NCBI RefSeq assembly: GCF_016863315.1
Contig: NZ_BOOQ01000059.1
Coordinates: 1-64,000, forward strand
Reading direction: 5' to 3'
DNA length: 64,000 nucleotides
DNA from: Planotetraspora silvatica
Lineage (GTDB): Bacteria > Actinomycetota > Actinomycetes > Streptosporangiales > Streptosporangiaceae
Shown: piece by piece, positions 1-64,000 of the stretch
Layout of the letters: the number at the start of each line of letters is the position of its first letter
Position numbering within the stretch: the stretch's first letter is position 1
Translations under genes and position numbers: made by a program
The notes under the pieces: model-generated
The model's input: the letters and a program-made list of their open reading frames with translations, nothing else
What the model was told of the DNA's origin: nothing
Database searches by the model: none

Positions 1-1
1 G

Positions 2-1078
2 CTAGCCGCTGGACGGCAGTTCGCTGAGCGCGACCGTGACCGTGGTGGTCTGGCCGCTGGGGTGGAGGAGCTGGACCTTGACCCGGTTGCCCGGCTTCTG
101 CGTGGCGAGCACCTGGGAGAGGGCGTTCGACGTCGGAGTGGGGATGCCGCCGATGCTGACGATCACGTCGCCGGGCTTGATGCCGGCCTTGGTCGCGCCG
201 CTGCCCGGCGTGACCGCGCCCACCACGGCTCCGATCGGGTTCCCCTCGGTGTCGACGGCCGTGCCCACACGGACGCCCAGCGCGGCGCGACGGCTGTTGA
301 CGACCCGGCCGTACCTGATGATCTGCCCCGCGACGTCCGTGGCCGTGTCGCTGGGAATGGCGAAACCGATGCCGGGTGCCGCGCCCTGCTCGGGATCGAC
401 GGCCGACAACGTCGGGATGCCGATGACCTGGCCGGACAGGTCGACGAGCGCCCCGCCGCTGTTGCCCGGGTTGATGGGAGCCGACGTCTGGATCGCGTTG
501 GTGATCGTCGCTCCGGGTGTCCCGTGCGGCCCCTGGCCGGACACCGTGCGGCCGAGGGCGGACACGATGCCCTGGGTCACGCTGCCGGAGAAGCCCAGGG
601 GATTGCCCATGGCGAGCACGATCTGACCGACCTGGAGTTGCGCCGATCGGCCGAAGGTCGCGGGGGTGAGCCCGCGGGCGTCCTCGACCCGGATCATCGC
701 CAGGTCGCCGGCGCGGAAGGTGTTGACGAGGGTGGCCTTCCTCGGCTGGCCCCCGCTCGCGAGGGTGACCTGGAACTCGCGGGCCGTGCCGACGACATGG
801 GCGTTCGTCACGATGTGACCCAACGTGTCGTACACGATCCCGGACCCGAGGCCCTGTGCCGTGGTGATCTGCACGATGGACGGGAGGACCTTCTTGATCA
901 CCTGCTCGAGGGCGCTCTCGAGTGCGACCGCCTCGGGAGCGCCCGACGGCGGCACGGGCGTGGTCGTCGACCGTGCCGCGGGAGCCGTTCCCAGGCTGTC
1001 CGTGACACCCCCGCAGGAGGAGATCGCGACCATCGCCAGCGCCACCGCGACGCGGGTGGCCCCCCGTGAGAAATCCAT
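2..1078 (-). CDS. HtrA/DegP-like S1C serine protease, lipoprotein
   Basis: Secreted trypsin-like protease with a PDZ domain, 358 aa, probably an envelope quality-control protease. The N-terminus is a lipoprotein signal (hydrophobic stretch, then I-S-S-C with Cys22 as the lipidated residue), so the enzyme should be anchored outside the membrane, not held by the transmembrane helix common in actinobacterial HtrA. The triad is visible: His94 in TNAHVV, Asp125 in AGDLAMI and Ser207 in PGNSGGALVD. Residues ~265-350 form a PDZ domain (GVRVG ... AGIKPGDVIVSIGG). The stop codon lies at the very edge of the window, so the gene is complete. It is transcribed away from the next gene, with 170 bp between the starts. 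Confidence 0.93.
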   Translation of the reverse strand: MDFSRGATRVAVALAMVAISSCGGVTDSLGTAPAARSTTTPVPPSGAPEAVALESALEQVIKKVLPSIVQITTAQGLGSGIVYDTLGHIVTNAHVVGTAREFQVTLASGGQPRKATLVNTFRAGDLAMIRVEDARGLTPATFGRSAQLQVGQIVLAMGNPLGFSGSVTQGIVSALGRTVSGQGPHGTPGATITNAIQTSAPINPGNSGGALVDLSGQVIGIPTLSAVDPEQGAAPGIGFAIPSDTATDVAGQIIRYGRVVNSRRAALGVRVGTAVDTEGNPIGAVVGAVTPGSGATKAGIKPGDVIVSIGGIPTPTSNALSQVLATQKPGNRVKVQLLHPSGQTTTVTVALSELPSSG

Positions 1079-1248
1079 GCTCTCTGTCTATCGATGCCGG
1101 CGACGGGTATCCAAGCAACGCGCCCGGGGTCGCCGTGGCGGTGACCTGGGCCGTTCCATTGCGAGGGGAATCGGGGACCATCGGGAACGCCGCTGAAGCG
1201 TGATGCGAGTATCCGCAAAGGCCGTCATTTCTGTCGTAACCTGCCTGC

Positions 1249-2298
1249 ATGGCTGAGGGCGATGCGAACCCGGCCGGACGTGACAGGTCCGGCGAACTCT
1301 TCGTCCGTTCCTACGACGCCCCCACGACGCCCATGCCGCGTGTGGGCCCCGACGGGCTCGGCCAGAGTGCGCGGCCCGGAGGCTCCGCTCGCAGGCTTGG
1401 TCCCACCCAGGACCGCATCGTCGCCGGCGGTCGTGTCGCTGGCACGGGCGGGAACCCCGAGGGCTCTGGCGGTCGCGGGACCGGCCTGGGCGGTGGGCCC
1501 GACGGTCGCGGTTCCACGCCCGGCCCCGGCAACGCCTCCCGAGGCGGCCGCCACAGTGGCGGGGGAGCCCGCAAAGAGCCCGTGGGCCGCTACGTGGCCA
1601 TCGCGGTCGTGGCGACGATCGTGGCGGCGGGCATCCTCGGCCTCCTCTACTTCCCCAAGGAGTCGACCGGGGTCGACCAGCTCTACCAGGCGAAGGTCCA
1701 GGTCGGCCCGTCGGATGTCGCCGACCCGAGTGTGACGCCGAAGCCGCCGGCGTCGGCGGTGCCCACGCTTCCCGCGAGCAGCGTGGAACTCGCGACCTTC
1801 GCCGGGCGGGCCACGACAGTGACGTCATCGGTAGCCGACCAGAAATCCGGCATCGGCTACGCGAAGCTCGGCCTGCCGTGGCAGGCGGCGGCCCCGGCGC
1901 CGTTCTCGTTCGTTCAGCGGTCCGGCCTCGAGGGGCCGGCGCAGGCGATGATCGCCTCGAGTCCCCTTCCGGGCGCTGTGCCGAAGCGGCTCGACGATCT
2001 TTCCGACTACCGGTACTACGCCGAGAAGGCGGCCAAGTGGACGCTGCGCCGCCAGCCGGAGGGCAGCAGGCTCGTGTGGACCGCCTCGCAGCCGGCGGCG
2101 CACGGCACCGGCTGGCTGCTGGGCTACAAGATCACTTACCTGGTCGACGGCGAGAAGCACGCGTCCCGGGCGATCGTGGTCGTGGTCGGAGCGGCAGGCA
2201 GGCAGAAGCCGGCCATGGTGTTCGCGACCGTGCCGGACACCGACAAGGCCCTGCTCCCTGATCTGAATACTCTCGCGCAGAGCATCCGCCCGATCTAG
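1249..2298 (+). CDS. Single-pass membrane protein of unknown function
   Basis: A 349-aa protein I cannot assign to a family. Residues 1-110 are Gly/Pro/Arg-rich and probably disordered, with several RGG-like stretches. One transmembrane helix at ~115-135 (VAIAVVATIVAAGILGLLYF) is followed by a ~210-aa presumed extracytoplasmic domain. The topology suggests a short disordered cytoplasmic tail and an external domain. The ATG follows an AT-poor spacer without an obvious ribosome binding site. It is divergent from the HtrA-like gene, so a shared role at the cell surface is possible but unproven. Confidence 0.8.
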   Translation: MAEGDANPAGRDRSGELFVRSYDAPTTPMPRVGPDGLGQSARPGGSARRLGPTQDRIVAGGRVAGTGGNPEGSGGRGTGLGGGPDGRGSTPGPGNASRGGRHSGGGARKEPVGRYVAIAVVATIVAAGILGLLYFPKESTGVDQLYQAKVQVGPSDVADPSVTPKPPASAVPTLPASSVELATFAGRATTVTSSVADQKSGIGYAKLGLPWQAAAPAPFSFVQRSGLEGPAQAMIASSPLPGAVPKRLDDLSDYRYYAEKAAKWTLRRQPEGSRLVWTASQPAAHGTGWLLGYKITYLVDGEKHASRAIVVVVGAAGRQKPAMVFATVPDTDKALLPDLNTLAQSIRPI

Positions 2299-2314
2299 CC
2301 CGCGAACCTTCTTC

Positions 2315-2329
2315 TAGAATATGGTTCTA
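2315..2329. promoter_or_regulatory. Inverted repeat upstream of acyl-CoA dehydrogenase
   Basis: A perfect 5+5 inverted repeat, TAGAA-TATGG-TTCTA, lies 27 bp before the acyl-CoA dehydrogenase start. The arms match those of KstR-type TetR operators (TAGAAC-NN-GTTCTA), but the spacer is 5 bp where KstR sites have 4. It may instead be the operator of another lipid-responsive TetR regulator, or TAGAAT may be a -10 element. Confidence 0.45.
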
Positions 2330-2355
2330 TACGGGTCTAGTGGTGGAGGAATCAC

Positions 2356-4563
2356 ATGGCGATCGGGCTGAGCGAGGAGCATGAGGCGCTCCGCGAGTCG
2401 GTGGCGGGATGGGCCGAGCGGAACATCCCCGTCGAGGTGGTCCGCGGTTCCGTCGGAGATCTCAGTGGCTCGGGCACCGAGGAACGGCCGGCCTTCTGGT
2501 CGGGTCTCGCCGACCAGGGTCTGCTCGGACTGCACATCCCCGAGGAGCACGGCGGTTCCGGCTACGGCCTGCTCGAGGCCGCCGTCGTGATCGAGGCGCT
2601 GTCCGAGCGCGTGGCCCCGGGGCCGCTGGTGCCGACCGTGCTGGCGAGTGCCGCGATCCTCGCGTCCAGCGGCAAGGCGCACGCCAAGCTGCTGCCCGGT
2701 CTCGCCGACGGGTCGCTGACGGGCGCGGTCGCCCTTGGCGGCTCCCTGACGGGCGTGCGCGAGGACGGCGTGCTGACGATCAGCGGTGCCGCCGAGCCGG
2801 TGCTCGGCGCGGCTCTCGCCGACGTGCTCGTCCTGCCGGTCTCGACGGACCTCGGCGAGGAGTGGGTGGCGATCGACGCCGATCAGGCGACGATCACCCC
2901 GGCGAAGCCGCTCGACCTCACCCGCGGTGTCGCGAAGGTGGAGGTCGAAGGGCTGGCCGTACCGGAGGAGAGGGTCCTCGACGGGCTCGAGGGCCCCGAT
3001 GTCCTCAACCTCGCGGCGATCGTCCTCGGCGCGGACGCGATCGGCGTCGCGGCCTGGTGCGTGGCGGCCGCGGCCGACTACGCCAAGGTCCGGGTGCAGT
3101 TCGGCCGGCCGATCGGGCAGTTCCAGGGCATCAAGCACAAGCTCTCCCGGATGCTCGTCGTGCTGGAGCAGGCGAGGGCGACCGTCTGGGACGCCACCAG
3201 GGCGACCGGGGACGAACTCGCCTACGCGGCGGCGATCGCCGGGGTGACGGCTCCCGACGCGGCGGTCCAGTGCGCCAAGGACGCCATCCAGATCTTCGGC
3301 GGGATCGGCTACACCTTCGAACACGAGGCGCACCTCTACTATCGGCGGGCGCTCACGATCCGGGCGCTGCTCGGGTCGTCGGCGGAGTGGGCCGAGACCG
3401 TCGCCTCGCTCGCGCTGGACGGCGTGACGCGCGAGATGGAGATCGACCTGCCCGCGGAGTCCGAGTCGCGGCGGGCCGCCATCCGCGCCGAACTGGCCGA
3501 GATCGCCGCGCTCGAGGGTGCGGAGCAGAAGCGGGCGCTGGCCGGCGCCGGTTTCGTCATGTCGCACCTGCCGAGGCCGTGGGGCCGCGGGGCGACGCCG
3601 CTGGAGCAGGTGCTCATCCACCAGGAGATCAGGGCGGCCAAGATCAAGCTGCCTCAGATGATCATCGGTGCGTGGGTGGTGCCCTCCCTCGTCTCCTACG
3701 GCACGCCGGAGCAGCAGGAGCGGTTCCTGCCCAAGACGCTGAGCGGCGAGATGATCTGGTGCCAGCTCTTCTCCGAGCCGGGCGCGGGCTCCGACCTGGC
3801 CTCGCTGCAGATGAAGGCCGAGAAGGTCGAGGGCGGCTGGAAGCTCAACGGCCAGAAGATCTGGACGTCGGTCGCCCACGTGGCCGAATGGGGCATCTGT
3901 ATCGCCCGCTCGGACAGCTCGAAGCCCAAGCACGACGGCATCACCTACTTCCTCGTCGACATGAAGGGGCCCGGCGTCACCGTCCGGCCGCTGACCGAGA
4001 TGACGGGGGAGAACCTGTTCAACGAGGTCTTCCTCGACGACGTCTTCGTGCCCGACGACCTCGTGGTCGGCAACGTCGACGAGGGCTGGAAGGTGGCGCG
4101 CAACACGCTGTCGAACGAGCGTGTGTCGCTGTCGGCCGGTTCGGGCGGAACCGGCGCCTCGGTGACCGACCTCCTCGGTCTGGTGGGCAGGCTCGGGCGG
4201 GAGTTGACGCCGGTGGAGCGGTGCCGACTGGCCGACGTGGTGTGCGAGGGGCACTCGATCAACGCGCTGTCCCTGCGCGTGACGCTCAAGCAACTCGCGG
4301 GCGCGGAGCCCGGCGCCGATGCGTCGGTGCGCAAGCTCCTGTCCACCTCTCACGCGCAGCACGTGTCGGAGACGGCCGTGGACCTGCTCGGCTCCGGGGC
4401 GGTCGTCGCGGCCGACTGGAAGCTCGGTGACGGGGGTTACTGGAACCGCGCCGTCCTCGCCACCCGGGCGATGACGATCTACGGCGGAACGACCGAGGTG
4501 CAGCTCAACATCATCGGCGAACGCATGCTGGGCCTGCCGCGCGACCCCGAGCCCGGCAAATAG
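2356..4563 (+). CDS. Two-domain acyl-CoA dehydrogenase (FadE34-like)
   Basis: A 735-aa flavoenzyme with two acyl-CoA dehydrogenase modules in one chain, about twice the usual ~380 aa. The N-terminal half (~1-360) ends with the family segment AIQIFGGIGYTFEHEAHLYY. The C-terminal half (~370-735) carries the substrate/FAD-binding segment FSEPGAGSDLASLQMKA and ends with IYGGTTEVQLNIIGERMLGLP. This layout is that of mycobacterial FadE34-type enzymes, which dehydrogenate steroid side-chain acyl-CoAs, and it fits the steroid-type block at 35-42.5 kb. The ATG has a GGAGG ribosome binding site 7 bp upstream. It is probably monocistronic, since a strong hairpin follows the stop. The exact substrate is inferred. 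Confidence 0.9.
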   Translation: MAIGLSEEHEALRESVAGWAERNIPVEVVRGSVGDLSGSGTEERPAFWSGLADQGLLGLHIPEEHGGSGYGLLEAAVVIEALSERVAPGPLVPTVLASAAILASSGKAHAKLLPGLADGSLTGAVALGGSLTGVREDGVLTISGAAEPVLGAALADVLVLPVSTDLGEEWVAIDADQATITPAKPLDLTRGVAKVEVEGLAVPEERVLDGLEGPDVLNLAAIVLGADAIGVAAWCVAAAADYAKVRVQFGRPIGQFQGIKHKLSRMLVVLEQARATVWDATRATGDELAYAAAIAGVTAPDAAVQCAKDAIQIFGGIGYTFEHEAHLYYRRALTIRALLGSSAEWAETVASLALDGVTREMEIDLPAESESRRAAIRAELAEIAALEGAEQKRALAGAGFVMSHLPRPWGRGATPLEQVLIHQEIRAAKIKLPQMIIGAWVVPSLVSYGTPEQQERFLPKTLSGEMIWCQLFSEPGAGSDLASLQMKAEKVEGGWKLNGQKIWTSVAHVAEWGICIARSDSSKPKHDGITYFLVDMKGPGVTVRPLTEMTGENLFNEVFLDDVFVPDDLVVGNVDEGWKVARNTLSNERVSLSAGSGGTGASVTDLLGLVGRLGRELTPVERCRLADVVCEGHSINALSLRVTLKQLAGAEPGADASVRKLLSTSHAQHVSETAVDLLGSGAVVAADWKLGDGGYWNRAVLATRAMTIYGGTTEVQLNIIGERMLGLPRDPEPGK

Positions 4564-4566
4564 TCT

Positions 4567-4613
4567 CGGCGGTCACGCGGCAGGTCTTCCCCCTTCCGGC
4601 CGCGTGACCGCCG
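4567..4613 (+). terminator. Intrinsic terminator-like hairpin
   Basis: A perfect 15-bp stem, CGGCGGTCACGCGGC paired with its complement at 4599-4613, encloses a 17-nt pyrimidine-rich loop. It starts 4 bp after the acyl-CoA dehydrogenase stop. There is no U-tract, which is common for actinomycete terminators. Confidence 0.75.
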
Positions 4614-4660
4614 TGGTGCATCCGAGCTGTTCTGGGGAGATGAGCCCTAGCCTGTACGGC

Positions 4661-6220
4661 ATGCGGCCATCCTCCAGATTCGTGCGCTTCGCGCCGGCCG
4701 CACTGGGGCTCGTCCTCGGCCTGCTCGCACTGGGGCCGGCGCTCGGGCCGGGCTTCACGCTGCGCTACGACATGGTGTTCGTCCCCGACCCCGTGTGGGG
4801 GTCGTACGGGGGCGGGTTCCCCAGGGCCGTGCCGAGCGACCAGGTCGTGGCGTTGTTGTCGGCGGTCCTTCCCGGGCAGATCGTCCAGAAGGCCGTCCTG
4901 CTGGGAATCTTCGTGCTGGCCGCGTCGGGGGCGGCGGCGCTGGTCCCCTCGGACAGGACGGCCGCGCGCCTCGCGGCCGCCGCGTTCTACGCCTGGAACG
5001 CCTACCTCGCCCAGCGTCTGCTGCTCGGGCAGTGGGCGCTGCTCCTCGGCTTCGCGGGCCTCCCCTGGGCCGTACGGGCGGCGGCGCGGGGCGGCGCCCT
5101 CCGGCTGGCCGCCGCGCTGCTCCCGGCCGCCGTGGGAGGCTTCCAGGCCATGCTCGTCACCGCTGTGGCCGTACTGCCGGTGGCGGCGTTCCGTTCCGCG
5201 GACGGGTGGCGGGCCCGCGTCCGCGGGGTTCTCGGGAGCGCGGCCACGATCGCGGTGCTCAGCCTGCCGTGGCTGGTGCCGGCCCTGCGCTCCGACGCGA
5301 TCGCCGACCCGGCCGGGGTCGCGGCGTTCGCGCCGCGGGCCGACGGGCCGTTCGGGACGCTGGGCAGCCTGCTCTGTCTCGGCGGCATCTGGAACGCCGA
5401 GGCCGGCGTCCCCGGCCAGGGCTCCTGGGGGACGGCCGCAGTGCGTCTCGTCCTGACCGCCGTCGCCCTCATCGGGTTCGTACGGCAGGCGCTGCGCCGC
5501 CGGCTTCAGGGAGACGAGTCGTACGTCCGAGGTCTCGCGGTAGCGGCGGCGGCCGGGCTGGTCATCGCGTGCACGGGAGCGTTCGCCCCTCGTGTCCTCC
5601 AGGGTCTGATGGGCGTGTGGGCCGGGTTCGGGCCGTTCCGCGACGGCCAGTTGTACATCGCCCCGCTCGCCCTGGCGCTCGCCGTCGGGTTCGCCGCCGC
5701 GGTGACATGGCTGGACCGGGCCGCCCTCGGCCGGATCGCCTTCGCGGCGGCCGCCGTGCCCGTGCTCGCCCTGCCGACCTTCGCCCTGGGGGCCTTCGGG
5801 AGGCTCGGATCGGCCGAGTACCCGGACGGGTGGCGGGCCGTCCAGGCGATCGTGAACCACGACCCGGCGCCGGGCGCGCTGGTGTCGCTGCCCTGGGGGG
5901 CCTACCGGGCGTTCGGCTGGAACGGCGGCCGGGTGGTGCTCGATCCGGCGACCAAGTCGTTCGCGCGACGGGTCGTATGGGACGACGCGTTGGTGGTGGG
6001 CGTCCCCGGCGGAGGACGCATCCGGGTGGCCTCGGAGGATCCGCTGAACCGCAGAGTCGGGGACCTGGTTTCCGGGAGCGGTCCGCTCACCGCGGCGTTC
6101 GCCGATGAGGGGGTGCGTTATGTCCTGGTGGAAAGCCGAAATCAGAACGCGTTCCTGTCCCGGCTACCTGGAGCGATTCCCGTCTGGCGGGACGCCGAAC
6201 TGCTGCTGATGCGATTGTGA
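4661..6220 (+). CDS. Multi-pass integral membrane protein, possible GT-C fold
   Basis: A protein of ~519 aa with about a dozen hydrophobic helices and no family I can name. After the first helix comes a presumed external loop with acidic residues (LRYDMVFVPDP), and the last ~130 residues look extracytoplasmic. That is the general plan of GT-C glycosyltransferases, and the gene leads into a glycosyltransferase/AftD-like cluster, so a role in moving or linking envelope sugars is plausible but inferred. I take ATG 4661 (MRPSSRFVRF). ATG 4640 and GTG 4604 are also in frame, but 4604 falls inside the preceding terminator stem and 4640 has no properly spaced ribosome binding site. Confidence 0.75.
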   Translation: MRPSSRFVRFAPAALGLVLGLLALGPALGPGFTLRYDMVFVPDPVWGSYGGGFPRAVPSDQVVALLSAVLPGQIVQKAVLLGIFVLAASGAAALVPSDRTAARLAAAAFYAWNAYLAQRLLLGQWALLLGFAGLPWAVRAAARGGALRLAAALLPAAVGGFQAMLVTAVAVLPVAAFRSADGWRARVRGVLGSAATIAVLSLPWLVPALRSDAIADPAGVAAFAPRADGPFGTLGSLLCLGGIWNAEAGVPGQGSWGTAAVRLVLTAVALIGFVRQALRRRLQGDESYVRGLAVAAAAGLVIACTGAFAPRVLQGLMGVWAGFGPFRDGQLYIAPLALALAVGFAAAVTWLDRAALGRIAFAAAAVPVLALPTFALGAFGRLGSAEYPDGWRAVQAIVNHDPAPGALVSLPWGAYRAFGWNGGRVVLDPATKSFARRVVWDDALVVGVPGGGRIRVASEDPLNRRVGDLVSGSGPLTAAFADEGVRYVLVESRNQNAFLSRLPGAIPVWRDAELLLMRL

Positions 6221-6359
6221 GCCGCTTCTCCCTGGTTTTGCGCGCTATACCCGTGAGTAACGTTTTTTATCACGGTTTGACGAATGCTATGGATTATGAC
6301 CTGGATCACGTTCTAGTCTCGGCCCACTGCGGATTCCGCACGTGGAGGGAGAAGCACTC

Positions 6360-6491
6360 GTGTTGAAAGTACTAGCCGCTTTGGTGGTCGGAGCCGTGCT
6401 CGCCGGCCTCGCCTCGGTGGCGGTGGTCAACGTGGCTTCGCCTGCCCCGGCACCGCCGAACAAGCCTCTCTACAACTACGGCGACAGGTGA
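6360..6491 (+). CDS. DUF2613-like 43-aa membrane/secreted peptide
   Basis: A GTG-initiated 43-aa gene too short for ordinary ORF cut-offs. A good ribosome binding site (GGAGGGAG) precedes it. Residues 5-26 form one hydrophobic helix, then comes a Pro/Ala linker and the terminal segment NKPLYNYGDR. The small size, single helix, charged aromatic tail ending in Y-G-(D/N)-R and position before an AftD homologue match the DUF2613 family. In mycobacteria such a peptide (Rv0236A) is encoded next to aftD (Rv0236c). It could be an accessory subunit of the arabinosyltransferase. The function is inferred; the coding call rests on the ribosome binding site, composition and synteny. Confidence 0.7.
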   Translation: MLKVLAALVVGAVLAGLASVAVVNVASPAPAPPNKPLYNYGDR

Positions 6492-6781
6492 GCCGGCGGG
6501 CCTTCCTTCTTTGAGGGCCCTCCTTCATTGAGGAGCGGCCTTCCTTGACGGGCGGCGGCCCGCCGTACCGGACGTCGCAGCCGCGGGAGCGGCGCGGACG
6601 GCTGATGGATTTCCGATGGGCGGGCCCGGATACGCCGGGTCCTCATCCCGTCATGCCCGGATCCGGGCCCGTCCCGGCTCCCCGTCCCCGTTCCGTCCCG
6701 GTTCCCCGTCCTTTGTCAGCGTCCTTTCAGTTCGCGACCGCGACCGGCTCGCCCCGCGCGGTGTCACCCGAAGGAGTGGTC

Positions 6782-8125
6782 GTGGTCGCACAGAGGGCGA
6801 ACACCAACCCCGCGGGGCGCGTCTCGTCTCTCCCGGACCATGACACGGGTCACGACACGGGTCACGACACGGGTCACGACACGGGTCACGACACGGGTCA
6901 CGACACGGGTCACGACACGGAGCGCGGCAGGCCGCAGCTGACCGCCGGGCAACCCACGTCCGCACCGGCTCTGCGCGGCGTGCGTGTGGCACTGCTGAAC
7001 TTCCGGGAACCCTGCCAGTCGGTTGCCGGCGGCGCCGAGGAGTACGCCTGGCAGGTCTCCGTCCACCTGGTCGGGCAGGGCGCCCACGTGCACTTCGTGA
7101 CGAGCAGGGAGCCCGGACAGCCGCGCGCCGAGCGCCGTGACGGCGTCGAGTTGCGGAGGATGGGCAACCGCTACCTCGTCCACCTGCTCGTCCCGCTGTG
7201 GCTGCTGCTGCGGCGCCGGCGGTTCGACCTGGTGGTCGACTGCATGAACGGCATCCCGTTCTTCGCCCCCGTGGTGGTGTCGCGCAGGACCCGGGTGATC
7301 TCCCTGATCCACCACGTCCACGACCGTCAGTTCTACGCGTTCTTCTCCCGGCGGATCGCGCGGATCGGATGCTTCGTCGAAGGGCCGATCGCCCGGCTGG
7401 TCTATCGGCGCTGCCTCACCGTCACGGTGTCGGAGTCGTCGGCCACCGAGTTGCGCGAGCGGCTGCGCTGGCTCGCGCCGATCGAGATCGTCCCGAACGG
7501 CAGCCCGGTGGCCCGGCCGATCGCGCGTGACGCCGTGCCGGGGGACCCGTCCATCGTCTACCTCGGCCGGCTGGTCGGGCACAAACGCGTGGAACGGGTG
7601 GTCGCGCTCGCGGCGGACCTGGCGGGGGACTGGCCGGGGCTGCACGTCCACGTCGTCGGGCGCGGTCCCGAGCTCGGCCCGCTCGCGGCCCGCGCGAACG
7701 AGCCCGACGTGGCCGGGCGGGTGCACCTGCGCGGCTTCCTCGCCGAGGCGGACAAGAACGCCGTGCTCAGCGGTGCCCGCCTCAACGTCACCGCGTCCGA
7801 GTTCGAGGGCTGGGGGCTGACGGTCATCGAAGCGGCGGCGCTCGGCGTGCCCACCGTGGCCTACGACGTCGCGGGCCTGCGCGACTCGGTACGGCACGGC
7901 GTCACCGGCTGGCTGGTCCGCGACGGGGAGAGCCTCGCCGACGTCGTCAGGCTCGCGCTGAAGGAGCTCGGCGACCCCCGTACACGCGCGCGGATGGGGG
8001 CCGCATGCCGGATGTGGGCGCGTGAGTTCACGTGGGGGAAGACCGGCGCTAGCATGACGGGACTAATTGCCACAGAGCTGGAGAAAAGCGGCTCTGGTCC
8101 CCCCTCCCGCGGAGTGGCTCAGTGA
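6782..8125 (+). CDS. GT4-family glycosyltransferase with GHDT repeat N-terminus
   Basis: A cytoplasmic retaining glycosyltransferase of GT-B fold. The N-terminal Rossmann domain begins near VRVALLNFREP and contains GGAEEYAWQVSVHL. The C-terminal domain carries VYLGRLVGHKRVE and the donor-binding motif EFEGWGLTVIEAAALG, with the two glutamates expected of GT4. I choose GTG 6782 (MVAQRANTNP, 447 aa) because AAGGAG lies 5 bp upstream. The frame is open back to 6545 but that stretch looks non-coding. Residues ~20-46 are a low-complexity run of seven HDTG-type units. The stop overlaps the next gene's GTG by 4 bp (GTGA), so it is translationally coupled to the AftD-like gene. Acceptor and donor sugars are unknown. 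Confidence 0.88.
   Translation: MVAQRANTNPAGRVSSLPDHDTGHDTGHDTGHDTGHDTGHDTGHDTERGRPQLTAGQPTSAPALRGVRVALLNFREPCQSVAGGAEEYAWQVSVHLVGQGAHVHFVTSREPGQPRAERRDGVELRRMGNRYLVHLLVPLWLLLRRRRFDLVVDCMNGIPFFAPVVVSRRTRVISLIHHVHDRQFYAFFSRRIARIGCFVEGPIARLVYRRCLTVTVSESSATELRERLRWLAPIEIVPNGSPVARPIARDAVPGDPSIVYLGRLVGHKRVERVVALAADLAGDWPGLHVHVVGRGPELGPLAARANEPDVAGRVHLRGFLAEADKNAVLSGARLNVTASEFEGWGLTVIEAAALGVPTVAYDVAGLRDSVRHGVTGWLVRDGESLADVVRLALKELGDPRTRARMGAACRMWAREFTWGKTGASMTGLIATELEKSGSGPPSRGVAQ
6839..6920 (+). repeat. 12-bp tandem repeat (GHDT-coding minisatellite)
   Basis: Nearly seven in-frame copies of CACGACACGGGT encode His-Asp-Thr-Gly units near the start of the GT4 gene. The first copy has CAT for CAC and the last ends in GAG. 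Copies are otherwise identical, so the repeat is recent or actively homogenised, and copy number probably varies between strains. Confidence 0.95.
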
Positions 8126-11100
8126 CGGTTGCCAACTGGATCGGCCAGCTGGCGCCCGCAGAGGCCGATTCCTACGGCGAACGGTTCAGGCACAGGCTCC
8201 GGCTTGTCGCCGGATGCCTGCTCCTCGGTGCGATCGCGTTCAACACGGCCACCGAGAAGATCATCGCCGAGACCAAGCTCGACATGGCGGTCGATCCGCT
8301 GCGCTTCCTCGGCCGGGCGCTGCACCTGTGGGACAACGACTACTTCGGCCACCTGCAGAACCAGGCCTACGGCTACCTGTTCCCCATGGGCCCCTTCTAC
8401 GCGTTGTGGCTCAAGCTCGACATGCCCGCGTGGAACGTCCAGCGGCTGTGGATGTCGTTCGTGCTCTGCGCCGCCTTCCTCGGAGTGGTGCAACTCGCCC
8501 GTGCCCTGCGCGTCGGCACGCCCAACACGCGCATCCTCGCCGGTCTCGCGTACGCGCTGGCGCCGCACGCCCAGGCGCTGATCGGCATCAACTCCTCCGA
8601 GTTCCTGCCCAGCGCGATGATGCCGTGGATCATGCTTCCGCTGGTCCGGGGCGCGCAGGGCACGACGGGCCCGCGCAGGGCCGCAGCGTTGTCGGCGCTC
8701 GCGTTCCTACTCTGCGGCGGCGTCAACGCCACGGCGGAGATCGCCGTGCTCATCGCCCCCGCCGTCTATCTGCTGACCCGGTCTCGCGGACCGCTGCGCC
8801 GCCGGCTGACGGCCTGGTGGTGCGTCATGATCGCGGCGGTGTCGTTCTGGTGGGCGGTTCCGCTGCTCGTCCTGGGCCGCTACGTCTTCTCCTTCCTCCC
8901 GTTCATCGAGAACGCCACCGCGACGACCGGGGTCACGTCGCTGACGAACGTCCTGCGCGGCACCTCCAGCTGGCTGGCCTTCCTGTCCGTGGACGGCCAG
9001 CCGTGGATGGCGGGGGCCTACCAGCAGGCGTTCAGCCCGTGGCTGATCGTGGTAACCGTCCTGCTCGCGGGACTGGGGCTGGCCGGTCTGGCCCTGCGGA
9101 GCCTGCCGGAACGCGCATTCTTGATCATCACCCTGCTCGTGGGGGTGGCGATCGTGGCGGCCGGTCACGCGAGCGCCATCGCGGGCCCGCTGAACGACGC
9201 CGTCGTGCAGACGCTCGACGGGCCTCTCGCGGTGTTCCGCAACCTCCACAAGTTCGACGCGCTGATCCGGCTGCCCGTGGTGCTCGGGCTGGCCGGGCTG
9301 CTCGCCTTGGTGAAGCCGCCCGCTCGCCTGCCGCTGGCGGCGGCGGGTGTCGCGATGGTCGCCGCGACCTGCGTGCCGATCGTCGCGGAGGGGCTCGCGC
9401 CCTCGGGATCCTTCACGGAGATCCCCGGCTACTGGAAGCAGGCGACCACGTGGCTGGACGAGAACGCCGGTGACCAGATGGTCCTGGCCGTCCCCGGCTC
9501 CAAGCGCGGCGAATACCAGTGGGGGCGTCCGCTGGACGAACCCATGCAGCCGCTGCTCACGGCACGCTGGGCGACGCACACCATCGTCCCCTGGGGGTCG
9601 GCGGGCTCCAGCCGGCTGCTGGCGGCCATCGACGACCGCTTCGCGTCGGGGCAGGGCTCGGCCGGGCTCACCGACACGCTGCGCCGGATCGGGGTCGGCT
9701 ATCTGGTCGTGCGCAACGACCTCGACCGCCGCACCATAGGCACGGCCTGGCCCGCGCGCGTCCACCAGGCGATCGAGGACTCCCCCGGGATCACTCTGGT
9801 CAAGCAGTTCGGCCCGGGCGTGGGCGACGCGCACGGCAGCATCGCCTCGGGCTGGCTCGACCAGCCCTACAGCGCCTTGGAGATCTACCGGGTCGGCGAC
9901 GCGGCCCCGCTGGTCGGCACGGTGCCCGTGAAGGGGGCGCTCCGCGTGGGAGGAGCTCCCGAGGCCGTGCTCGACCTGGCGGAGCAGGGCCTCCTGCCCG
10001 ATGATCGGCCCGTCGTGCTCGGCGACGATCCCGGCGCCTCGGCGATCCCCGCGTACGACACGGTCGTCACCGACACGCTGAGGAAGACCGACGTCCAGCT
10101 GAGCGACCTGAGAGAGGTATCGGGCGCCACCCTCACACCCGGCGAGACCACGTCGGGACCCGATCTCACCGATCCCGCATGGGAACCCTTCCAGTCGACC
10201 GCGCGGTATCTGGAGATAGCCGGTGTGCGGGCGTCCTCGTCGGAGGCCGACGCCACCGCGATACCGGGCTCGCGCGATCCCGGACGCCAGCCCTTCGCGG
10301 CCCTCGACGGAGACAGGCGGACCGGCTGGCGGTCGGCCGGGTGGAACGGCCCGCTGGGCGAGTGGCTCGAGGTCACACTCACCAAGGCCACGGACATCCC
10401 CTATGTGACGCTCGCGCTGGACCAGTCGTACATCGGGCCGCCGCCCTCGGAGGTCGCGGTCGAGACCGACGCGGGAACCCGGCGCCAGGCCGTCACGGCG
10501 ACCGCCGAGCCGCAACGCCTCGCCCTGCCGCCGGGGCCGACCACGCGTGTGCGCATCCGGATCACGAAGCTGGCCTACGAGCCCAAGATGAAGCTGGGCA
10601 GCCGGGTCGGGATCACCGAGCTCACGATCCCCGGAGTGACGCCCGGCCGGACCATCGTCGTCCCGCAGGCGCCCGGCGATCCCCGCGGCGAGGCGGTCGT
10701 CTCCTTCAGCAGGAACGGGGACGTGCCCGCCTGCATGCGCGGCTCGTACGTCTGGGCCTGTTCCACCGGGCTCGCGGTCCAGGGCGAGGACGCCTACGGC
10801 TTCAACCGGGCCTACGTCTCCCAGGGCTCGGGCGAGCGGACCCTCAGCGGGCAGGCCGTGCTCACCGACCGCTCCGAGATCGAGCGGGTCACCTCGCTGC
10901 CGGGGGAGCCCCTGGCCGTCACCTCGTCCTCGACGTACACCGGCGACCCGGCGACGATCGCCAGATCCGCCTTCGACGGAAATCCCCGGACGGTCTGGTA
11001 CGCCGACCCTCTCGACCGCACACCGACCCTTGACGTCAAGCTGGCCCGCCCGGTCACCCTTTCCCGGGTCAAGGTCGAGTTCCCCGACTCCTCCCTCGGC

Positions 11101-12327
11101 CCCCCTCCGGTACGGCTGACGCTGCGGGGCGACGGCGGCACGCGTGAGGGCTGGGTCGGCCGCGACGGCTGGATCGAGTTCCCGCCGATGAAGACCGGAA
11201 AGCTCTCGATCACGTTCACCGCGTCCAGTTCGCGGCCGATCGAGGTGAACGACGTCACGATCCCCGGCGTGCGGCCCCTGGGAGCGCTCACCGGGTATCC
11301 GCTCCGGCTGCCGTGCGGCTTCGGTCCCACGCCGTCGGTCGACGGCGCGCCGGTGCACACCAAGATCGTCGGCGGGACGCTCGCCGACGTCCTCGCCGGG
11401 AGGCCGCTCACCTACGAGGCCTGCGAGCCCTTCAATGTGCTGGCCGGGGAGACGCGCCTGTCCGCGTCGCCGCAGGACCCGTACCGGATCAGGACGGCCG
11501 TCATCCGCAGGCCCGGAGCCGAGGCGGCGCCGCCGACGGTGACCCGGCCGGTGGACGTCCAGGAGTGGACGGGCTGGGAGCGCCGGGTCGAGGTCGGCGC
11601 GACCGCGGCCAGCTATCTGGTCGTCAACGAGAACTTCAACGACGGATGGCATGCCTCCGTGGCCGGGCGCGAACTGACGCCGGCGCGGCTCGACGGCTGG
11701 CGGCAGGCGTGGATCCTGCCCGCGGGCACGAACGGGACCGTGACCATGAGCTATCAGCCGGACGGCGTCTACCGCGCCGGCCTGGCGGTCGGGGTGGCGC
11801 TCGTGCTGCTCGTGGTGGCCGCCGCCGTGGTTCCCGCGCGGCGCCGTGCCGTACACCCCGTGATCGGCCCCCGCGGGATGCGGGTCAAGTGGCTGTGGCC
11901 GTTCGTGCCGGTCTACGGGTTCTGGATCGGCGGCGTGACGGGCCTCGCCGTGCTGACCGCGCTGTTCGCCGCGACTGTGTTGTTCCGGCGGGTCTCGGCG
12001 GGAGAGCACGCCCGGCGGGGGACCGCCGTCGTGGCCGTGTCGCGCGCGCTCTCGTCCGCGCCCGCCGCGCTGGCCTCGCTCGCTCTCGCCGGGCTGAGCC
12101 TGGCGGCCGGGACCGCTCTGCTTTCCACGGAGAACACGGCTTGGGGGCGGCCGCTGAGCGACCTCGTGCCGCAACTGCTCTGCCTCCCGCTCATCGCCCG
12201 TCTGTTCGCCAACGTGCCCGACGACCCGTCCAGGGCTCCGGCCCCGCGGACCGCCGATCCGGGCGGCGAGGCGCCGCAGGCGTCGCCTCCGGCACGCAGG
12301 GACGCCCACCTCTCTGGAGTGCCGTGA
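8122..12327 (+). CDS. aftD: AftD-like alpha-(1->3)-arabinofuranosyltransferase
   Basis: A giant 1401-aa membrane enzyme of the DUF3367/AftD type, which adds arabinofuranose from decaprenyl-phosphoryl-arabinose to envelope glycans on the outer face of the membrane. The N-terminal ~450 aa hold about ten helices. The first external loop has acidic residues (LWDNDYFG, ~68-75) followed by YGYLFPMGPFY, a segment typical of the family. The large external part contains two F5/8-type-C (discoidin) carbohydrate-binding modules at ~690-835 and ~930-1055. A later segment (VVNENFNDGWHA) precedes C-terminal helices at ~1215-1370. The GTG start has GGAG 8 bp upstream and overlaps the GT4 stop by 4 bp. The preceding DUF2613-like gene supports the assignment. 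The true acceptor in this organism is unknown. Confidence 0.85.
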   Translation: MTVANWIGQLAPAEADSYGERFRHRLRLVAGCLLLGAIAFNTATEKIIAETKLDMAVDPLRFLGRALHLWDNDYFGHLQNQAYGYLFPMGPFYALWLKLDMPAWNVQRLWMSFVLCAAFLGVVQLARALRVGTPNTRILAGLAYALAPHAQALIGINSSEFLPSAMMPWIMLPLVRGAQGTTGPRRAAALSALAFLLCGGVNATAEIAVLIAPAVYLLTRSRGPLRRRLTAWWCVMIAAVSFWWAVPLLVLGRYVFSFLPFIENATATTGVTSLTNVLRGTSSWLAFLSVDGQPWMAGAYQQAFSPWLIVVTVLLAGLGLAGLALRSLPERAFLIITLLVGVAIVAAGHASAIAGPLNDAVVQTLDGPLAVFRNLHKFDALIRLPVVLGLAGLLALVKPPARLPLAAAGVAMVAATCVPIVAEGLAPSGSFTEIPGYWKQATTWLDENAGDQMVLAVPGSKRGEYQWGRPLDEPMQPLLTARWATHTIVPWGSAGSSRLLAAIDDRFASGQGSAGLTDTLRRIGVGYLVVRNDLDRRTIGTAWPARVHQAIEDSPGITLVKQFGPGVGDAHGSIASGWLDQPYSALEIYRVGDAAPLVGTVPVKGALRVGGAPEAVLDLAEQGLLPDDRPVVLGDDPGASAIPAYDTVVTDTLRKTDVQLSDLREVSGATLTPGETTSGPDLTDPAWEPFQSTARYLEIAGVRASSSEADATAIPGSRDPGRQPFAALDGDRRTGWRSAGWNGPLGEWLEVTLTKATDIPYVTLALDQSYIGPPPSEVAVETDAGTRRQAVTATAEPQRLALPPGPTTRVRIRITKLAYEPKMKLGSRVGITELTIPGVTPGRTIVVPQAPGDPRGEAVVSFSRNGDVPACMRGSYVWACSTGLAVQGEDAYGFNRAYVSQGSGERTLSGQAVLTDRSEIERVTSLPGEPLAVTSSSTYTGDPATIARSAFDGNPRTVWYADPLDRTPTLDVKLARPVTLSRVKVEFPDSSLGPPPVRLTLRGDGGTREGWVGRDGWIEFPPMKTGKLSITFTASSSRPIEVNDVTIPGVRPLGALTGYPLRLPCGFGPTPSVDGAPVHTKIVGGTLADVLAGRPLTYEACEPFNVLAGETRLSASPQDPYRIRTAVIRRPGAEAAPPTVTRPVDVQEWTGWERRVEVGATAASYLVVNENFNDGWHASVAGRELTPARLDGWRQAWILPAGTNGTVTMSYQPDGVYRAGLAVGVALVLLVVAAAVVPARRRAVHPVIGPRGMRVKWLWPFVPVYGFWIGGVTGLAVLTALFAATVLFRRVSAGEHARRGTAVVAVSRALSSAPAALASLALAGLSLAAGTALLSTENTAWGRPLSDLVPQLLCLPLIARLFANVPDDPSRAPAPRTADPGGEAPQASPPARRDAHLSGVP

Positions 12328-14192
12328 CCAAGGTGATCTCGGACGTCACACCGCGGTCAGGGTCACCGCGGATCCGCATCACGCTTCCCTCGGAGACGGT
12401 GGCGCAACTCTCGGCCTGGGGCGCGTTCGCCCGGCGCAACGGCGTCACCCTGGCGGCCGTCCTCCTGCTCGTGCTCCAGTTGTGCTGGCGGGCCGACGTC
12501 GTGAGCCTGGCCTCCTTCAAGGAGGACGACTTCGAGTTCGTCGCCCGGGCGGCGGAGAACCCTCTTTCGTGGGACTACCTGACCCGCATCCACTACGACC
12601 AGTTCATGCCGGTGGGATTCGCGCTGGCCTGGTTCGTCACCCGGCTCGCGCCGTACGGGTGGGGCCTGGCGGCGGGGAGCACGCTGGTCCTGTTCACGGT
12701 CTCGGGCATCGCCGTGTTCCGGATGCTGGTCGTGTTGTTCGGGCGCAGGCGGGCGATCCTGGTCCCGCTCGTGGTCTATCTGTTCGCGCCCTTCACGGTG
12801 CCCGCCCTCACGTGGTGGTCGGCCGCGCTCAACCTCGCGCCGCTGCTGCTCGCGATCCCCATGGCGGTCACCGCTCACGTCCTCTACCTGCGCGACGGCC
12901 GTCTCGTGCACGCGGTGGCCGCGACGGCGTGGATCGTCGTCGCGCTGTGCTCGTTCCTGAAGGCGGCGGCGCTGCCGGTGCTGCTGTTCGCGCTGACGCT
13001 CGCCTACTTCTCAGCCGGCACGGGCATGCGGGGCGTTCTCCGCAGGCACGCGGGCCTGTGGGCGGCCTACGCCGTCGTCGTCGTGACGTACGTCGCCGGC
13101 TACCTCGTGGCGGCGCGGAACACGCCCGGCCTGGGCGGATGGCCGACGGTGGCCGAGGGGCTCGGGTTCATCAGGAGGCTGCTGCTCGACACCTTCCTCG
13201 GCACCACGCTGGGCGGCCCCTGGCGGTGGTTCTCCGGCCCGGACCGTGCGGTCGCCAGCCCTCCCGGCCTGCTCGTCGTCCTCTCGGCGCTCGTCGCCGC
13301 GGCCGTCCTGGTGATCACCGCCGTCTACCGGCGGCGCGCCCTGCGCGCCTGGGGGCTGCTGCTCGGATACCTGGTCGTCGCCGACGTGGTGCCGACGTTC
13401 TACGGGCGTGTCCACATCCTCGGCGCGTTCATGGGCATGGAGACGCGGTACGTCGTCGACGCGGCCCCCGTGCTGGCGCTCGCCGCCGCGTTGGCCTTCC
13501 TGCCGCTCGTGGGGGAGGATTCGCCCTATCGCGCGCGGCCGCCGAGAGACCTGGTGATCGGCGCCGGCGGGCTGCTCGTCGGCGGCTTCCTCGTCGGCTC
13601 GCTCGCGTCGGTGAGCGTCTTCTCCGGGTATCTGGGCAACGACAGGACGCACGCCTACCTCACCACCGCTGCGGCCGCGCTGCGGTCGGCCCCTCCCGAC
13701 GCCGTCATCCTCGACCGCCGCGCCCCGGCCGACGTGGTCCCGGCGTCGTACGGCGCCTACGCCATGACCTCCCACGTGCTCGGCCCGCTGGCGACCCCCG
13801 CCCAGCGCGAGCGCATGCGTCATCCGGAGCCGTCCACCAGCGCTCTGGTCTTCGACGATCAGGGACGGCTTCGCCCGGCCGAGGGTTCGGGGGAGCGGGC
13901 CCTCGCACCCGGCGGCTGCCATCCGGTGGCCGGAGCCGCAGTGGAGATCCCGCTGCCCACGGTCACGCGGGAGGGCTCGGTGGTCCGTCTCGGCTACGCC
14001 TCGGCCGTGAGCGCCCACGTCGTCCTCTACATCGGTGACAAGGGATACGACGTGTCGATCGGGCCGGGACTGGGCCGGGTGCTGTTCACCGCCCCAGCGA
14101 ATCTGTCGAAGGTGCTCGTGTCCGGCATGTCACCAGCTGTGCAGATCTGTTTCGGGGACGTCGCCGTCGGCGACGCCATGGCGGCGTCATGA
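12324..14192 (+). CDS. GT-C-like multi-pass membrane protein, paralogue 1
   Basis: A 622-aa protein, one of four paralogues here (others at 15964, 30079 and 31911). After helix 1 a short external loop carries Asp68-Asp69 in FKEDDFEFVA. An aromatic YLTRIHYDQFMPVGFAL segment and about ten more helices follow. The last ~180 aa are extracytoplasmic, with two cysteines (GGCHP, QICFG) conserved in position in all four. Paired acidic residues in the first loop are a hallmark of GT-C lipid-phosphosugar glycosyltransferases. Start GTG 12324 has GGAG 5 bp upstream and overlaps the AftD-like stop by 4 bp; the frame is open further upstream, but inside aftD. Activity is inferred, and I do not recognise a named family. 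Confidence 0.85.
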   Translation: MTKVISDVTPRSGSPRIRITLPSETVAQLSAWGAFARRNGVTLAAVLLLVLQLCWRADVVSLASFKEDDFEFVARAAENPLSWDYLTRIHYDQFMPVGFALAWFVTRLAPYGWGLAAGSTLVLFTVSGIAVFRMLVVLFGRRRAILVPLVVYLFAPFTVPALTWWSAALNLAPLLLAIPMAVTAHVLYLRDGRLVHAVAATAWIVVALCSFLKAAALPVLLFALTLAYFSAGTGMRGVLRRHAGLWAAYAVVVVTYVAGYLVAARNTPGLGGWPTVAEGLGFIRRLLLDTFLGTTLGGPWRWFSGPDRAVASPPGLLVVLSALVAAAVLVITAVYRRRALRAWGLLLGYLVVADVVPTFYGRVHILGAFMGMETRYVVDAAPVLALAAALAFLPLVGEDSPYRARPPRDLVIGAGGLLVGGFLVGSLASVSVFSGYLGNDRTHAYLTTAAAALRSAPPDAVILDRRAPADVVPASYGAYAMTSHVLGPLATPAQRERMRHPEPSTSALVFDDQGRLRPAEGSGERALAPGGCHPVAGAAVEIPLPTVTREGSVVRLGYASAVSAHVVLYIGDKGYDVSIGPGLGRVLFTAPANLSKVLVSGMSPAVQICFGDVAVGDAMAAS

Positions 14193-15220
14193 ACGCCGCC
14201 GCGGGCCAGGCGGCCTCTCCACGGGGTCGCATGTCCCTGCGTCGCGCCGCCGGGCTCGCCCTCGCCGGCGCGGGCGCGTTCCTGCTCACGCTCGTCCCGC
14301 TGCTGCACGGCTTCGTGTACGACAAGGTCATCCGGGTGCCGCTCGAGCACTCGTCGCTCACCCACATGTACGCCGAGGCGGCCACCTACTTCGACACGGC
14401 CGCCATGCGGTCGCGCGTCGGGGACGTCATCCTCACGCGGGCGCTGAACGGGGACACGGGCGCGGGTGACGACCAGCGCGCCGTCTGGCTCGAGTCGAGC
14501 TCTCTCGACACCGCGGACGGTGACCGCCTCGATTATCACGAGCGCCGGGTCGCCTTCGACCGGCGCACCGGCGCGATCGTGAACTGCTGCGGAGAGTACG
14601 TCGACGACGATCCCGCGGCCCGCCAGGCGGGCCTCGCGTTCCGCTGGCCGTTCGGCGCGCAGAAGCGGGACTACGAGTATTTCGACCCCCAGGTGAAGCG
14701 CACCCTGCCGATGGTGTTCGACGGACAGGAGACCGTGGAGGGGGTCACGGCCTACCGGTACAGGCAGAGCGTGCCGGCGACGAAGATCGAGGACGTCGCG
14801 ACCCGCATCCCCGGCTCGGCGCTCGGCCTGCCGGGCGACAGGAGCTTCACCGTGACCAGGTGGGCCCAGACGGAGCGAACGGTCTGGGTGGAGCCGGTGA
14901 GCGGTGTGCCCGTCAAATTCGAGGAGAAGCGGCGGGAGACCTTCCGCACCGCCGACGGGGTGGAGCGGCTCGTCGCGCTGGCGGCCGACCTGCGAACCCC
15001 CGACGACGAGATCGCCGTCAACGAGGCCGAGGCCGCGGCGTACGCCTCGTGGAGCAGATGGCTCCGCACCATCCTGCCGATCGGCGCGGCCGGCGCCGGG
15101 GTGCTGCTGATCGCCCTGGGAATCTGGGCCTCGTGGCCGCGGCGGCGGTCTCGCCGCGGGTCAGCGCCTGCGCAGGACGAGCAGCAGGTTCCACGTCACG
15201 ACCTCGCGAATCCCCGGTAG
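14189..15220 (+). CDS. DUF3068 / PorA-family membrane-anchored protein
   Basis: A 343-aa protein with an N-terminal helix (~12-36), a ~250-aa external beta-rich domain and a C-terminal helix (~290-310). Hallmarks shared with the second copy at 20617 include the tandem cysteines in IVNCCGEYVDDD, the phrase KRDYEYFDPQ and the ending E-x-x-R-x-E-T/V-x-x-T-A-D-G-V-E-R. This is the DUF3068 family, also called PorA-family in databases; its biochemical role is not settled. ATGA overlap with paralogue 1 indicates one operon. Its last 60 bp overlap the 3' end of the convergent methyltransferase gene. Confidence 0.88.
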   Translation: MNAAAGQAASPRGRMSLRRAAGLALAGAGAFLLTLVPLLHGFVYDKVIRVPLEHSSLTHMYAEAATYFDTAAMRSRVGDVILTRALNGDTGAGDDQRAVWLESSSLDTADGDRLDYHERRVAFDRRTGAIVNCCGEYVDDDPAARQAGLAFRWPFGAQKRDYEYFDPQVKRTLPMVFDGQETVEGVTAYRYRQSVPATKIEDVATRIPGSALGLPGDRSFTVTRWAQTERTVWVEPVSGVPVKFEEKRRETFRTADGVERLVALAADLRTPDDEIAVNEAEAAAYASWSRWLRTILPIGAAGAGVLLIALGIWASWPRRRSRRGSAPAQDEQQVPRHDLANPR

Positions 15221-15901
15221 GAGCAGCACATGCCGCGCCCAGCGAGGATGGTAGCGAGGGATCGCGTCGAGCACCTCGGCCCTCGTCTGGCGTCGCGCCC
15301 ATCCCAACATCCGCGACACCGACACGGCGTACATGCTCTCGCCGTAGACGTTCTTGGGCGGCCTGCCGTACCGGCGTTCGTAGCGGCGGGCCGCGCGGTG
15401 GCCGCCGAAGTAGTGCCACGGCGAGGTCTCGTGGCCGCCCCAGGGCGACAACCACGACGTGTACGACAGGTAGACGAGCCCGCCGGGGCGGGTCACCCTG
15501 ACGATCTCGTCGGCCATGGCCAGAGGGTCGGGCACGTGCTCCAGCACGTTGGAGGAGAAGCACACGTCGACGGAGCCGGTCCGCAGCGGGATCTCCAGCG
15601 CGCTGCCGAGGACGGCGCCTTCCGGCATGGCGCCGTCACGCGCGCGCATCTCGCCGGCGTCGCAGTCCACGCAGACCGTGCGCGCTCCGGCGGCGCGCAG
15701 CGCCTCCGCGAAGTACCCGGGCCCGCCGCCGATGTCGGCCACCAGGGCGCCGTCCAGGTCGGCGTAGGTGGACAGCTGGGCCACCGTGTCCCTGGCCAGC
15801 AGACCGTAGAAGAAGCTCGGGTCGCTCTGCTCCAGGCGGAAGGCGCCGAGCAGGCGGACCGACCGCGCGAGGTCCGCGCGGAACGCCTCGTGGGTCTCCA
15901 T
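15161..15901 (-). CDS. Class I SAM-dependent methyltransferase
   Basis: A 246-aa enzyme with the SAM-binding glycine loop in VADIGGGPGYFAEAL (~60-75), an acidic strand-2 end (VCVDCDAG) and FSSNVLEHVPDP as the post-motif region of small-molecule methyltransferases. The C-terminus is basic. It lies among glycan genes, so methylation of a sugar or lipid-linked sugar is possible. The actinomycete genera this window resembles carry the O-methylated sugar madurose, but a link is speculation. It is divergent from paralogue 2 with 62 bp between starts, and its end overlaps the DUF3068 gene by 60 bp. Confidence 0.87.
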   Translation of the reverse strand: METHEAFRADLARSVRLLGAFRLEQSDPSFFYGLLARDTVAQLSTYADLDGALVADIGGGPGYFAEALRAAGARTVCVDCDAGEMRARDGAMPEGAVLGSALEIPLRTGSVDVCFSSNVLEHVPDPLAMADEIVRVTRPGGLVYLSYTSWLSPWGGHETSPWHYFGGHRAARRYERRYGRPPKNVYGESMYAVSVSRMLGWARRQTRAEVLDAIPRYHPRWARHVLLLPGIREVVTWNLLLVLRRR

Positions 15902-15924
15902 CCGGCGGAGCCTAACACGGTATA

Positions 15925-15938
15925 TAGAACACGTTGCA
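15925..15938. promoter_or_regulatory. TAGAACACGTTGCA operator-like 14-mer
   Basis: The 14-mer TAGAACACGTTGCA lies between the divergent methyltransferase and GT-C paralogue 2 genes. It fits the published KstR-type pattern TNNAACNNGTTNNA, and the identical 14-mer recurs at 28801-28814. TAGAAC could also act as a -10 element, but no TTGAC-like -35 is visible upstream. Confidence 0.45.
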
Positions 15939-15963
15939 CCCGCGAAGCGGTGGAGGGACGACC

Positions 15964-17805
15964 GTGACGGAAACCGAGATCGAGGACGCGCGTCAGCCGG
16001 GAACGATCCGGATCCGCCTCGCCGCCCCGCGGCTCAGCCCGGCGACGCTGGTGGCCCTCGCGCTGATCGTCGTGTCGCTGGCCTTCAAGGCCCACGTCCT
16101 GTCCCGGTCCTATTTCATCGAGGACGACTTCCTCTTCGTGGGAGACGCCCACGAGCACGGCCTCACCTGGGACTACCTCATGCGGGTGCACAAGGGGCAC
16201 CTCATGCCGGGCGCCCTCCTGCTGGTCTGGGTGGTGTCGCGGGCGGCGGCCTATAACTGGTTCCTGGTCTGCTCGGTCATGCTGGCGCTGCAGGCCGCGG
16301 CGTCGGCCGGGATGCTGGTGCTGCTGCGCCGGCTCTTCGGCGGGCGGATCGGGATCTTGATCCCGCTGGCGGTCTACGTCTTCGCCCCGCTCACCGTGCC
16401 GGCGCTGAGCTGGTGGTCGGCGGCGCTCAACGCCGTCCCGCTGCAGGTGGCGATCGTCTTCTCACTGGCCGCCCATGTGAGGTACGTCCAGACCGGGGAC
16501 ATGCGCTTCGCCTGGCGGGGGCTGGCCTGGGCCGTGTTCGGCATGGCCTTCTCGACCAAGGGCGTCTTCCTGCCGTTCGTGACGTTCGCCGTCACCACGG
16601 CCTACCTCGGCCCCGGCGGCGGGTGGGTGCGGTCGATGGTGCGGGAACTGCGGGCACGCCCCCGGATCTGGCTGGCCTACGCGGGGCTCCTGGCGGCCTA
16701 CGCCGTGGTCTATCTCGCGCAGCAGGGGACGGCCGGCGACGAGGGGGCGGGGGTGCCCAAGACGGACGTCACGGCCGGGCTGCTGGGATGGATGCTCGGC
16801 AAGACGTTCCCCACCGGCGTCGTCGGGGGCCCGCTCAACTGGGGAGGCCTGGCCGGGACCGGTGGGCTCGCCGATCCGTCCCCGACGATGGTCGTCACGG
16901 CGTGGCTCACGATCGCCGTCGTGGTGGCGCTCACGTGCCTCTACCGCAGGCACGCCTGGCGGGCCTGGCTGATCGCGGCGGCCTTCGTCGTCGTGGCCGA
17001 CGCCGCCCCGACCGTGCTCGCACGCGGCCGGTACACCGCACTGGTGGGCACGGAGACCCGGTACGTGGCCGACGCGGCCCTCATCGTGGCGATCTGCCTC
17101 GCACTGTCCTTCCTGCCGGTCCGGGGCGAGGAGCGCGCGCTGCGCCGGCCGTACCCGGAGGTCATGCCGCTGGCGGCGGCCGTCGCGACCTTCGCCGTCG
17201 TCGGCATGTCGATCATGTCCATCACGTCATACGGCAGGACGCTCGTGGTGGGCGATCGGATTCAGACCTACCTGGACACCGCGCGTGCCTCGCTCGCGTC
17301 GGCCCCCGCGGGAGCGCAGATCTATCCTCGGCCGGTGCCGGACTACGCGGTGTTGCCGTGGAACGGCGAACGGCGGCTCACCTCGCATGTGCTCGCGCCA
17401 CTCGCCGGCGAAGCGGTGCGGGCGAGCATGCGCGACCCCGGGCCGACGGACAAGCCGTACGTCATCGACGACAGCGGCAGGCTCGTGGGGGTGGCCAAGC
17501 TCTTCGGCTACTTCGACTTCCTCAAAGAGGGGTGCTATCCGCCGAAGGACGGGGCCGTCTCGTTCCCCGTCGAGTCGCAGGGCGGGCCGGAAGCGGTCGG
17601 GGCGCTCTCGTACACCAGCGAGCGACCCGTCACGGTCGAGGTGTCGCTCGGCGCCGTCTCCCGGCGCGTCGACCTGCCCGCGAGTGCTCAGAACCGGCTG
17701 GTGTACTTCCCCCATCCCGGCGTGGGGCGGGGGATGCGGGTGACCGCGCCCGACGGCCTGTGCCTGAAGGCCGTGGCGTTCGGCGCGGTCGTCCCAGGCC
17801 CCTGA
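15964..17805 (+). CDS. GT-C-like multi-pass membrane protein, paralogue 2
   Basis: A 613-aa paralogue of the 12324 gene. Asp54-Asp55 sit in FIEDDFLFVGDA after the first helix, followed by the shared YLMRVHKGHLMPGALLL segment, about eleven helices and an external C-terminal domain with the conserved cysteine pair (EGCYPP, GLCLKA). The start GTG 15964 is preceded by GGAGGG 6 bp upstream; an in-frame TTG at 15934 overlaps the operator-like site and is unlikely. It has its own promoter region shared with the divergent methyltransferase. Predicted role: transfer of a sugar from a polyprenyl-phosphate carrier on the outer face of the membrane. This rests on topology and context only. Confidence 0.85.
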   Translation: MTETEIEDARQPGTIRIRLAAPRLSPATLVALALIVVSLAFKAHVLSRSYFIEDDFLFVGDAHEHGLTWDYLMRVHKGHLMPGALLLVWVVSRAAAYNWFLVCSVMLALQAAASAGMLVLLRRLFGGRIGILIPLAVYVFAPLTVPALSWWSAALNAVPLQVAIVFSLAAHVRYVQTGDMRFAWRGLAWAVFGMAFSTKGVFLPFVTFAVTTAYLGPGGGWVRSMVRELRARPRIWLAYAGLLAAYAVVYLAQQGTAGDEGAGVPKTDVTAGLLGWMLGKTFPTGVVGGPLNWGGLAGTGGLADPSPTMVVTAWLTIAVVVALTCLYRRHAWRAWLIAAAFVVVADAAPTVLARGRYTALVGTETRYVADAALIVAICLALSFLPVRGEERALRRPYPEVMPLAAAVATFAVVGMSIMSITSYGRTLVVGDRIQTYLDTARASLASAPAGAQIYPRPVPDYAVLPWNGERRLTSHVLAPLAGEAVRASMRDPGPTDKPYVIDDSGRLVGVAKLFGYFDFLKEGCYPPKDGAVSFPVESQGGPEAVGALSYTSERPVTVEVSLGAVSRRVDLPASAQNRLVYFPHPGVGRGMRVTAPDGLCLKAVAFGAVVPGP

Positions 17806-17819
17806 CGAAGCCCTGGGTT

Positions 17820-18416
17820 CTAGCCCGCCGGGGTCGCCTGGGAGATCACGAGTTCGACGAGTGCCCGCGCGGCAGCGGCGGGCCGTTCATCGGGACGGGA
17901 GGCCGCGACGGCGGCGGCGCCGTCGATCAGCAGTTGCAGCTGGACGCCCGCCATGGCCGGGTCGGGGTGCCCGGCGGCGCGCAGTTCCCCTTCCAGCAGC
18001 GCGCGCAGGCGGCGCTTGTGAGCGCGGATCACGTCGTGTGCCGGGTGTGCCGGGTCGGCGAGCGTGAGATCGGCGTTGACGAAGGGGCAACCGCGGTATC
18101 CGGGCGCGTCCGGGATCTTCTCGAGGACGGCGAAGAGAGACCGCAGCCGCTCGCGTGGATCGTCTCCGCCGGCGGCCAGGGCGTCGGCGTAGAGCCGCTC
18201 GGTGCGTTCGGAGGTCTTCGCGAGCACCTCTGTGACGAGGCCTTCCTTGCCGCCGAAATGCTGGTAGAGCGAGCGGCGGGCGACGTCGGCCGCGGTGAGG
18301 ATGGCGTCGACGCCGACATGCATCCCCTCGCGGTAGGTCAGCTCGTCGGCCGCGCGCAGCAGCCGCTCGCGCGGGCCTTCGCTCCGGGGGGCCTTCGTGG
18401 TGTTCGTCGTGTCCAC
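17820..18416 (-). CDS. TetR/AcrR family transcriptional regulator
   Basis: A 198-aa repressor with an N-terminal helix-turn-helix (ILTAADVARRSLYQHFGGKEGLVTEVL) and a variable ligand-binding half. It faces the SDR gene at 18501. A perfect palindrome (18426-18443) lies in the promoter gap, so it most likely represses itself and the SDR gene. I choose GTG 18416 (MDTTNTTKAP). A second in-frame GTG at 18434 would add six residues but falls inside the palindrome, possible only for a leaderless transcript. The inducer is unknown; the SDR partner suggests a small carbonyl compound. Confidence 0.88.
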   Translation of the reverse strand: MDTTNTTKAPRSEGPRERLLRAADELTYREGMHVGVDAILTAADVARRSLYQHFGGKEGLVTEVLAKTSERTERLYADALAAGGDDPRERLRSLFAVLEKIPDAPGYRGCPFVNADLTLADPAHPAHDVIRAHKRRLRALLEGELRAAGHPDPAMAGVQLQLLIDGAAAVAASRPDERPAAAARALVELVISQATPAG

Positions 18417-18425
18417 GATTTGACT

Positions 18426-18443
18426 ATAGACCACTCGGTCTAT
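18426..18443. promoter_or_regulatory. Palindromic operator of the TetR/SDR pair
   Basis: Perfect inverted repeat ATAGACC-ACTC-GGTCTAT in the 84-bp divergent gap. A further right-half copy (CGGTCTAC) follows at about 18463-18470. Position and symmetry fit autoregulation by the adjacent TetR protein. Confidence 0.75.
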
Positions 18444-18500
18444 CTATAGTGAATCGAACGATCGGTCTACTTTTTGAGAATCCACGAACGGAGAACGACC

Positions 18501-19205
18501 ATGCAGATCGAGGGAGCAGTCGCCCTTGTCACCGGTGCGAACCGCGGAATCGGCCGGGCCTTCGCCCGGGCCCTGCTCGAGCACGGCGCGGCGAAGGTCT
18601 ACGCCGGATCCAGGGACCCGGGCGCCGTGAAGGACGGCGGTCTGATCCCGGTGCGGCTCGACGTCACCGACCCGGCCCAGGTCGCGGCCGCGGCGGAGAT
18701 CGCCGGTGACGTCACGATCGTGATCAACAACGCGGGCGTCGCCGGCGGCACGGGACTGCTCGACGGATCGTTCGACGGAGCGCGGCACGAGATGGAGGTC
18801 AACTACCTCGGCACCTGGGCGGTCTCCCGGGCGTTCGCCCCGGTGCTCGCCCGCAACGGAGGCGGGGCGCTGGTCAACATGCTCTCCGTCGCCTCGTGGA
18901 TGGCGATGCCCGGCGCGCCCGGATACGCGGCGTCCAAGTCGGCGCAGTGGTCGCTGACCAACGCGCTGCGTCTCGGGCTGACCGAGCAGGGGACGCTGGT
19001 GGTCGCCGTGCATTCCGGCTACGTCGACACCGATCTCAGCGCGTGGACGACGGCACCGAAGATCACTCCGGAGGACGTCGCGGAGCGGACCATGCGGGCG
19101 CTGCTCGATGACCGTGAGGAGGTGCTGGCCGACGAGGTGACCCGCTCGGTCAGGGCCGCGCTGTCCGCCCCGCCGGAGGGGTACCGGCCGACGCCGATCG
19201 GCTAG
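18501..19205 (+). CDS. Short-chain dehydrogenase/reductase (SDR)
   Basis: A 234-aa classical SDR, an NAD(P)-dependent oxidoreductase. The cofactor motif is TGANRGIG at the N-terminus, NNAG follows (VINNAGVAG), and the catalytic Tyr and Lys are in PGYAASKSAQW with an upstream Ser in MLSVASW. ATG 18501 has a GGAGAA ribosome binding site 5 bp upstream. The divergent TetR gene and palindromic operator suggest it is induced by its substrate or a related molecule. It ends in a 4-bp convergent overlap with the acyltransferase gene. The substrate is unknown. Confidence 0.9.
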   Translation: MQIEGAVALVTGANRGIGRAFARALLEHGAAKVYAGSRDPGAVKDGGLIPVRLDVTDPAQVAAAAEIAGDVTIVINNAGVAGGTGLLDGSFDGARHEMEVNYLGTWAVSRAFAPVLARNGGGALVNMLSVASWMAMPGAPGYAASKSAQWSLTNALRLGLTEQGTLVVAVHSGYVDTDLSAWTTAPKITPEDVAERTMRALLDDREEVLADEVTRSVRAALSAPPEGYRPTPIG

Positions 19206-20485
19206 GGAGCCGGCTGGAGGGCGGCCGCCTTCGCCGGATCCGGCCGGGGGGCCACGTAGCGGATCAGACGGCGTGCGGGCTCCTCGACGTACCGGTAGGT
19301 CAGGTGGGCCATCAGGAGGGTGAGCCCGGCCACCGGCACGAAGTTGAGGACCAGGTCGCCCGTCCACGTCGCCTGACCCGTGAAGTCCCGCCACAGGTAG
19401 AGCACCACGAACTGCCACAGGAAGACGCTGTAGGACACCCGGCCCAGATAGCTCATCGTGCGGCCGCCCAGCACGGACGCGCTGAGGCCGCCCCGCTCCG
19501 GCCCGAGGGCGGCGGGGGCCACGAGGCAGAACGCCACCGTCGTGTAGAGGATCTGCTCGAACAGGCCGGTCCACATCCCGTCGATGCCGACGAACCGGGC
19601 ACCGGTCACCGGCGTGGCCGCGATCACGTACGCCAAGGCCGCGATCAGCCACAACGAGCCCGTGGAGGCGTGGACGGCCCGGCCGAAGCGCCGGGGCCCC
19701 TCGGCGCCGGTCCGCGCCCAGACGGAGACGACCGCGAGCATCATGCCGGGGACGAAGAACGTCCACGATCGAGGCAGCCAGATGTTCATCCAGGGCCGGT
19801 AGTCGGGGTGGAACTCGAAGACCGTGTAGACGTAGGACAGGCCGCCGAACACGGCGAGGCCGATGAGCAGCCGCCTGGCGCGGATGGCGACCGGCGCGCC
19901 GCCGCGTGTCGCGAAGGCGCGGAGGGCGGCGGCCATGATCGGCAGGGTGAGGTAGAACGCGACCTCGACCGACAGGCTCCACATCTGGCCGAGGCCCTGT
20001 GGTCCCAGTCCGTACCACCAGTGGTCGATGTCGTAGTTGTGCAGCAGGAACAACATCTCGGTCCACGTCCACAGGTCGCCGCGGTGGCCGTCCGCCCACA
20101 ACAGCAGGGCGACGACGACGACCAGCCAGTACGCCGGCATGATCCGGAACAGGCGCTTCCAGAGGTAGATCCTGGTGTCGGGCTCGGGGGAGTCCTCCAG
20201 CACCACCCGCACCCACGGCCGGTACAGCAGCAGGCCGGACAGGGTGAAGAAGATCGGCACTCCCACCTCGCCGCGGGAGAGTATGCCGCCGAGGAAACCC
20301 TCACGGAGGGCGGTTCCGGTCTCGATCGACACGTGGAAGAGGAGCACTCCGAACGCGGCGATGGCGCGCAGTCCGTCGAGGGAGGCCTGGCGCCCGCCGG
20401 TGGCCGGCAGGTCGGGGGAGACGGGGCGGGGGTTCTCCGCTCGCGGGGAACTCGCCGACATCTCGCTAGAACCTGTTTCGGTCAC
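19202..20485 (-). CDS. Acyltransferase 3 family membrane protein (OafA-like)
   Basis: A 427-aa integral membrane O-acyltransferase with about ten helices. It begins with the family signature LDGLRAIAAFGVLLFHVS, whose His is the presumed catalytic residue, and includes FFTLSGLLLYRPW and the late RVSYSVFLWQ segment. Such enzymes move acetyl or other acyl groups onto sugars or lipids exposed at the surface. Its place between two glycan loci fits modification of an envelope glycan. GTG start; an in-frame ATG lies a few codons downstream. It is divergent from the DUF3068-ubiA-dprE operon. Confidence 0.9.
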   Translation of the reverse strand: MTETGSSEMSASSPRAENPRPVSPDLPATGGRQASLDGLRAIAAFGVLLFHVSIETGTALREGFLGGILSRGEVGVPIFFTLSGLLLYRPWVRVVLEDSPEPDTRIYLWKRLFRIMPAYWLVVVVALLLWADGHRGDLWTWTEMLFLLHNYDIDHWWYGLGPQGLGQMWSLSVEVAFYLTLPIMAAALRAFATRGGAPVAIRARRLLIGLAVFGGLSYVYTVFEFHPDYRPWMNIWLPRSWTFFVPGMMLAVVSVWARTGAEGPRRFGRAVHASTGSLWLIAALAYVIAATPVTGARFVGIDGMWTGLFEQILYTTVAFCLVAPAALGPERGGLSASVLGGRTMSYLGRVSYSVFLWQFVVLYLWRDFTGQATWTGDLVLNFVPVAGLTLLMAHLTYRYVEEPARRLIRYVAPRPDPAKAAALQPAP

Positions 20486-20540
20486 TTTTCCGCATCCCTG
20501 GTGACGTGGGTCACGTGCGCGACTAACATAACGCGGAATA

Positions 20541-20552
20541 GAAACATGTTTC
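20541..20552. promoter_or_regulatory. GAAACATGTTTC palindrome in a divergent promoter
   Basis: A perfect 12-bp palindrome in the AT-rich gap between the acyltransferase and the DUF3068-ubiA-dprE1-dprE2 operon, 65 bp before the operon start. A second inverted repeat (GTGAC-GTGG-GTCAC) lies at 20501-20514. Either could be a regulator site controlling DPA synthesis. Confidence 0.4.
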
Positions 20553-20616
20553 AGTACAAAACCTCACAATTTCAAAGTCTCTCACCCCCCTTTGCGGGAT
20601 GCCCCAGGAGGAGCGA

Positions 20617-21576
20617 ATGCGCCGCGCCACCGGAGTTGTTCTGCTAGCCGTCGGGGCGTTCCTTGTCGTTCTGGCTCCGCTGTTGAGATTCCAGGTGGCG
20701 GGCAAGCTCATCGAGGCTCCGTCCGACCAGTACTCCGTCTCGAAGCTCTCCGCGGACAACGCCCAGTACTTCAGCCAGCAGGACCTGAAGGTCCTCACCG
20801 GCACCCTCGACATCACCGTCACGACTCGGGGCGACGTGGCGGAGTCCAAGGACGACCATGTCGTCTGGGATCAGTTCACCGCCGTCAACGACGTGACCAA
20901 CAGCAGGCCGTCGATCTCGCTGTCGGAGTTCCGCAGCGCGTTCAACAAGTACAACGGCGCCGGGGTCAACTGCTGCGGCGTGAGCGTGGACAAGCAGCCG
21001 GTCCAGCTGGACGGCCAGATCTTCCTGTTCCCCTTCGGCGTGGAGAAGAAGACCTACAAGGTGTTCGACACCTCCACCCGCAAGGCCTGGGACGCGGCGT
21101 TCGTCGGTGAGGACACCGTCCAGGGGCTCAAGGTCTACAAGTTCCAGCAGAAGATCCCGCCCACGGTCACCCAGACGCTCACCGCGCCCGCGTCGGTGCT
21201 GGGCATGACCGACCCGGGCGACGTCCAGGTCAACCGCGTCTACGACGGCGTCGTGACGTTCTGGGTGGAGCCCACGACGGGCGCGCCGGTCAAGCAGGAG
21301 CAGCAGCGTCACGAGGTGCTCAAGACGGCCGACGGGGTCGAGCGGATGCCCGCCCTGATCGCCACCGCGCAGTTCACGCCGCAGACCATCGGTGAACTGG
21401 TCAAGACGGCCAGAGACAGCATGGACCAGATCACGCTCATCAAGACGACCGCGCCGTTGCTGTCGCTCGTCATCGGGCTCATCCTCGCCGTGGCGGGATT
21501 CGTGCTCCTGCGCGCTCCCTCCGCCGCGGCCTCCAAGGACAAGCCGGCGACGGCGTCCGCTGCCGACGCGGAGTGA
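20617..21576 (+). CDS. DUF3068 / PorA-family protein, second copy
   Basis: A 319-aa paralogue of the 14189 gene with the same plan: N-terminal helix (~5-27), external domain with the tandem cysteines (VNCCGVSVDK) and a C-terminal helix (~275-300). The ATG at 20617 has AGGAGG 5 bp upstream, better than the in-frame ATG at 20599. It is the first gene of the run DUF3068-ubiA-dprE1-dprE2 (gaps of 51, 25 and 10 bp), which ties the family to DPA or arabinan metabolism here. The function remains unknown. Confidence 0.88.
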   Translation: MRRATGVVLLAVGAFLVVLAPLLRFQVAGKLIEAPSDQYSVSKLSADNAQYFSQQDLKVLTGTLDITVTTRGDVAESKDDHVVWDQFTAVNDVTNSRPSISLSEFRSAFNKYNGAGVNCCGVSVDKQPVQLDGQIFLFPFGVEKKTYKVFDTSTRKAWDAAFVGEDTVQGLKVYKFQQKIPPTVTQTLTAPASVLGMTDPGDVQVNRVYDGVVTFWVEPTTGAPVKQEQQRHEVLKTADGVERMPALIATAQFTPQTIGELVKTARDSMDQITLIKTTAPLLSLVIGLILAVAGFVLLRAPSAAASKDKPATASAADAE

Positions 21577-21627
21577 GACACGGACGCGCGGACTGAGACG
21601 GGCCGTGACCCGAGCGGGACGGCAGCG

Positions 21628-22563
21628 ATGAGCAGCACGGAAGGCCCGGCACTCCGCTCGCCGGTGGACGACGTGCCACCGGCGAGCGGACCCGCCACCC
21701 ACTCGGTGGCGGCCGCGCTGTTCCATGCCTGCCGTCCCCGCCAGTGGCTCAAGAACGCGCTCGTCTTCGCCGCCCCGGCGGCCGCGGGGGTGCTCACGAC
21801 GGGCGCGGGGCTGCGCGGCTCACTCGTCGCCTTCGCCGCGTTCTGCGTGACGGCGAGCGGCACGTACATGTTCAACGACGCCGCCGACGCGGACGCCGAC
21901 CGGCGTCACCCGCGTAAGCGGCTGCGGCCGATCGCCTCCGGCGCCGTGTCCGTACGGCTCGCGCGCGTCACCGGCACGGTCCTGATCGCCCTCGGTCTCC
22001 TGGCCGGCTGGGCCGGCGGCTGGCAACTCGCCGCCGTGGTGGCCGCCTACATCGCGCTGACGTTCTCCTACACGCTCTGGCTCAAGCGGCAGCCGGTGGT
22101 CGACCTGGTCGCCGTCGCCGGCTGTCACGTGCTCCGGGCCTACGCGGGCGCGGTCGCGGTGGCCGTTCCGGTGACGAGCTGGTTCCTCGTCGTCATCTCC
22201 CTGGGGTCGCTCCTGCTCGTGGCGGGCAAGAGAGAGGCCGAGCTGCGCGCCCAGGGCGGGAACGGCACCCGGGCGACCCTGGTGACGTACACGGTCGCCT
22301 ACCTGGGGCACGTCCGGGTCATGGCATCGGGCGCGATGATCGTCACCTACTGCCTGTGGGCCTTGCAGGAGCACGAGGGCGCCGCCCGTGCGCCCTATGC
22401 CGTGAGCATCGTCCCGTTCGTCCTCGTCGTGCTGCGGCACGCCCTGCTCGTGGACCGCGGGGTGGGTGAGGAACCGGAGGAGCTGGCCCTGCGGGACCGT
22501 CCGCTGCAGGTCTTCATCGGGCTGTTGCTGGTGCCGCTGGCCGTCGGCGTGTATTTGACGTGA
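21628..22563 (+). CDS. ubiA: Decaprenyl-phosphate phosphoribosyltransferase (UbiA family)
   Basis: A 311-aa membrane prenyltransferase-fold enzyme with about eight helices. It joins phosphoribosyl pyrophosphate to decaprenyl phosphate, the committed step to decaprenyl-phosphoryl-arabinose. RPRQWLKNALVFAAP near the N-terminus and the acidic motif NDAADADADRRHP followed by KRLRPIASG are those of the phosphoribosyltransferase branch (mycobacterial Rv3806c), not of ubiquinone or heme prenyltransferases. Direct linkage to dprE1 and dprE2 supports this. A dephosphorylating enzyme for the intermediate is not in the window. Confidence 0.9.
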   Translation: MSSTEGPALRSPVDDVPPASGPATHSVAAALFHACRPRQWLKNALVFAAPAAAGVLTTGAGLRGSLVAFAAFCVTASGTYMFNDAADADADRRHPRKRLRPIASGAVSVRLARVTGTVLIALGLLAGWAGGWQLAAVVAAYIALTFSYTLWLKRQPVVDLVAVAGCHVLRAYAGAVAVAVPVTSWFLVVISLGSLLLVAGKREAELRAQGGNGTRATLVTYTVAYLGHVRVMASGAMIVTYCLWALQEHEGAARAPYAVSIVPFVLVVLRHALLVDRGVGEEPEELALRDRPLQVFIGLLLVPLAVGVYLT

Positions 22564-22588
22564 CCATCCTGCGGTGAACACTCCTGAC

Positions 22589-23926
22589 ATGACACTCCTG
22601 ACGGGGTGGGGGCGCACGGCTCCCACACCCGCCCGCCTGTCGCGCCCCCGGTCGGTGGAGGAGGCCGCGGCGCTCCTGCGTGCGGCGACCGGACGCGGGG
22701 CCGTCGCCCGCGGGCTCGGCCGGTCGTACGGCGACGCCGCCCAGAACTCGGGAGGGGTGGTGCTCGACTGCACGGCCCTCACCTCGTCGTGGGCCCACGA
22801 CCCCGCGACCGGGCTGGTGACGGCGTCCGCGGGCATGAGCCTGCACGACCTGATGACGGAACTCCTCCCGCGCGGCTGGTTCGTGCCGGTGACGCCGGGC
22901 ACGCGCCACGTCACCGTAGGCGGAGCCGTCGCGGCCGACGTCCACGGCAAGAACCACCACGTGGACTCCTCATTCGGCGCCCACGTGCGCTCGCTCACCC
23001 TCCTCACCGCTGACGGGACGCTGCGGGCGCTGACCCCGGACGACGAGCTGTTCTGGGCCACGGTCGGCGGCATGGGGCTGACCGGAGTCGTCGTCGAGGC
23101 GACGTTCGCATGCGTGCCCGTGGAGACCTCACGCATGTGGGTCGACGTCGAGCGCACCCGCGACCTCGACGAGACGCTCGAGGTGATGACCGCGACCGAC
23201 GACCGGTACCGCTACACGGTCGCCTGGATCGACCTGCTCGCCCGCGGCGGACGCATGGGCCGCAGTGTGCTCACGCGGGGCGACCACGCTCGCAGGGACG
23301 AACTCCCCGTTCGCATGCGGCGCGACCCGCTCGCGTTCGCGCCGCGGCCCCGGCTCGCCGCGCCGCCGTGGGTGCCGGGCGGCCTGCTCAACCGGGCGAC
23401 GGTGGGCGCGTTCAACGCCACCTGGTACGGCAAGGCGCCCGCCGCCAGGCGCGGGCTCGTCCAGGGGATCGCGCCGTTCTTCCACCCGCTGGACGGGGTC
23501 GCGCACTGGAACCGCATGTACGGCTCCCGCGGATTCGTCCAGTACCAGTTCGTCGTGCCGTTCGGAGCCGAGGAAACGCTGCGCCGTGTGGTGGAGCGCC
23601 TCTCGAACGCGGGCGTGGTGTCCTTCCTGACCGTGCTCAAGAGGTTCGGGCGGGGGACGCCGGGGATGTTGTCCTTTCCCATGCCTGGCTGGACGCTGGC
23701 TCTCGACATCCCGGTGGGACAGCGCGGCCTGGCCGAGATGCTCACCGTGTTCGACGAGTGGGTGGCCGCCGCCGGGGGCAGGCTGTACCTGGCCAAGGAC
23801 TCCCGGATGCCGGCGTCCATGATGGCCGGGACCTATCCCCGCCTGGACGAGTGGCGGGCGATCCGTGACCGGGCCGACCCGGAGGGCGTGTTCCGCTCCG
23901 ACCTCGCGAGAAGGTTGTGCCTTTGA
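22589..23926 (+). CDS. dprE1: Decaprenylphosphoryl-beta-D-ribose oxidase DprE1
   Basis: FAD-dependent oxidase of the vanillyl-alcohol-oxidase fold that oxidises C2 of decaprenylphosphoryl-ribose, the first half of the epimerisation to arabinose. Hallmarks are LTGWGRTAP at the start, ARGLGRSYGDAAQNSGG, PVTPGTRHVTVGG, the HGKNHH segment and LYLAKDSR with the flavin-site lysine. In the motif where mycobacterial enzymes have Cys387 (GWNICVD) this protein has GWTLALD, i.e. Ala371. Length is 445 aa from ATG 22589; an in-frame GTG at 22574 adds five residues. It lies 25 bp after ubiA and 10 bp before dprE2. Confidence 0.94.
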   Translation: MTLLTGWGRTAPTPARLSRPRSVEEAAALLRAATGRGAVARGLGRSYGDAAQNSGGVVLDCTALTSSWAHDPATGLVTASAGMSLHDLMTELLPRGWFVPVTPGTRHVTVGGAVAADVHGKNHHVDSSFGAHVRSLTLLTADGTLRALTPDDELFWATVGGMGLTGVVVEATFACVPVETSRMWVDVERTRDLDETLEVMTATDDRYRYTVAWIDLLARGGRMGRSVLTRGDHARRDELPVRMRRDPLAFAPRPRLAAPPWVPGGLLNRATVGAFNATWYGKAPAARRGLVQGIAPFFHPLDGVAHWNRMYGSRGFVQYQFVVPFGAEETLRRVVERLSNAGVVSFLTVLKRFGRGTPGMLSFPMPGWTLALDIPVGQRGLAEMLTVFDEWVAAAGGRLYLAKDSRMPASMMAGTYPRLDEWRAIRDRADPEGVFRSDLARRLCL

Positions 23927-23936
23927 GGGGGAGACC

Positions 23937-24686
23937 ATGAAGAACGCCCTGGGTTCCGTGGACACCGTCCTGCTTCTCGGCGGACGCAGCGAGATCGGCC
24001 TCGCGATCGTCGAGCGCCTGGTCAGAGCTGGTGCGCGCCGCGTCATGCTGGCCGCGCGCGGCGGCACCGCTCCGGTGGATCGGCTGCGCAAGCTGGGCGC
24101 CGAGGTTCACCTGGCCGACTTCGACGCCGCGCGTCCCGAGACGCACGCCGCGCTGATCGAGGACGCCGCCACGCGACTGGGGGACCTCGACGTCGTGATC
24201 CCCGCCTTCGGCGTGCTCGGCCGCCAGGCGGTTTACGACGCCGACCCCGTGGCGGCGGCGCGGGACGTCGCGGTCAACTTCGGCGGGCACGTCTCGATCG
24301 GCCTCGCCGCCGCACGGCGGCTACGAGAGCAGGGGCACGGAACGCTCGTGGTCTTGTCGTCCGTCGCCGGCGTGCGCGTCCGCAAGGCCAACTTCGTGTA
24401 CGGCTCGGCCAAGGCCGGACTGGACGGTTTCGCCCAGGGCCTCGCCGACTCGCTCCACGGATCCGGCGCCCGGGTGGTCGTCGTCCGGCCCGGGTTCGTC
24501 ATCGGGCGCATGACCGAGGGCATGAGTCCGGCTCCGATGTCCGTGACGGTGGACACCGTGGCGGACGCGGTGATCGACGGGCTCAGGTCCGGCCGGCGGA
24601 CGGTGTGGGTGCCCGCGAGGCTGCGGCCGGTGTTCGCGGTCATGCGCGTGCTGCCTCAGGCGGTGTGGCGGCGCCTGCCGCGCTGA
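23937..24686 (+). CDS. dprE2: Decaprenylphosphoryl-2-keto-ribose reductase DprE2
   Basis: A 249-aa SDR that reduces the DprE1 product with NAD(P)H to give decaprenyl-phosphoryl-arabinose. The cofactor motif is the DprE2-type LLLGGRSEIGLAIVERL, with catalytic Ser/Tyr/Lys in VLSSVAG and FVYGSAKAGLDGF. ATG 23937 has a GGGGGAGA ribosome binding site and lies 10 bp after dprE1. Assignment rests on family motifs and tight linkage to dprE1. It closes the operon; the next genes run the opposite way. Confidence 0.93.
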   Translation: MKNALGSVDTVLLLGGRSEIGLAIVERLVRAGARRVMLAARGGTAPVDRLRKLGAEVHLADFDAARPETHAALIEDAATRLGDLDVVIPAFGVLGRQAVYDADPVAAARDVAVNFGGHVSIGLAAARRLREQGHGTLVVLSSVAGVRVRKANFVYGSAKAGLDGFAQGLADSLHGSGARVVVVRPGFVIGRMTEGMSPAPMSVTVDTVADAVIDGLRSGRRTVWVPARLRPVFAVMRVLPQAVWRRLPR

Positions 24687-24720
24687 CCAGCCGTGCCGAC
24701 GACCATGCGGGTCGATGCGG

Positions 24721-25875
24721 CTAGCCGGTCACGAGGGTCAGGCCGTAGGCGGAGAGGATCTCGTTGACGGGCTGGAAGTAGGTCGTGCCGCCGGACGCGC
24801 AGTCGCCGGAGCCGCCGGAGGTGACGCCCTGGGCCTGGCTGCCGGAGATGAAGGAGCCGCCGGAGTCGCCGGGCTCGGCGCAGACGTTGGTGCGGGTGAC
24901 GCCGGAGACGGTGCCCTGGGAGTAGGTCACGCTGGCGTCGCGCTGCTCGATGGTGCCGCAGTGCCAGCCGGTGGTGGAGCCGGAACGGCACACGGAGGCG
25001 CCTTGGATGGAGGCTGCGGACCCTTTGACGATGATGTCGCCGCCGCCGTTGCCGACCCATGGCCGTGGCGTCCAGTCGCCGTTGACGGCGACCCAGGAGT
25101 AGTCGTCGCCCGGGAACGACGAGCCCTGGAAGGTGCCCTGGGCCACCTGGTTGTAGCCGGTCGTCGAGCTCCCCGCGTCGGCGCAGTGACCGGCGCTCAC
25201 GAAGCCGTTGGTGCCGCCGCGGACCACGGAGAAGCCGACCGAGCAGCGCGCCGAGCCGCCGATGTAGTAGGCGTCGCCCCCGCGCAGGTCCAGGTAGGTC
25301 CTCGGCCGTTCGTCCGACCGTTCCACGTGGACGAGTGACGTGTCGGCGCCGCTTCTGGCGACGAAGGCGTCGGCCTCCGAGGGCTCGGAGGACAGGACGA
25401 CGACCTGGTTGTTCCGGACGTCGACGTACCAGACGGGAGTGCTCCCGGGAGCGGTCGAGGAGTGCCGGTCCAGAGCCTCCTTGGACGCGGTCAGTTCGGC
25501 GAGGCTGTGGCGGACCACTTCGGCCCGCGCGCCTGACGCGGTGATGGTCTCGCTCTGTGAGGCGTTCGTCGTGGCCACGACGAACGTCTCGGACGCGGGC
25601 CCGGTGACCCACGCGCCCGCGTAGCTGTCGCCGAGCCTGCCCCGCAGGACCACCTCGGACGCGCTCGCGCGCGACTCGTTGAGCAGCCGGGTTCTGGCCT
25701 GCTCCGCGCTGAGGCCGAGGTCGTGCTGGATCGCGTCGAGCATCGCCTGGGAGGGCTGGGCGTCCGCCGTCTCCGGCGCGGGGTCCGCGACGGCGGGTGC
25801 GGTGATCAGGACGCTGATGACCAGGACACCGATCGCCAGGCCGGATCCCCTGGTGGTTGTGCGACCGCGGAGCAT
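24721..25875 (-). CDS. Secreted S1 peptidase (streptogrisin/alpha-lytic type)
   Basis: A 384-aa pre-pro-protease. A signal peptide (~1-30) is followed by an alpha-lytic-protease-type pro-region (~35-190) and the mature protease from about residue 196 (GGDAYYIGGSARCSVG). The triad is His in GFVSAGHCA, Asp in GDDYSWVAV and Ser in CAEPGDSGGSF, with paired cysteines typical of streptogrisins. ATG 25875 has a GAGGAGAG ribosome binding site. The catalytic domain is nearly the same at DNA level as that of the upstream gene at 26039, so the two are a tandem duplication. This copy lacks the C-terminal extra domain. Confidence 0.93.
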   Translation of the reverse strand: MLRGRTTTRGSGLAIGVLVISVLITAPAVADPAPETADAQPSQAMLDAIQHDLGLSAEQARTRLLNESRASASEVVLRGRLGDSYAGAWVTGPASETFVVATTNASQSETITASGARAEVVRHSLAELTASKEALDRHSSTAPGSTPVWYVDVRNNQVVVLSSEPSEADAFVARSGADTSLVHVERSDERPRTYLDLRGGDAYYIGGSARCSVGFSVVRGGTNGFVSAGHCADAGSSTTGYNQVAQGTFQGSSFPGDDYSWVAVNGDWTPRPWVGNGGGDIIVKGSAASIQGASVCRSGSTTGWHCGTIEQRDASVTYSQGTVSGVTRTNVCAEPGDSGGSFISGSQAQGVTSGGSGDCASGGTTYFQPVNEILSAYGLTLVTG

Positions 25876-25953
25876 GGGCTCTCCTCGTGGAGGTCTGTCG
25901 GGTACGGGGGAGCCGGTGCCGAATCTACCTGTCGGTGACCTCCGGGACACGGA

Positions 25954-25983
25954 GGCGCCGCCGTACACATGTACGGCGGCGCC
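25954..25983 (-). terminator. Hairpin between tandem protease genes
   Basis: A perfect 13-bp GC-rich stem (GGCGCCGCCGTAC paired across a 4-nt ACAT loop) lies 55 bp after the stop of the longer protease gene and 79 bp before the start of the shorter one, both on the minus strand. It should stop read-through and implies separate promoters. Confidence 0.75.
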
Positions 25984-26038
25984 TGTCGTGCGGCGGTCGT
26001 CCCCGCCAGGCTGTCACGGCCTGGCGTTACGGCTGCTG

Positions 26039-27538
26039 TTACGGCCGGGTGACACCCAGGGAGTAGGTGCCGGAGCCGCTGTAGGCGTGGACGCGGTAGC
26101 GGTACTGGCCGGCGGTGCCGGTGTAGGTGAGGGTCTCGTCAGGGCCCGACGAGGTGCCCTGGGCGACGTTGACCCATGCGGTGCCGCTCCACTTCTGCAG
26201 GTAGAGGTCGAAGTCGACGCCGTTGGGACCGTCGAGGCAGCCGCGGTGGGTCCCGGTCACGGTCGTCGTGTAGTAGGAGTTGTTCGGCTGGTAGGCGCTC
26301 GCGCCGCTGGTCAGGCTGCCGGTGTAGGTCGACTGGTAGCCGGAGCAAACGGCGGGGGGCGGGTTGCCGCCGCCGGACGTCACGAGGGTCAGGCCGTACG
26401 TCGAGAGGATCTCGTTGACGGGCTGGAAGTAGGTCGTGCCGCCGGAGGTGCAGTTGCCCGAACCGCCGGAGGTGACGCCCTGGGCCTGGCTGCCGGAGAT
26501 GAAGGAGCCGCCGGAGTCGCCGGGCTCGGCGCAGACGTTGGTGCGGGTGACGCCGGAGACGGTGCCCTGGGAGTAGGTCACGCTGGTGTTGAGCTGCTGG
26601 ACGGTGCCGCAGTGCCAGCCGGTGGTGGAGCCGGAGCGGCAGATGGAGGCGCCCACGACGGCGACGGTGGAGCCGCTGACCGTGATGTTGCCGCCGCTGC
26701 CGTTGTTGACGTAGGGGACGGATGTCCAATTGCTGTTGACGGCGACCCAGGAGTAGTCGTTGCCCGGGAAGGACGAGCCCTGGAAGGTGCCCTGGGCGAC
26801 CTGGTTGAAGCCGGTCGTGGTGTTCCCCGCGCGGCCGCAGTGACCGGCGCTCACGAAACCGTTGGTGGTGCCGCGGGTGATGGCGAAGCCGACGGAGCAG
26901 CGGGAGGAGCTGTTGATGTAGTACGCGTCGCCGCCGCGCACGTTGTAGTACGTGCGGGGCTGCTCGTTGGACATCTCGATCCGGACGAGCGACTTGTCCA
27001 CGCCGCTGGCGGCGACGAAGGCGTCGGCCTGCGCGGGCTGGGAGGACAGGACGACGACGCGGTTGCTCCGGACGTCGACGTACCAGACGGGCGCGGTCCT
27101 GGGCGCACTGGCGGCGTGCCGGTCCAGGGTCTCCTTGGCGGCGTTGAGCGCGTCGAGGCTGTGGTCGACCGTCCTGACCTGGGCGCCCGACGCGGTGATG
27201 GCCGCGGCGCTGGAGGCGTCCGTCGTGGCGACCACGAGCGTCGAGGCGGTGTCTCCCGCCAGCCACGAGCCGGCGAACGTGTCCTTGAGATCCTTGCGGA
27301 TCCGGGGCTCGACCGCACCGGCGTGGGCCTCGTTGAGCAGTCGCGACTCGGCCTGCTCGGAGCTGAGGTTGAGGTCGCGCTTCATGGCGTCGAGCATGCC
27401 GGGCGGCGGTTTGACGGCGGAAGCGGAGATTGCGGGGGCGGCGCCAGGGGCAGGTGCGGCGGCCGCGGGTGACGCCATCGCGGTGATGGCGCCGATGACC
27501 AGAGCGCATCCGGCGATGACCGTGCGTCTGTGGAGCAT
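26039..27538 (-). CDS. Secreted S1 peptidase with C-terminal beta-sandwich domain
   Basis: A 499-aa pre-pro-protease. Signal peptide ~1-28 (AAAAPAPG boundary), pro-region to ~198, then a streptogrisin-like catalytic domain with His in GFVSAGHCG, Asp in GNDYSWVAV and Ser in CAEPGDSGGSF. After a GGGNPPP linker (~390), residues ~395-499 form a domain with paired cysteines and VDFDLYLQKW ... YRVHAYSGSGTYSLGV. This resembles bacterial pre-peptidase C-terminal (PPC) domains found on secreted proteases, probably for substrate binding or processing. ATG 27538 is preceded by AAGGAGAG. It is the longer member of a tandem pair. Confidence 0.93.
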   Translation of the reverse strand: MLHRRTVIAGCALVIGAITAMASPAAAAPAPGAAPAISASAVKPPPGMLDAMKRDLNLSSEQAESRLLNEAHAGAVEPRIRKDLKDTFAGSWLAGDTASTLVVATTDASSAAAITASGAQVRTVDHSLDALNAAKETLDRHAASAPRTAPVWYVDVRSNRVVVLSSQPAQADAFVAASGVDKSLVRIEMSNEQPRTYYNVRGGDAYYINSSSRCSVGFAITRGTTNGFVSAGHCGRAGNTTTGFNQVAQGTFQGSSFPGNDYSWVAVNSNWTSVPYVNNGSGGNITVSGSTVAVVGASICRSGSTTGWHCGTVQQLNTSVTYSQGTVSGVTRTNVCAEPGDSGGSFISGSQAQGVTSGGSGNCTSGGTTYFQPVNEILSTYGLTLVTSGGGNPPPAVCSGYQSTYTGSLTSGASAYQPNNSYYTTTVTGTHRGCLDGPNGVDFDLYLQKWSGTAWVNVAQGTSSGPDETLTYTGTAGQYRYRVHAYSGSGTYSLGVTRP

Positions 27539-27626
27539 TGGCTCTCCTTGGGTGGTTGGGGGGGTGCCGCCAAGGTAACCGAGCCCATGCCGTGTGTGGA
27601 TCTATCAGATGACCCCTACCGCCGAA

Positions 27627-28586
27627 TTATGGAATGGCCCTGAACTGCGGATGGGCGACGAGCCAGTCGGCGTATCGGTGGCTTCGCCGTACGGTGTCGG
27701 CGTGCGCGGCCCGCGCGTGGTGGACGACGGACGACGACACTCGCGCCGCGATGGAGTCGTCGTGCCAGCCGAGCAGGTGACGCCAGCGCAACGGTGTACC
27801 GACCAGCGGCATCATCACGAGACCTGCCGTCAGCTGGAAGGTCGCCTGGCACAGTGCGACGGCCTTTCCCACGCCCACCAGGTGCAGGCAGGTGGCGACG
27901 TCGGTCTCGTAGATGGACAGGGGGACGAAGCCCGCCCGGGCGCAGGCGCCGGCGAAGCAGTCGGCGAAGCACCCGTCGCCCGGCGCGACCGCCCAGCTCT
28001 CGCCGGCGAGCCGGGACAACTCCAGCTCCTTTTCTTCCGCGAGCGGATGGTCTTCGGGCAGGAGGACGAAGACGGGATCGGCGGCCACCGTGCTCCAGCT
28101 CATCGCCTCGGCTTGCGGCGGCGGGCTGTCGCCGCAGGTCCCGACCAGTGCGAAGTCGAGCCTGCCCGAGCTCACGAGCGAGGTCAGCTCCTGCGCCGAC
28201 CATGACGTGCGGGTGGTCACGGGGGTGGCGGGATGGGCGGTGGTGAGACGCTCGACGAGCCCGCCGAGTATCGGCCCGTGGGTGGCCCCGATGCGATATC
28301 CGGGGATGTCCTCGGACTTGTTGGCGAACCGCACCGCGTCCTCCTGGAGCTCGCGGACGGCGGGCAGCAGGACCCGCGCACGCGACAACACCATCTCGCC
28401 GAGCGGTGTCGGTCTGGCGCCGTTGCGGTCACGCTCGAACAGGGGACCTCCGAGGGTGCGCTCGATCCGTTTGAGTTGCGCGGTCAGGGACGGCTGGGCC
28501 AGTCCGAGCCGCGTGGCGGCCTTGGTGACGCTGCCGGACTCGGCGACCGCTCGCACGATCTTGAGGTGGCGCAGCTCCAGATCCAT
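27627..28586 (-). CDS. LysR-family transcriptional regulator
   Basis: A 319-aa regulator with the N-terminal winged helix-turn-helix (LRHLKIVRAVAESGSVTKAATRLGLAQPSLTAQLKRIE) and a periplasmic-binding-like co-inducer domain. It is divergent from the flavin oxidoreductase at 28846 across a 259-bp gap that holds two operator-like sites, so that gene is a candidate target. The co-inducer is unknown. Confidence 0.9.
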   Translation of the reverse strand: MDLELRHLKIVRAVAESGSVTKAATRLGLAQPSLTAQLKRIERTLGGPLFERDRNGARPTPLGEMVLSRARVLLPAVRELQEDAVRFANKSEDIPGYRIGATHGPILGGLVERLTTAHPATPVTTRTSWSAQELTSLVSSGRLDFALVGTCGDSPPPQAEAMSWSTVAADPVFVLLPEDHPLAEEKELELSRLAGESWAVAPGDGCFADCFAGACARAGFVPLSIYETDVATCLHLVGVGKAVALCQATFQLTAGLVMMPLVGTPLRWRHLLGWHDDSIAARVSSSVVHHARAAHADTVRRSHRYADWLVAHPQFRAIP

Positions 28587-28721
28587 ACCGGGAAACTACG
28601 ACCCCGGTGGTATGGCCGCAATCCCGTTATGTCACGAAATCTGACTCATATTCGTCGAGGATTTACCCATTGTGCCGGGGCGATTGTGCGTCGAGATGGA
28701 CCGCAGGTCCGGGGCATTGTT

Positions 28722-28735
28722 TGAAACGTGTTCCT
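28722..28735. promoter_or_regulatory. TGAAACGTGTTCCT operator-like site
   Basis: Imperfect inverted repeat (GAAAC-GT-GTTCC) in the gap between the LysR and flavin oxidoreductase genes. It matches TNNAACNNGTTNNA except for the last base. Support is modest. Confidence 0.3.
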
Positions 28736-28800
28736 GTTGTCTGATCATCGTGCTCTCGTCCCGTGGTTACCGGGTGGTAGGACCCCGAAAATCATAGTTG

Positions 28801-28814
28801 TAGAACACGTTGCA
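28801..28814. promoter_or_regulatory. TAGAACACGTTGCA operator-like 14-mer, second copy
   Basis: Exact repeat of the 14-mer at 15925-15938, here 32 bp before the flavin oxidoreductase start. It fits the KstR-type pattern TNNAACNNGTTNNA. Sharing between two unrelated promoters suggests a common regulator. Confidence 0.45.
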
Positions 28815-28845
28815 GTTTCGTGGCGTCCGGTCGTACAGTCGAGAC

Positions 28846-29958
28846 ATGCGGACCCGCGTCACCGACATGTTCGGCATCGAGTTACCGATCTTCGCTTTCA
28901 GTCATTGCCGGGATGTCGTCGCCGCGGTCAGCCGCGCCGGCGGCATGGGAGTCCTCGGCGCCCTCGCCTACACGCCGGAAGAGCTCGAGGTGGAGCTCGC
29001 CTGGATCGACGAGCACGTCGGCGGCCGGCCGTACGGCGTGGACGTGGTCATGCCGGCCTCCTATGCCGGAGCCGACCTCGGCCTCGACTCTCCGGCCGAC
29101 CTGGTCGCCCGATTGCAGGGAATGATCACTCCGGAACACCGGGCCTTCGTCGAGGACCTGCTCGCCAAGCACGACGTGCCGGCCCTGACGGGGGCCGACC
29201 CCGGGAAGGTGCTGCTCGGCTGGACGGACGCGACCGCGCGGCCGCAGGTCGAGGTGGCCCTGAAACACCCCATCGCGCTGCTGGCCAACGCCCTGGGCCC
29301 GCCGCCGGCCGACGTGGTCGAACTCGCGCACGCGAAGGGCGTCAAGGTGGCCGCGCTCGCCTCCACTCCGCGTCACGCGATGAAGCAGGTCGAGGTGGGC
29401 GTCGACGTCGTCGTGGCGCAGGGCACCGAGGCGGGCGGGCACACCGGGGAGATCTCCTCGATGGTGCTGATCCCCCAGGTCGTCGACGCGGTCGACGTGC
29501 CCGTTCTGGCCGCGGGCGGCATCGGCGGCGGCCGCCAGATGGCCGCCGGGATGGCGCTCGGGGCAGAAGGCGTGTGGACCGGGTCCATCTGGCTCACCGT
29601 CGAGGAGGCGGACACCCCGGAGATGGCCAAGCGGCGCATCCTGGAGGCCACCTCGCGTGACACGGTCCGGTCGCGGAGCTGGACCGGAAAGCCCGCCCGG
29701 CTGCTCAAGAACGAGTGGACCGACGCCTGGGAGTCCGCCGAGTCGCCGGGGACGCTGCCGATGCCGCTGCAGTACATGCTGGTGTCGCCCGCGCTGCGCC
29801 GGATCGGCAACTCCACCGCGGCCGAGCTCGCCACCTTCCCCGCGGGGCAGATCATCGGCTCGATGAACCAGGTCAAGCCGGCCAGGCAGGTCGTCTTCGA
29901 GATGGTCGAGGAGTACATCGAGGCGATGGAGCGACTCGACCGCATGACGACGGACTGA
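28846..29958 (+). CDS. Nitronate monooxygenase-like FMN oxidoreductase
   Basis: A 370-aa TIM-barrel flavoprotein of the 2-nitropropane dioxygenase/nitronate monooxygenase family. The N-terminal pattern (LPIFAFSHCRDVVAAVSRAG, then GGMGVLG), the FMN-binding ending VVVAQGTEAGGHTGE and VPVLAAGGIGGGRQMAAGMALGAEGVWTGS are visible. Relatives in actinobacteria act in nitroalkane detoxification or, as IpdC-type proteins, in late steroid catabolism. Which applies cannot be told from sequence. ATG 28846 is chosen because it restores the family N-terminus. A KstR-like 14-mer upstream is compatible with lipid or steroid control. Confidence 0.85.
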   Translation: MRTRVTDMFGIELPIFAFSHCRDVVAAVSRAGGMGVLGALAYTPEELEVELAWIDEHVGGRPYGVDVVMPASYAGADLGLDSPADLVARLQGMITPEHRAFVEDLLAKHDVPALTGADPGKVLLGWTDATARPQVEVALKHPIALLANALGPPPADVVELAHAKGVKVAALASTPRHAMKQVEVGVDVVVAQGTEAGGHTGEISSMVLIPQVVDAVDVPVLAAGGIGGGRQMAAGMALGAEGVWTGSIWLTVEEADTPEMAKRRILEATSRDTVRSRSWTGKPARLLKNEWTDAWESAESPGTLPMPLQYMLVSPALRRIGNSTAAELATFPAGQIIGSMNQVKPARQVVFEMVEEYIEAMERLDRMTTD

Positions 29959-30078
29959 GGGTTCCGGCTCCCCCTGAGTCGTGCGAGGCCAAACGTTATC
30001 CTCGTGTGCTCGCCCGCGAGCGCCGAAGTCGACTAAATCGTCTTTGGACGATTATTCGGTGAAACGGGCGGGAGACAC

Positions 30079-31905
30079 GTGGCGACCTCGAAGCAGGCCG
30101 CGAGCGGGGGAGAAGTCGTCGTGGAGCTCGCGCTCCCCTCCTGGATGGGCGCGGGCTTCCTCCGGCGTCACGGGCTGAGCATCGTCGCGCTCACGCTCGT
30201 CGCGATCCAGCTGGTGTGGAAGGGCGTGCTGCTCGGCCGGAGCTACTTCTGGGGCGACGACTACGCCTACATCGTCCGGGCGATGGAGCACCCCTTCGGG
30301 TGGGACTACCTCACGTCGATGTACGGCCCGAAGCTGCTTCCCGTCGGGTTCGCCGTCGTCTGGGCCGTCTCCCGCGCCGACGTGTACAACTGGGTCCTCG
30401 CCGCGTCGGTGCTGCTCGTCCTGCAGGTCGCCGCGTCGTTCGCGGTCTACCGGCTGCTCCGGGTCCTGTTCGGACCGCGTCGCGCGATCCTGGTCCCGTT
30501 CGGGCTGTACCTCTTCACGCCGCTCACGGTGCCCGCGCTGCTGTGGTGGGCGGCCGGGCTCGAGGCCGTGCCGCTCCAACTCGCCCTCGCGCTCGCGCTC
30601 ACCTCGCACGTCCTCTACCTGCGCAGCGGGCGCACACGTCACGTCGTGGCCGCCGCCTGCTGGTTCCTCGTGGCCCTCGGCTCGTTCTTCCTCAAGGCCG
30701 CCGGCGCCTTCCCCCTGCTGGCCTTCATGGTGACGGCGGGATACTTCGGCGGCGTGCGGACGGCACTGGTCCGCCACCTGCGGGTCTGGCTGGTCTACGC
30801 CGTGGTCCTCGCGGCCTGCGCCGTCCTCTTCGTGCTCGGCCTCGACACGTCGGATCAGCCCGTCGGGCTTCCCTCCTTCGCGGACACCGCCGCCTTCGCC
30901 GGGACGCTGCTGGGCAAGGTCTTCCCCGCACTCGCCCTGGGCGGCCCGATCGACTGGTTCGGCGGCTGGGCCGTCCCCCCTGATCTGCTGCTGCTGTCGT
31001 CCTGGCTGGCCTTCGCCGCGCTGCTCGTGGTGACCCTGCGGTGCCGAAGGTCCGCAGGGTGGGCGTGGGCGGGGCTGATCGTCTACCTGGTCGCCGTCGA
31101 CTTCGTGCCGGTCGTGCTGGGGCGCGGGCAGTACGCCTCACAGGCCCTCGAACCGCGTTATCTCGCCGACGCCGCGCTCGCGCTCGCGTTGTGTCTCGCC
31201 CTCGCCACGCTTCCGGTCCAGGGCGAGCGGGAGCCGTACAGGAGGGTGTTCCCCGCGGGCAGGGCCGCGGCCGCCGGCGGCGTGTTCGCGGGCGCCTGCC
31301 TGCTCCTGTCGTTCGTCTCCGTCGAGCGCTACACGACGGGCTTCGAGGCGAGGGCGGATCGTGACCGGAACTACCTGGCGACGGCCGAGCGGACTCTCGC
31401 GACCCTCCCCCCGGGCACTCAGCTGTATCCGCAGGCGCTGCCCGACGACGTGGTGTTCTACGGATTCGGGGAGGCCAACCTCAGCTCGCACGTGCTCGGC
31501 CCGCTCGCGCCGCCCGCCGTCCGCGCGATGATGCGCGACCCGCAGCCGTCGGCCGACCCCAAGGTGCTGGACCGCGACGGGAACCTGACCGCGTTGAAGC
31601 CCTACGCCGGCCAGGTGCGGCCGAGCGGCGGCGAATGCTTCCCGCGGATGGGCAGCACCCTCACGCTCCCGATCGCCACCAAGGGCGACTACGCCCTCGC
31701 CGGTTTCTCCTACCTCCGCGCGGCAGGCGGACCGGCGACCGTTCTCGTGGGCACGACGAGGGTCGCGGTGACCCTTCCGCCCGGCGCCCACAGCATGTAC
31801 TTCATGACGCGCGCGAAGGACACCGAGATGCGCATCACCACGACGCAGGACCTCTGCGTCACGAGTGGGGTCGTCGGCGTCGCCGTGCCGGCCACGGAGG
31901 GCTGA
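30079..31905 (+). CDS. GT-C-like multi-pass membrane protein, paralogue 3
   Basis: A 608-aa member of the four-gene family. Asp60-Asp61 occur in FWGDDYAYIVRA after helix 1, then YLTSMYGPKLLPVGFAV, about eleven helices, and an external C-terminal domain with the conserved cysteine pair (GECFPRM, QDLCVTS). GTG 30079 follows a CGGGAGA ribosome binding site. It is followed after 5 bp by paralogue 4, so the two are co-transcribed. As for the others, a lipid-phosphosugar transferase is inferred from topology and from the DPA pathway genes nearby. Confidence 0.85.
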   Translation: MATSKQAASGGEVVVELALPSWMGAGFLRRHGLSIVALTLVAIQLVWKGVLLGRSYFWGDDYAYIVRAMEHPFGWDYLTSMYGPKLLPVGFAVVWAVSRADVYNWVLAASVLLVLQVAASFAVYRLLRVLFGPRRAILVPFGLYLFTPLTVPALLWWAAGLEAVPLQLALALALTSHVLYLRSGRTRHVVAAACWFLVALGSFFLKAAGAFPLLAFMVTAGYFGGVRTALVRHLRVWLVYAVVLAACAVLFVLGLDTSDQPVGLPSFADTAAFAGTLLGKVFPALALGGPIDWFGGWAVPPDLLLLSSWLAFAALLVVTLRCRRSAGWAWAGLIVYLVAVDFVPVVLGRGQYASQALEPRYLADAALALALCLALATLPVQGEREPYRRVFPAGRAAAAGGVFAGACLLLSFVSVERYTTGFEARADRDRNYLATAERTLATLPPGTQLYPQALPDDVVFYGFGEANLSSHVLGPLAPPAVRAMMRDPQPSADPKVLDRDGNLTALKPYAGQVRPSGGECFPRMGSTLTLPIATKGDYALAGFSYLRAAGGPATVLVGTTRVAVTLPPGAHSMYFMTRAKDTEMRITTTQDLCVTSGVVGVAVPATEG

Positions 31906-31910
31906 GGGCG

Positions 31911-33746
31911 GTGTCGCCGACAATCACGCCGCCGACGTGGCGGCGCGGGAAGAAGGTCGCGGGCGCGGCCTGGGCGATGATCGCCCTGTCCGTCGTCTGC
32001 CAGGTGGTCGCGTTGCGGGCCACCTGGTACAGCGTCGACGACTTCCGCTTCGTCGCGCTCGCCACGGAGGGACCGCCCGGCTGGTCCTACCTGACCCAGC
32101 CGGTGTACGGCCAGCTCATGCCGGGGGGCCTGTTCCTGACGTGGATCCTCACCTGGGCGGCCGGATACAACTGGGTCCTGACCTGGTCCGTCGTGCTCCT
32201 CATGCAGGTCGGCGCTTATGTCTACGTCCTGCGCACATTGCGCCTGCTGTTCGGTGACAGGCCGGCCATCCTGGTGCCGCTGGCGTTCTACCTGTTCTCG
32301 CCGCTGACGGTGCCCGCGGTCGCCTGGTACTCGGCGGCCATGCTCAGCGTCACCCTCCAGCTCGCCGTGGCGGGCGCGCTGTACGCCCACGTCCGTCACC
32401 TGCGCGAGGGGACGCTCAAGTCGGGCCTGCGGACCGTGGCCTGGACGGCATTCGGCCTGCTCTTCTTCATCAAGGCGGCCGTCATCCCGCTGCTGCTCGT
32501 CGTGGTGACGTTGTTCGCGGCGCCTCTTGTGGTCCCCGGGGTCCGCGGTCTCCGTGACGCGCTCCGGCTGCTCCTGCGGCAGCGCATCCTGCTCGTCCTG
32601 CACGGACTCCTGCTCGCGGGGTACGGCGCGTGCTACCTCGTCACGGGTGCCACGGCCAGCTCGTACGTGCCGGTGGGCGTCGAGCGCGGCATCGGGCTGC
32701 TGCCGTACATCGGGCGGGTGATCGGCGAGACGTTCCTCACCGGGGCGGTCGGCGGCCCCGCCGGCTGGCAGCCGGGCGCGGGCCACTTCGCGAACGCCGC
32801 GCCGCCCGCACTGCTCCTCGGCTTCGCCTGGCTGGTGTGGGCGCTGGCGGTCGTGGCGAGCCTGATCTTCCGCCGGGGCGCGTGGCGGGCCTGGCTCGTC
32901 CTGCTCACCTGGCTGCTGGTCGCCGACGCGCTGTTCACCTGGCTGGGCCGTGCCACCGCGTGGTCCGGATGGGAGCTGCGGTACGTCGCGGACGCGGCCC
33001 CCGTGCTCGCCGTGTGTCTCGCCCTCGCGTTCCTGCCCGTACGAGACCTTCCCGGGAACGGGAACAGGACCTATCTGATCAAGCCGCCGTCCGGGCCCGC
33101 CGTCAAGGCGACGGCCGGCGTGCTCGCGGGGGCGATGGCCGCCCTGTCGATCCTGTCGGCCAGCTCGTTCGGCAAGCTGATCGACACTACGGAACAGCGG
33201 GCCTACATCGGCAACGCGGCCCGTGCCCTCGCCGCCGCGCCCGCCGGCACGGCCATCTACCCGACCGACGTGCCGATGGAGATGCCGATCCCGGCGACCG
33301 GCCTCACCGACCTCACCTCCCGTGTGCTCGCGCCCGTGGCCCCGCGATGGGCCGTCGACAGCATGCGCGCCCCCGAGCCGGCCACGGAGCCCCGTGTCTT
33401 CGACGACAAGGGCGATCTGGTCAAGATGACGATCAAGGGGGGTGGTCTGCTCGGTCCTCCCGCGGGCCTGCCGTGTTTCCCCACGATCGGCGGCGTGGTC
33501 GACCTGCCGCTGAGCACGGACGGCGGGCCGCTGACGGTCGCGGGCCTGGGGTATGCGGCCTTCGTCGACACCACGGCGAGCGCGACGGTGGACGGGCGGC
33601 GGCTGACCCTGCCGTTGAAGCGGGGAGACGGCGTCGTGTACTTCCCCGTGCGCTCCGCCGTCCGCTCACTGTCGCTCACGGTGAGTGGGGGAACCTGCGT
33701 GAAGGCCATCGCCGTGGGAGAACCGGCCCCCGTGGAGCCGTCGTGA
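31911..33746 (+). CDS. GT-C-like multi-pass membrane protein, paralogue 4
   Basis: A 611-aa member of the family. Asp43-Asp44 are in YSVDDFRFVALA, followed by YLTQPVYGQLMPGGLFL, about eleven helices and an external C-terminal domain with the conserved cysteines (LPCFPTIG, GTCVKAIAVG). GTG 31911 lies 5 bp after the paralogue 3 stop with a GGAGGGC ribosome binding site inside the end of that gene; the frame runs open upstream only within paralogue 3. The tandem arrangement shows local duplication within the family. Confidence 0.85.
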   Translation: MSPTITPPTWRRGKKVAGAAWAMIALSVVCQVVALRATWYSVDDFRFVALATEGPPGWSYLTQPVYGQLMPGGLFLTWILTWAAGYNWVLTWSVVLLMQVGAYVYVLRTLRLLFGDRPAILVPLAFYLFSPLTVPAVAWYSAAMLSVTLQLAVAGALYAHVRHLREGTLKSGLRTVAWTAFGLLFFIKAAVIPLLLVVVTLFAAPLVVPGVRGLRDALRLLLRQRILLVLHGLLLAGYGACYLVTGATASSYVPVGVERGIGLLPYIGRVIGETFLTGAVGGPAGWQPGAGHFANAAPPALLLGFAWLVWALAVVASLIFRRGAWRAWLVLLTWLLVADALFTWLGRATAWSGWELRYVADAAPVLAVCLALAFLPVRDLPGNGNRTYLIKPPSGPAVKATAGVLAGAMAALSILSASSFGKLIDTTEQRAYIGNAARALAAAPAGTAIYPTDVPMEMPIPATGLTDLTSRVLAPVAPRWAVDSMRAPEPATEPRVFDDKGDLVKMTIKGGGLLGPPAGLPCFPTIGGVVDLPLSTDGGPLTVAGLGYAAFVDTTASATVDGRRLTLPLKRGDGVVYFPVRSAVRSLSLTVSGGTCVKAIAVGEPAPVEPS

Positions 33747-33847
33747 TCTCCTCTTCCCATCCCTGGTGAGGGCGGTGCCGTGCCCGCGGCTCCCGTTCTG
33801 ATGGAATGCAGGCGGACCGTTGGGCGCCGGACTGGGGAGCTGTAGAG

Positions 33848-35062
33848 ATGGACGACAGGACACCGGCGCCGTCCGGTGACGCGGCGCGGAACCGGCAGGG
33901 GGCGGCCGTGAGCGCGCCGCCGATCCTGGGCAACGTCCCCGGGGCGTACGCGCTCGGCGTCTTCCGCGACCGGCATCCGGCGCTCGTCCGGCAGGTCAGG
34001 GATGCCCTGCCGTACTCGCCGGACCGGCTCGAGGCGCTCGACCGGCTGCTCGAGGAGGCCATCGCCGACAAGATGCAACCCCTCGACGCCTCGGCCCACG
34101 ACTTCGCGGCCTGGCTGACGTGGGGGCGCGACTACCTTCGCGGGCGGTGGACGGACGCGCCGTTCCTCTGGGCGGAGAGTTTCTTCTACCGCAGACTGCT
34201 CGAGGCCACGGGTTACTTCGCGGAGGGACCGTGGCGGGGCGTCGACCCCTTCGAGCCCTTCAAGCAGGCCGAGCTCACGGGGTCGATCGTCGACGAGGAA
34301 CTCGCGAGCCTGGACCGGGTCGCCGCGCTGCCCCAGCGGGAGAAGGAGACGGCGCTGCTGCTGGCGTCCCTGTGGGGGAACCGCGCCGACCTCACCTTCC
34401 AGATCACCGGGGAGCTCGGAGAGGACACGGCGGCCGACCTCGTCGTGGACGACGGCGAGTTGTTGTGGTCGCTGGTCCACGACGGTCCTCCCGGCACGAT
34501 CTGCGTCGTCGCGGACAACGCCGGCCGCGAACTGCTGCCCGACCTGGCCCTGATCGACCACCTTCTCGCCCGGAGACTGGCCACCGAGGTCGTCCTGCAC
34601 GTCAAGCCGCAGCCGTACTTCGTTTCCGACGCCACGCCCGCGGACGTCCTCGCCGGCCTGCGGCGCCTGTCCGGGGCGCCGGGCGAGGCGGGCAAGGCCG
34701 GGGTGCGTCTCCGGCAGGCCCTGAGGTCGGGGCGTCTCGTTCTGCGCACCCACCCCTTCGCGTGCGCTCCGCTGCCCTACAGCGACATGCCGGACAGCCT
34801 GCGGGACGACTTCGCCGCGGCGTCGCTGACCATCACCAAGGGCGACCTCAACTACCGCAGGCTGGTCGGCGACAGGATGTGGCCGTCGGACATCCCGTTC
34901 GCCGAGGTCACCGCGTACTTCCCCGGACCGGTGGTCGCGCTGCGCACCCTCAAGTCCGACGTCCTCGTGGGCGTCGCCGAGGAGGTGTCGGCCGGCCTGG
35001 ACGCGACGGGAGAGCGCTGGCGCACGACGGGCACGCGGGCGCTGATCCAGGGCAGGGCGTGA
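33848..35062 (+). CDS. ARMT1-like damage-control phosphatase (DUF89)
   Basis: A 404-aa protein of the DUF89/ARMT1 family, metal-dependent enzymes proposed to hydrolyse damaged phosphometabolites. Key segments are WAESFFYRRLLEATGYF, FDPFEPFKQAE-like text (VDPFEPFKQAE), the metal-site DNAGRELLPDLALIDHLL, HVKPQPYFVSDAT and ITKGDLNYRRLVGD near the C-terminus. ATG 33848 is chosen; GTG 33908 (MSAPPILGNVPG) also has a ribosome binding site and would shorten it by 20 residues. It stands alone between the GT-C pair and the steroid block, with no clear functional link. Confidence 0.87.
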   Translation: MDDRTPAPSGDAARNRQGAAVSAPPILGNVPGAYALGVFRDRHPALVRQVRDALPYSPDRLEALDRLLEEAIADKMQPLDASAHDFAAWLTWGRDYLRGRWTDAPFLWAESFFYRRLLEATGYFAEGPWRGVDPFEPFKQAELTGSIVDEELASLDRVAALPQREKETALLLASLWGNRADLTFQITGELGEDTAADLVVDDGELLWSLVHDGPPGTICVVADNAGRELLPDLALIDHLLARRLATEVVLHVKPQPYFVSDATPADVLAGLRRLSGAPGEAGKAGVRLRQALRSGRLVLRTHPFACAPLPYSDMPDSLRDDFAAASLTITKGDLNYRRLVGDRMWPSDIPFAEVTAYFPGPVVALRTLKSDVLVGVAEEVSAGLDATGERWRTTGTRALIQGRA

Positions 35063-35101
35063 CGCCCTACTCGCCGCAGCCCGCGGATCGGGGGTAGGGC
35101 G
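35063..35101. terminator. Hairpin between convergent genes
   Basis: CGCCCTAC at 35063-35070 pairs with GTAGGGCG at 35094-35101 around a GC-rich loop, just after the ARMT1-like stop and 27 bp before the stop of the convergent enoyl-CoA hydratase gene. A modest bidirectional terminator candidate. Confidence 0.4.
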
Positions 35102-35127
35102 GCGGACCCGGTGCGGGCCGTGCCGCT

Positions 35128-35943
35128 CTACTCGCCGCGGTAGACGGCGGGGCGCTTCTCGCGGAACGCCAGCGATCCCTCCTTGGCGTCCTGCGAGCCG
35201 ATGACCGGCCAGCCGATGGTGTCCGACACCTTGAGCGCCTCCCCCTCCGCCATGCCGAGGGTCTCGCGGTAGGTCCGGAGGATCGCCTGCACGGCGAGCG
35301 GGCCGCAGGCCGCGACCTGGTCGGCCGTCTCGCGGGCGGCCGCCAGCGCCCGGCCGTCCGGCACGACCCGGTTGACCAGCCCCATCGACAGCGCCTCCTG
35401 CGCGCTGATGGCCCGTCCGGTCAGCAGGACGTCCATCGCGAACGCGTAGGGGATCTGGCGCGGCAGCCGTACGGCGCTGCCTCCCATCGGGAACAGCGCC
35501 CGCCGGGCCTCGAACAGGCCGAGGGTCGCCGACTCGGACACGATCCGCAGGTCCGTGCCGACGAGCAACTCCGTGCCGCCCGCCACCGCGTAGCCCTCCA
35601 CCGCGCAGATGATCGGCTTGGTGGGCAGGGCGCCGCTGTCGCGCAGCAGGCCCTTCCAGTGGACGTCGGGGATCTCCTGGGCGCGCTGGAGGACCCGCGG
35701 GTCACCGGACGGCGTGCCCATGGCCTTGAGGTCGGCTCCCGCGCAGAACGTCCCGTTCGCGCCCGTCAGGATGCCCACGCGCACGTCCGGTTCGGCGGAG
35801 ATGTAGGCCCACGCGTCGGCGAGCCCGACCAGCATGTCCATGGAGAGGGCGTTCCTGGCCTCCGGGCGGTCCATCGTGACGACGACGACGTGGCCGTCGC
35901 GCTCGACGCGGCAGTGCGGCGTACTGATTGACAGGAGCTCCAT
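35128..35943 (-). CDS. Enoyl-CoA hydratase/isomerase family (EchA19-like)
   Basis: A 271-aa crotonase that hydrates 2-enoyl-CoAs. The oxyanion-hole region is FCAGADLKAM and the catalytic helix region is AVAGGTELLVGTDLRIVSE. The segments LFPMGGSAVRLPRQIPY, VPDGRALA and the ending DAKEGSLAFREKR closely resemble mycobacterial EchA19, recalled from family knowledge, which acts in cholesterol side-chain beta-oxidation. It is divergent from the acyl-CoA ligase at 36131; a 22-bp palindrome in the gap could control both. Confidence 0.88.
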   Translation of the reverse strand: MELLSISTPHCRVERDGHVVVVTMDRPEARNALSMDMLVGLADAWAYISAEPDVRVGILTGANGTFCAGADLKAMGTPSGDPRVLQRAQEIPDVHWKGLLRDSGALPTKPIICAVEGYAVAGGTELLVGTDLRIVSESATLGLFEARRALFPMGGSAVRLPRQIPYAFAMDVLLTGRAISAQEALSMGLVNRVVPDGRALAAARETADQVAACGPLAVQAILRTYRETLGMAEGEALKVSDTIGWPVIGSQDAKEGSLAFREKRPAVYRGE

Positions 35944-36009
35944 GGAGACTCTCCAAAATTGATCAAGCGATTGCTCGGCAGGGTCGGGCCGGGTTAGTCT
36001 GCGGACTAC

Positions 36010-36031
36010 GAACTAGAACAGATTCTTGTTC
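36010..36031. promoter_or_regulatory. KstR-like palindromic operator
   Basis: A 22-bp imperfect inverted repeat with arms GAACTAGAA and TTCTTGTTC lies between the divergent EchA19-like and acyl-CoA ligase genes. Its CTAGAA-N4-TTCT core has the spacing of KstR sites (TAGAAC-NN-GTTCTA), which control cholesterol genes in mycobacteria and rhodococci. No KstR gene is in the window, so the cognate regulator is inferred. Confidence 0.6.
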
Positions 36032-36130
36032 GTAACCCCCCAGTAATGCCAGGGCTTGTCGATAGAACGAGAACGTGCTTCACTGCGGCGATCCGGGGGA
36101 TGTCAGACGACACCGGGCAAGGGAGTTCCG

Positions 36131-37675
36131 ATGGGCTCGCTGGGTTTCTGGAGGCTTGCGCAGGCGGATCCTGGTTGGATCGCCGCGATCGATCCCGACG
36201 GCGTCGAGTACACGGGTGGGGAGTTGCTCTCCCGGGCCAACCGGCTCGTCCACGGCCTCCGTGAACTCGGCCTGAAGGCCGGAGACGGGATCTGCGGCCT
36301 GATGCCCAACGGCGTGGAGGGGCTCACGCTCTATCTGGCGGCGTTGCAGGCGGGCTGGTACTACACGCCGGTCAACTGGCACCTGACGGGGCCGGAGATC
36401 GCCTACATCCTGGCCGACAGCGAGGCGAAGGCCTTCTTCGCCCACGATCGGTACGCCGTGGAAGCCGTCAGGGCCGCGGAGGAGGTCGAGCCCGAGCGCC
36501 GGTTCTCCTTCGGGGAGATCGACGGCTTCAGGCCGGTCGCGGACCTCACCGCGGGGCAGCCGGACTCCGCTCCCGAGGACCGTACGGCCGGCGCCACGAT
36601 GCACTACACGTCGGGCACGACGGGCCGGCCCAAGGGCGTCAGACGGGCCCTCACCGGGCTGGATCCGGACGACTCGGCGGAGCTCATGACGGGGCTGCTG
36701 GCGTTGTTCGGCATCACCCCGGGGCCGCCCAACGCGCACCTGGTCACCTCGCCGAACTACCACACCGCCGTGACGCAGTTCGGCGGATCGGCCCTGCACA
36801 TGGGCCACACGCTGGTCTATATGGACAAGTGGGATCCGGAGGAGACGCTGCGGCTGTGCGCCAGGTACGGCGTGACCAACTCGCACATGGTCCCCACGCA
36901 CTTCAAGCGGCTGCTCGCGCTGCCCGACGAGGTCAAGTCGAAGTACGACCTCTCCACGCTGCGCTGGATGATCCACGCGGCGGCGCCCTGTCCCGTCCCG
37001 GTCAAGTGGGCGATGTTCGAGTGGTGGGGCGACTGCGTCTACGAGTACTACGCGGCCACGGAAGGCGGCGGCACCCTCGCCACCCCGGACGGCTGGAAGA
37101 AGCATCCTGGCACGGTCGGCACGTCCTGGCCGATCAGTGAACTGCTCATCGTGGACGACGACCACGAGCCCGTTCCCGTGGGGACCCCCGGCACGATCTA
37201 CATGAAGATGGGCGCCGGCCGCTTCGAGTACAAGGGCGACCCCGAGAAGACCGCCGCGAACAGACTCAGGGATTTCTTCACCGTCGGGGACATCGGCTAT
37301 CTCAACGACGAGGGCTACCTGTTCCTGTGCGACCGCAAGGCCGACATGATCATCTCGGGTGGCACCAACATCTACCCGGCCGAGATCGAGAACGAGCTGA
37401 TGGTCCATCCCAAGGTCGCCGACGTCGCCGTCTTCGGCATCCCCGACGACGAGTGGGGTGAGCAGATCAAGGCGGTCATCGAGCCCATGCCCGGCAACGA
37501 CCCCGGGCCCGAGCTCGCCGCGGAGATCCTCGGGACGCTCGAAGGCCGGCTGTCGCGGATGAAGTGGCCCAAGACCGTCGACTTCATCGAGGACATGCCG
37601 CGCGAGCCGAACGGCAAGCTCCTCAAGCGCAAACTCCGTGACCCGTACTGGGAGGGCCGTGACCGTGCCATCTGA
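36131..37675 (+). CDS. Acyl-CoA synthetase (AMP-binding, FadD type)
   Basis: A 514-aa ANL-superfamily ligase that activates a carboxylic acid to its CoA thioester through an acyl-AMP. The P-loop-like motif is MHYTSGTTGRPKGV, the A5-type motif is YEYYAATEGGG, and the hinge and C-terminal segments are DRKADMIISGGTNIYPAEIE and PREPNGKLLKR, whose last lysines complete the active site. ATG 36131 has GGGAG 6 bp upstream. It opens a run of five genes that looks like a steroid side-chain catabolic operon; the next gene overlaps its end by 11 bp. The substrate is likely a steroid or branched acyl acid, by context only. Confidence 0.9.
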   Translation: MGSLGFWRLAQADPGWIAAIDPDGVEYTGGELLSRANRLVHGLRELGLKAGDGICGLMPNGVEGLTLYLAALQAGWYYTPVNWHLTGPEIAYILADSEAKAFFAHDRYAVEAVRAAEEVEPERRFSFGEIDGFRPVADLTAGQPDSAPEDRTAGATMHYTSGTTGRPKGVRRALTGLDPDDSAELMTGLLALFGITPGPPNAHLVTSPNYHTAVTQFGGSALHMGHTLVYMDKWDPEETLRLCARYGVTNSHMVPTHFKRLLALPDEVKSKYDLSTLRWMIHAAAPCPVPVKWAMFEWWGDCVYEYYAATEGGGTLATPDGWKKHPGTVGTSWPISELLIVDDDHEPVPVGTPGTIYMKMGAGRFEYKGDPEKTAANRLRDFFTVGDIGYLNDEGYLFLCDRKADMIISGGTNIYPAEIENELMVHPKVADVAVFGIPDDEWGEQIKAVIEPMPGNDPGPELAAEILGTLEGRLSRMKWPKTVDFIEDMPREPNGKLLKRKLRDPYWEGRDRAI

Positions 37676-38567
37676 ACCGCTGGTCGCCGAGCACGCACTC
37701 GAGTTCCCCGGTGGGTACACGCGGACGACGGGGCCGGTGATCGGGCGCTTCCTGACGGAGCTGCGCGACGGCCGCATCGTCGGCGTGCGCACCGCCGAAG
37801 GCCGGGTGCTCGTGCCGCCGCTGGAATACGAACCGGAGACGGGGGAGCCGGTGACCGGCGACTACGTCGAGGTCGGCCCGGCCGGAACCGTGATGAGCTG
37901 GGCCTGGGTCGAGTCGCCGAGGAAGGGCCATCCGCTGGACCGGCCGTTCGCCTGGGCGCTGATCAAGCTGGACGGCGCGGACACGGCGCTGGTCCACGCG
38001 GTCGGCGCCGACGATGCCAAGGCGATGCGCCCGGGGCTGCGCGTCCGTCCCCGGTGGAAGCCGGAGGCGGACCGCATCGGCCACATAACCGATATTTCGT
38101 GCTTTGTTCCTGAAGTGACCGCGATGGTCGCGCCCATCCGCATGGAGTACCGCGTCCGGCCGGGCCGGTCGCTCAGCCGATTCCTGGAGGGTGTCCGCGA
38201 CGGCGTCTTCCTGGCCGGGCGCTGCACGCACTGCGACAAGGTCTACGTGCCCTTCCGGACGTCGTGCCCCGAGTGCGGCTCGGCGATCTCCGAAGAGGTC
38301 GAGCTGCCCGACACCGGCACCGTGACCACCTTCGCGATCAACAACCTCCCCGACCCGCGGGCGCCCGAGGTGCCCTTCGTGTCGGCCTACATCCAGCTCG
38401 ACGGGGCGGACGTCCCGATGATCGCGCTGGTGGCCGACGTGCCCGCACACGAGGTGCGTCAGGGCATGCGCGTCAGGGCCGTCTGGGCGCCGCCGGAGGA
38501 ACGCACGTTGTCGATGGCCAACATCCGCTGGTTCGCCCCCACGGGCGAGCCGGACGTCGAGCTGTGA
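37665..38567 (+). CDS. Two-part DUF35 OB-fold protein (Rv3521/ChsH2-like)
   Basis: A 300-aa protein whose N-terminal half is an OB-fold-like domain and whose C-terminal half is a DUF35 rubredoxin-like zinc ribbon plus OB fold (CTHCDKVYVPFRTSCPECG, four zinc cysteines at ~187-206). Such proteins bind acyl-CoA and pair with SCP2-thiolase-fold partners, as ChsH2 does with the Ltp2 aldolase. The size and place before two thiolase-fold genes match mycobacterial Rv3521-ltp4-ltp3. GTG 37665 is 8 bp after GGAGGG; GTG 37659 is too close. It overlaps the upstream ligase by 11 bp. Confidence 0.87.
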   Translation: MPSEPLVAEHALEFPGGYTRTTGPVIGRFLTELRDGRIVGVRTAEGRVLVPPLEYEPETGEPVTGDYVEVGPAGTVMSWAWVESPRKGHPLDRPFAWALIKLDGADTALVHAVGADDAKAMRPGLRVRPRWKPEADRIGHITDISCFVPEVTAMVAPIRMEYRVRPGRSLSRFLEGVRDGVFLAGRCTHCDKVYVPFRTSCPECGSAISEEVELPDTGTVTTFAINNLPDPRAPEVPFVSAYIQLDGADVPMIALVADVPAHEVRQGMRVRAVWAPPEERTLSMANIRWFAPTGEPDVEL

Positions 38568-38580
38568 GGGGAGGAGCCGT

Positions 38581-39600
38581 ATGCGTGAGGTGGCGGTCAT
38601 CGCCTTCGCCCAGACCGAGCACACCGACCACGACGAGGGACTGACCGACTTCGAGCTGATCCACCCGGTGATCCAGGAGGTCAAGGAACGGTCCGGCCTG
38701 TCGAGGTTCGGGTTCACCTGCTCGGGGAGCTGTGACTACCTGGCCGGTGCGCCGTTCTCCTTCGTCTCCGCGCTGGACGCCCTCGGCGCCTGGCCGCCGA
38801 TCTCGGAGAGCCACGTCGAGATGGACGCGGCGTGGGCCCTGTACGAGGCCTGGGTGCGGCTCCAGCACGGGGACGTCGACTCGGCGCTGGTCTACGGCTT
38901 CGGCAAGTCGTCCATGGGCGACCTCCGGGAGATCATGACCCTGCAGCTCGACCCGTACTATCTCGCGCCGCTCGGTCTCGACCAGGTCTCCTTCGCCGCC
39001 CTGCAGGCGAGCGCGTACGGCGCGGGCCGGGCCGAGCTCGACGAGATCGTACGGCGCAGCCGCGCGGACGGCCGGAACAACCCCCGCGCCCTCGACCTCG
39101 ACGACCCCTCCGGGGAGGAGTTCGCGGTCCAGCCGCTCAGGCCGTACGACGTGGCGCCGATCACCGACGGCGCCGCGGCGATCGTGCTGGCCGCGGGCGA
39201 CCTCGCACGAGAGCTTGCGGAGCGTCCCGCCTGGATCACGGGCATCGCCCACCGGATCGAGCCCCACTACCTCGGCATGCGTGATCTCACGCGGTCGCCG
39301 TCCGCGGAGGCTGCCGGCCGGGCGGCCGGGGTCGGCAAGGGGCCGGTCGACGTCGCGGAGCTGCACGCCCAGTTCAGCCATGAGGAGCTCATCCTCCGCG
39401 AGGCGCTCGAGTTGCCGGCGGAGACCGTGGTCAACCCCTCGGGCGGCCCGCTGGCGGCCAACCCCGTCATGGCGACGGGGCTGATCCGCATCGGCGAGGC
39501 CGCGGCGCGGATCCTCGACGGCGGCGCGGGCCGTACCGTCGCCCACGCCACGTCGGGCCCCTGCCTCCAGCACAACCTCGTAACCGTCCTGGAGGCCTGA
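38581..39600 (+). CDS. Thiolase-fold lipid-transfer protein (Ltp4-like)
   Basis: A 339-aa SCP2-thiolase-superfamily protein. The fold is shown by REVAVIAFAQTEH at the start, a nucleophile-elbow region without a cysteine at the usual site (SESHVEMDAAWALYEA) and the later VVNPSGGPLAANPVMATGL. Absence of the thiolase Cys suggests a retro-aldolase or structural partner rather than a true thiolase, as for steroid side-chain aldolases of the Ltp2 type. It starts 13 bp after the DUF35 gene behind GGGGAGGAG. The next gene is 156 bp away across a repeat array. Confidence 0.87.
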   Translation: MREVAVIAFAQTEHTDHDEGLTDFELIHPVIQEVKERSGLSRFGFTCSGSCDYLAGAPFSFVSALDALGAWPPISESHVEMDAAWALYEAWVRLQHGDVDSALVYGFGKSSMGDLREIMTLQLDPYYLAPLGLDQVSFAALQASAYGAGRAELDEIVRRSRADGRNNPRALDLDDPSGEEFAVQPLRPYDVAPITDGAAAIVLAAGDLARELAERPAWITGIAHRIEPHYLGMRDLTRSPSAEAAGRAAGVGKGPVDVAELHAQFSHEELILREALELPAETVVNPSGGPLAANPVMATGLIRIGEAAARILDGGAGRTVAHATSGPCLQHNLVTVLEA

Positions 39601-39625
39601 ACCCCCATGCCCCCCACTTTTCGCC

Positions 39626-39743
39626 GTGATCATGCACAGGTTCGTGATCAGGCCGTCCCACCTGCGAAAACCCCTGGCGTGATCATGCGCAAGTTCGCGA
39701 ATTCACGCCCTGAGCTGGGAAGTCGTCGATCGTGATCATGCAA
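39626..39743 (+). repeat. 53-bp phased repeat array A (three forward units)
   Basis: The core GTGATCATGC recurs at 39626, 39679 and 39732, exactly 53 bp apart, in the gap between the ltp4-like and ltp3-like genes. Units 1 and 2 keep TTCG at unit positions 16-19 and CACCTG/GAGCTG at 34-39. Unit 3 is cut short by the GTG start of the downstream gene at 39757. No reverse arm is present. Same unit as the arrays at 42538 and 48326. Confidence 0.93.
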
Positions 39744-39756
39744 TCGAGGTGCTGCC

Positions 39757-40905
39757 GTGGGTAACCGTTGTGCCGTCATCGGCGTCGGCCAGACGCGCTA
39801 CCAGACCAGGCGGCGTGACGTCTCCATCGCCGGCCTGGTCAGGGAGGCCGCCCTCCGTGCACTGGAGGACGCGGGCCTGACGTTCAAGGACATCGACGCC
39901 GTCGTGATCGGCAAGGCCCCCGACCTGTTCGAGGGCGTGATGATGCCCGAGGCGTACCTCGCGGACGCCCTGGGCGCGGCGGGCAAGCCGATGACGCGCG
40001 TGCACACCGCGGGATCGGTCGGCGGGTCGACGGCGCTGGTCGGGGCCTCGCTCATCCAGGGCGGCGTGCACGACCGGGTGCTCGTCGTCGCCTTCGAGAA
40101 GCAGTCGGAGTCGAACGCGACCTGGGCCCTGTCCACGCACCTGCCGTTCAACGCCTCGCTGGTCGTCGGCGCGGGCGGGTACTTCGCGCCGCACATCCGC
40201 GAGTACATGCGCAGATCGGCCGCGCCCGACCACATCGGCACGCTGGTCGCGGTCAAGGACCGGCAGAACGCCCTGAAGAATCCCTACGCCCACCTGCGGA
40301 TCCCCGGGATCAACCGGCAGATGGTCGAGTCGACCCCGATGTTGTGGGAGCCGATCCGCTATCTGGAGACCTGCCCGTCGTCGGACGGCGCCTGCGCGAT
40401 GGTGCTCGCCTCCGAGGACAAGGTGACCGGGACGCCCGCCTGGGTGCACGGCACGGCCATGCGGTCCGAGCCGATGGCCCGGGCCGATCGCGACACGGTG
40501 AGCCCCCAGGCCGGCAAGGACTGCGCGGCAGATGTCTACCGCCAGGCCGGCATCACCGATCCGCGCAGGGAGATCGACGTCGCCGAGGTCTATGTGCCCT
40601 TCTCGTGGTACGAGCCGATGTGGCTGGAGAACCTCGGCTTCGCCCCCGAAGGCGAGGGATGGAAGCTCACCGAGGCCGGCAGCACGGCCCTCGACGGCGA
40701 CATCCCGTGGAACGCCTCAGGCGGCGTGCTGTCCTCCAACCCCATCGGCGCCTCCGGCCTGATCCGGTTCGCGGAGGCGGCACAGCAGGTCAGAGGCATG
40801 GCTGGTGAGCATCAGGTCGACGGCGCCCGTACGGCCCTCGGCCACGCCTACGGCGGAGGGGCGCAATTCTTCGCCATGTGGATCGTCGGAGCGCAAAAAC
40901 CCTGA
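39757..40905 (+). CDS. Thiolase-fold lipid-transfer protein (Ltp3-like)
   Basis: A 382-aa SCP2-thiolase-superfamily protein. It shows CAVIGVGQTRYQTRR at the N-terminus, MTRVHTAGSVGGSTALVGAS where thiolases place the nucleophilic Cys (none here), EVYVPFSWYEPMW, and the C-terminal glycine-rich SSNPIGASGLIRF and ALGHAYGGGAQFF. With the ltp4-like and DUF35 genes it matches the mycobacterial Rv3521-ltp4-ltp3 order. These proteins probably form a complex that cleaves the steroid side chain; that role is inferred. GTG start, 14 bp after the core of the third array A unit. Confidence 0.88.
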   Translation: MGNRCAVIGVGQTRYQTRRRDVSIAGLVREAALRALEDAGLTFKDIDAVVIGKAPDLFEGVMMPEAYLADALGAAGKPMTRVHTAGSVGGSTALVGASLIQGGVHDRVLVVAFEKQSESNATWALSTHLPFNASLVVGAGGYFAPHIREYMRRSAAPDHIGTLVAVKDRQNALKNPYAHLRIPGINRQMVESTPMLWEPIRYLETCPSSDGACAMVLASEDKVTGTPAWVHGTAMRSEPMARADRDTVSPQAGKDCAADVYRQAGITDPRREIDVAEVYVPFSWYEPMWLENLGFAPEGEGWKLTEAGSTALDGDIPWNASGGVLSSNPIGASGLIRFAEAAQQVRGMAGEHQVDGARTALGHAYGGGAQFFAMWIVGAQKP

Positions 40906-40936
40906 TCGGCCAGGCCCCGGGAGAGAGGTCCCTCGT

Positions 40937-42541
40937 ATGGAGTTCAATCACGCCGACCTTTTCGAAGGGTTCGCGGACACGATCGGGGACCGGGTGGCCG
41001 TCGTCTGCGGCGACACCCGTATGACATACGCCGAACTCGACGCACAGGCCAACCGCCTCGCCCATCACCTGGCCGCCCAGGGTGTACGGCGCGGGCAACA
41101 CGTCGGGATCCAGCTCTACAACGGGCTGGAGTACATCACCGCGCTGCTCGCGGCGCTGAAGATCCGGGCCGTGCCCGTGAATGTGAACTACCGCTATGTC
41201 GAGGCGGAACTGGTCTACCTCTATCGCGACTCCGACATCGTGGCGTTGCTGTTCGACGTCGAGTTCGACGGCCGCGTCGCCGCCGCCGCTCCCGAAGCTC
41301 CCGCGCTGCGTCACCTCATCGCCGTCGGCGGCGACTCCGCCATCTCGGAGGCCGTGCCGTACGGCGAGGCCCTGGAAGCGCAACCGGCGACGCGAGGGTT
41401 CGAACCGCGGACCGGCGAGGACATCTACATCATCTACACCGGTGGGACCACCGGCATGCCCAAGGGCGTGATGTGGCGGGTCGAGGACCTGTTCATGGCG
41501 TTCGGCGGGGGCAACCCGTACGGCGCGCCGCTGGAGACGCCGGAGTCGGTCATCGAGCAGGCGCGCAACGCCAACCCGATCGTCATGATGGCCGCGCCGC
41601 CGCTGATGCACGGCGCGGCGCAGATGGGGACGTTCCTGTGTTGGTGCATGGGCTCCACCATGGTCTACGTCCGCAAGTTCGACCCGGTCGCCGTGTTGCG
41701 GGCGATCGAGCGCGAGAAGGTCCTCAGTATCAACATCACCGGCGACGCGATGGCCCGTCCGCTGGCCGAGGAGATCGCCACCGGGGCGTACGACCTGTCC
41801 TCGCTCGCCGTCGTCAGCTCGACGGGGGCGATCCTCAGCGGCACGGTCCGGGCGCGGCTGCAGGAGTTGCTGCCGCACTCGATGATCATGGACAGCTTCG
41901 GGTCGACGGAGTCCGGCTTCACGGCGTCGGGAGTCGCGGGGTCGACTCCGGAGGCCGGTCTGAAGTACCAGCCCAAGGCCGATGCGGGCATCGCCGTACT
42001 GGACGAGAAGCTCAGGCCCGTCGAGCCGGGCTCGGGAGTCATGGGAATGGTCGCGAGGTCGGGGCGCATCGCCTTCGGGTACTACAACGACCCGGACAAG
42101 ACCGAGCGGACGTTCGTGACTGACGGCGAGGGCATCAAATGGCTGCTGTCGGGCGACATGGCCATGGTGGAAGAAGACGGGACGATCCAGATCTTCGGCC
42201 GGGGCTCGCAGTGCATCAACACCGGCGGGGAGAAGGTCTTCCCCGAGGAGGTCGAGGCGGTGCTGAAGGGGCATCCATCGGTTTTCGACGCCGTCGTCAC
42301 CGGGATACCGGACGACCGCTGGGGCTCCCGTGTGGCGGCCGTGGTCCAGCCGTATGAGGGGACCGCTCCCGTGTGGGAGGAACTGGACACCCACTGCCGG
42401 GAGAGGTTGTCGGGGTACAAGGTGCCGCGAACGTATGCGTTCGTGGAGGAAGTACTCCGGTCGCCGGCCGGCAAGGCCGACTACCGATGGGCCAAGCAGA
42501 TCGCCCAATCCGCCACCACCCCACCCCCCACCCCGGCGTGA
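40937..42541 (+). CDS. FadD19-like acyl-CoA synthetase
   Basis: A 534-aa ANL ligase. The adenylate motif is IIYTGGTTGMPKGV, with MDSFGSTESGF, RGSQCINTGGEKVFPEEVE and a C-terminal SPAGKADYRWAK carrying the catalytic lysine. The N-terminal part (MTYAELDAQANRLAHHL, PVNVNYRYVEAELVYLY) closely resembles mycobacterial FadD19, which activates steroid side chains such as the C24-branched or cholestenoic acids. ATG 40937 lies 31 bp after the ltp3-like gene and closes the catabolic run. Its TGA stop is formed from the first four bases (GTGA) of the first unit of array B. Confidence 0.9.
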   Translation: MEFNHADLFEGFADTIGDRVAVVCGDTRMTYAELDAQANRLAHHLAAQGVRRGQHVGIQLYNGLEYITALLAALKIRAVPVNVNYRYVEAELVYLYRDSDIVALLFDVEFDGRVAAAAPEAPALRHLIAVGGDSAISEAVPYGEALEAQPATRGFEPRTGEDIYIIYTGGTTGMPKGVMWRVEDLFMAFGGGNPYGAPLETPESVIEQARNANPIVMMAAPPLMHGAAQMGTFLCWCMGSTMVYVRKFDPVAVLRAIEREKVLSINITGDAMARPLAEEIATGAYDLSSLAVVSSTGAILSGTVRARLQELLPHSMIMDSFGSTESGFTASGVAGSTPEAGLKYQPKADAGIAVLDEKLRPVEPGSGVMGMVARSGRIAFGYYNDPDKTERTFVTDGEGIKWLLSGDMAMVEEDGTIQIFGRGSQCINTGGEKVFPEEVEAVLKGHPSVFDAVVTGIPDDRWGSRVAAVVQPYEGTAPVWEELDTHCRERLSGYKVPRTYAFVEEVLRSPAGKADYRWAKQIAQSATTPPPTPA

Positions 42542-42939
42542 TCATGCACAGGTTCGTCCGCATGCCCGTTGGCCAGCGCGAACACCGGCCGTGATCATGC
42601 ACGGGTTCGGTGGGGTGGCGTCTGGTCAGCGGGTTCTCGGTTCGTGATCATGCACGGATTCGGGGAAACGTCGGCCGACCAGGGGTTTCGTCGTTCGTGA
42701 TCATGCAATGCCGACTTGCATGATCACGAAGTGTGTACGGCCAGCTGGTCGCGGGTTTGCGCGAATGTGCGCATGATCACGAACTGAATCAGCGCAGGTC
42801 GTCCGGCCAATCAGCGAAAGTGTGCATGATCACGGCCGGTGTTTGCGCTGGTCAGGCCGGCAATCTCCGAACCTGTGCATGATCACGCCCGGGGGAGTGG
42901 CAGGTCAGGGGGTGCCTCGTCGAACCCGTGCATGATCAC
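42538..42939. repeat. 53-bp phased inverted repeat array B (4 forward + 5 reverse)
   Basis: Forward cores (GTGATCATGCAC or one-base variants) start at 42538, 42591, 42644 and 42697. Reverse cores end at 42727, 42780, 42833, 42886 and 42939. Every step is exactly 53 bp. Within each unit positions 1-12 (core), 16-19 (TTCG) and 34-39 (mostly GACCTG or GACCAG) are conserved and the rest vary freely. The first four reverse units mirror the forward ones about 42712; the fifth is extra. The array fills the 407 bp between two convergent genes, overlapping the stop of one. The centre is a perfect 15-bp stem with a 7-nt loop (42694-42730). No gene is seen here. Confidence 0.96.
42694..42730. terminator. 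Central hairpin of array B, bidirectional terminator candidate
   Basis: TTCGTGATCATGCAA at 42694-42708 and its exact complement at 42716-42730 enclose a 7-nt loop. It stands midway between convergent genes, so it could end both transcripts, though it lacks a U-tract and is AT-richer than the other terminators here. Confidence 0.5.
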
Positions 42940-42948
42940 GGCGGGTGA

Positions 42949-43581
42949 TCACGCGGATTCGGAGGTGAGGGCGGCGACGGCTCCCAGGCCCAGGTAGACC
43001 ACTCCGCTGCCCACGTCCAGGCGCCGCCGGGCCCGGGCCGACTGGCGGAGCCGCCCGGCCAGAGCCGACGACAGGAGGGCGTAGCTGCCGTCGCTCGCCA
43101 TTCCGAGCACGATCCAGATGAGCCCGAGCACCACGATCTGCGGCGCCAGGGGTCCTCGCGACGGGTCGGCGAACTGCGGGAGGAACGCCAGGAAGAAGAT
43201 CGCCGTCTTGGGGTTGAGCACGTTGACGACGAACCCCTCTCCGAACAGCCGGGACCGGGACGCCCGCCGCATCTCGAAGGGCTCCTCCGCAGCGGAGCGT
43301 TTGATCAGCTTGCGGATGCCGAGGTAGACCAGATAGGCCGCACCCAGGTACTTCACGATCGCGAAGGCCGTCGCCGACGCCGCGAGCAGCGCGCTGATGC
43401 CGAGTGCCGCGGCGGTCACGTGCACCACCGAGCCGGCGTGGACCCCGAGCACCGAGACGAGCCCCGCCGCCCGGCCTTGGGCGACGCTGCGGGTCACGAT
43501 GTAGACCACTGCGGGTCCCGGTACCAGGAGCAGAGCGAGGGTCGCGGCCGCGAACAGGGCGAGCGTCGGAATCGGTGGCAT
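42949..43581 (-). CDS. LysE-family amino-acid exporter
   Basis: A 210-aa membrane protein with six predicted helices, of the LysE/RhtB exporter family. The N-terminal pattern LALLLVPGPAVVYIVTRSVAQGRAAG and the middle NVLNPKTAIFFLAFLPQF with the conserved N-P-K are diagnostic. These carriers export amino acids or analogues. It is convergent with the FadD19-like gene across array B and lies 45 bp upstream of a LysR gene on the same strand, so the LysR protein may regulate it or the divergent dehydratase. Confidence 0.92.
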   Translation of the reverse strand: MPPIPTLALFAAATLALLLVPGPAVVYIVTRSVAQGRAAGLVSVLGVHAGSVVHVTAAALGISALLAASATAFAIVKYLGAAYLVYLGIRKLIKRSAAEEPFEMRRASRSRLFGEGFVVNVLNPKTAIFFLAFLPQFADPSRGPLAPQIVVLGLIWIVLGMASDGSYALLSSALAGRLRQSARARRRLDVGSGVVYLGLGAVAALTSESA

Positions 43582-43626
43582 GGTCGCGATGGTACGAAGT
43601 GACCGCCGGTCCCGGCATCCCGTTTT

Positions 43627-44490
43627 TCACCTGAGCGCGGCCAGCAGCGCGGCGATGGCGGGGGGATCGGGCGGCTCCCCGTACGTCGCCGCGAACACCC
43701 GCCGCGTCGACCCGGGCAGCTCGGTCACCTGGACGCCCGGGTGACGATGCGCCGACAACGCCAGCCTCGGCAGGACGGCCACGCCCAGGCCCGCGGCCAC
43801 CATGGCCTGGACCGCGACGTAGTCGTCCGTGGTGAACGAGATGCGGGGCTCGAATCCGGCGAGGGCGCACAGATCGAGCAGGTGGGCGCGGCACCGATCG
43901 CAGCCCGCGATCCAGCGCGACTCCGCGTGGTCCCGCAGCGCCGTCGCGGGCGGCCCGGAGCCGGGTACGACGAGCAGACTCGGCTCGTCGAGCAGAGGCG
44001 TCGTCCGAAGCCCGGCCCCCTCGGCCGCGCCGTGAGGGCCGTACTGGAAGACCACCGCCACGTCCACGTCGCCGGCCCGCAACATGCGCAACGCCTCAGG
44101 CGGCTCGGCCTCGGCCAGGCGCAGGTCGAGGCCGGGGTGATCGTGCGCGAGCCGTACGGCCGCCTCGGGGACGAAGGTGCCGAGCGCCGAGGGGAAGGCG
44201 GCCAGCCGTACCCGGCCGGCGCGTAACCCGACATGGGCCGCGAGCTCGGCCGAGGCCGAGTCGAGCCGCCCGAGGATCTCGGCGGCCCGTTCCGCCAGCA
44301 GGCGGCCGGCCTCGGTCAGCCGGATGCCGCGGCCCACGCGCTGGACGAGCTTCGCCCCGGTCTCCGCCTCCAAGCGGGCGAGGTGGTGGCTGACCGAGGG
44401 CTGGGCGTAGTGGAGTTCCCTGGCCGCCGCGGTCACAGAACCGGTCCTCGACACGGCGAGCAGCACCCGCAGCCGTACGATGTCGAGCAT
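43627..44490 (-). CDS. LysR-family transcriptional regulator
   Basis: A 287-aa LysR protein with N-terminal helix-turn-helix (LRVLLAVSRTGSVTAAARELHYAQPSVSHHLARLE) and an effector domain with two cysteines near WIAGCDRCRAHLLDLCALAG. It is divergent from the threonine dehydratase gene, with 85 bp between, the usual layout of a LysR regulator and its target. The effector may be an amino acid or its keto acid, by context. Confidence 0.91.
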   Translation of the reverse strand: MLDIVRLRVLLAVSRTGSVTAAARELHYAQPSVSHHLARLEAETGAKLVQRVGRGIRLTEAGRLLAERAAEILGRLDSASAELAAHVGLRAGRVRLAAFPSALGTFVPEAAVRLAHDHPGLDLRLAEAEPPEALRMLRAGDVDVAVVFQYGPHGAAEGAGLRTTPLLDEPSLLVVPGSGPPATALRDHAESRWIAGCDRCRAHLLDLCALAGFEPRISFTTDDYVAVQAMVAAGLGVAVLPRLALSAHRHPGVQVTELPGSTRRVFAATYGEPPDPPAIAALLAALR

Positions 44491-44575
44491 GCCGCGAAAC
44501 CTATCAATGCCATCTATCGATTGACGAGATGACTTCAGTTGGACCTATGCCACGATCGAACGCCACCCTGGGTAC

Positions 44576-45520
44576 GTGACAGAGCTCCGCGACGTGCTGG
44601 AAGCCCGGCGGCTGATCGCCGGGCATCTGCCCGAGACGCCCATGTGGTCCTATCCCGTCCTCGACTCGATCGTGGGGGCGCGGGTCCAGGTCAAACACGA
44701 GAACGTCCAGCCCACCGGCGCCTTCAAGGTGCGCGGGGGGATCAACCTGCTGGCCCGGATGCCCGACAGATCCCGGGGAGTCGTCGCGTACTCCACCGGC
44801 AACCACGCGCAGTCGGTGGCCTACGCGGCCCGGCTGTACGGCGTCGCCTGCTCGATCGTGATGCCGGAGAACCCCAATCCGGCCAAGGTCGCCGCCGTCC
44901 AGGCACTCGGCGCCACGGTCACCGTCGCGGGCGCCACCATGGTCGAGGCGGCGGACCACGCCCGCGCGCTGGCCGACGACCAGGACAGACGCCTGATCAG
45001 CCCGGCCGACGAGCCGGACATCATCGCGGGAGTCGCCACGCTCTACCTCGAGATCCTGTCCGCACGGCCCGGGCTCGACGCCGTCTTCGTGCCCGTCGGC
45101 AGCGGCACGGGAGCGGCCGCCGCATGCCTGGTCGCCGCCGCGCTCGCGCCCCGCTGCCGGGTGATCGCCGTGCAGTCGGCCTCGGCGCCGGCCGCCCATG
45201 ACTCCTGGGCGTCGAAAGAGCTCGTGACCCGGCCGTGCGAGACCGTGGTGGACGGCCTGGCGACCGGTTCCGCCTTCGCGACGCCCCAGGCCGTCATGCG
45301 GGACGGGCTGGCCGACTTCCTGCTGGTCGGCGACGACGACATCCGGCGCGCCCAGCGGATGCTCCTCACCGAGGCCCACACGCTGGCGGAGGGGGCCGGC
45401 GCGGCCGCGCTCGCCGGCCTGATGTCCGTACGCGAGGAGTTCGCCGGTCGCGAGGTGGCCGTCGTCTGCACGGGGGGCAACGCCGGACCCGCCGAGCTCG
45501 ACCGCCTGCTGGCCGCCTGA
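44576..45520 (+). CDS. PLP-dependent threonine/serine dehydratase
   Basis: A 314-aa fold-type II PLP enzyme that deaminates hydroxy-amino acids to keto acids. The PLP lysine is in ENVQPTGAFKVRGG, the phosphate-binding region is AYSTGNHAQSVAYAAR and a glycine-rich loop is PVGSGTGAAA. It is the short catabolic form, without a C-terminal ACT regulatory domain. GTG start, divergent from a LysR gene. A racemase activity is also possible in this family. With the LysE gene nearby, the locus looks like hydroxy-amino-acid catabolism and export. Confidence 0.9.
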   Translation: MTELRDVLEARRLIAGHLPETPMWSYPVLDSIVGARVQVKHENVQPTGAFKVRGGINLLARMPDRSRGVVAYSTGNHAQSVAYAARLYGVACSIVMPENPNPAKVAAVQALGATVTVAGATMVEAADHARALADDQDRRLISPADEPDIIAGVATLYLEILSARPGLDAVFVPVGSGTGAAAACLVAAALAPRCRVIAVQSASAPAAHDSWASKELVTRPCETVVDGLATGSAFATPQAVMRDGLADFLLVGDDDIRRAQRMLLTEAHTLAEGAGAAALAGLMSVREEFAGREVAVVCTGGNAGPAELDRLLAA

Positions 45521-45524
45521 GACG

Positions 45525-45607
45525 CCCAGGTCGGGGGCTTGACCGAAGCGGCCCAGGTCAGGGGGCCTGATCGGCGACGCCCAGGTCAGGGGGCCTGACC
45601 GAGGTCC
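45525..45607. repeat. Three ~28-bp tandem repeats
   Basis: CCCAGGTCRGGGGSCYTGA-type units start at 45525, 45552 and 45580 (27 and 28 bp apart). Units 2 and 3 agree over CCCAGGTCAGGGGGCCTGA. The last copy overlaps the C-terminal codons of the minus-strand gene at 45586. They fill the gap between convergent genes. CAGG/CCTG segments could pair, so a terminator role is possible. Confidence 0.85.
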
Positions 45608-46344
45608 TCGCGGGTGGCCTGCTCGACCTCGTGCAGGCTCTGCCGGGTGAGCTCCAGTTCGGAGACGAGGTCGTCCAGGTCACGGGTTCCGCTGTCGGCC
45701 GCCGAGGACGTCGCGGTCATCGCCGACACCTCGACCGCCCGGGCGACCAGGCCCTCGAGGTCGATCGCGCCGGACTCGAGCCTGGCGAGCACCTGTGCCC
45801 GCGTCGCCGACAACCGGTCATGGACCTGCTGCTGTGACTCCAGCGACGCGATCGACCGGTCCAGGTCGCCCGCCACGTCGGCCGACGCCGACGCGCGCGC
45901 CCGCTCGAGCCGTACGCGCTCGGCCTGCAGGAAGCCGGGGTCGAAACGGGCGAGCGCCGAGCCGGTCACCGACGCCTGCCCGGCCAGCCGCCGCAATGTC
46001 GCGACCGTGTCGTCGACCTGGGGGCGCATGGCCGCGATCCGGTCGAGGAGAAGCCGGCCCCGCATCGAGGCCGTCAGGTCGCCGAAGCCGTCCGCCGCCC
46101 GCTCGGCGCGCCGTAACCACGCCTCCTCCGGACTGCCCTTGGTGACCGGCAACTGCACCGGCTCGGTACGGCTCTCGCCTCCGGCGGCCTGCCACGCCGA
46201 CGCGAACGACTTGGCCAGCCAAACGGCCACGCCGACGCCGGCGGCGGCGACCGGGTGCACGTTGACGGCCCAGGCCACGCCGCCCGCGGTGGCGCCCATG
46301 AGCAGTCCCCAGGGGTCGCGCAGTTCGTCACTGAAGCGGGACAA
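45586..46344 (-). CDS. Membrane-anchored coiled-coil protein, unknown function
   Basis: A 252-aa protein I cannot assign. A hydrophobic segment lies at ~12-45 (MGATAGGVAWAVNVHPVAAAGVG). The remainder is Ala/Arg/Glu-rich and helical, probably coiled coil (LERARASASADVAGDLDRSIASLESQQQ). TTG start supported by AGGAG 7 bp upstream. It follows the VWA-domain gene after 14 bp on the same strand, so the two form an operon and probably work together at the membrane, perhaps as a scaffold for the VWA protein. Confidence 0.78.
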   Translation of the reverse strand: MSRFSDELRDPWGLLMGATAGGVAWAVNVHPVAAAGVGVAVWLAKSFASAWQAAGGESRTEPVQLPVTKGSPEEAWLRRAERAADGFGDLTASMRGRLLLDRIAAMRPQVDDTVATLRRLAGQASVTGSALARFDPGFLQAERVRLERARASASADVAGDLDRSIASLESQQQVHDRLSATRAQVLARLESGAIDLEGLVARAVEVSAMTATSSAADSGTRDLDDLVSELELTRQSLHEVEQATREDLGQAP

Positions 46345-46358
46345 GGAGGGCTCCTGGC

Positions 46359-48194
46359 TCAGAAATTGGAGAGCACTGCGGTGAACACCCGATCGATGCT
46401 CCCCGGTTCACGGGAGTCGTAGGCCGCGGCGTTGGTGGTCTGCGAGATCTGCTTCAGGACGTCCAGGTCGGCGTCCGCGCCGTACGCGATCGTGAACAGG
46501 CGGACGGTGTCCTGTCCCGCCTCCGTGCCCAGGTCGGGGAGGAGGTCGTCGAGGGAGATCGAGTTGTTGTCCTCGTTCTTGCCGTCCGTGAGCAGGACGA
46601 CGGCGTTGATCGTGTCATCGCTCTGCCGCTTCAGCACGTCCTGGTAGGACGCCAGCGCGGTGTCGTACAGGCCGGTGCCGCCGTTGGGGATGAGGTCGCG
46701 GATACGGCTGCGCAGCTCGTCCTTGGCGATCTTCTTCATCGGGACCAGTTGGCGGTAGTCCTTGTTGCCGTCCTGGCGGAGGGAGAACATCCACAGGCCG
46801 ACCTTGTCGTTCGGCCCGAACTGGGAGAGGGCGTTGACCGCGGCCTGCTTGGCCAGGTCGAGCTTGCTCTTCCCGGTGCCGGGGACCGCCGCCCCCATGG
46901 ACCCGGACGTGTCGATGACCACCAGGACGTTGGCCGGCTTGCGCAACTCGCCCCAGCTCTTGAGGATCTCGTCCAGCACGTCGGGAGCCGGCACGCTCAG
47001 CGTGGTGGCGGGCTCCTTGGGGTCCAGCCCGTTCGCCGCGGTGATGAGGTCGCCGGCCTTCCCGTCGAACGAGCGGAAGGCGTACTTCGCGAACTCGCGC
47101 TGGCCGTCCGAACGCAGGTATTTGAGGAAGTCGTCCGCGGCGGCCTTCTTGGCCGGATCGAGCCCGGTCAGTTCGGCGTACGGATGGTCCGATAAGAGTG
47201 TGCCCTCCGTGGGATAGATCGCCACGAGCGGGATCTTGGGCTTGGCGTGCTGGCCGAGGGTCTTCGGGTCGCCCGTCGGGTTGCCCTGGTTGTAGTCCCA
47301 GACCGACTTCTCCTCGATGGTCACGGCCGAGATGTACGACATGGCCGTGCCGGAGTCATCCGCGTGCTGGAGGTTCGACAGGAACGTCAGCGAGATGTCG
47401 CCGTAGTGGACGATCGACCGTTCCACGCCACTGACGAACTTTCGCGTCTTCGCGTTCGCCACGTCCTGCTTCGACAGGTCCCCCGACAACCCCGTCGCGG
47501 CGAAATAGGCGCCGATCGTGGCGTTCAGCCCGGAGGTGGAGTAGTTCGGGTTCGTCTTGCCGAGACGGAAGGGACCCCATTCGGGGTGGTCGTATTTCGC
47601 CCAGCCCTTCGGATCGTTGGCCAGATCGAGGATCTGCGTCCAGCCGACCTTCTTCGACGGCCAGCCGATCGCCTGGGCCATCGGCTTGGGCATGGCGATG
47701 ACCAGGGGAGACGTCGCGATTGTGGGGTTCTCCGCCGGGATCGGGCTGGCCTGGTCGCTGACCGCGACCCGCTGTTGCAGCAGGCTGACCCAGCCCGCGC
47801 TCGCGGGGGTCCACACGTCCGGCTTCGGGCCGTCCCTGCGGGTGTCCCAGCCGCGCGCAAGTGCCTGCATCGCGTCGCCTGACGCCTTGGAGGTCACGAC
47901 CACGTCGACGCAGCGGCCGCCGACCTCGCGGCCGTTGTACGCGTCGGCGATCGTGCGCAGGACCTCCGCCTTCTCGCTCGAGGCCACGACGTTCAGCTTG
48001 ACGCCGTCGTCGCCGCAGGCCGCCCCTTGGGCGCTCGACGATTCTTGCGAGCCTGACGGGTCCTGCGTGTTCGCCGAGCCGCCGGCGTCCGACCCTCCGA
48101 AGAGCACGCGCAGTCCGACGATGAGGGCGCCCGCGAGGATGATCGCGATGATGAACGGAGCGAAGCTGCGGCGCTTTTGCGCTGGGGGGTACAC
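46359..48194 (-). CDS. Solute-binding domain fused to VWA domain, membrane-anchored
   Basis: A 611-aa protein. One N-terminal helix (~12-30) anchors or exports it; a Ser/Gly linker follows. Residues ~55-395 resemble an ABC-type extracellular solute-binding protein (DGVKLNVVASSEKAEVLRTIADAYN, DVWTPASAGW). Residues ~420-611 are a von Willebrand A domain with an intact metal site (VIDTSGSMG at ~427, later NGGTGLYDT and VVLLTDGKNEDN). GTG start with a GGAGGAAG ribosome binding site. Such fusions are common in actinomycetes but their role is unknown; ligand sensing or metal-dependent adhesion at the cell surface is plausible. It is followed after 14 bp by the coiled-coil gene. Confidence 0.88.
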   Translation of the reverse strand: MYPPAQKRRSFAPFIIAIILAGALIVGLRVLFGGSDAGGSANTQDPSGSQESSSAQGAACGDDGVKLNVVASSEKAEVLRTIADAYNGREVGGRCVDVVVTSKASGDAMQALARGWDTRRDGPKPDVWTPASAGWVSLLQQRVAVSDQASPIPAENPTIATSPLVIAMPKPMAQAIGWPSKKVGWTQILDLANDPKGWAKYDHPEWGPFRLGKTNPNYSTSGLNATIGAYFAATGLSGDLSKQDVANAKTRKFVSGVERSIVHYGDISLTFLSNLQHADDSGTAMSYISAVTIEEKSVWDYNQGNPTGDPKTLGQHAKPKIPLVAIYPTEGTLLSDHPYAELTGLDPAKKAAADDFLKYLRSDGQREFAKYAFRSFDGKAGDLITAANGLDPKEPATTLSVPAPDVLDEILKSWGELRKPANVLVVIDTSGSMGAAVPGTGKSKLDLAKQAAVNALSQFGPNDKVGLWMFSLRQDGNKDYRQLVPMKKIAKDELRSRIRDLIPNGGTGLYDTALASYQDVLKRQSDDTINAVVLLTDGKNEDNNSISLDDLLPDLGTEAGQDTVRLFTIAYGADADLDVLKQISQTTNAAAYDSREPGSIDRVFTAVLSNF

Positions 48195-48325
48195 GCTTCC
48201 TCCACTGGATGAGCATCGGAGAACGAGATTGTCGGCATCTTTCCCGACGTATCGCGATCCACGTTAGTTTCCGATCATCTCGTCCGGCTAACGCATGACC
48301 ATCCGGTTCCCCCCACCCCTTGGGC
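48195..48325. other. Upstream region of the VWA gene
   Basis: A 131-bp stretch between array C and the VWA gene start. It is more AT-rich than the surroundings and presumably holds the VWA promoter, but I see no convincing -35/-10 pair. Confidence 0.3.
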
Positions 48326-48749
48326 GTGATCATGCACACCTTCGGAAGGATGCCCACTGACCTGCTGACATGCTCGCCGTGATCATGCACAGCTTCGGAA
48401 AGACGCTCGCCGACCTGCGGATATCCCCAACGTGATCATGCGCGGATTCGGGGAAGTCGCCCCCGGTCGGCCTGAATGCCCGCCGTGATCATGCACAAGT
48501 CGTCCGTACGGTGACTGCGGAGGCCGTGCATGATCACGGGATGTGAATCGCCTGGTCGGCGGCATGGCTGGCGAAACCGTGCATGATCACAGAACGCGTT
48601 CATGCTGGTAGGGGCGTATTTCCCCGAACCTGTGCATGATCACGACAAGCGTCGCCACAGGTCAGAGGCCGTTCTTCCGAACCTGTGCATGATCACGGCC
48701 GGGGGCGTCGCAGGTGGGACGCCCTCCGGCCGAAGGTGTGCATGATCAC
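48326..48749. repeat. 53-bp phased inverted repeat array C (4 forward + 5 reverse)
   Basis: Forward cores GTGATCATGCAC start at 48326, 48379, 48432 and 48485; reverse cores end at 48537, 48590, 48643, 48696 and 48749. All steps are exactly 53 bp. Nearly all units keep TTCG at positions 16-19, and most keep GACCTG-like text at 34-39. The first four reverse units mirror the forward ones about 48511, with a fifth extra reverse unit, exactly the plan of array B. The array lies in a 591-bp non-coding gap between two minus-strand genes, M20 peptidase (3' end) and VWA protein (5' end). Small open frames inside it are not convincing genes. Confidence 0.96.
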
Positions 48750-48785
48750 CCCAAGGTTCTGTTCACCCCGGGTTCTGCTCATCCG

Positions 48786-50126
48786 TCAGAGGTGGGTGTA
48801 GGTGGCGAGGAAGAGGGCTTCGGCCGTGATGATCCGGCGGAGTTCGTCGAGGACCACCCGCTCGTTCGGTGCGTGGATGGAGGCGTCCTCGTCCTCGACC
48901 CCGTAAAGAAGGATCTCCGCCTGCGGGTGGAGCGTGGCCAGCTTCGCGACCAGCGGGATCGACCCGCCCTGGCCGACCTCACGCGGCGCGCGGCCGAAGG
49001 CCTGCTCCATCGCCTTCTCGATCGCCGCCCGCGCGGGTCCGCCCTCGTCGGCGCGGAAGCCCGAGCCGGTGACGATGTCGGCGAACGACACCTGGACGCC
49101 CCAGGGGGCGACCTCCTCGAGGAACGCGGTCACGTCCTTCAGCGCGGTCGCGGAGTCACCCGACGGGGGGATCCGGATCGTGACGCGCGCCCGGGCCACC
49201 GCCTGCACCGCGTTGATCGCACCGGACACGCTGGGCACGTCGAGCCCCGTCACGGTGATGGCGTAGGACGCCCAGACCCGGTCGGCGATCGACCCGGAGC
49301 CGACCAGGGAGACGCCGTCGAGAACGCCGGCCGTCGCGCGGAACTCCTTCTCGGAGGAGCTCTCGCCGGGGAAGGTCCCCCGGCCCAGGCCCGGAACCCG
49401 GACGTCGCCGTTGTCGTCGTGCATCGCGGTCAGCATGCGCATCAGCGCCGACAGGGCGTCCGGGGCCGCGCCGCCGAACGATCCGCTGTGTACGGCGTCG
49501 CCGAGCGACCGGACCTCGACCGTGAAGGCGGCCATGCCGCGCAGCATGGTCGTCAGTGCGGGGTCGCCCACCTTCGGGTTGCCGACGTCGCCGATGACCA
49601 TCGCGTCGGCGCGCACGAGCTCGGGGTCGGACTCGACGAGCGCCTCGAGCCGTTCGCCGGCGTACTCCTCCTGGCCCTCGACGATGACCTTCAGGCCGAC
49701 GGGGAAGCGGCCCTGGAAGACACGCAGCGCCGCGATGTGGGCGATGAGGCCGCCCTTGTCGTCGGCGGCGCCCCTGCCGTACATCGCGCCGCCGATCAGG
49801 GTCGGCTCGAACGGCGGGGTCCGCCACAGGGCGAGGTCACCGGAGGGCTGCACGTCGTAGTGCGCGTACAGCAGCACGGTCGGAGCGCCGGGAGGCGCGG
49901 GAGCGGTGGCGTAGACGGCGGGGAAGCTGCCCTCGACGGGGATCAGCTCGACGTGCGGGAGACCGGCCGAGCGCAGCAGCTCCGCGACGGCCGCGGCCGC
50001 CTCGTGCACGGGGGCTTCCGGATGCCCGGGAAACGCGACGGACGGGATCGACACGAGCTTCGTGAGGTCCTCGATCGCCTGCGGCATTCCCGCCTCGACG
50101 GCCTTTTCGATCTCCGCAGGTGTCAC
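48786..50126 (-). CDS. M20-family dipeptidase/peptidase
   Basis: A 446-aa zinc metallopeptidase. The first metal motif is LLYAHYDVQPSGD, the bridging Asp and catalytic Glu follow in GRGAADDKGG and IVEGQEEYAGE, and a dimerisation domain sits in the middle. The length and motifs match the M20 subfamily of cytosolic dipeptidases (PepV/CNDP type). I choose GTG 50126, preceded by GGAGAAAA; the frame is open to 50192 but without a suitable ribosome binding site. It is probably involved in peptide use. Confidence 0.9.
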   Translation of the reverse strand: MTPAEIEKAVEAGMPQAIEDLTKLVSIPSVAFPGHPEAPVHEAAAAVAELLRSAGLPHVELIPVEGSFPAVYATAPAPPGAPTVLLYAHYDVQPSGDLALWRTPPFEPTLIGGAMYGRGAADDKGGLIAHIAALRVFQGRFPVGLKVIVEGQEEYAGERLEALVESDPELVRADAMVIGDVGNPKVGDPALTTMLRGMAAFTVEVRSLGDAVHSGSFGGAAPDALSALMRMLTAMHDDNGDVRVPGLGRGTFPGESSSEKEFRATAGVLDGVSLVGSGSIADRVWASYAITVTGLDVPSVSGAINAVQAVARARVTIRIPPSGDSATALKDVTAFLEEVAPWGVQVSFADIVTGSGFRADEGGPARAAIEKAMEQAFGRAPREVGQGGSIPLVAKLATLHPQAEILLYGVEDEDASIHAPNERVVLDELRRIITAEALFLATYTHL

Positions 50127-50381
50127 GGCGTTTTCTCCCGAATGTAGGTGGTTTGAGGCGCGCTGGGCCGTTGGGTGAGCCCATTGCACCACATCCCGTG
50201 ACGCCCCCCGCCCGTACGGCCAGGCCGAGGCGAGAATTGATCCTCACGGATTTCGTTGTGGTTACATGGCGATATCGCGGATTCCGAACTTCTTGGATAC
50301 TGCAACCACGTAATCACTTGGCAAACTCCGTAAACGGCATGCAGACTGTGCAGAGCACCTATCGCCTGAGGGAAGGTTGCG

Positions 50382-51764
50382 ATGACGCGCCCGGACGTTC
50401 TCAAAGCCGCACAAGACAACCTGTGGATGCATTTCACCCGGCACAGTTCCCATGAAGGCACCGAAGTGCCGATGATCGTGAAGGGCGAGGGCGCCTACAT
50501 CTACGACATTCACGGCAAGCGGTACCTCGACGGCCTCGCCGGACTGTTCGTGGTCCAGGTGGGCCACGGCCGCGCGGAGATCGCGGAGGCGGCCGCCAAG
50601 CAGGCCCAGGAGCTGGCCTTCTTCCCGCTCTGGTCGTACGCCCATCCCAAGGCCGCCGAGTTGGCGGCCAGAATCGCGGAGCTCACCCCAGGCGACCTGA
50701 ACCGGGTCTTCTTCACGACCGGCGGAGGCGAGGCCGTCGAGTCGGCCTGGAAGCTCGCCAAGCAGTTCTTCAAGACCCAGGGCAAGCCCCTCAAGACCAA
50801 GGTGATCAGCCGTTCGATCGCCTACCACGGCACCCCGCACGGCGCTCTGTCCCTCACCGGCATCCCCAGCCTCAAGGAGGCCTTCGAGCCGCTGGTCCCC
50901 GGCGCGTTGAAGGTCCCCAACACCAACCTCTACCGCGCCGACGAGATCTCCGGCTTCCCCGGCTTCGACAAGGACCCCGAGGCGTTCGGCCGCTGGGCCG
51001 CCGACCAGGTCGGCAAGGCCATCGAGATGGAGGGCGCGAACACCGTCGCCGCCGTCTTCGTCGAGCCGGTGCAGAACGCCGGAGGGTGTTTTCCCCCGCC
51101 GCCCGGATACTTCCAGCGGCTGCGTGAGATCTGCGACGAGAACGACGTGCTGCTCGTCTCCGACGAGGTCATCTGCGCCTTCGGCCGCCTCGGCACGATG
51201 TTCGGCGGCGACAAGTTCGACTACGTTCCCGACATCATCACCTGCGCCAAGGGCCTGACCAGCGGGTACGCGCCCATCGGTGCGATGATCGCGTCCGAGC
51301 GGCTGTTCGAGCCGTTCCGGCACGGGGACGAGACGTTCGCCCACGGTTACACCTTCGGCGGCCACCCCGTGGCCTCCGCCGTGGCCCTGGCCAACCTCGA
51401 CATCTTCGAGCGTGAGGACCTGCTCGGCCACGTCACGACCAACGAGCCGGTGTTCCGCGCCACGCTCGAGAAGCTCCTCGACCTGCCGATCGTCGGCGAC
51501 GTCCGCGGGGCGGGCTACTTCTACGGAATCGAGCTCGTCAAGGACAAGTCGACCAAGCAGACCTTCAACGACGAGGAGTGCGAGCGGCTGCTCCGCGGGT
51601 TCCTGTCCAAGGCCCTGTTCGAAGCCGGTCTGTACTGCCGGGCTGACGACCGCGGTGATCCCGTGGTGCAGCTCGCGCCGCCGCTCATCTGCGGCCCCAA
51701 GGAGTTCGACGAAATGGAGTCGATTCTCCGGTCCGTCCTCACCGAGGCCTGGGCCCGTCTCTGA
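50382..51764 (+). CDS. Class III aminotransferase (omega-transaminase type)
   Basis: A 460-aa fold-type I PLP enzyme. Lys290 in ITCAKGLTSGYAPIGAM is the PLP lysine; the cofactor Asp is in LLVSDEVICAFGRLG. N-terminal text (LWMHFTRHSS ... GKRYLDGLAGLFVVQVGHGR) is that of pyruvate-dependent omega-transaminases, which transfer amino groups from amines or beta-amino acids to pyruvate. Alanine dehydrogenase follows 72 bp downstream, so alanine formed here can be returned to pyruvate and ammonia. ATG 50382 has a GGAAGG ribosome binding site. The amine substrate is unknown. Confidence 0.9.
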   Translation: MTRPDVLKAAQDNLWMHFTRHSSHEGTEVPMIVKGEGAYIYDIHGKRYLDGLAGLFVVQVGHGRAEIAEAAAKQAQELAFFPLWSYAHPKAAELAARIAELTPGDLNRVFFTTGGGEAVESAWKLAKQFFKTQGKPLKTKVISRSIAYHGTPHGALSLTGIPSLKEAFEPLVPGALKVPNTNLYRADEISGFPGFDKDPEAFGRWAADQVGKAIEMEGANTVAAVFVEPVQNAGGCFPPPPGYFQRLREICDENDVLLVSDEVICAFGRLGTMFGGDKFDYVPDIITCAKGLTSGYAPIGAMIASERLFEPFRHGDETFAHGYTFGGHPVASAVALANLDIFEREDLLGHVTTNEPVFRATLEKLLDLPIVGDVRGAGYFYGIELVKDKSTKQTFNDEECERLLRGFLSKALFEAGLYCRADDRGDPVVQLAPPLICGPKEFDEMESILRSVLTEAWARL

Positions 51765-51836
51765 CAATCCGCGTGGTACGGCCAGGCGCCCCCGGCGGCG
51801 CCGGGCCGTACCGAGAAAGCCGAAAGGACTCATCCC

Positions 51837-52952
51837 ATGAAGATCGGCGTGCCTGCCGAGGTCAAGAACCACGAGTACCGTGTCGCCGCCACCCCGGCGG
51901 GTGTGCACGAACTCGTCCGTCACGGACACGACGTCCACGTTCAGCGTGGCGCGGGTCTCGGGTCGCACATCACGGACGAGGAGTACCTCGCGGTCGGTGC
52001 CAAGATCCTCGACACGGCCGACGCGGTCTGGGGCGAGTCCGAGATGGTGCTCAAGGTCAAGGAGCCCATCGCCGAGGAGTACGGCAGGCTCCGTGACGAC
52101 CTCGTGTTGTTCACCTATCTCCACCTGGCCGCCTCGCGGCCCTGCACCGACGCGCTGCTGTCGGCGGGGACCACCGCGATCGCCTACGAGACCGTGCAGG
52201 TGGGCAACACCCTGCCGCTCCTCGCCCCGATGTCGGAGGTCGCCGGCCGTCTGGCGCCCCAGGTCGGCGCGTACAACCTGATGCGCTTCAACGGCGGCCG
52301 CGGTGTCCTGCCGGGCGGCGTCCCCGGAGTGGCCCCGGCCAAGGTCGTCGTCATCGGCGGCGGCGTGTCCGGCCTCAACGCGGCGCAGATCGCCGTCGGC
52401 ATGGGCGCCGACGTGACGATCCTCGACGTCAACATCGACCGGCTGCGGTTCATCGACGCGATCTACCAGGGCCGCCTGAAGACGCTCGTGTCCACCGCCT
52501 ACGCCCTCGAGCAGGCCGTGCTCGCGGCCGACCTGGTCATCGGCGCGGTCCTCATCCCGGGCGCGAAGGCGCCGACCCTGGTCTCCAACGACCTGGTGTC
52601 ACGCATGAAGCCGGGTTCGGTCCTCGTCGACATCGCGATCGACCAGGGCGGCTGCTTCGAGGACTCGCGGCCGACCACGCACGCCGAGCCCACCTTCACG
52701 GTGCACAACTCGATCTTCTACTGCGTGGCCAACATGCCGGGCTCGGTGGCCAACACCTCCACCTTCGCCCTGACCAACGCGACGCTGCCCTACGCCGTCA
52801 AGCTGGCGGACCGGGGCTGGCGGGAGGCGCTGCGCGCCGACTCCGCGCTCCAGCTCGGGCTCAACACCCACGCGGGTGTGCTCACGAACGAGCCCGTGGC
52901 CGTCGCGCACGGCGTCGCGTTCACCCCGGTCGCCGACATCCTCGCGGCCTGA
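51837..52952 (+). CDS. ald: Alanine dehydrogenase
   Basis: A 371-aa NAD-dependent enzyme that interconverts L-alanine and pyruvate plus ammonia. Lys75 and His96, the pyruvate-binding and catalytic residues numbered as in the mycobacterial enzyme, are present in VLKVKEP and YLHLAAS. The NAD-binding motif is [17 protein letters not shown], and [19 protein letters not shown] is the conserved late segment. ATG start with a GAAAGGA ribosome binding site, in one probable operon with the transaminase. Such operons are often controlled by an Lrp/AldR regulator, but none is in the window. Confidence 0.96.
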
Positions 52953-52991
52953 TTCCGTCCGAATCCGCCGGAACGCGTCTGAACCCGTCGA

Positions 52992-54404
52992 CTAGCGCAG
53001 GCCGAGGCGCCTGCGCAGGTCGCGGGCCGTCGTCAGCACGTGCTCGACCTCGGTCGGAGCCGGCCATGGAGCCGTGCCCGGCTTCAGCAGGGTCGCCCGC
53101 ACCGAGCAGAGGTGCTCGACGGCGGGAGCGTGCAGGCCACTCGTCTCGGTCAGCCACATGACCGGGTCGTGCCGCTCGGCCAGCCCGCGCGTGATCAGAT
53201 CCCACGTGCCGAGGATCTCGATCAGATCCGCGGTGTCGGCCACCGCGTCGCCTCTGCGGCGGCCCGCTGCCACCGCGAGCTCGGCCCGGGCGGTCAGCTC
53301 GGGCTCCGTCGGGTGGTCCCAGCTCGCGGCCCGCGCTTCGCACGGCCGGCCCGCCGGCTGCTCGGGCCCGCCGGTCACGGTCTGGAGCGTGCGCAGCTCC
53401 GCGGCCGCCCTGTGGTGGCCGGCGGTCGCGGCCTCTGCGAGCCAGTGCCGGCCGCCGTCCAGATCGTGGTGCTCGGCGACGAGCAGGAGGCCGTAGTTGT
53501 AGGCCGCCTCCGCGTCGCCCGCGGCCGCCGCCTGCGCGAACCAGTGGGCGGCCGCCGGACGGTCGTCCAGCTCGACGCATACGAAACCCGCCATGCGCTG
53601 GCCGTCGACGCGACCGGCGTGCGCCGCCCGCTCGAACCAGGCCCGTGCCGTACGGAGATCGCGCTTGGCCAGCGAGAGGCCGCCGAGCGCGAAGGCCGCG
53701 CGGGGGTGGTTCTGCCAGGCGGCGAGCCGATAGAGCGTCTCGGCGGCCTCAGGGTCGCGGGCGGCGTGGAGAAGCAGGCCGAGGTGGTAGGCCGCGTCGG
53801 CGTGACCCGCCCGTCCCGCGTACTCCCACCAGTGACGCGCCTCGCTCTCGTCGCCCGCCGAGTAACCGAGGAAGCCCAGGTCGTAGGCCGACTCCAGCTC
53901 GCCTTCGATCGCCGCCCTGCGGTGCCAGTCGCGCGAGCCGAGGGTGTCTCCCATGTCCTCGCAGAGCAGCGCCAGCCGCCGGGCCGCCACGCATGAGCCG
54001 TCCGCGGCCGCCCGCTCGAACCAGCTCCGGGCGCCCGCGACGTCGCCGCGGCGCTCCAGGAGCAGCGTGGCCAGGTAGATCGCGGCCTCGGCGTCGCCGG
54101 TCGTGGCGGCCAGCTCGAACCAGCCCACGGACTCTTCCGTCGTGCCGTGCCGCTGGTGCCACAGGCCCAGGTTGAACGTGCTGTCGACGTTGCCCATCCG
54201 GGCGGCCCGCTCCCACCAGTGCCGGGCGGCGGACCGGTCACCGCGCTCGGCGTAGAGGCGGCCGAGACGGTGCGCGGCATCCGGGTCGCCCGCCCGGGCC
54301 GTCGAGAGCAGCTTCGCCTCGAAGGGATCCGCGGGCTCCGGGCTGCGCGGGACCGGGACGTCAGGCCACGGGACCGCCGCCTGCATAGCTCCCAGTGTTG
54401 TCAT
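52992..54404 (-). CDS. Sel1-like/TPR repeat protein
   Basis: A 470-aa protein made of about nine 36-residue Sel1-type repeats between ~25 and ~345 (pattern A-x-x-x-L-G-L-x-x-x-x-x-G-D-x-x-x-A-x-x-W-x-x-x-A-A). A further alpha-helical region of ~110 aa follows that I do not recognise. No signal peptide or membrane helix is seen, so it is probably a cytoplasmic scaffold for protein-protein contacts. Convergent with ald. The partner is unknown. Confidence 0.88.
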   Translation of the reverse strand: MTTLGAMQAAVPWPDVPVPRSPEPADPFEAKLLSTARAGDPDAAHRLGRLYAERGDRSAARHWWERAARMGNVDSTFNLGLWHQRHGTTEESVGWFELAATTGDAEAAIYLATLLLERRGDVAGARSWFERAAADGSCVAARRLALLCEDMGDTLGSRDWHRRAAIEGELESAYDLGFLGYSAGDESEARHWWEYAGRAGHADAAYHLGLLLHAARDPEAAETLYRLAAWQNHPRAAFALGGLSLAKRDLRTARAWFERAAHAGRVDGQRMAGFVCVELDDRPAAAHWFAQAAAAGDAEAAYNYGLLLVAEHHDLDGGRHWLAEAATAGHHRAAAELRTLQTVTGGPEQPAGRPCEARAASWDHPTEPELTARAELAVAAGRRRGDAVADTADLIEILGTWDLITRGLAERHDPVMWLTETSGLHAPAVEHLCSVRATLLKPGTAPWPAPTEVEHVLTTARDLRRRLGLR

Positions 54405-54465
54405 GGGAGCCAGGGTGGCACGTGATGTTGTGACTACGGAGCGTAATTAAGAAGTCCTTTGTCAA

Positions 54466-54483
54466 CGGGCCCCGGCGGGCCCG
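54466..54483 (-). terminator. Short GC hairpin after the Cys-cluster gene
   Basis: CGGGCCC-CGGC-GGGCCCG, a 7-bp stem with a 4-nt loop, 49 bp after the stop of the small gene at 54532. Likely a terminator for it. Confidence 0.5.
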
Positions 54484-54531
54484 CTGGACATCTCCCGTGA
54501 TATCTCTCGCGATGACAGGCGCGGACGGCCC

Positions 54532-54732
54532 TCAGTGGACGAGGGCCAGGTCGTCGAGAGTGCCGGACTTCGCGGCCTCCACGATCGAGCCGAACTGGTC
54601 GAGGCTCATCTCGACCCGCTGCCCGAAGTCGTCGGTGATCACGACTTGCCGCTCGGCCGGCGCCGATAGATCTACGAAGAGCTCGGGGCAGCCACAGCTG
54701 CAACTGCCGCAGAATCGTGCGATGGACTTCAC
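54532..54732 (-). CDS. Small Cys-cluster protein (66 aa)
   Basis: A 66-aa protein beginning MKSIARFCGSCSCGCPELFVD. The cluster C-x-x-C-x-C-x-C within seven residues suggests binding of a metal or an Fe-S cluster. The rest (QVVITDDFGQRVEMSLDQF) looks like a compact beta-alpha tail. GTG 54732 has GAGGAGG 5 bp upstream, much better than a longer in-frame start at 54807. I do not know its function, though similar short proteins seem widespread in actinomycetes. It stands 91 bp from the response regulator on the same strand. Confidence 0.75.
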   Translation of the reverse strand: MKSIARFCGSCSCGCPELFVDLSAPAERQVVITDDFGQRVEMSLDQFGSIVEAAKSGTLDDLALVH

Positions 54733-54822
54733 GCGGTCCTCCTCGAACCAGGGCTTTCCCGCAACGTAACGTGGCGGTCCGGGGGCGACCAGTAACACTT
54801 CGCTCACCCCGGCGCCCGCGGG

Positions 54823-55485
54823 TCAGAGCCAGCCGGGCTTGACCAGGCCGGACTCGTAGGCGATGACGACCAGTTGGGCCCTGTCCCGGGCGTGGAGCTT
54901 CGTCATCGCCCGGCTGACGTGGGTCTTGGCCGTGGCGGGGGACATGAAGAGCCTGCCGGCGACCTCGTCGTTGGTCATACCGGTGCCGACCAGCGACAGG
55001 ACCTCCCGCTCCCGATCGGTGAGCACGTCGAGGCGGCGGCCGACTCCGGGCTCCTTCGCCCTGGAGGCGTACTCCGCGATGAGCCGGCGGGTGACACCGG
55101 GGGACAGCAGCGCGTCGCCCGACGCCACCACCCGGACGGCCTGGATCAGCTCGGCGGGCTCGGTGTCCTTGACCAGGAAGCCGCTGGCCCCGCCTCGAAG
55201 GGCCTCGAAGACGTACTCGTCCAGCTCGAACGTGGTCAACATGATGATCTTCGTGGCGTCGAGCTCGGCGTCCTCGCCGATGCGGCGGGTCGCCGTGAGG
55301 CCGTCCATGCCCGGCATGCGGATGTCCATCAGCACCACGTCCGGCCGCAGTTCCCGGGCCAGCCGCACGGCCTCCGCCCCGTCGGGGGCCTCACCGACGA
55401 CGGTCATGCCCTCCTGCGCGTCCAGCAGGGCGCGGAAGCCGGCCCGTACGAGAGCCTGGTCGTCCGCCAGCAGCACCTTGATCAC
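54823..55485 (-). CDS. NarL/LuxR-family response regulator
   Basis: A 220-aa two-component regulator. The receiver domain has the phosphoacceptor Asp in VLMDIRMPGMDG, Asp-Asp near the N-terminus (LLADDQALVR) and Thr/Lys in LTTFE and LVKDTEP. The C-terminal LuxR-type helix-turn-helix is LTDREREVLSLVGTGMTNDEVAGRL. Its ATG overlaps the stop of the sensor kinase by 4 bp. Targets are unknown; the genes on either side are candidates. Confidence 0.95.
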   Translation of the reverse strand: MIKVLLADDQALVRAGFRALLDAQEGMTVVGEAPDGAEAVRLARELRPDVVLMDIRMPGMDGLTATRRIGEDAELDATKIIMLTTFELDEYVFEALRGGASGFLVKDTEPAELIQAVRVVASGDALLSPGVTRRLIAEYASRAKEPGVGRRLDVLTDREREVLSLVGTGMTNDEVAGRLFMSPATAKTHVSRAMTKLHARDRAQLVVIAYESGLVKPGWL

Positions 55486-56645
55486 ATGGACTCCATCGCC
55501 GGGTCGTCGGGCAGGGGAAGGACGGCCTCCACACGGAAACCTCCACCGGGCAGGGGCGCGGCGTTCAGCGACCCGCCGAGCGCCGCGGCCCGCTCACGCA
55601 TGCCGGGGATGCCGTTCCCGCTGCCGAGGCCGGAAATCGCGGGAGCCGCCCCCGCACCGTCGTCCTCCACGACGATGCCGAACTCGCCGGGGCCGTATGA
55701 GACGCGGACGGTCACGCTGGCGCCGGGGGCGTGCCGGGAGACGTTCGTCAGCGACTCCTGGACGATCCGGTAACCGGCCCGGTCGGTTCCCGCGGGAAGC
55801 CGCCGGACGGATCCGGTGATCTCCACCGTGACCGGGAGGCCGCTGCGCTTGGCCAGCTCGCCCAGGTGATCCATCCCGGCTGTGGGCGAGCGGGGCGCGC
55901 CCTCCCTGAGCAGGCTCAGGACGCCGCGCATCTCGGTGAGGACGTCCTTGGACGCCTGTTTGATCGTGGTGAGCGCCGTTCGTGCCTGCTCGGGATGTTC
56001 GTCGAGCAGGTGCAGGGCGGTGGCCGCCTGCACGTGGATCAGCGAGATGTTGTGCGCGAGCACGTCGTGGAGCTCCTGCGCCATGGTCAGCCGCTCCTCG
56101 CTGGCCTGGCGCCTCGACTCCTCCCGCGCCACGCGCTCACGCTCGGCGAGGCGCTCCCTCCGGATCCGGACGAACTCCGAGACCGTCATCGTGAGCAGCA
56201 GGAACGCCGCGAACGCGGTGTCGTGGAACCAGCCGCGGGGGTTCGGGATGAGCCAGCCGGCGTACACCACAATGAACAGGAAGAAGGCGGCCGCTCCCAG
56301 CCAGGCGGCCCGCCGGCGGCCTGACGTCACCGCGGTGAACAGGGTGATGACCAGGCTGAGGAAGACCGGCCCGTAGGAGAAGTCGAAAAGGAGGTAGACG
56401 CAGGTCGCGACGAGCGTGACGACCATCGCCGCGACCGGGAGGCGGCGGCGGGCGGCGATGACCAGGGGACCGGCGAGCAGCAGCGCGTATCCTCGCCAGT
56501 CCAGCGGCGCGCGGCCCAGATCGGCGATCGAGAGCTGCACGTGCTGGGCGCCAATCGTCCCGGCGACCTGGATCACGCCGACGACGACGGGCAGGACGAG
56601 ATCGACCCGGTGGAGCCATTGGGACCTGGAGCGCACATCACGCAC
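55482..56645 (-). CDS. Sensor histidine kinase (NarL-type, HPK7)
   Basis: A 387-aa membrane sensor with four to six N-terminal helices (~10-150) and no large external domain, so it probably senses a membrane or envelope signal. The dimerisation/phosphoacceptor motif is MAQELHDVLAHNISLIHVQA, with the HPK7-type His in ELHD. The ATPase domain ends with VEDDGAG and GNGIPGMRERAAALGG. GTG 56645 is chosen (MRDVRSRS); an in-frame start at 56672 would precede it without a ribosome binding site. Partner of the overlapping response regulator. Confidence 0.93.
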   Translation of the reverse strand: MRDVRSRSQWLHRVDLVLPVVVGVIQVAGTIGAQHVQLSIADLGRAPLDWRGYALLLAGPLVIAARRRLPVAAMVVTLVATCVYLLFDFSYGPVFLSLVITLFTAVTSGRRRAAWLGAAAFFLFIVVYAGWLIPNPRGWFHDTAFAAFLLLTMTVSEFVRIRRERLAERERVAREESRRQASEERLTMAQELHDVLAHNISLIHVQAATALHLLDEHPEQARTALTTIKQASKDVLTEMRGVLSLLREGAPRSPTAGMDHLGELAKRSGLPVTVEITGSVRRLPAGTDRAGYRIVQESLTNVSRHAPGASVTVRVSYGPGEFGIVVEDDGAGAAPAISGLGSGNGIPGMRERAAALGGSLNAAPLPGGGFRVEAVLPLPDDPAMESM

Positions 56646-56803
56646 GCTAGGCCATCCGGTTGACCAGCACATCCTCCTGGCGCGGCACCGCCTCGTACGA
56701 CGGGAGGAGTAGCCCCGGCCCTCGTCCGGATGTGGACATTTCCGTACAGGATCTGACGTCGTCAGTCATGCTGGAGTGATCGCCCACGTCGTGGAGGTCG
56801 CAC

Positions 56804-58633
56804 ATGAGGAGCGCAGTCGTCGCGCCGCTGGGGCTGGTCATGCTGATCGGCCTGGTGGCGCCGCCCGCCCAGGCCGAGGGGGATCGTCACCCCGCGGAGA
56901 CGACAACCTCGTGGCAGGCCCCGTCCTCCGTCAAGAAGCCGGTCGCCGAGGGGTACGGCGGTGCCGTGGCCACCGTGGACCTGGATGCCAGCAAGGCCGC
57001 GCTCGACGTGCTCAGGCAGGGCGGCAACGCCATGGACGCCGCCGTCGCGGGGGCCGCCACGCTCGGAGTGACCGAGCCGTACTCGGCCGGCCTGGCGGGC
57101 GGCGGCTTCATCGTCTACTACGACGCCAGGGCGAAGCGGGTCACCACGATCGACGGCAGGGAGACCGCGCCGAAGGCGATGACCTCCTCCGTCTTCGAGG
57201 GCATCCCCTTCGCGGACGCCGTCACCAGCGGCCTTTCCGTCGGCGTTCCCGGAAGCGTCGCGCAGTGGGACCTCGGGCTGCGCCGGTTCGGCACGTTGTC
57301 CCTCGGCCAGGCGCTGCGCCCGGCGATCGAGACGGCCAGGGACGGCTTCGTCGTGGACCAGACGTTCTATGACCAGACCGTGCAGAACGCGGCCCGGTTC
57401 GCCGACTTCACCACCACGTCCGCCCTCTACCTGCCCGGGGGACAGCCGCCGCCGGTCGGGTCCGTCTTCCGCAACCCCGACCTCGCCAGGACCTACACCG
57501 AGCTGGCCAAGCGCGGCCCGTCCTGGGTGTACGGCGGGGGCCTCGGCGCCGAGATCGTCGCGACGGTCAAGAAACCGCCCGTCACCCCCGGCTCGACCCG
57601 CGTCGTCAGGCAGGGCCTGATGGAGCTGGCCGACCTCAAGGCGTACCGCGCGCTCGAACGACGGCCCACGAAGGTCTCCTACCGGGGCCTCGACGTGTAC
57701 GGCATGGCGCCCCCCTCGTCGGGTGGCTCGACGGTGGCGGAGGCGCTCAACATCCTCGAAGCGGTGCCGAGCCTCGGACGGCGTGTGGGGCTGCACGAGT
57801 ACCTGGAGGCCTCGCGGCTGTCCTTCGCCGACCGCAACGCCTACGTGGGGGACCCGGCGTACGTGGACGTGCCGCTCGACGGCCTGCTGTCCGACGCCTT
57901 CGCCAAGGAACGGGCCTGCCTGATCGGCGCCACGGCCATGCCGAACCCCGCCCTGCCCGGCTCGCCCGACGGCGCGTACTCACGGTGCTCCGGCGCCGGG
58001 CCCACCGGGCCTGCCGCCGCTCCGGACAAGGCCGAGGGGCCGGAGACGACCCACCTCGTGGTGACCGACCGCTGGGGGAACGTGGCGGCCTACAACATCA
58101 CGATCGAGCAGACCGGCGGCGCCGGGATCGTGGTGCCGGGCCGCGGGATCCTGCTGAACAACGAGATGACCGACTTCACCTTCGGTCCCGCGCCGGGCGA
58201 CCCCAACCTCCCGGCGCCCGGCAAGCGGCCGCGCTCGTCGATGGCCCCCACGATCGTGCTGAAGGACGGCAGGCCACTGCTGGCCGTGGGCTCGCCGGGC
58301 GGCGCGACGATCATCACGACCGTGCTGCAGATCCTCGTCAACCGGTTCGACTTCGGGATGACCCTGCCGCAGGCGATCGCCGCGCCCAGGGCCTCGCAGC
58401 GGAACACGCCGACCACGCAGGCCGAGCAGGCTTTCATCGACCGGTACGGCCCGCAGCTCACGGCGCTCGGCCACTCGTTCTCCCTGGTTCCCGGTCCGCC
58501 GGTGGGGGAGATCGGCGCGGCGACGGGTCTGGAGTTCCTCGGCCACGGCAAGATCCAGGCGGTGGCCGAGCCGCTGCGGCGCGGAGGGGGCAGCGCGCTG
58601 GTGCTCAGCCCCTCGCCCGGGAAGGACCGATGA
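56804..58633 (+). CDS. ggt: Gamma-glutamyltransferase (secreted)
   Basis: A 609-aa Ntn-hydrolase that cleaves or transfers gamma-glutamyl groups, e.g. of glutathione-like thiols or polyglutamate. A signal peptide (~1-26) directs export. The processing/catalytic threonine is Thr415 in GPETTHLVV; the gamma-glutamyl-binding segments LAGGGFIVYY and MAPPSSGGSTVAEALNILE and the later NNEMTDFT and SSMAPTIV segments are intact. ATG 56804 with GTGGAGGT as ribosome binding site. Its end overlaps the convergent monooxygenase gene by 29 bp. Confidence 0.94.
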   Translation: MRSAVVAPLGLVMLIGLVAPPAQAEGDRHPAETTTSWQAPSSVKKPVAEGYGGAVATVDLDASKAALDVLRQGGNAMDAAVAGAATLGVTEPYSAGLAGGGFIVYYDARAKRVTTIDGRETAPKAMTSSVFEGIPFADAVTSGLSVGVPGSVAQWDLGLRRFGTLSLGQALRPAIETARDGFVVDQTFYDQTVQNAARFADFTTTSALYLPGGQPPPVGSVFRNPDLARTYTELAKRGPSWVYGGGLGAEIVATVKKPPVTPGSTRVVRQGLMELADLKAYRALERRPTKVSYRGLDVYGMAPPSSGGSTVAEALNILEAVPSLGRRVGLHEYLEASRLSFADRNAYVGDPAYVDVPLDGLLSDAFAKERACLIGATAMPNPALPGSPDGAYSRCSGAGPTGPAAAPDKAEGPETTHLVVTDRWGNVAAYNITIEQTGGAGIVVPGRGILLNNEMTDFTFGPAPGDPNLPAPGKRPRSSMAPTIVLKDGRPLLAVGSPGGATIITTVLQILVNRFDFGMTLPQAIAAPRASQRNTPTTQAEQAFIDRYGPQLTALGHSFSLVPGPPVGEIGAATGLEFLGHGKIQAVAEPLRRGGGSALVLSPSPGKDR

Positions 58634-60077
58634 GCTCGTAGACCTCGGGCTTCACCTTCCGGGTCCTCGCCCAGTACTCGAAGGTGAAGCCCGGCCAGGT
58701 GGCCCGGTTCCTGCCGTGCTCGTCGAGATACCAGCTCGTGCAGCCGCCCTTGTGCCAGACGAGGCGGTCGAGCCGTCGCTGGAGCCGTTCGTTGTAGGTC
58801 CGCTGCGCCTCCTCCCGGACGTCCAGAGCCCTCGCTCCGGTCCGGGAGAGCAGGCGCAGGCAGTCCATGACGTACCGGACCTGGGCCTCGATCATGAAAA
58901 CGACCGAGGTGTGGCCGAGACCGGTGTTGGGCCCCAGGAGGAAGAACAGGTTGGGGAAACCGGCGGTGCTGACGCCGAGGTAGGCCTCGACCCCGTCCCG
59001 CCAGGCGTCCTGGATCTTCAGGCCGTTCCTGCCGACGATCCGCTGGTCGTTGAGAGCGTCGACGACCTTGAACCCGGTGCCGTAGACGATCACGTCCACC
59101 TCGTGCTCGGCTCCGGTGGCGTCGATGATCGACCGCTCTTTGATCTCCCGGATGCCGTCGGTGACGACCTCCACGTTGTCCCTGGTCAGGGCGGGATAGT
59201 AGTCGCTGGACAGCAGGATGCGCTTACAGCCGATCGTGTAGTCGGGCGTCAGCTTGGCGCGCAACACCGGGTCGGCGACCTGGCGGGCCAGATGCCGTTC
59301 GGCCACCCGTTGCTGGACCTTCATCAGGGCGGGATCCACCGTGAAGCCCAGGGCGCGGGTCTCGAGCAGCCAGTAGATCGAGTTCCGTACGGCTCTCGCG
59401 GCCCCCGGAACGCGCAGCGCCCGCCGCATGCGGTCGGACACGGCGACGTCGGGCTTGGGCTGGACCCACGGAGGAGTGCGCTGGAACACGTGGAGCCGGG
59501 CGGCCTGCTCGGCGACGACCGGAACGAACTGGACGGCCGAGGCCCCCGTTCCGATGACGGCCACCCGCTTGCCGTTCAGATCGACGGAGTGGTCCCACTC
59601 GGCCGAGTGGAAGGCCGGGCCGGTGAACCGCTCACGTCCAGGGATTTCGGGGAACGACGGGATGTGCAGGGCGCCGACGCCCGACACGACGGCGTTGGTC
59701 TCGAAGGACTCTCCGTCGGCGGTCGAGACCCGCCACCTCTGCCGCTCGTCGTCGAACTCCAGCATGCTGACGGCCTTGCCGTAGCGGATGTGCGGTGCGA
59801 GGCCGTACCTGCCGACGCATGCGCGGAGGTAGTCCCAGATCTCCTCGCGGGGGGAGAACAGCCGCGACCAGCCGGGGTTGAGCTCGAAGGAGAAGGAGTA
59901 GAGGGGAGAGGGGACGTCGCAGGCGCACCCGGGATAGGTGTTCTCCCGCCAGGTCCCGCCGAGGTCGTCCGCCTTCTCCAAAATCACGAAGTCGTGCCAA
60001 CCGGCCTCTTTGAGCTTGATCGCCATGCAGAGGCCCGCGAAACCCGAGCCGATGATCGTGATGGCCGGACGTGGCAT
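58605..60077 (-). CDS. FAD-dependent Baeyer-Villiger-type monooxygenase
   Basis: A 490-aa class B flavoprotein monooxygenase. It shows the FAD Rossmann motif IIGSGFAGLCMAIKL, the Baeyer-Villiger fingerprint F-x-G-x-x-x-H-x-x-x-W-D in FTGPAFHSAEWD (~164-175), and a second NADPH Rossmann motif VAVIGTGASAVQFVP. The substrate is a ketone or possibly a sulfide or amine; a steroid or fatty ketone is attractive given the catabolic genes in this window, but not shown. ATG 60077. It is convergent with ggt, overlapping by 29 bp. Confidence 0.9.
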   Translation of the reverse strand: MPRPAITIIGSGFAGLCMAIKLKEAGWHDFVILEKADDLGGTWRENTYPGCACDVPSPLYSFSFELNPGWSRLFSPREEIWDYLRACVGRYGLAPHIRYGKAVSMLEFDDERQRWRVSTADGESFETNAVVSGVGALHIPSFPEIPGRERFTGPAFHSAEWDHSVDLNGKRVAVIGTGASAVQFVPVVAEQAARLHVFQRTPPWVQPKPDVAVSDRMRRALRVPGAARAVRNSIYWLLETRALGFTVDPALMKVQQRVAERHLARQVADPVLRAKLTPDYTIGCKRILLSSDYYPALTRDNVEVVTDGIREIKERSIIDATGAEHEVDVIVYGTGFKVVDALNDQRIVGRNGLKIQDAWRDGVEAYLGVSTAGFPNLFFLLGPNTGLGHTSVVFMIEAQVRYVMDCLRLLSRTGARALDVREEAQRTYNERLQRRLDRLVWHKGGCTSWYLDEHGRNRATWPGFTFEYWARTRKVKPEVYELIGPSRARG

Positions 60078-60241
60078 GTGGTCTCCCCGGCGACGGGCGG
60101 CGTTCGAGTCGAGTCAACGAACTCATCGACCAAAGTAGTCACCGAGGGTCGGCGGGTCCATACCTGATCACTGCTTCACACCGGCCCGGGCGTGAACAAG
60201 CCGCCGACGGGCGCGGTCGTCGGCGGCGAGTAAAAGGGATG

Positions 60242-60412
60242 TCAGCTTGCCAGGTAGATCACCACGGCGAGTACCACGACGACCGCAACGCCCACGGCGA
60301 TGAAGATCGGCAGGCGCGAGGGCTGCTTCTGCGTCGCCTCGGCGTCCTGATTCTGCGCGAAGGCCCGGAAAGCCTGCGTGTTCCCGGCCGGGTCCATCTG
60401 AGGTTCTGACAT
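60242..60412 (-). CDS. Small single-pass membrane protein (56 aa)
   Basis: A 56-aa protein beginning MSEPQMDPAG with a short polar N-terminus and one C-terminal helix (LPIFIAVGVAVVVVLAVVIYL), i.e. tail-anchored topology. ATG 60412 is chosen although the frame stays open far upstream, because that extension runs antisense through the SURF1 gene and has implausible composition. It is divergent from SURF1 (153 bp between starts). Function unknown. Confidence 0.7.
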   Translation of the reverse strand: MSEPQMDPAGNTQAFRAFAQNQDAEATQKQPSRLPIFIAVGVAVVVVLAVVIYLAS

Positions 60413-60565
60413 GGCGAAAACTCTAGCGACACTTGGGACGTCCGGGATGCTGAATTGTCGGATTTGCGTTCGCATGCGAGTGAGGCGCAGCATCGAGGAG
60501 CCGAGCCGGGAATCGGCGGACCTCCACGTGCGGGGCCGCCCGCATCGGCGGATAGCGTGTGAGTC

Positions 60566-61354
60566 ATGCTCCGTACCCTGTTCGCCCCCCGGCTGGTGGC
60601 CCTGCACCTGCTGGTGATCGGGGTGCTGATCTCCTTCACCTTCCTGGGGCGATGGCAGCTCGGGGTCTTCGAGTCGTCCGGCGCGCCCAAGCTCGCCCCC
60701 GATCCCGCGCCGGTGACCGTCACGAAGCTCGCCGAGGTGGGCAGGCACGTCACCGGGGAGGTCGCGAACCACCGGGTGACGGCCACGGGGACGTTCGACG
60801 CCGGTGGCCAGCTCCTCGTCGCCGATCGTCACCCCGACGTGGACGCCGTCGGCGGAAGGGCCGCGCGCGGCGCCGGATACTGGCTGCTGACGCCGCTGAC
60901 GCTGGCGGACGGCACGACCATCCCGATCATCCGCGGCTGGGTGCCGTCGGCGGGGGATCCGGCGGCGGCCGTGCCGGCGGGCCCGGTGACCGTGGCGGGA
61001 CGACTGCGTCCCTCGGAGCAGACGGACGCTGTGGAGCGCAGTGGCCCGCTCCCGGACGGCCAGGTGGCGACCGTCTCGACGGCCGAGCTCGTCAACGTCT
61101 GGCCCGATGCCCGTCTGCGGGACGGATTCGTCGTCGCGACCGCTCCGGCCCCGCCCGCGGGTGTCAGCGCGGTCGTGGTGCCGCCGCCGACGGAGGGCGT
61201 CGGCTTCTCGTGGCGGAACCTGGCCTACGCGGCCCAGTGGTGGATCTTCGCGATCTTCGCCGTCTTCATGTGGTTCCACTTCGTGCGGGACGCCGTACGG
61301 AGCGGACGGCCGGAGGGGCACAGGTCCGCCGCCCCGGTGGCCGACGGCTCGTAG
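60566..61354 (+). CDS. SURF1-family cytochrome c oxidase assembly protein
   Basis: A 262-aa membrane protein with helices at ~10-30 and ~222-240 flanking an external domain, the SURF1 plan. The segments FLGRWQLGVFE, GYWLLTPLTLADGTTIPIIRGWVP and the late SWRNLAYAAQWWIFAIFAVFMWF are typical. SURF1 helps assemble heme a3 into aa3-type cytochrome c oxidase. ATG 60566 has no strong ribosome binding site. The next gene, a DUF3817 membrane protein, follows 144 bp later on the same strand. Confidence 0.93.
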   Translation: MLRTLFAPRLVALHLLVIGVLISFTFLGRWQLGVFESSGAPKLAPDPAPVTVTKLAEVGRHVTGEVANHRVTATGTFDAGGQLLVADRHPDVDAVGGRAARGAGYWLLTPLTLADGTTIPIIRGWVPSAGDPAAAVPAGPVTVAGRLRPSEQTDAVERSGPLPDGQVATVSTAELVNVWPDARLRDGFVVATAPAPPAGVSAVVVPPPTEGVGFSWRNLAYAAQWWIFAIFAVFMWFHFVRDAVRSGRPEGHRSAAPVADGS

Positions 61355-61498
61355 GCCCTTTTCGGCTGTGGTGGTTTCGGGGTTGTGATGCCGCGGATCC
61401 GCCATGGCCCGAGGCCTTCCGGCCGCCCCGCGTCACGCCGCCGGACGGACCGGCCGGTGGCACGGATATCGTGTGAGGACCGTTTCCCAGCAGAGGTA

Positions 61499-61816
61499 AT
61501 GATCGACGTGGAATCCGCGCTCAAGTTCTACCGTGTCATGGCGTACGTCGTCGGCGTGATGCTGCTCGTGCTCTGTGTCGGCATGGTCGTCAAGTACGGC
61601 TTCGACGATGACGCCATGGTGGCCGTCGTCGGCCCGATCCACGGCTTTCTTTACATGATCTATCTGGTGGGCGCACTCAACCTCGCGCTCAAGGTCCGCT
61701 GGCCCATCGGCTACCTGTTGCTCGTGTTGCTCGCGGGGACGATCCCGTTCCTGTCGTTCGTCATGGAGCGCAGCGTCAACGAGCGCGTCCGCAAGCTGAT
61801 CACCGCCACCGCCTGA
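61499..61816 (+). CDS. DUF3817 membrane protein
   Basis: A 105-aa protein with three predicted helices. The segments FYRVMAYVVGVMLLVLC, VGPIHGFLYMIYLV with conserved H-G and the C-terminal IPFLSFVMERSV place it in DUF3817, a family of unknown function widespread in actinobacteria and often near respiratory or guanine-nucleotide genes. ATG 61499 has AGAGG 4 bp upstream. Followed by two hairpins. Confidence 0.88.
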   Translation: MIDVESALKFYRVMAYVVGVMLLVLCVGMVVKYGFDDDAMVAVVGPIHGFLYMIYLVGALNLALKVRWPIGYLLLVLLAGTIPFLSFVMERSVNERVRKLITATA

Positions 61817-61829
61817 CGCGGGGAGTGCG

Positions 61830-61890
61830 GCCGTACTCCTCGAGTCTCTTCGAGTACGGCGGTTCGCCCGCGGTCACCGGACCGCGGGCG
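61830..61890. terminator. Bidirectional double-hairpin terminator
   Basis: Two hairpins stand between convergent genes. GCCGTACTC/GAGTACGGC lies at 61830-61860, and a perfect 11-bp stem CGCCCGCGGTC-ACCG-GACCGCGGGCG at 61865-61890. Both start within 75 bp of the DUF3817 stop. Confidence 0.8.
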
Positions 61891-61970
61891 ATTCCTGCTT
61901 GGACGGGTCTTGTTTCGACCGGTCCAGCTGTGGCTGTTCTTGCTGTGACGCCCCGGCGACGTTCGCCGGG

Positions 61971-62165
61971 TCAGCGGCCGATGCCGCGGCGGCGGACCCT
62001 GCGCAGCCGGGCACGCTGCGACTCGTCGAGCATGAAGTAGCCCGCGACCGGCGCGCCCAGGGCGACGATGACGACCAGCCAGGTCAGGAGAGACGGCAGC
62101 GGAAGCAGGATGGCGAGCACAGCCACAATTCCCGCGCCAACGTAGTACTTGCCGAGTGGCGACAT
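61971..62165 (-). CDS. Small two-helix membrane protein (64 aa)
   Basis: A 64-aa protein beginning MSPLGKYYVGAG with two hydrophobic segments (~8-24 and ~26-45) and a strongly basic C-terminus (RARLRRVRRRGIGR). It is probably an inner-membrane protein with both ends in the cytoplasm. ATG 62165 has AAAGG 9 bp upstream; the open frame extends further but without support. Function unknown. It is convergent with the DUF3817 gene. Confidence 0.7.
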   Translation of the reverse strand: MSPLGKYYVGAGIVAVLAILLPLPSLLTWLVVIVALGAPVAGYFMLDESQRARLRRVRRRGIGR

Positions 62166-62538
62166 CGTGGGGCCTTTCGTTATCGGAGCGTCCAGCAGCC
62201 CCCCGCTGCCGGAGTTCGTCGCAACGTGAACGTCCGGGAGCACCCCCGAGTTCCAGCCGCCGGCCGGACCCATGGGGGAAGAAGCCTGCTGGGCCGGCGG
62301 CCTGCGCGGAAAACCCCACTCTTGGGCAGGCTGGAGTTTCGACGCCGTCGAGCGTGAGCCGGGCGGAATCCGAGCGCGACACGGAATCCACGCGGAATCC
62401 GAGCGTCAAGCCGTGTGGGATCCGTGTGAGAGCCGAGCGTGAAGCGGAGTCCGAGCGTCAAGCCGGGCGGAGTCCGAGCGTGAAGCGGAATCCGCGCGCG
62501 AAGCTGGACGGCACGCTGAGCGAAAGAGGACCCGAATC
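62166..62538. other. Intergenic region with short repeats
   Basis: A 373-bp non-coding gap between the divergent 64-aa protein and the HxlR-type regulator. The left part shows nothing I can name. From 62349 onward it is filled with degenerate direct repeats, annotated separately. Several open frames cross it but their composition reflects GC bias and repeats. Confidence 0.5.
62349..62509 (+). repeat. Degenerate CGAGCGTSAAGC / CGGARTC repeats
   Basis: About seven imperfect copies of a unit of ~18-29 bp, roughly CGAGCGT(G/C)AAGC followed by CGGA(A/G)TC, run head to tail up to 30 bp before the start of the double HxlR gene. The CGGANTCCG element formed at each junction is itself near-palindromic. 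This could be a multi-site operator for the downstream regulator, or simple repeat expansion. Confidence 0.75.
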
Positions 62539-63522
62539 GTGGAAGAGGACCCGGAGCGCGGGCTGAGCGCGATCGGGCAGGCTCTCGTGATCCTGGGGGA
62601 CCAGTGGGTGCTCCTGATCCTGCAGCGGGCCTTCGTGCTCCGTGTCAGGACGTTCGCGGGCTGGCGCGACAGGTTGCCCATCGCCGACTCCGTCCTCGCG
62701 TCCCGGCTGAAGGAACTGGTCGGCCACGAGGTGCTCACGCCGGTCGCCCATCGGGAGGGCCGGACCCGGCATGAATACCGGCTCACGCCCCGGGGACTCG
62801 ATACGTGGTCGCTGCTCGTGGCGATCCACTCCTGGGAGCGTGACTGGACCGGCGGGATGTGCCCCTCGTTGATCCATGAGTCCTGTGGCGGGGAGGCCAG
62901 GCCGTACCTGGCGTGCGGGGAGTGCGGCAAGCCGGTGAGCGCCCGGGACACCGAGACGGTACGGGGGCCGCACGCCACCTTCGCCGGCATCGGGCCGCCG
63001 CGCAGGCGCCGTAGGACGGCTCGGGCGGACGCGGGCACCGATGCGTTCGGCTACCGGCCCGAATCGATGGAGATCCTCGGCGATCGCTGGAGCACGACGG
63101 TCCTGGCGGCGGCGCTCCTCGGCACGCGGCGCTTCGTCGAGTTCCAGTCGGAGCTGGGGATAGCGCCGTCGGTGCTCACCGACCGGCTCCGCCGCTTCGT
63201 GGGTCGGGGCGTCCTTCGCCAATCGGACGGGGACTACCGGCTCACCGAGAAGGGGCTGGCCTTCTTCGAGGTCTTCGCGTTCCTGGTCCACTGGGCCCAG
63301 CGGGAGTTCACGGCGCCGCCGGGCTCCGGGCTCACGATCACCCACCGGCCCTGCGGCGCCGCGCTCGCGCCCGTCCTCGCCTGTGCGGTGTGCACCAGGC
63401 CACTCCACAGGCACGATGTTCGCTTCCTGCCTGTTCCTGCCGGTTTCGCAGGTCCGGACCTGGTATCCGCCGGGTCGCCGACGGTCCTGATCAGCTCTCG
63501 CCCGACTCGGGCTTGCCCATAG
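62539..63522 (+). CDS. Tandem HxlR-type winged-helix regulator
   Basis: A 327-aa regulator made of two HxlR modules. Module 1 (~1-150) has GDQWVLLILQRAFVLRVRTF, IADSVLASRLKELVGHEVL and YRLTPRGLDTW; module 2 (~170-315) has GDRWSTTVLAAALLGTRRF, IAPSVLTDRLRRFVGRGVL and YRLTEKGLAFF. Each module ends in a Cys-rich element (SCGG...LACGECGKP and PCGA...LACAVCTRP) that could bind zinc or sense thiols. Single HxlR proteins (~110-150 aa) work as dimers, so this chain is a built-in dimer. GTG start after GAAAGAGGA. The repeats just upstream may be its own operator. Confidence 0.88.
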   Translation: MEEDPERGLSAIGQALVILGDQWVLLILQRAFVLRVRTFAGWRDRLPIADSVLASRLKELVGHEVLTPVAHREGRTRHEYRLTPRGLDTWSLLVAIHSWERDWTGGMCPSLIHESCGGEARPYLACGECGKPVSARDTETVRGPHATFAGIGPPRRRRRTARADAGTDAFGYRPESMEILGDRWSTTVLAAALLGTRRFVEFQSELGIAPSVLTDRLRRFVGRGVLRQSDGDYRLTEKGLAFFEVFAFLVHWAQREFTAPPGSGLTITHRPCGAALAPVLACAVCTRPLHRHDVRFLPVPAGFAGPDLVSAGSPTVLISSRPTRACP

Positions 63523-64000
63523 CCTTACGGATCACATCGCGCGCACGATCCATGATCGCGACAGGCCCGCCGAGCATCAGGTTCTTCATCGCCGACTCGG
63601 TGCCCGGGTGCGGGTGGGTGGGGGCCACGGCCTCGGCGGCCTTGACGCCAAGGGCCATCGCCCGGCGCTCGGCCTCCGTGGTCGCGGCTTTGAGCTCGGA
63701 GAACTCGTAACGCTCCTCGGCGGCCGCGTGCGCGAAGACGGCCGCGCGGAGCCGTTCCAGCTCCTCCGCGAACTCCGGCTTCGTCACGTCCATGTCGTCG
63801 AGGCGGCTGAGCATCTCCTTCGCCTCTTCCTCCTCGTGCAGGCGGTTGTCCACGATCGTGTCCCCGCCGATCAGCTTGCGCCGCGCATAAGGATGAACGA
63901 TCTCCTCCTCCGCCGTCTCGTGGACGGCCAGCAGTCGGACAAGGCGGCTGAACGCCTCCTGGCGCTCCTTCCCCTGGCTCCTGCCGACCTCGTCGAACAG
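63491..64000 (-). CDS. Hemerythrin HHE-domain protein (5' truncated)
   Basis: At least 169 codons, running off the window edge, so the start is missing. The visible part has the hemerythrin pattern of two helix pairs with HETAEEEIVHPYARR, HEEEEAKEML and HAAAEERYEF, whose His and Glu residues would hold a di-iron centre that binds oxygen or NO. The C-terminus is a ~60-aa tail with a MKNLMLGGPVAIMDRARD segment. A shorter reading from 63853 would cut the domain in half and is rejected. It overlaps the 3' end of the HxlR gene by 32 bp on the opposite strand. Confidence 0.85.
   Translation of the reverse strand: MFDEVGRSQGKERQEAFSRLVRLLAVHETAEEEIVHPYARRKLIGGDTIVDNRLHEEEEAKEMLSRLDDMDVTKPEFAEELERLRAAVFAHAAAEERYEFSELKAATTEAERRAMALGVKAAEAVAPTHPHPGTESAMKNLMLGGPVAIMDRARDVIRKAMGKPESGES

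Follow-up and report, generated by a model that had tools for sequence, protein, structure and literature searches.

Phased and mirrored 53-bp repeat arrays at gene ends in Planotetraspora, and a putative protein that may bind them

In Planotetraspora silvatica the gap between an AMP-binding enzyme gene and a convergent gene for a LysE-type translocator is occupied by array B, nine copies of the core GTGATCATGCAC, four forward and five reverse, in which every same-strand step is 53 bp. What keeps these copies in register, and what might they do? The initial annotation of the window (the whole 64,000-nucleotide stretch of DNA that was analyzed) proposed that the spacing and three short motifs are maintained by selection, either in an array bound cooperatively by a dedicated protein or in a large folded transcript end.

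Anatomy and copy number of the arrays

Re-counting of the positions in array B upheld the nine copies, their orientations and the strict 53-bp step, and the mirror symmetry of the first eight units about position 42712 holds as well. The coordinates of the arrays and of the genes next to array B are given in Table 1. TTCG, which had been ascribed to every unit, is present at +15 in all seven full units and is missing from the two terminal half-units (42697 and 42716). The GACC(T/A)G block that had been described for most units stands exactly at +33 in four of the seven full units; two of the other three have GGCCAG or GGTCAG at +33, and in the third GACCAG comes 3 bp early. The neighboring genes converge as originally described, but the array is not wholly intergenic, the first forward core overlapping the stop of the AMP-binding gene. 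Immediately right of array B, a further forward core, degenerate and with ATTCGG after it, overlaps the end of the LysE gene (window positions 42945-42962).

Table 1. Positions of the arrays and of the genes adjoining array B
Feature	Position	Strand	Description
Array A	39626..39743	+	Single forward arm (two full units, then a terminal half-unit) flanked by thiolase-like genes, both on the + strand
AMP-binding enzyme gene	40937..42541	+	Stop TGA (42539-42541) within the first forward core of array B
Array B, forward arm	42538..42708	+	Three full 53-bp units (cores at 42538, 42591 and 42644), closed by a terminal half-unit whose core is 42697-42708
Array B, hinge	42709..42715	no strand	7 bp separating the two terminal cores; its counterpart is 7 bp in P. 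mira, 8 bp in P. kaengkrachanensis and 46 bp in P. thailandica
Array B, reverse arm	42716..42939	-	Terminal half-unit (core 42716-42727), then four full units with cores at 42769-42780, 42822-42833, 42875-42886 and 42928-42939
LysE-type translocator gene	42949..43581	-	Convergent neighbor; coding end 9 bp past the last reverse core of array B
Array C	48326..48749		Two arms with a 29-bp hinge; between two - strand genes
Array C, forward arm	48326..48496		Four cores
Array C, reverse arm	48526..48749		Five cores

A unit consensus was built from 101 P. silvatica units, 331 units of named loci and 51 units of P. thailandica loci. It runs from C-GTGATCATGCAC-N3-TTCG through a stretch of weak conservation to YGACCTGC, followed by a weak AC and the next core, with the YGACCTG block at about +32 to +38 of the unit. 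Little conservation is seen past the terminal core. The arms, which hold two to six cores per row, are head-to-tail 53-bp modules closed by a terminal half-site. Steps within arms measured 53 bp in 586 of 619 cases, 52 bp in 22 and 54 bp in 11, with a detector that admitted 51-55 bp. Of 59 arrays with facing terminal cores, 19 have a hinge of exactly 11 bp and the others one of 7 to 193 bp; among the lengths other than 11, periodicity was not significant. Consecutive arm pairs less than 4 kb apart run forward then reverse in 76 of 88 cases. With direct repeats at constant spacing, conserved motifs and free spacers, the arrays show the sequence features of an iteron-type cooperative array.

With up to two mismatches allowed, the core occurs 27 times in the window where 3.98 occurrences would be expected, and none of 100 shuffles reached 27. 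The 8.66-Mb P. silvatica genome (117 contigs) contains 560 exact matches to core-N3-TTCG (291 + 269), and the reversed-pattern control gave 0. All five Planotetraspora genomes (P. silvatica, G000; P. kaengkrachanensis, P. mira, P. phitsanulokensis and P. thailandica, G001-G004) were positive for the exact pattern, with 560 copies in P. silvatica, 10 in P. thailandica and 462, 513 and 138 in the others. Arrays A and C are of the same family as array B, and array A was found in all five species. The initial annotation held that its reading would fall if the three arrays of the window were the only ones and were absent from relatives. The search of this genome and of related genomes found hundreds of units in the former and positive relatives, an outcome that favors a phased array.

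Conservation, dialects and distribution

Orthologous arrays were compared between species, with arm orthology assigned by reciprocal best flank match and units anchored by their flanks. Across 22 orthologous units, P. silvatica and P. kaengkrachanensis differ by 3.0% in the core, 8% in TTCG, 23% in YGACCTG and 44-55% in the spacers, with the DNA flanking the arrays 90.9% identical (9% different). The comparison with P. mira (41 orthologous units; flanks 95.7% identical) gave 2.8% difference in the core and 17-18% in the spacers. The spacers thus diverge well past the flanking DNA, and the motifs are retained. Step lengths are kept in 113 of 119 orthologous steps and hinge lengths in 5 of 16, in species pairs that share branches and in a count outside which steps altered by more than two bases fall, as such steps split an arm. 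Substitution and spacing counts cover the 41 of 100 arm pairs with equal unit number, 59 being left out. Core-versus-spacer divergence and step-length retention back the proposal that spacing and motifs are under selection.

The positions of the arrays are mostly shared. Twenty-three P. silvatica arrays were examined, four of them (L025-L028) lying outside the sister comparison. Where both flanks were located, at least two cores were found at 19 of 19 places in P. mira and at 18 of 19 in P. kaengkrachanensis. Among 16 located arrays in P. phitsanulokensis, 13 have at least two cores, one has one core and two have none, and 15 have fewer cores than in P. silvatica. Because the arrays of this species are mostly shortened and two are absent, the full array is not indispensable. 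P. thailandica has an array at both of the two located places, and array C is also present there. At L164 and L235-L244, which are P. phitsanulokensis loci, arrays are often cut to one to three cores in total at places where the sisters have full ones. The exception in P. kaengkrachanensis is L011 (3033-3406), which carries an array in P. silvatica and P. mira; its counterparts in P. kaengkrachanensis and P. phitsanulokensis (L371 1486-2229 and L235 8387-9064) hold a predicted gene and no core, so it is not a clean empty site. The lack of an array in two species at L011 indicates that array positions turn over at some sites.

P. thailandica has few exact copies of the P. silvatica pattern but 372 + 352 with one mismatch. 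Its dialect is mostly GTGATCATGCAG-AAG-TTCG, with the core end spelled CAG-AAG. Exact CAG-AAG-TTCG occurs 577 times in P. thailandica, once in each of the four sisters and not at all in G062, G079 and G212, three family genomes of other genera. In array A the spacers align in all five species, and the dialect has changed in place with the terminal core unchanged; this base-by-base reading comes from the arrays of one region only. An in-place change of dialect is the trace that an altered recognition surface in a trans factor would be expected to leave. That P. thailandica has a spelling of its own throughout the genome suggests docking rows for a DNA-binding protein.

A generic 53-bp pattern was matched by 18 of 338 genomes of the family (reversed control, 0) and by 9 of 394 genomes of the class. 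Twelve of the family genomes have at least 14 matches per strand (the five Planotetraspora, G062, G070, G074, G076, G079, G211 and G212), and the remaining six have one to three matches in all. Array-bearing genomes belong to genera g1, g24 and g51 and to part of g30, whose other genomes are array-free. The 53-bp step is kept in other genera with cores of other spelling, namely CRC-N3-TTCCCG in G062, GTGATCTTGTAGTTTGTCGCA in g30 and a form near GTGATCTTGCGAATTCTCGCA in g51, and a GACCTG-like block is found in most of the units listed for these genera. At G094:C5:82497 and 249788, in another genus of the family, the generic pattern matched a different-looking repeat, GTGATCTTG...CAAGATCATTTCAGG.

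Nearly all of 325 class genomes have few copies of the 11-mer GTGATCATGCA. It is frequent outside the family in G373 (413 copies), G432 (328), G579 (106), G491 (90), G371 (45), G414 (35) and G399 (24), and its tails are lineage-specific in other actinobacterial families (for example CGTCCTGGG, ATCCCGCCACCC and CGCCAGCGCA). The strict 53-bp step was absent from the GTGATCATGCA loci read in other families, which in G373, G432, G491 and G579 were L281-L287, L290-L306 and L318-L337. The head of the 11-mer points toward a gene 3' end at 29 of 32 sites in new stretches of G432 and at 13 of 32 in G373. Inverted GTGATCATGCA pairs form hairpins in distant families. In G399 and G414, which belong to one family, 60-nt hairpins start with GTGATCATGCA and end with its complement (L307 6392-6451 and L308 3119-3178), and their inner stems are of equal length and quite different sequence. 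The GTGATCATGCA-rich genomes may carry relatives of the 53-bp arrays or a convergent motif.

Position of the arms relative to genes

Gene contexts were taken from a simple purpose-written gene finder and not from annotation. Arrays were found in 59 of 129 convergent, 91 of 385 tandem and 9 of 196 divergent gaps, at loci of which many were chosen for holding arrays and which include orthologs from several species. No arm lies inside a predicted gene in any of seven sets (60-bp margin). The arm head is at a gene 3' end in 100 of 147 arms; 89 of these 100 are within 50 bp of the stop codon, and 22 use the TGA of the core as the stop. Single arms in tandem gaps run along transcription in 36 cases versus 20 against it (p 0.044, with orthologs from several species counted), which lends weak support to a role in transcription.

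A binding-row model and its alternatives

With a confidence that is only slightly above even, we favor the reading that the arrays are directional rows of double-stranded DNA sites for a putative co-evolving, oligomerizing protein, with a boundary role. A sequence-specific protein would bind one protomer per 53 bp, the bound protomers would oligomerize along the arm, and arms would often face tail to tail across the hinge. The recognition surface of the protein may co-evolve with its sites, giving rise to the lineage dialects. The nucleoprotein row could then form a boundary between adjacent transcription units, either blocking read-through or absorbing supercoils; we infer this role because arrays lie preferentially between convergent genes and seldom between divergent ones. 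The array family probably spread earlier as discrete elements, to judge from the dispersed, mutually related copies of one other genus, and would now be mostly inherited in place in Planotetraspora. A broader formulation, on which we are tentative and rather doubtful, is that of a bacterial insulator system in which orientation-dependent 53-bp arrays bound transcription units and a fast-evolving oligomerizing protein recodes jointly with its hundreds of sites.

The strongest facts behind the binding-row reading are the kept spacing, the kept motifs, the mostly shared positions and a dialect that extends genome-wide. Its weakest points are the protein itself, which is putative, helical-phase evidence that does not hold, positional turnover and element-like copies in one genus. 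Nothing independent backed the claim that all cores face one side of the helix: in the information profile, the 10.6-bp harmonic is not significant (p 0.49). Apparent helical phasing in G432 (p about 2e-4) came from a set in which some loci had been picked up by a 53-bp pattern, and it was not reproduced at new loci (V -0.20). Taken as a whole, the initial annotation was borne out in its view of selection on spacing and motifs and gained no support for a folded transcript end, and its binding protein is one that we also infer. Word and motif-letter searches of open-access full text (subscription literature lying outside) found no description of the motif.

RepA iterons and the partition site parC consist of direct repeats in phase, an arrangement that lends itself to cooperative binding by protein. 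The arrays resemble them in their phased direct repeats, which may likewise serve such binding; they differ in that hundreds of units are dispersed over the chromosome at gene ends, in mirrored arms. Should a single protein bind the arrays, every such genome would hold hundreds of its sites, with the spacing kept while the spacers drift. The sister species would then be natural experiments, P. thailandica with a changed dialect and P. phitsanulokensis with shortened arrays. A joint change in specificity of a DNA-binding protein and hundreds of sites would become testable, and it could be asked whether convergent genes in bacteria are separated by directional boundary elements.

The most serious alternative, which we nevertheless judge improbable, is a non-autonomous MITE-like repeat whose 53-bp modules are transposase sites at both ends and which settles in harmless gaps with no host function. 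Tn7/Mu-type ends have several direct repeats resembling binding sites at each end, with the two ends inverted, and the arrays likewise have direct repeats in inverted arms. In G062 (genus g24), 20 arrays chosen for a similar hinge (L350-L369) mostly share related left units, center and right units. The center is a similar 27-28 bp, left units differ from right units, the innermost spacers have mean identities of 0.58 and 0.52, and the similarity, judged by eye, stops about 7-10 bp outside the outer cores. Of these arrays with both neighbors called, 13 of 18 lie in convergent gaps. The array family thus appears to have been dispersed in at least one genus, and a mobile element would account for the g24 arrays without a host function. 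The difference between species at L011, and the weak identity of its own that a unit's position along the arm carries (0.396 versus 0.372), also fit such an element. In addition, 10 of the 12 arm pairs that enclose a single gene are forward then reverse (L060, L072, L080, L102, L105, L132, L137, L143, L144 and L154), some of them being mutual orthologs.

Against a mobile element, the ten enclosed genes scanned all belong to ordinary Pfam families (TypA/BipA, CobD, FdhD, P450, GNAT, M20 peptidase, GH20 and DUF309), with no transposase among them. Target-site duplications at the 20 G062 loci, one of which is incomplete at its left edge, showed no excess over mismatched pairs (lengths 2-10, offsets 0-3). 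Planotetraspora arm pairs with spacer identity above 0.7 numbered 0 of 595, 1 of 2080, 3 of 2775 and 0 of 153, and almost no recent copying between loci was seen in this genus. Positions match in P. mira and P. kaengkrachanensis. Motifs are retained while spacers outdrift the flanking DNA, which would not be expected of functionless copies. Phage and plasmid records contained no match to array B, nor viral contigs to its two-unit pattern. The G432 dialect had no match in viral contigs either, and a looser pattern of another genus matched 12 viral stretches once each. The arrays differ from MITEs and Tn7/Mu ends in their mostly shared positions, their kept motifs and the absence of detected target duplications and enclosed transposase genes. 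A mobile origin followed by a later host function is compatible with the binding-row reading.

A 3'-untranslated RNA element, in which the arms are transcript structure (a terminator or stabilizer) downstream of genes, is distinctly less probable. It would explain why arm heads lie near stop codons, and array B folded as RNA is far below shuffles (z -12.35); the hairpins of distant families, with their differing inner stems in G399 and G414, are also in its favor. However, the strong fold of array B can arise from mirrored cores alone. Array A, a single arm, folds weakly (z -1.92), and the 60 nt after single arms have a mean z of -0.22 versus -0.05 in the control. In the pairing test that had been proposed, 431 distinct units showed no Watson-Crick covariation of a helix-like kind, mutual information lying mostly between adjacent positions. 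Mirror-paired spacers are 0.398 identical versus 0.396 between unrelated arrays, for which reason a long hairpin between the arms was rejected, and no covariation was seen in the bases beside the hinge. These results speak against a large folded transcript end, and arrays are also found in nine divergent gaps. A terminator hairpin in the hinge is not supported as a general rule: inner hinges of at least 40 nt had a median z of -0.32, with 4 of 22 below -2. Rfam covariance models at the gathering score gave 0 matches in the window, and a tRNA scan of the window was empty.

Less probable again, and to our mind very unlikely, is a watermark of the DNA-uptake type (DUS) found in Neisseriaceae, maintained by biased uptake and recombination and not by per-site selection. 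To our knowledge, DUS do not occur as multi-unit rows at a fixed step. For DUS, PMC3630211 describes lineage dialects, inverted pairing at the ends of genes and, in one reading frame, a TGA, and it calls intragenic DUS common. The array core is likewise a short, strongly over-represented 12-mer with lineage dialects, present in hundreds of copies, located at gene ends in inverted pairs and providing a stop codon in one frame, and a few genomes of other families (G373 and G432, above) are rich in the 11-mer, there with different tails. In contrast to the intragenic DUS of PMC3630211, 0 arms lie within predicted genes. The arrays are further distinguished by their rows of 2-6 cores, their 53-bp step and their additional conserved blocks.

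Finally, we give almost no probability to the reading that the arrays are REP/BIME or REPIN repeats dispersed by a transposase of the RAYT (Y1) type; Y1_Tnp (PF01797) had no match in G000-G003, G062, G074, G079, G371, G373, G432, G491 or G579. REP/BIME repeats are high-copy and extragenic, lie at gene ends and in convergent gaps and occur as direct and inverted copies, in all of which the arrays resemble them. The arrays differ in their 53-bp step, dialects, mostly stable positions and general lack of Y1, and the 53-bp unit, with no conserved stem and no helix-like covariation, is not the short palindrome of a REPIN. RAYT spread was rejected for the array family as a whole because PF01797 is missing in the P. 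silvatica genome and in most of the motif-rich genomes searched (12 of 15). Y1_Tnp matches were obtained in 6 of 22 genomes, three of them array-bearing (G004, G211 and G212) and three with no 53-bp pattern (G069, G071 and G082), and the positive-control search matched 5 of 14 well-known genomes.
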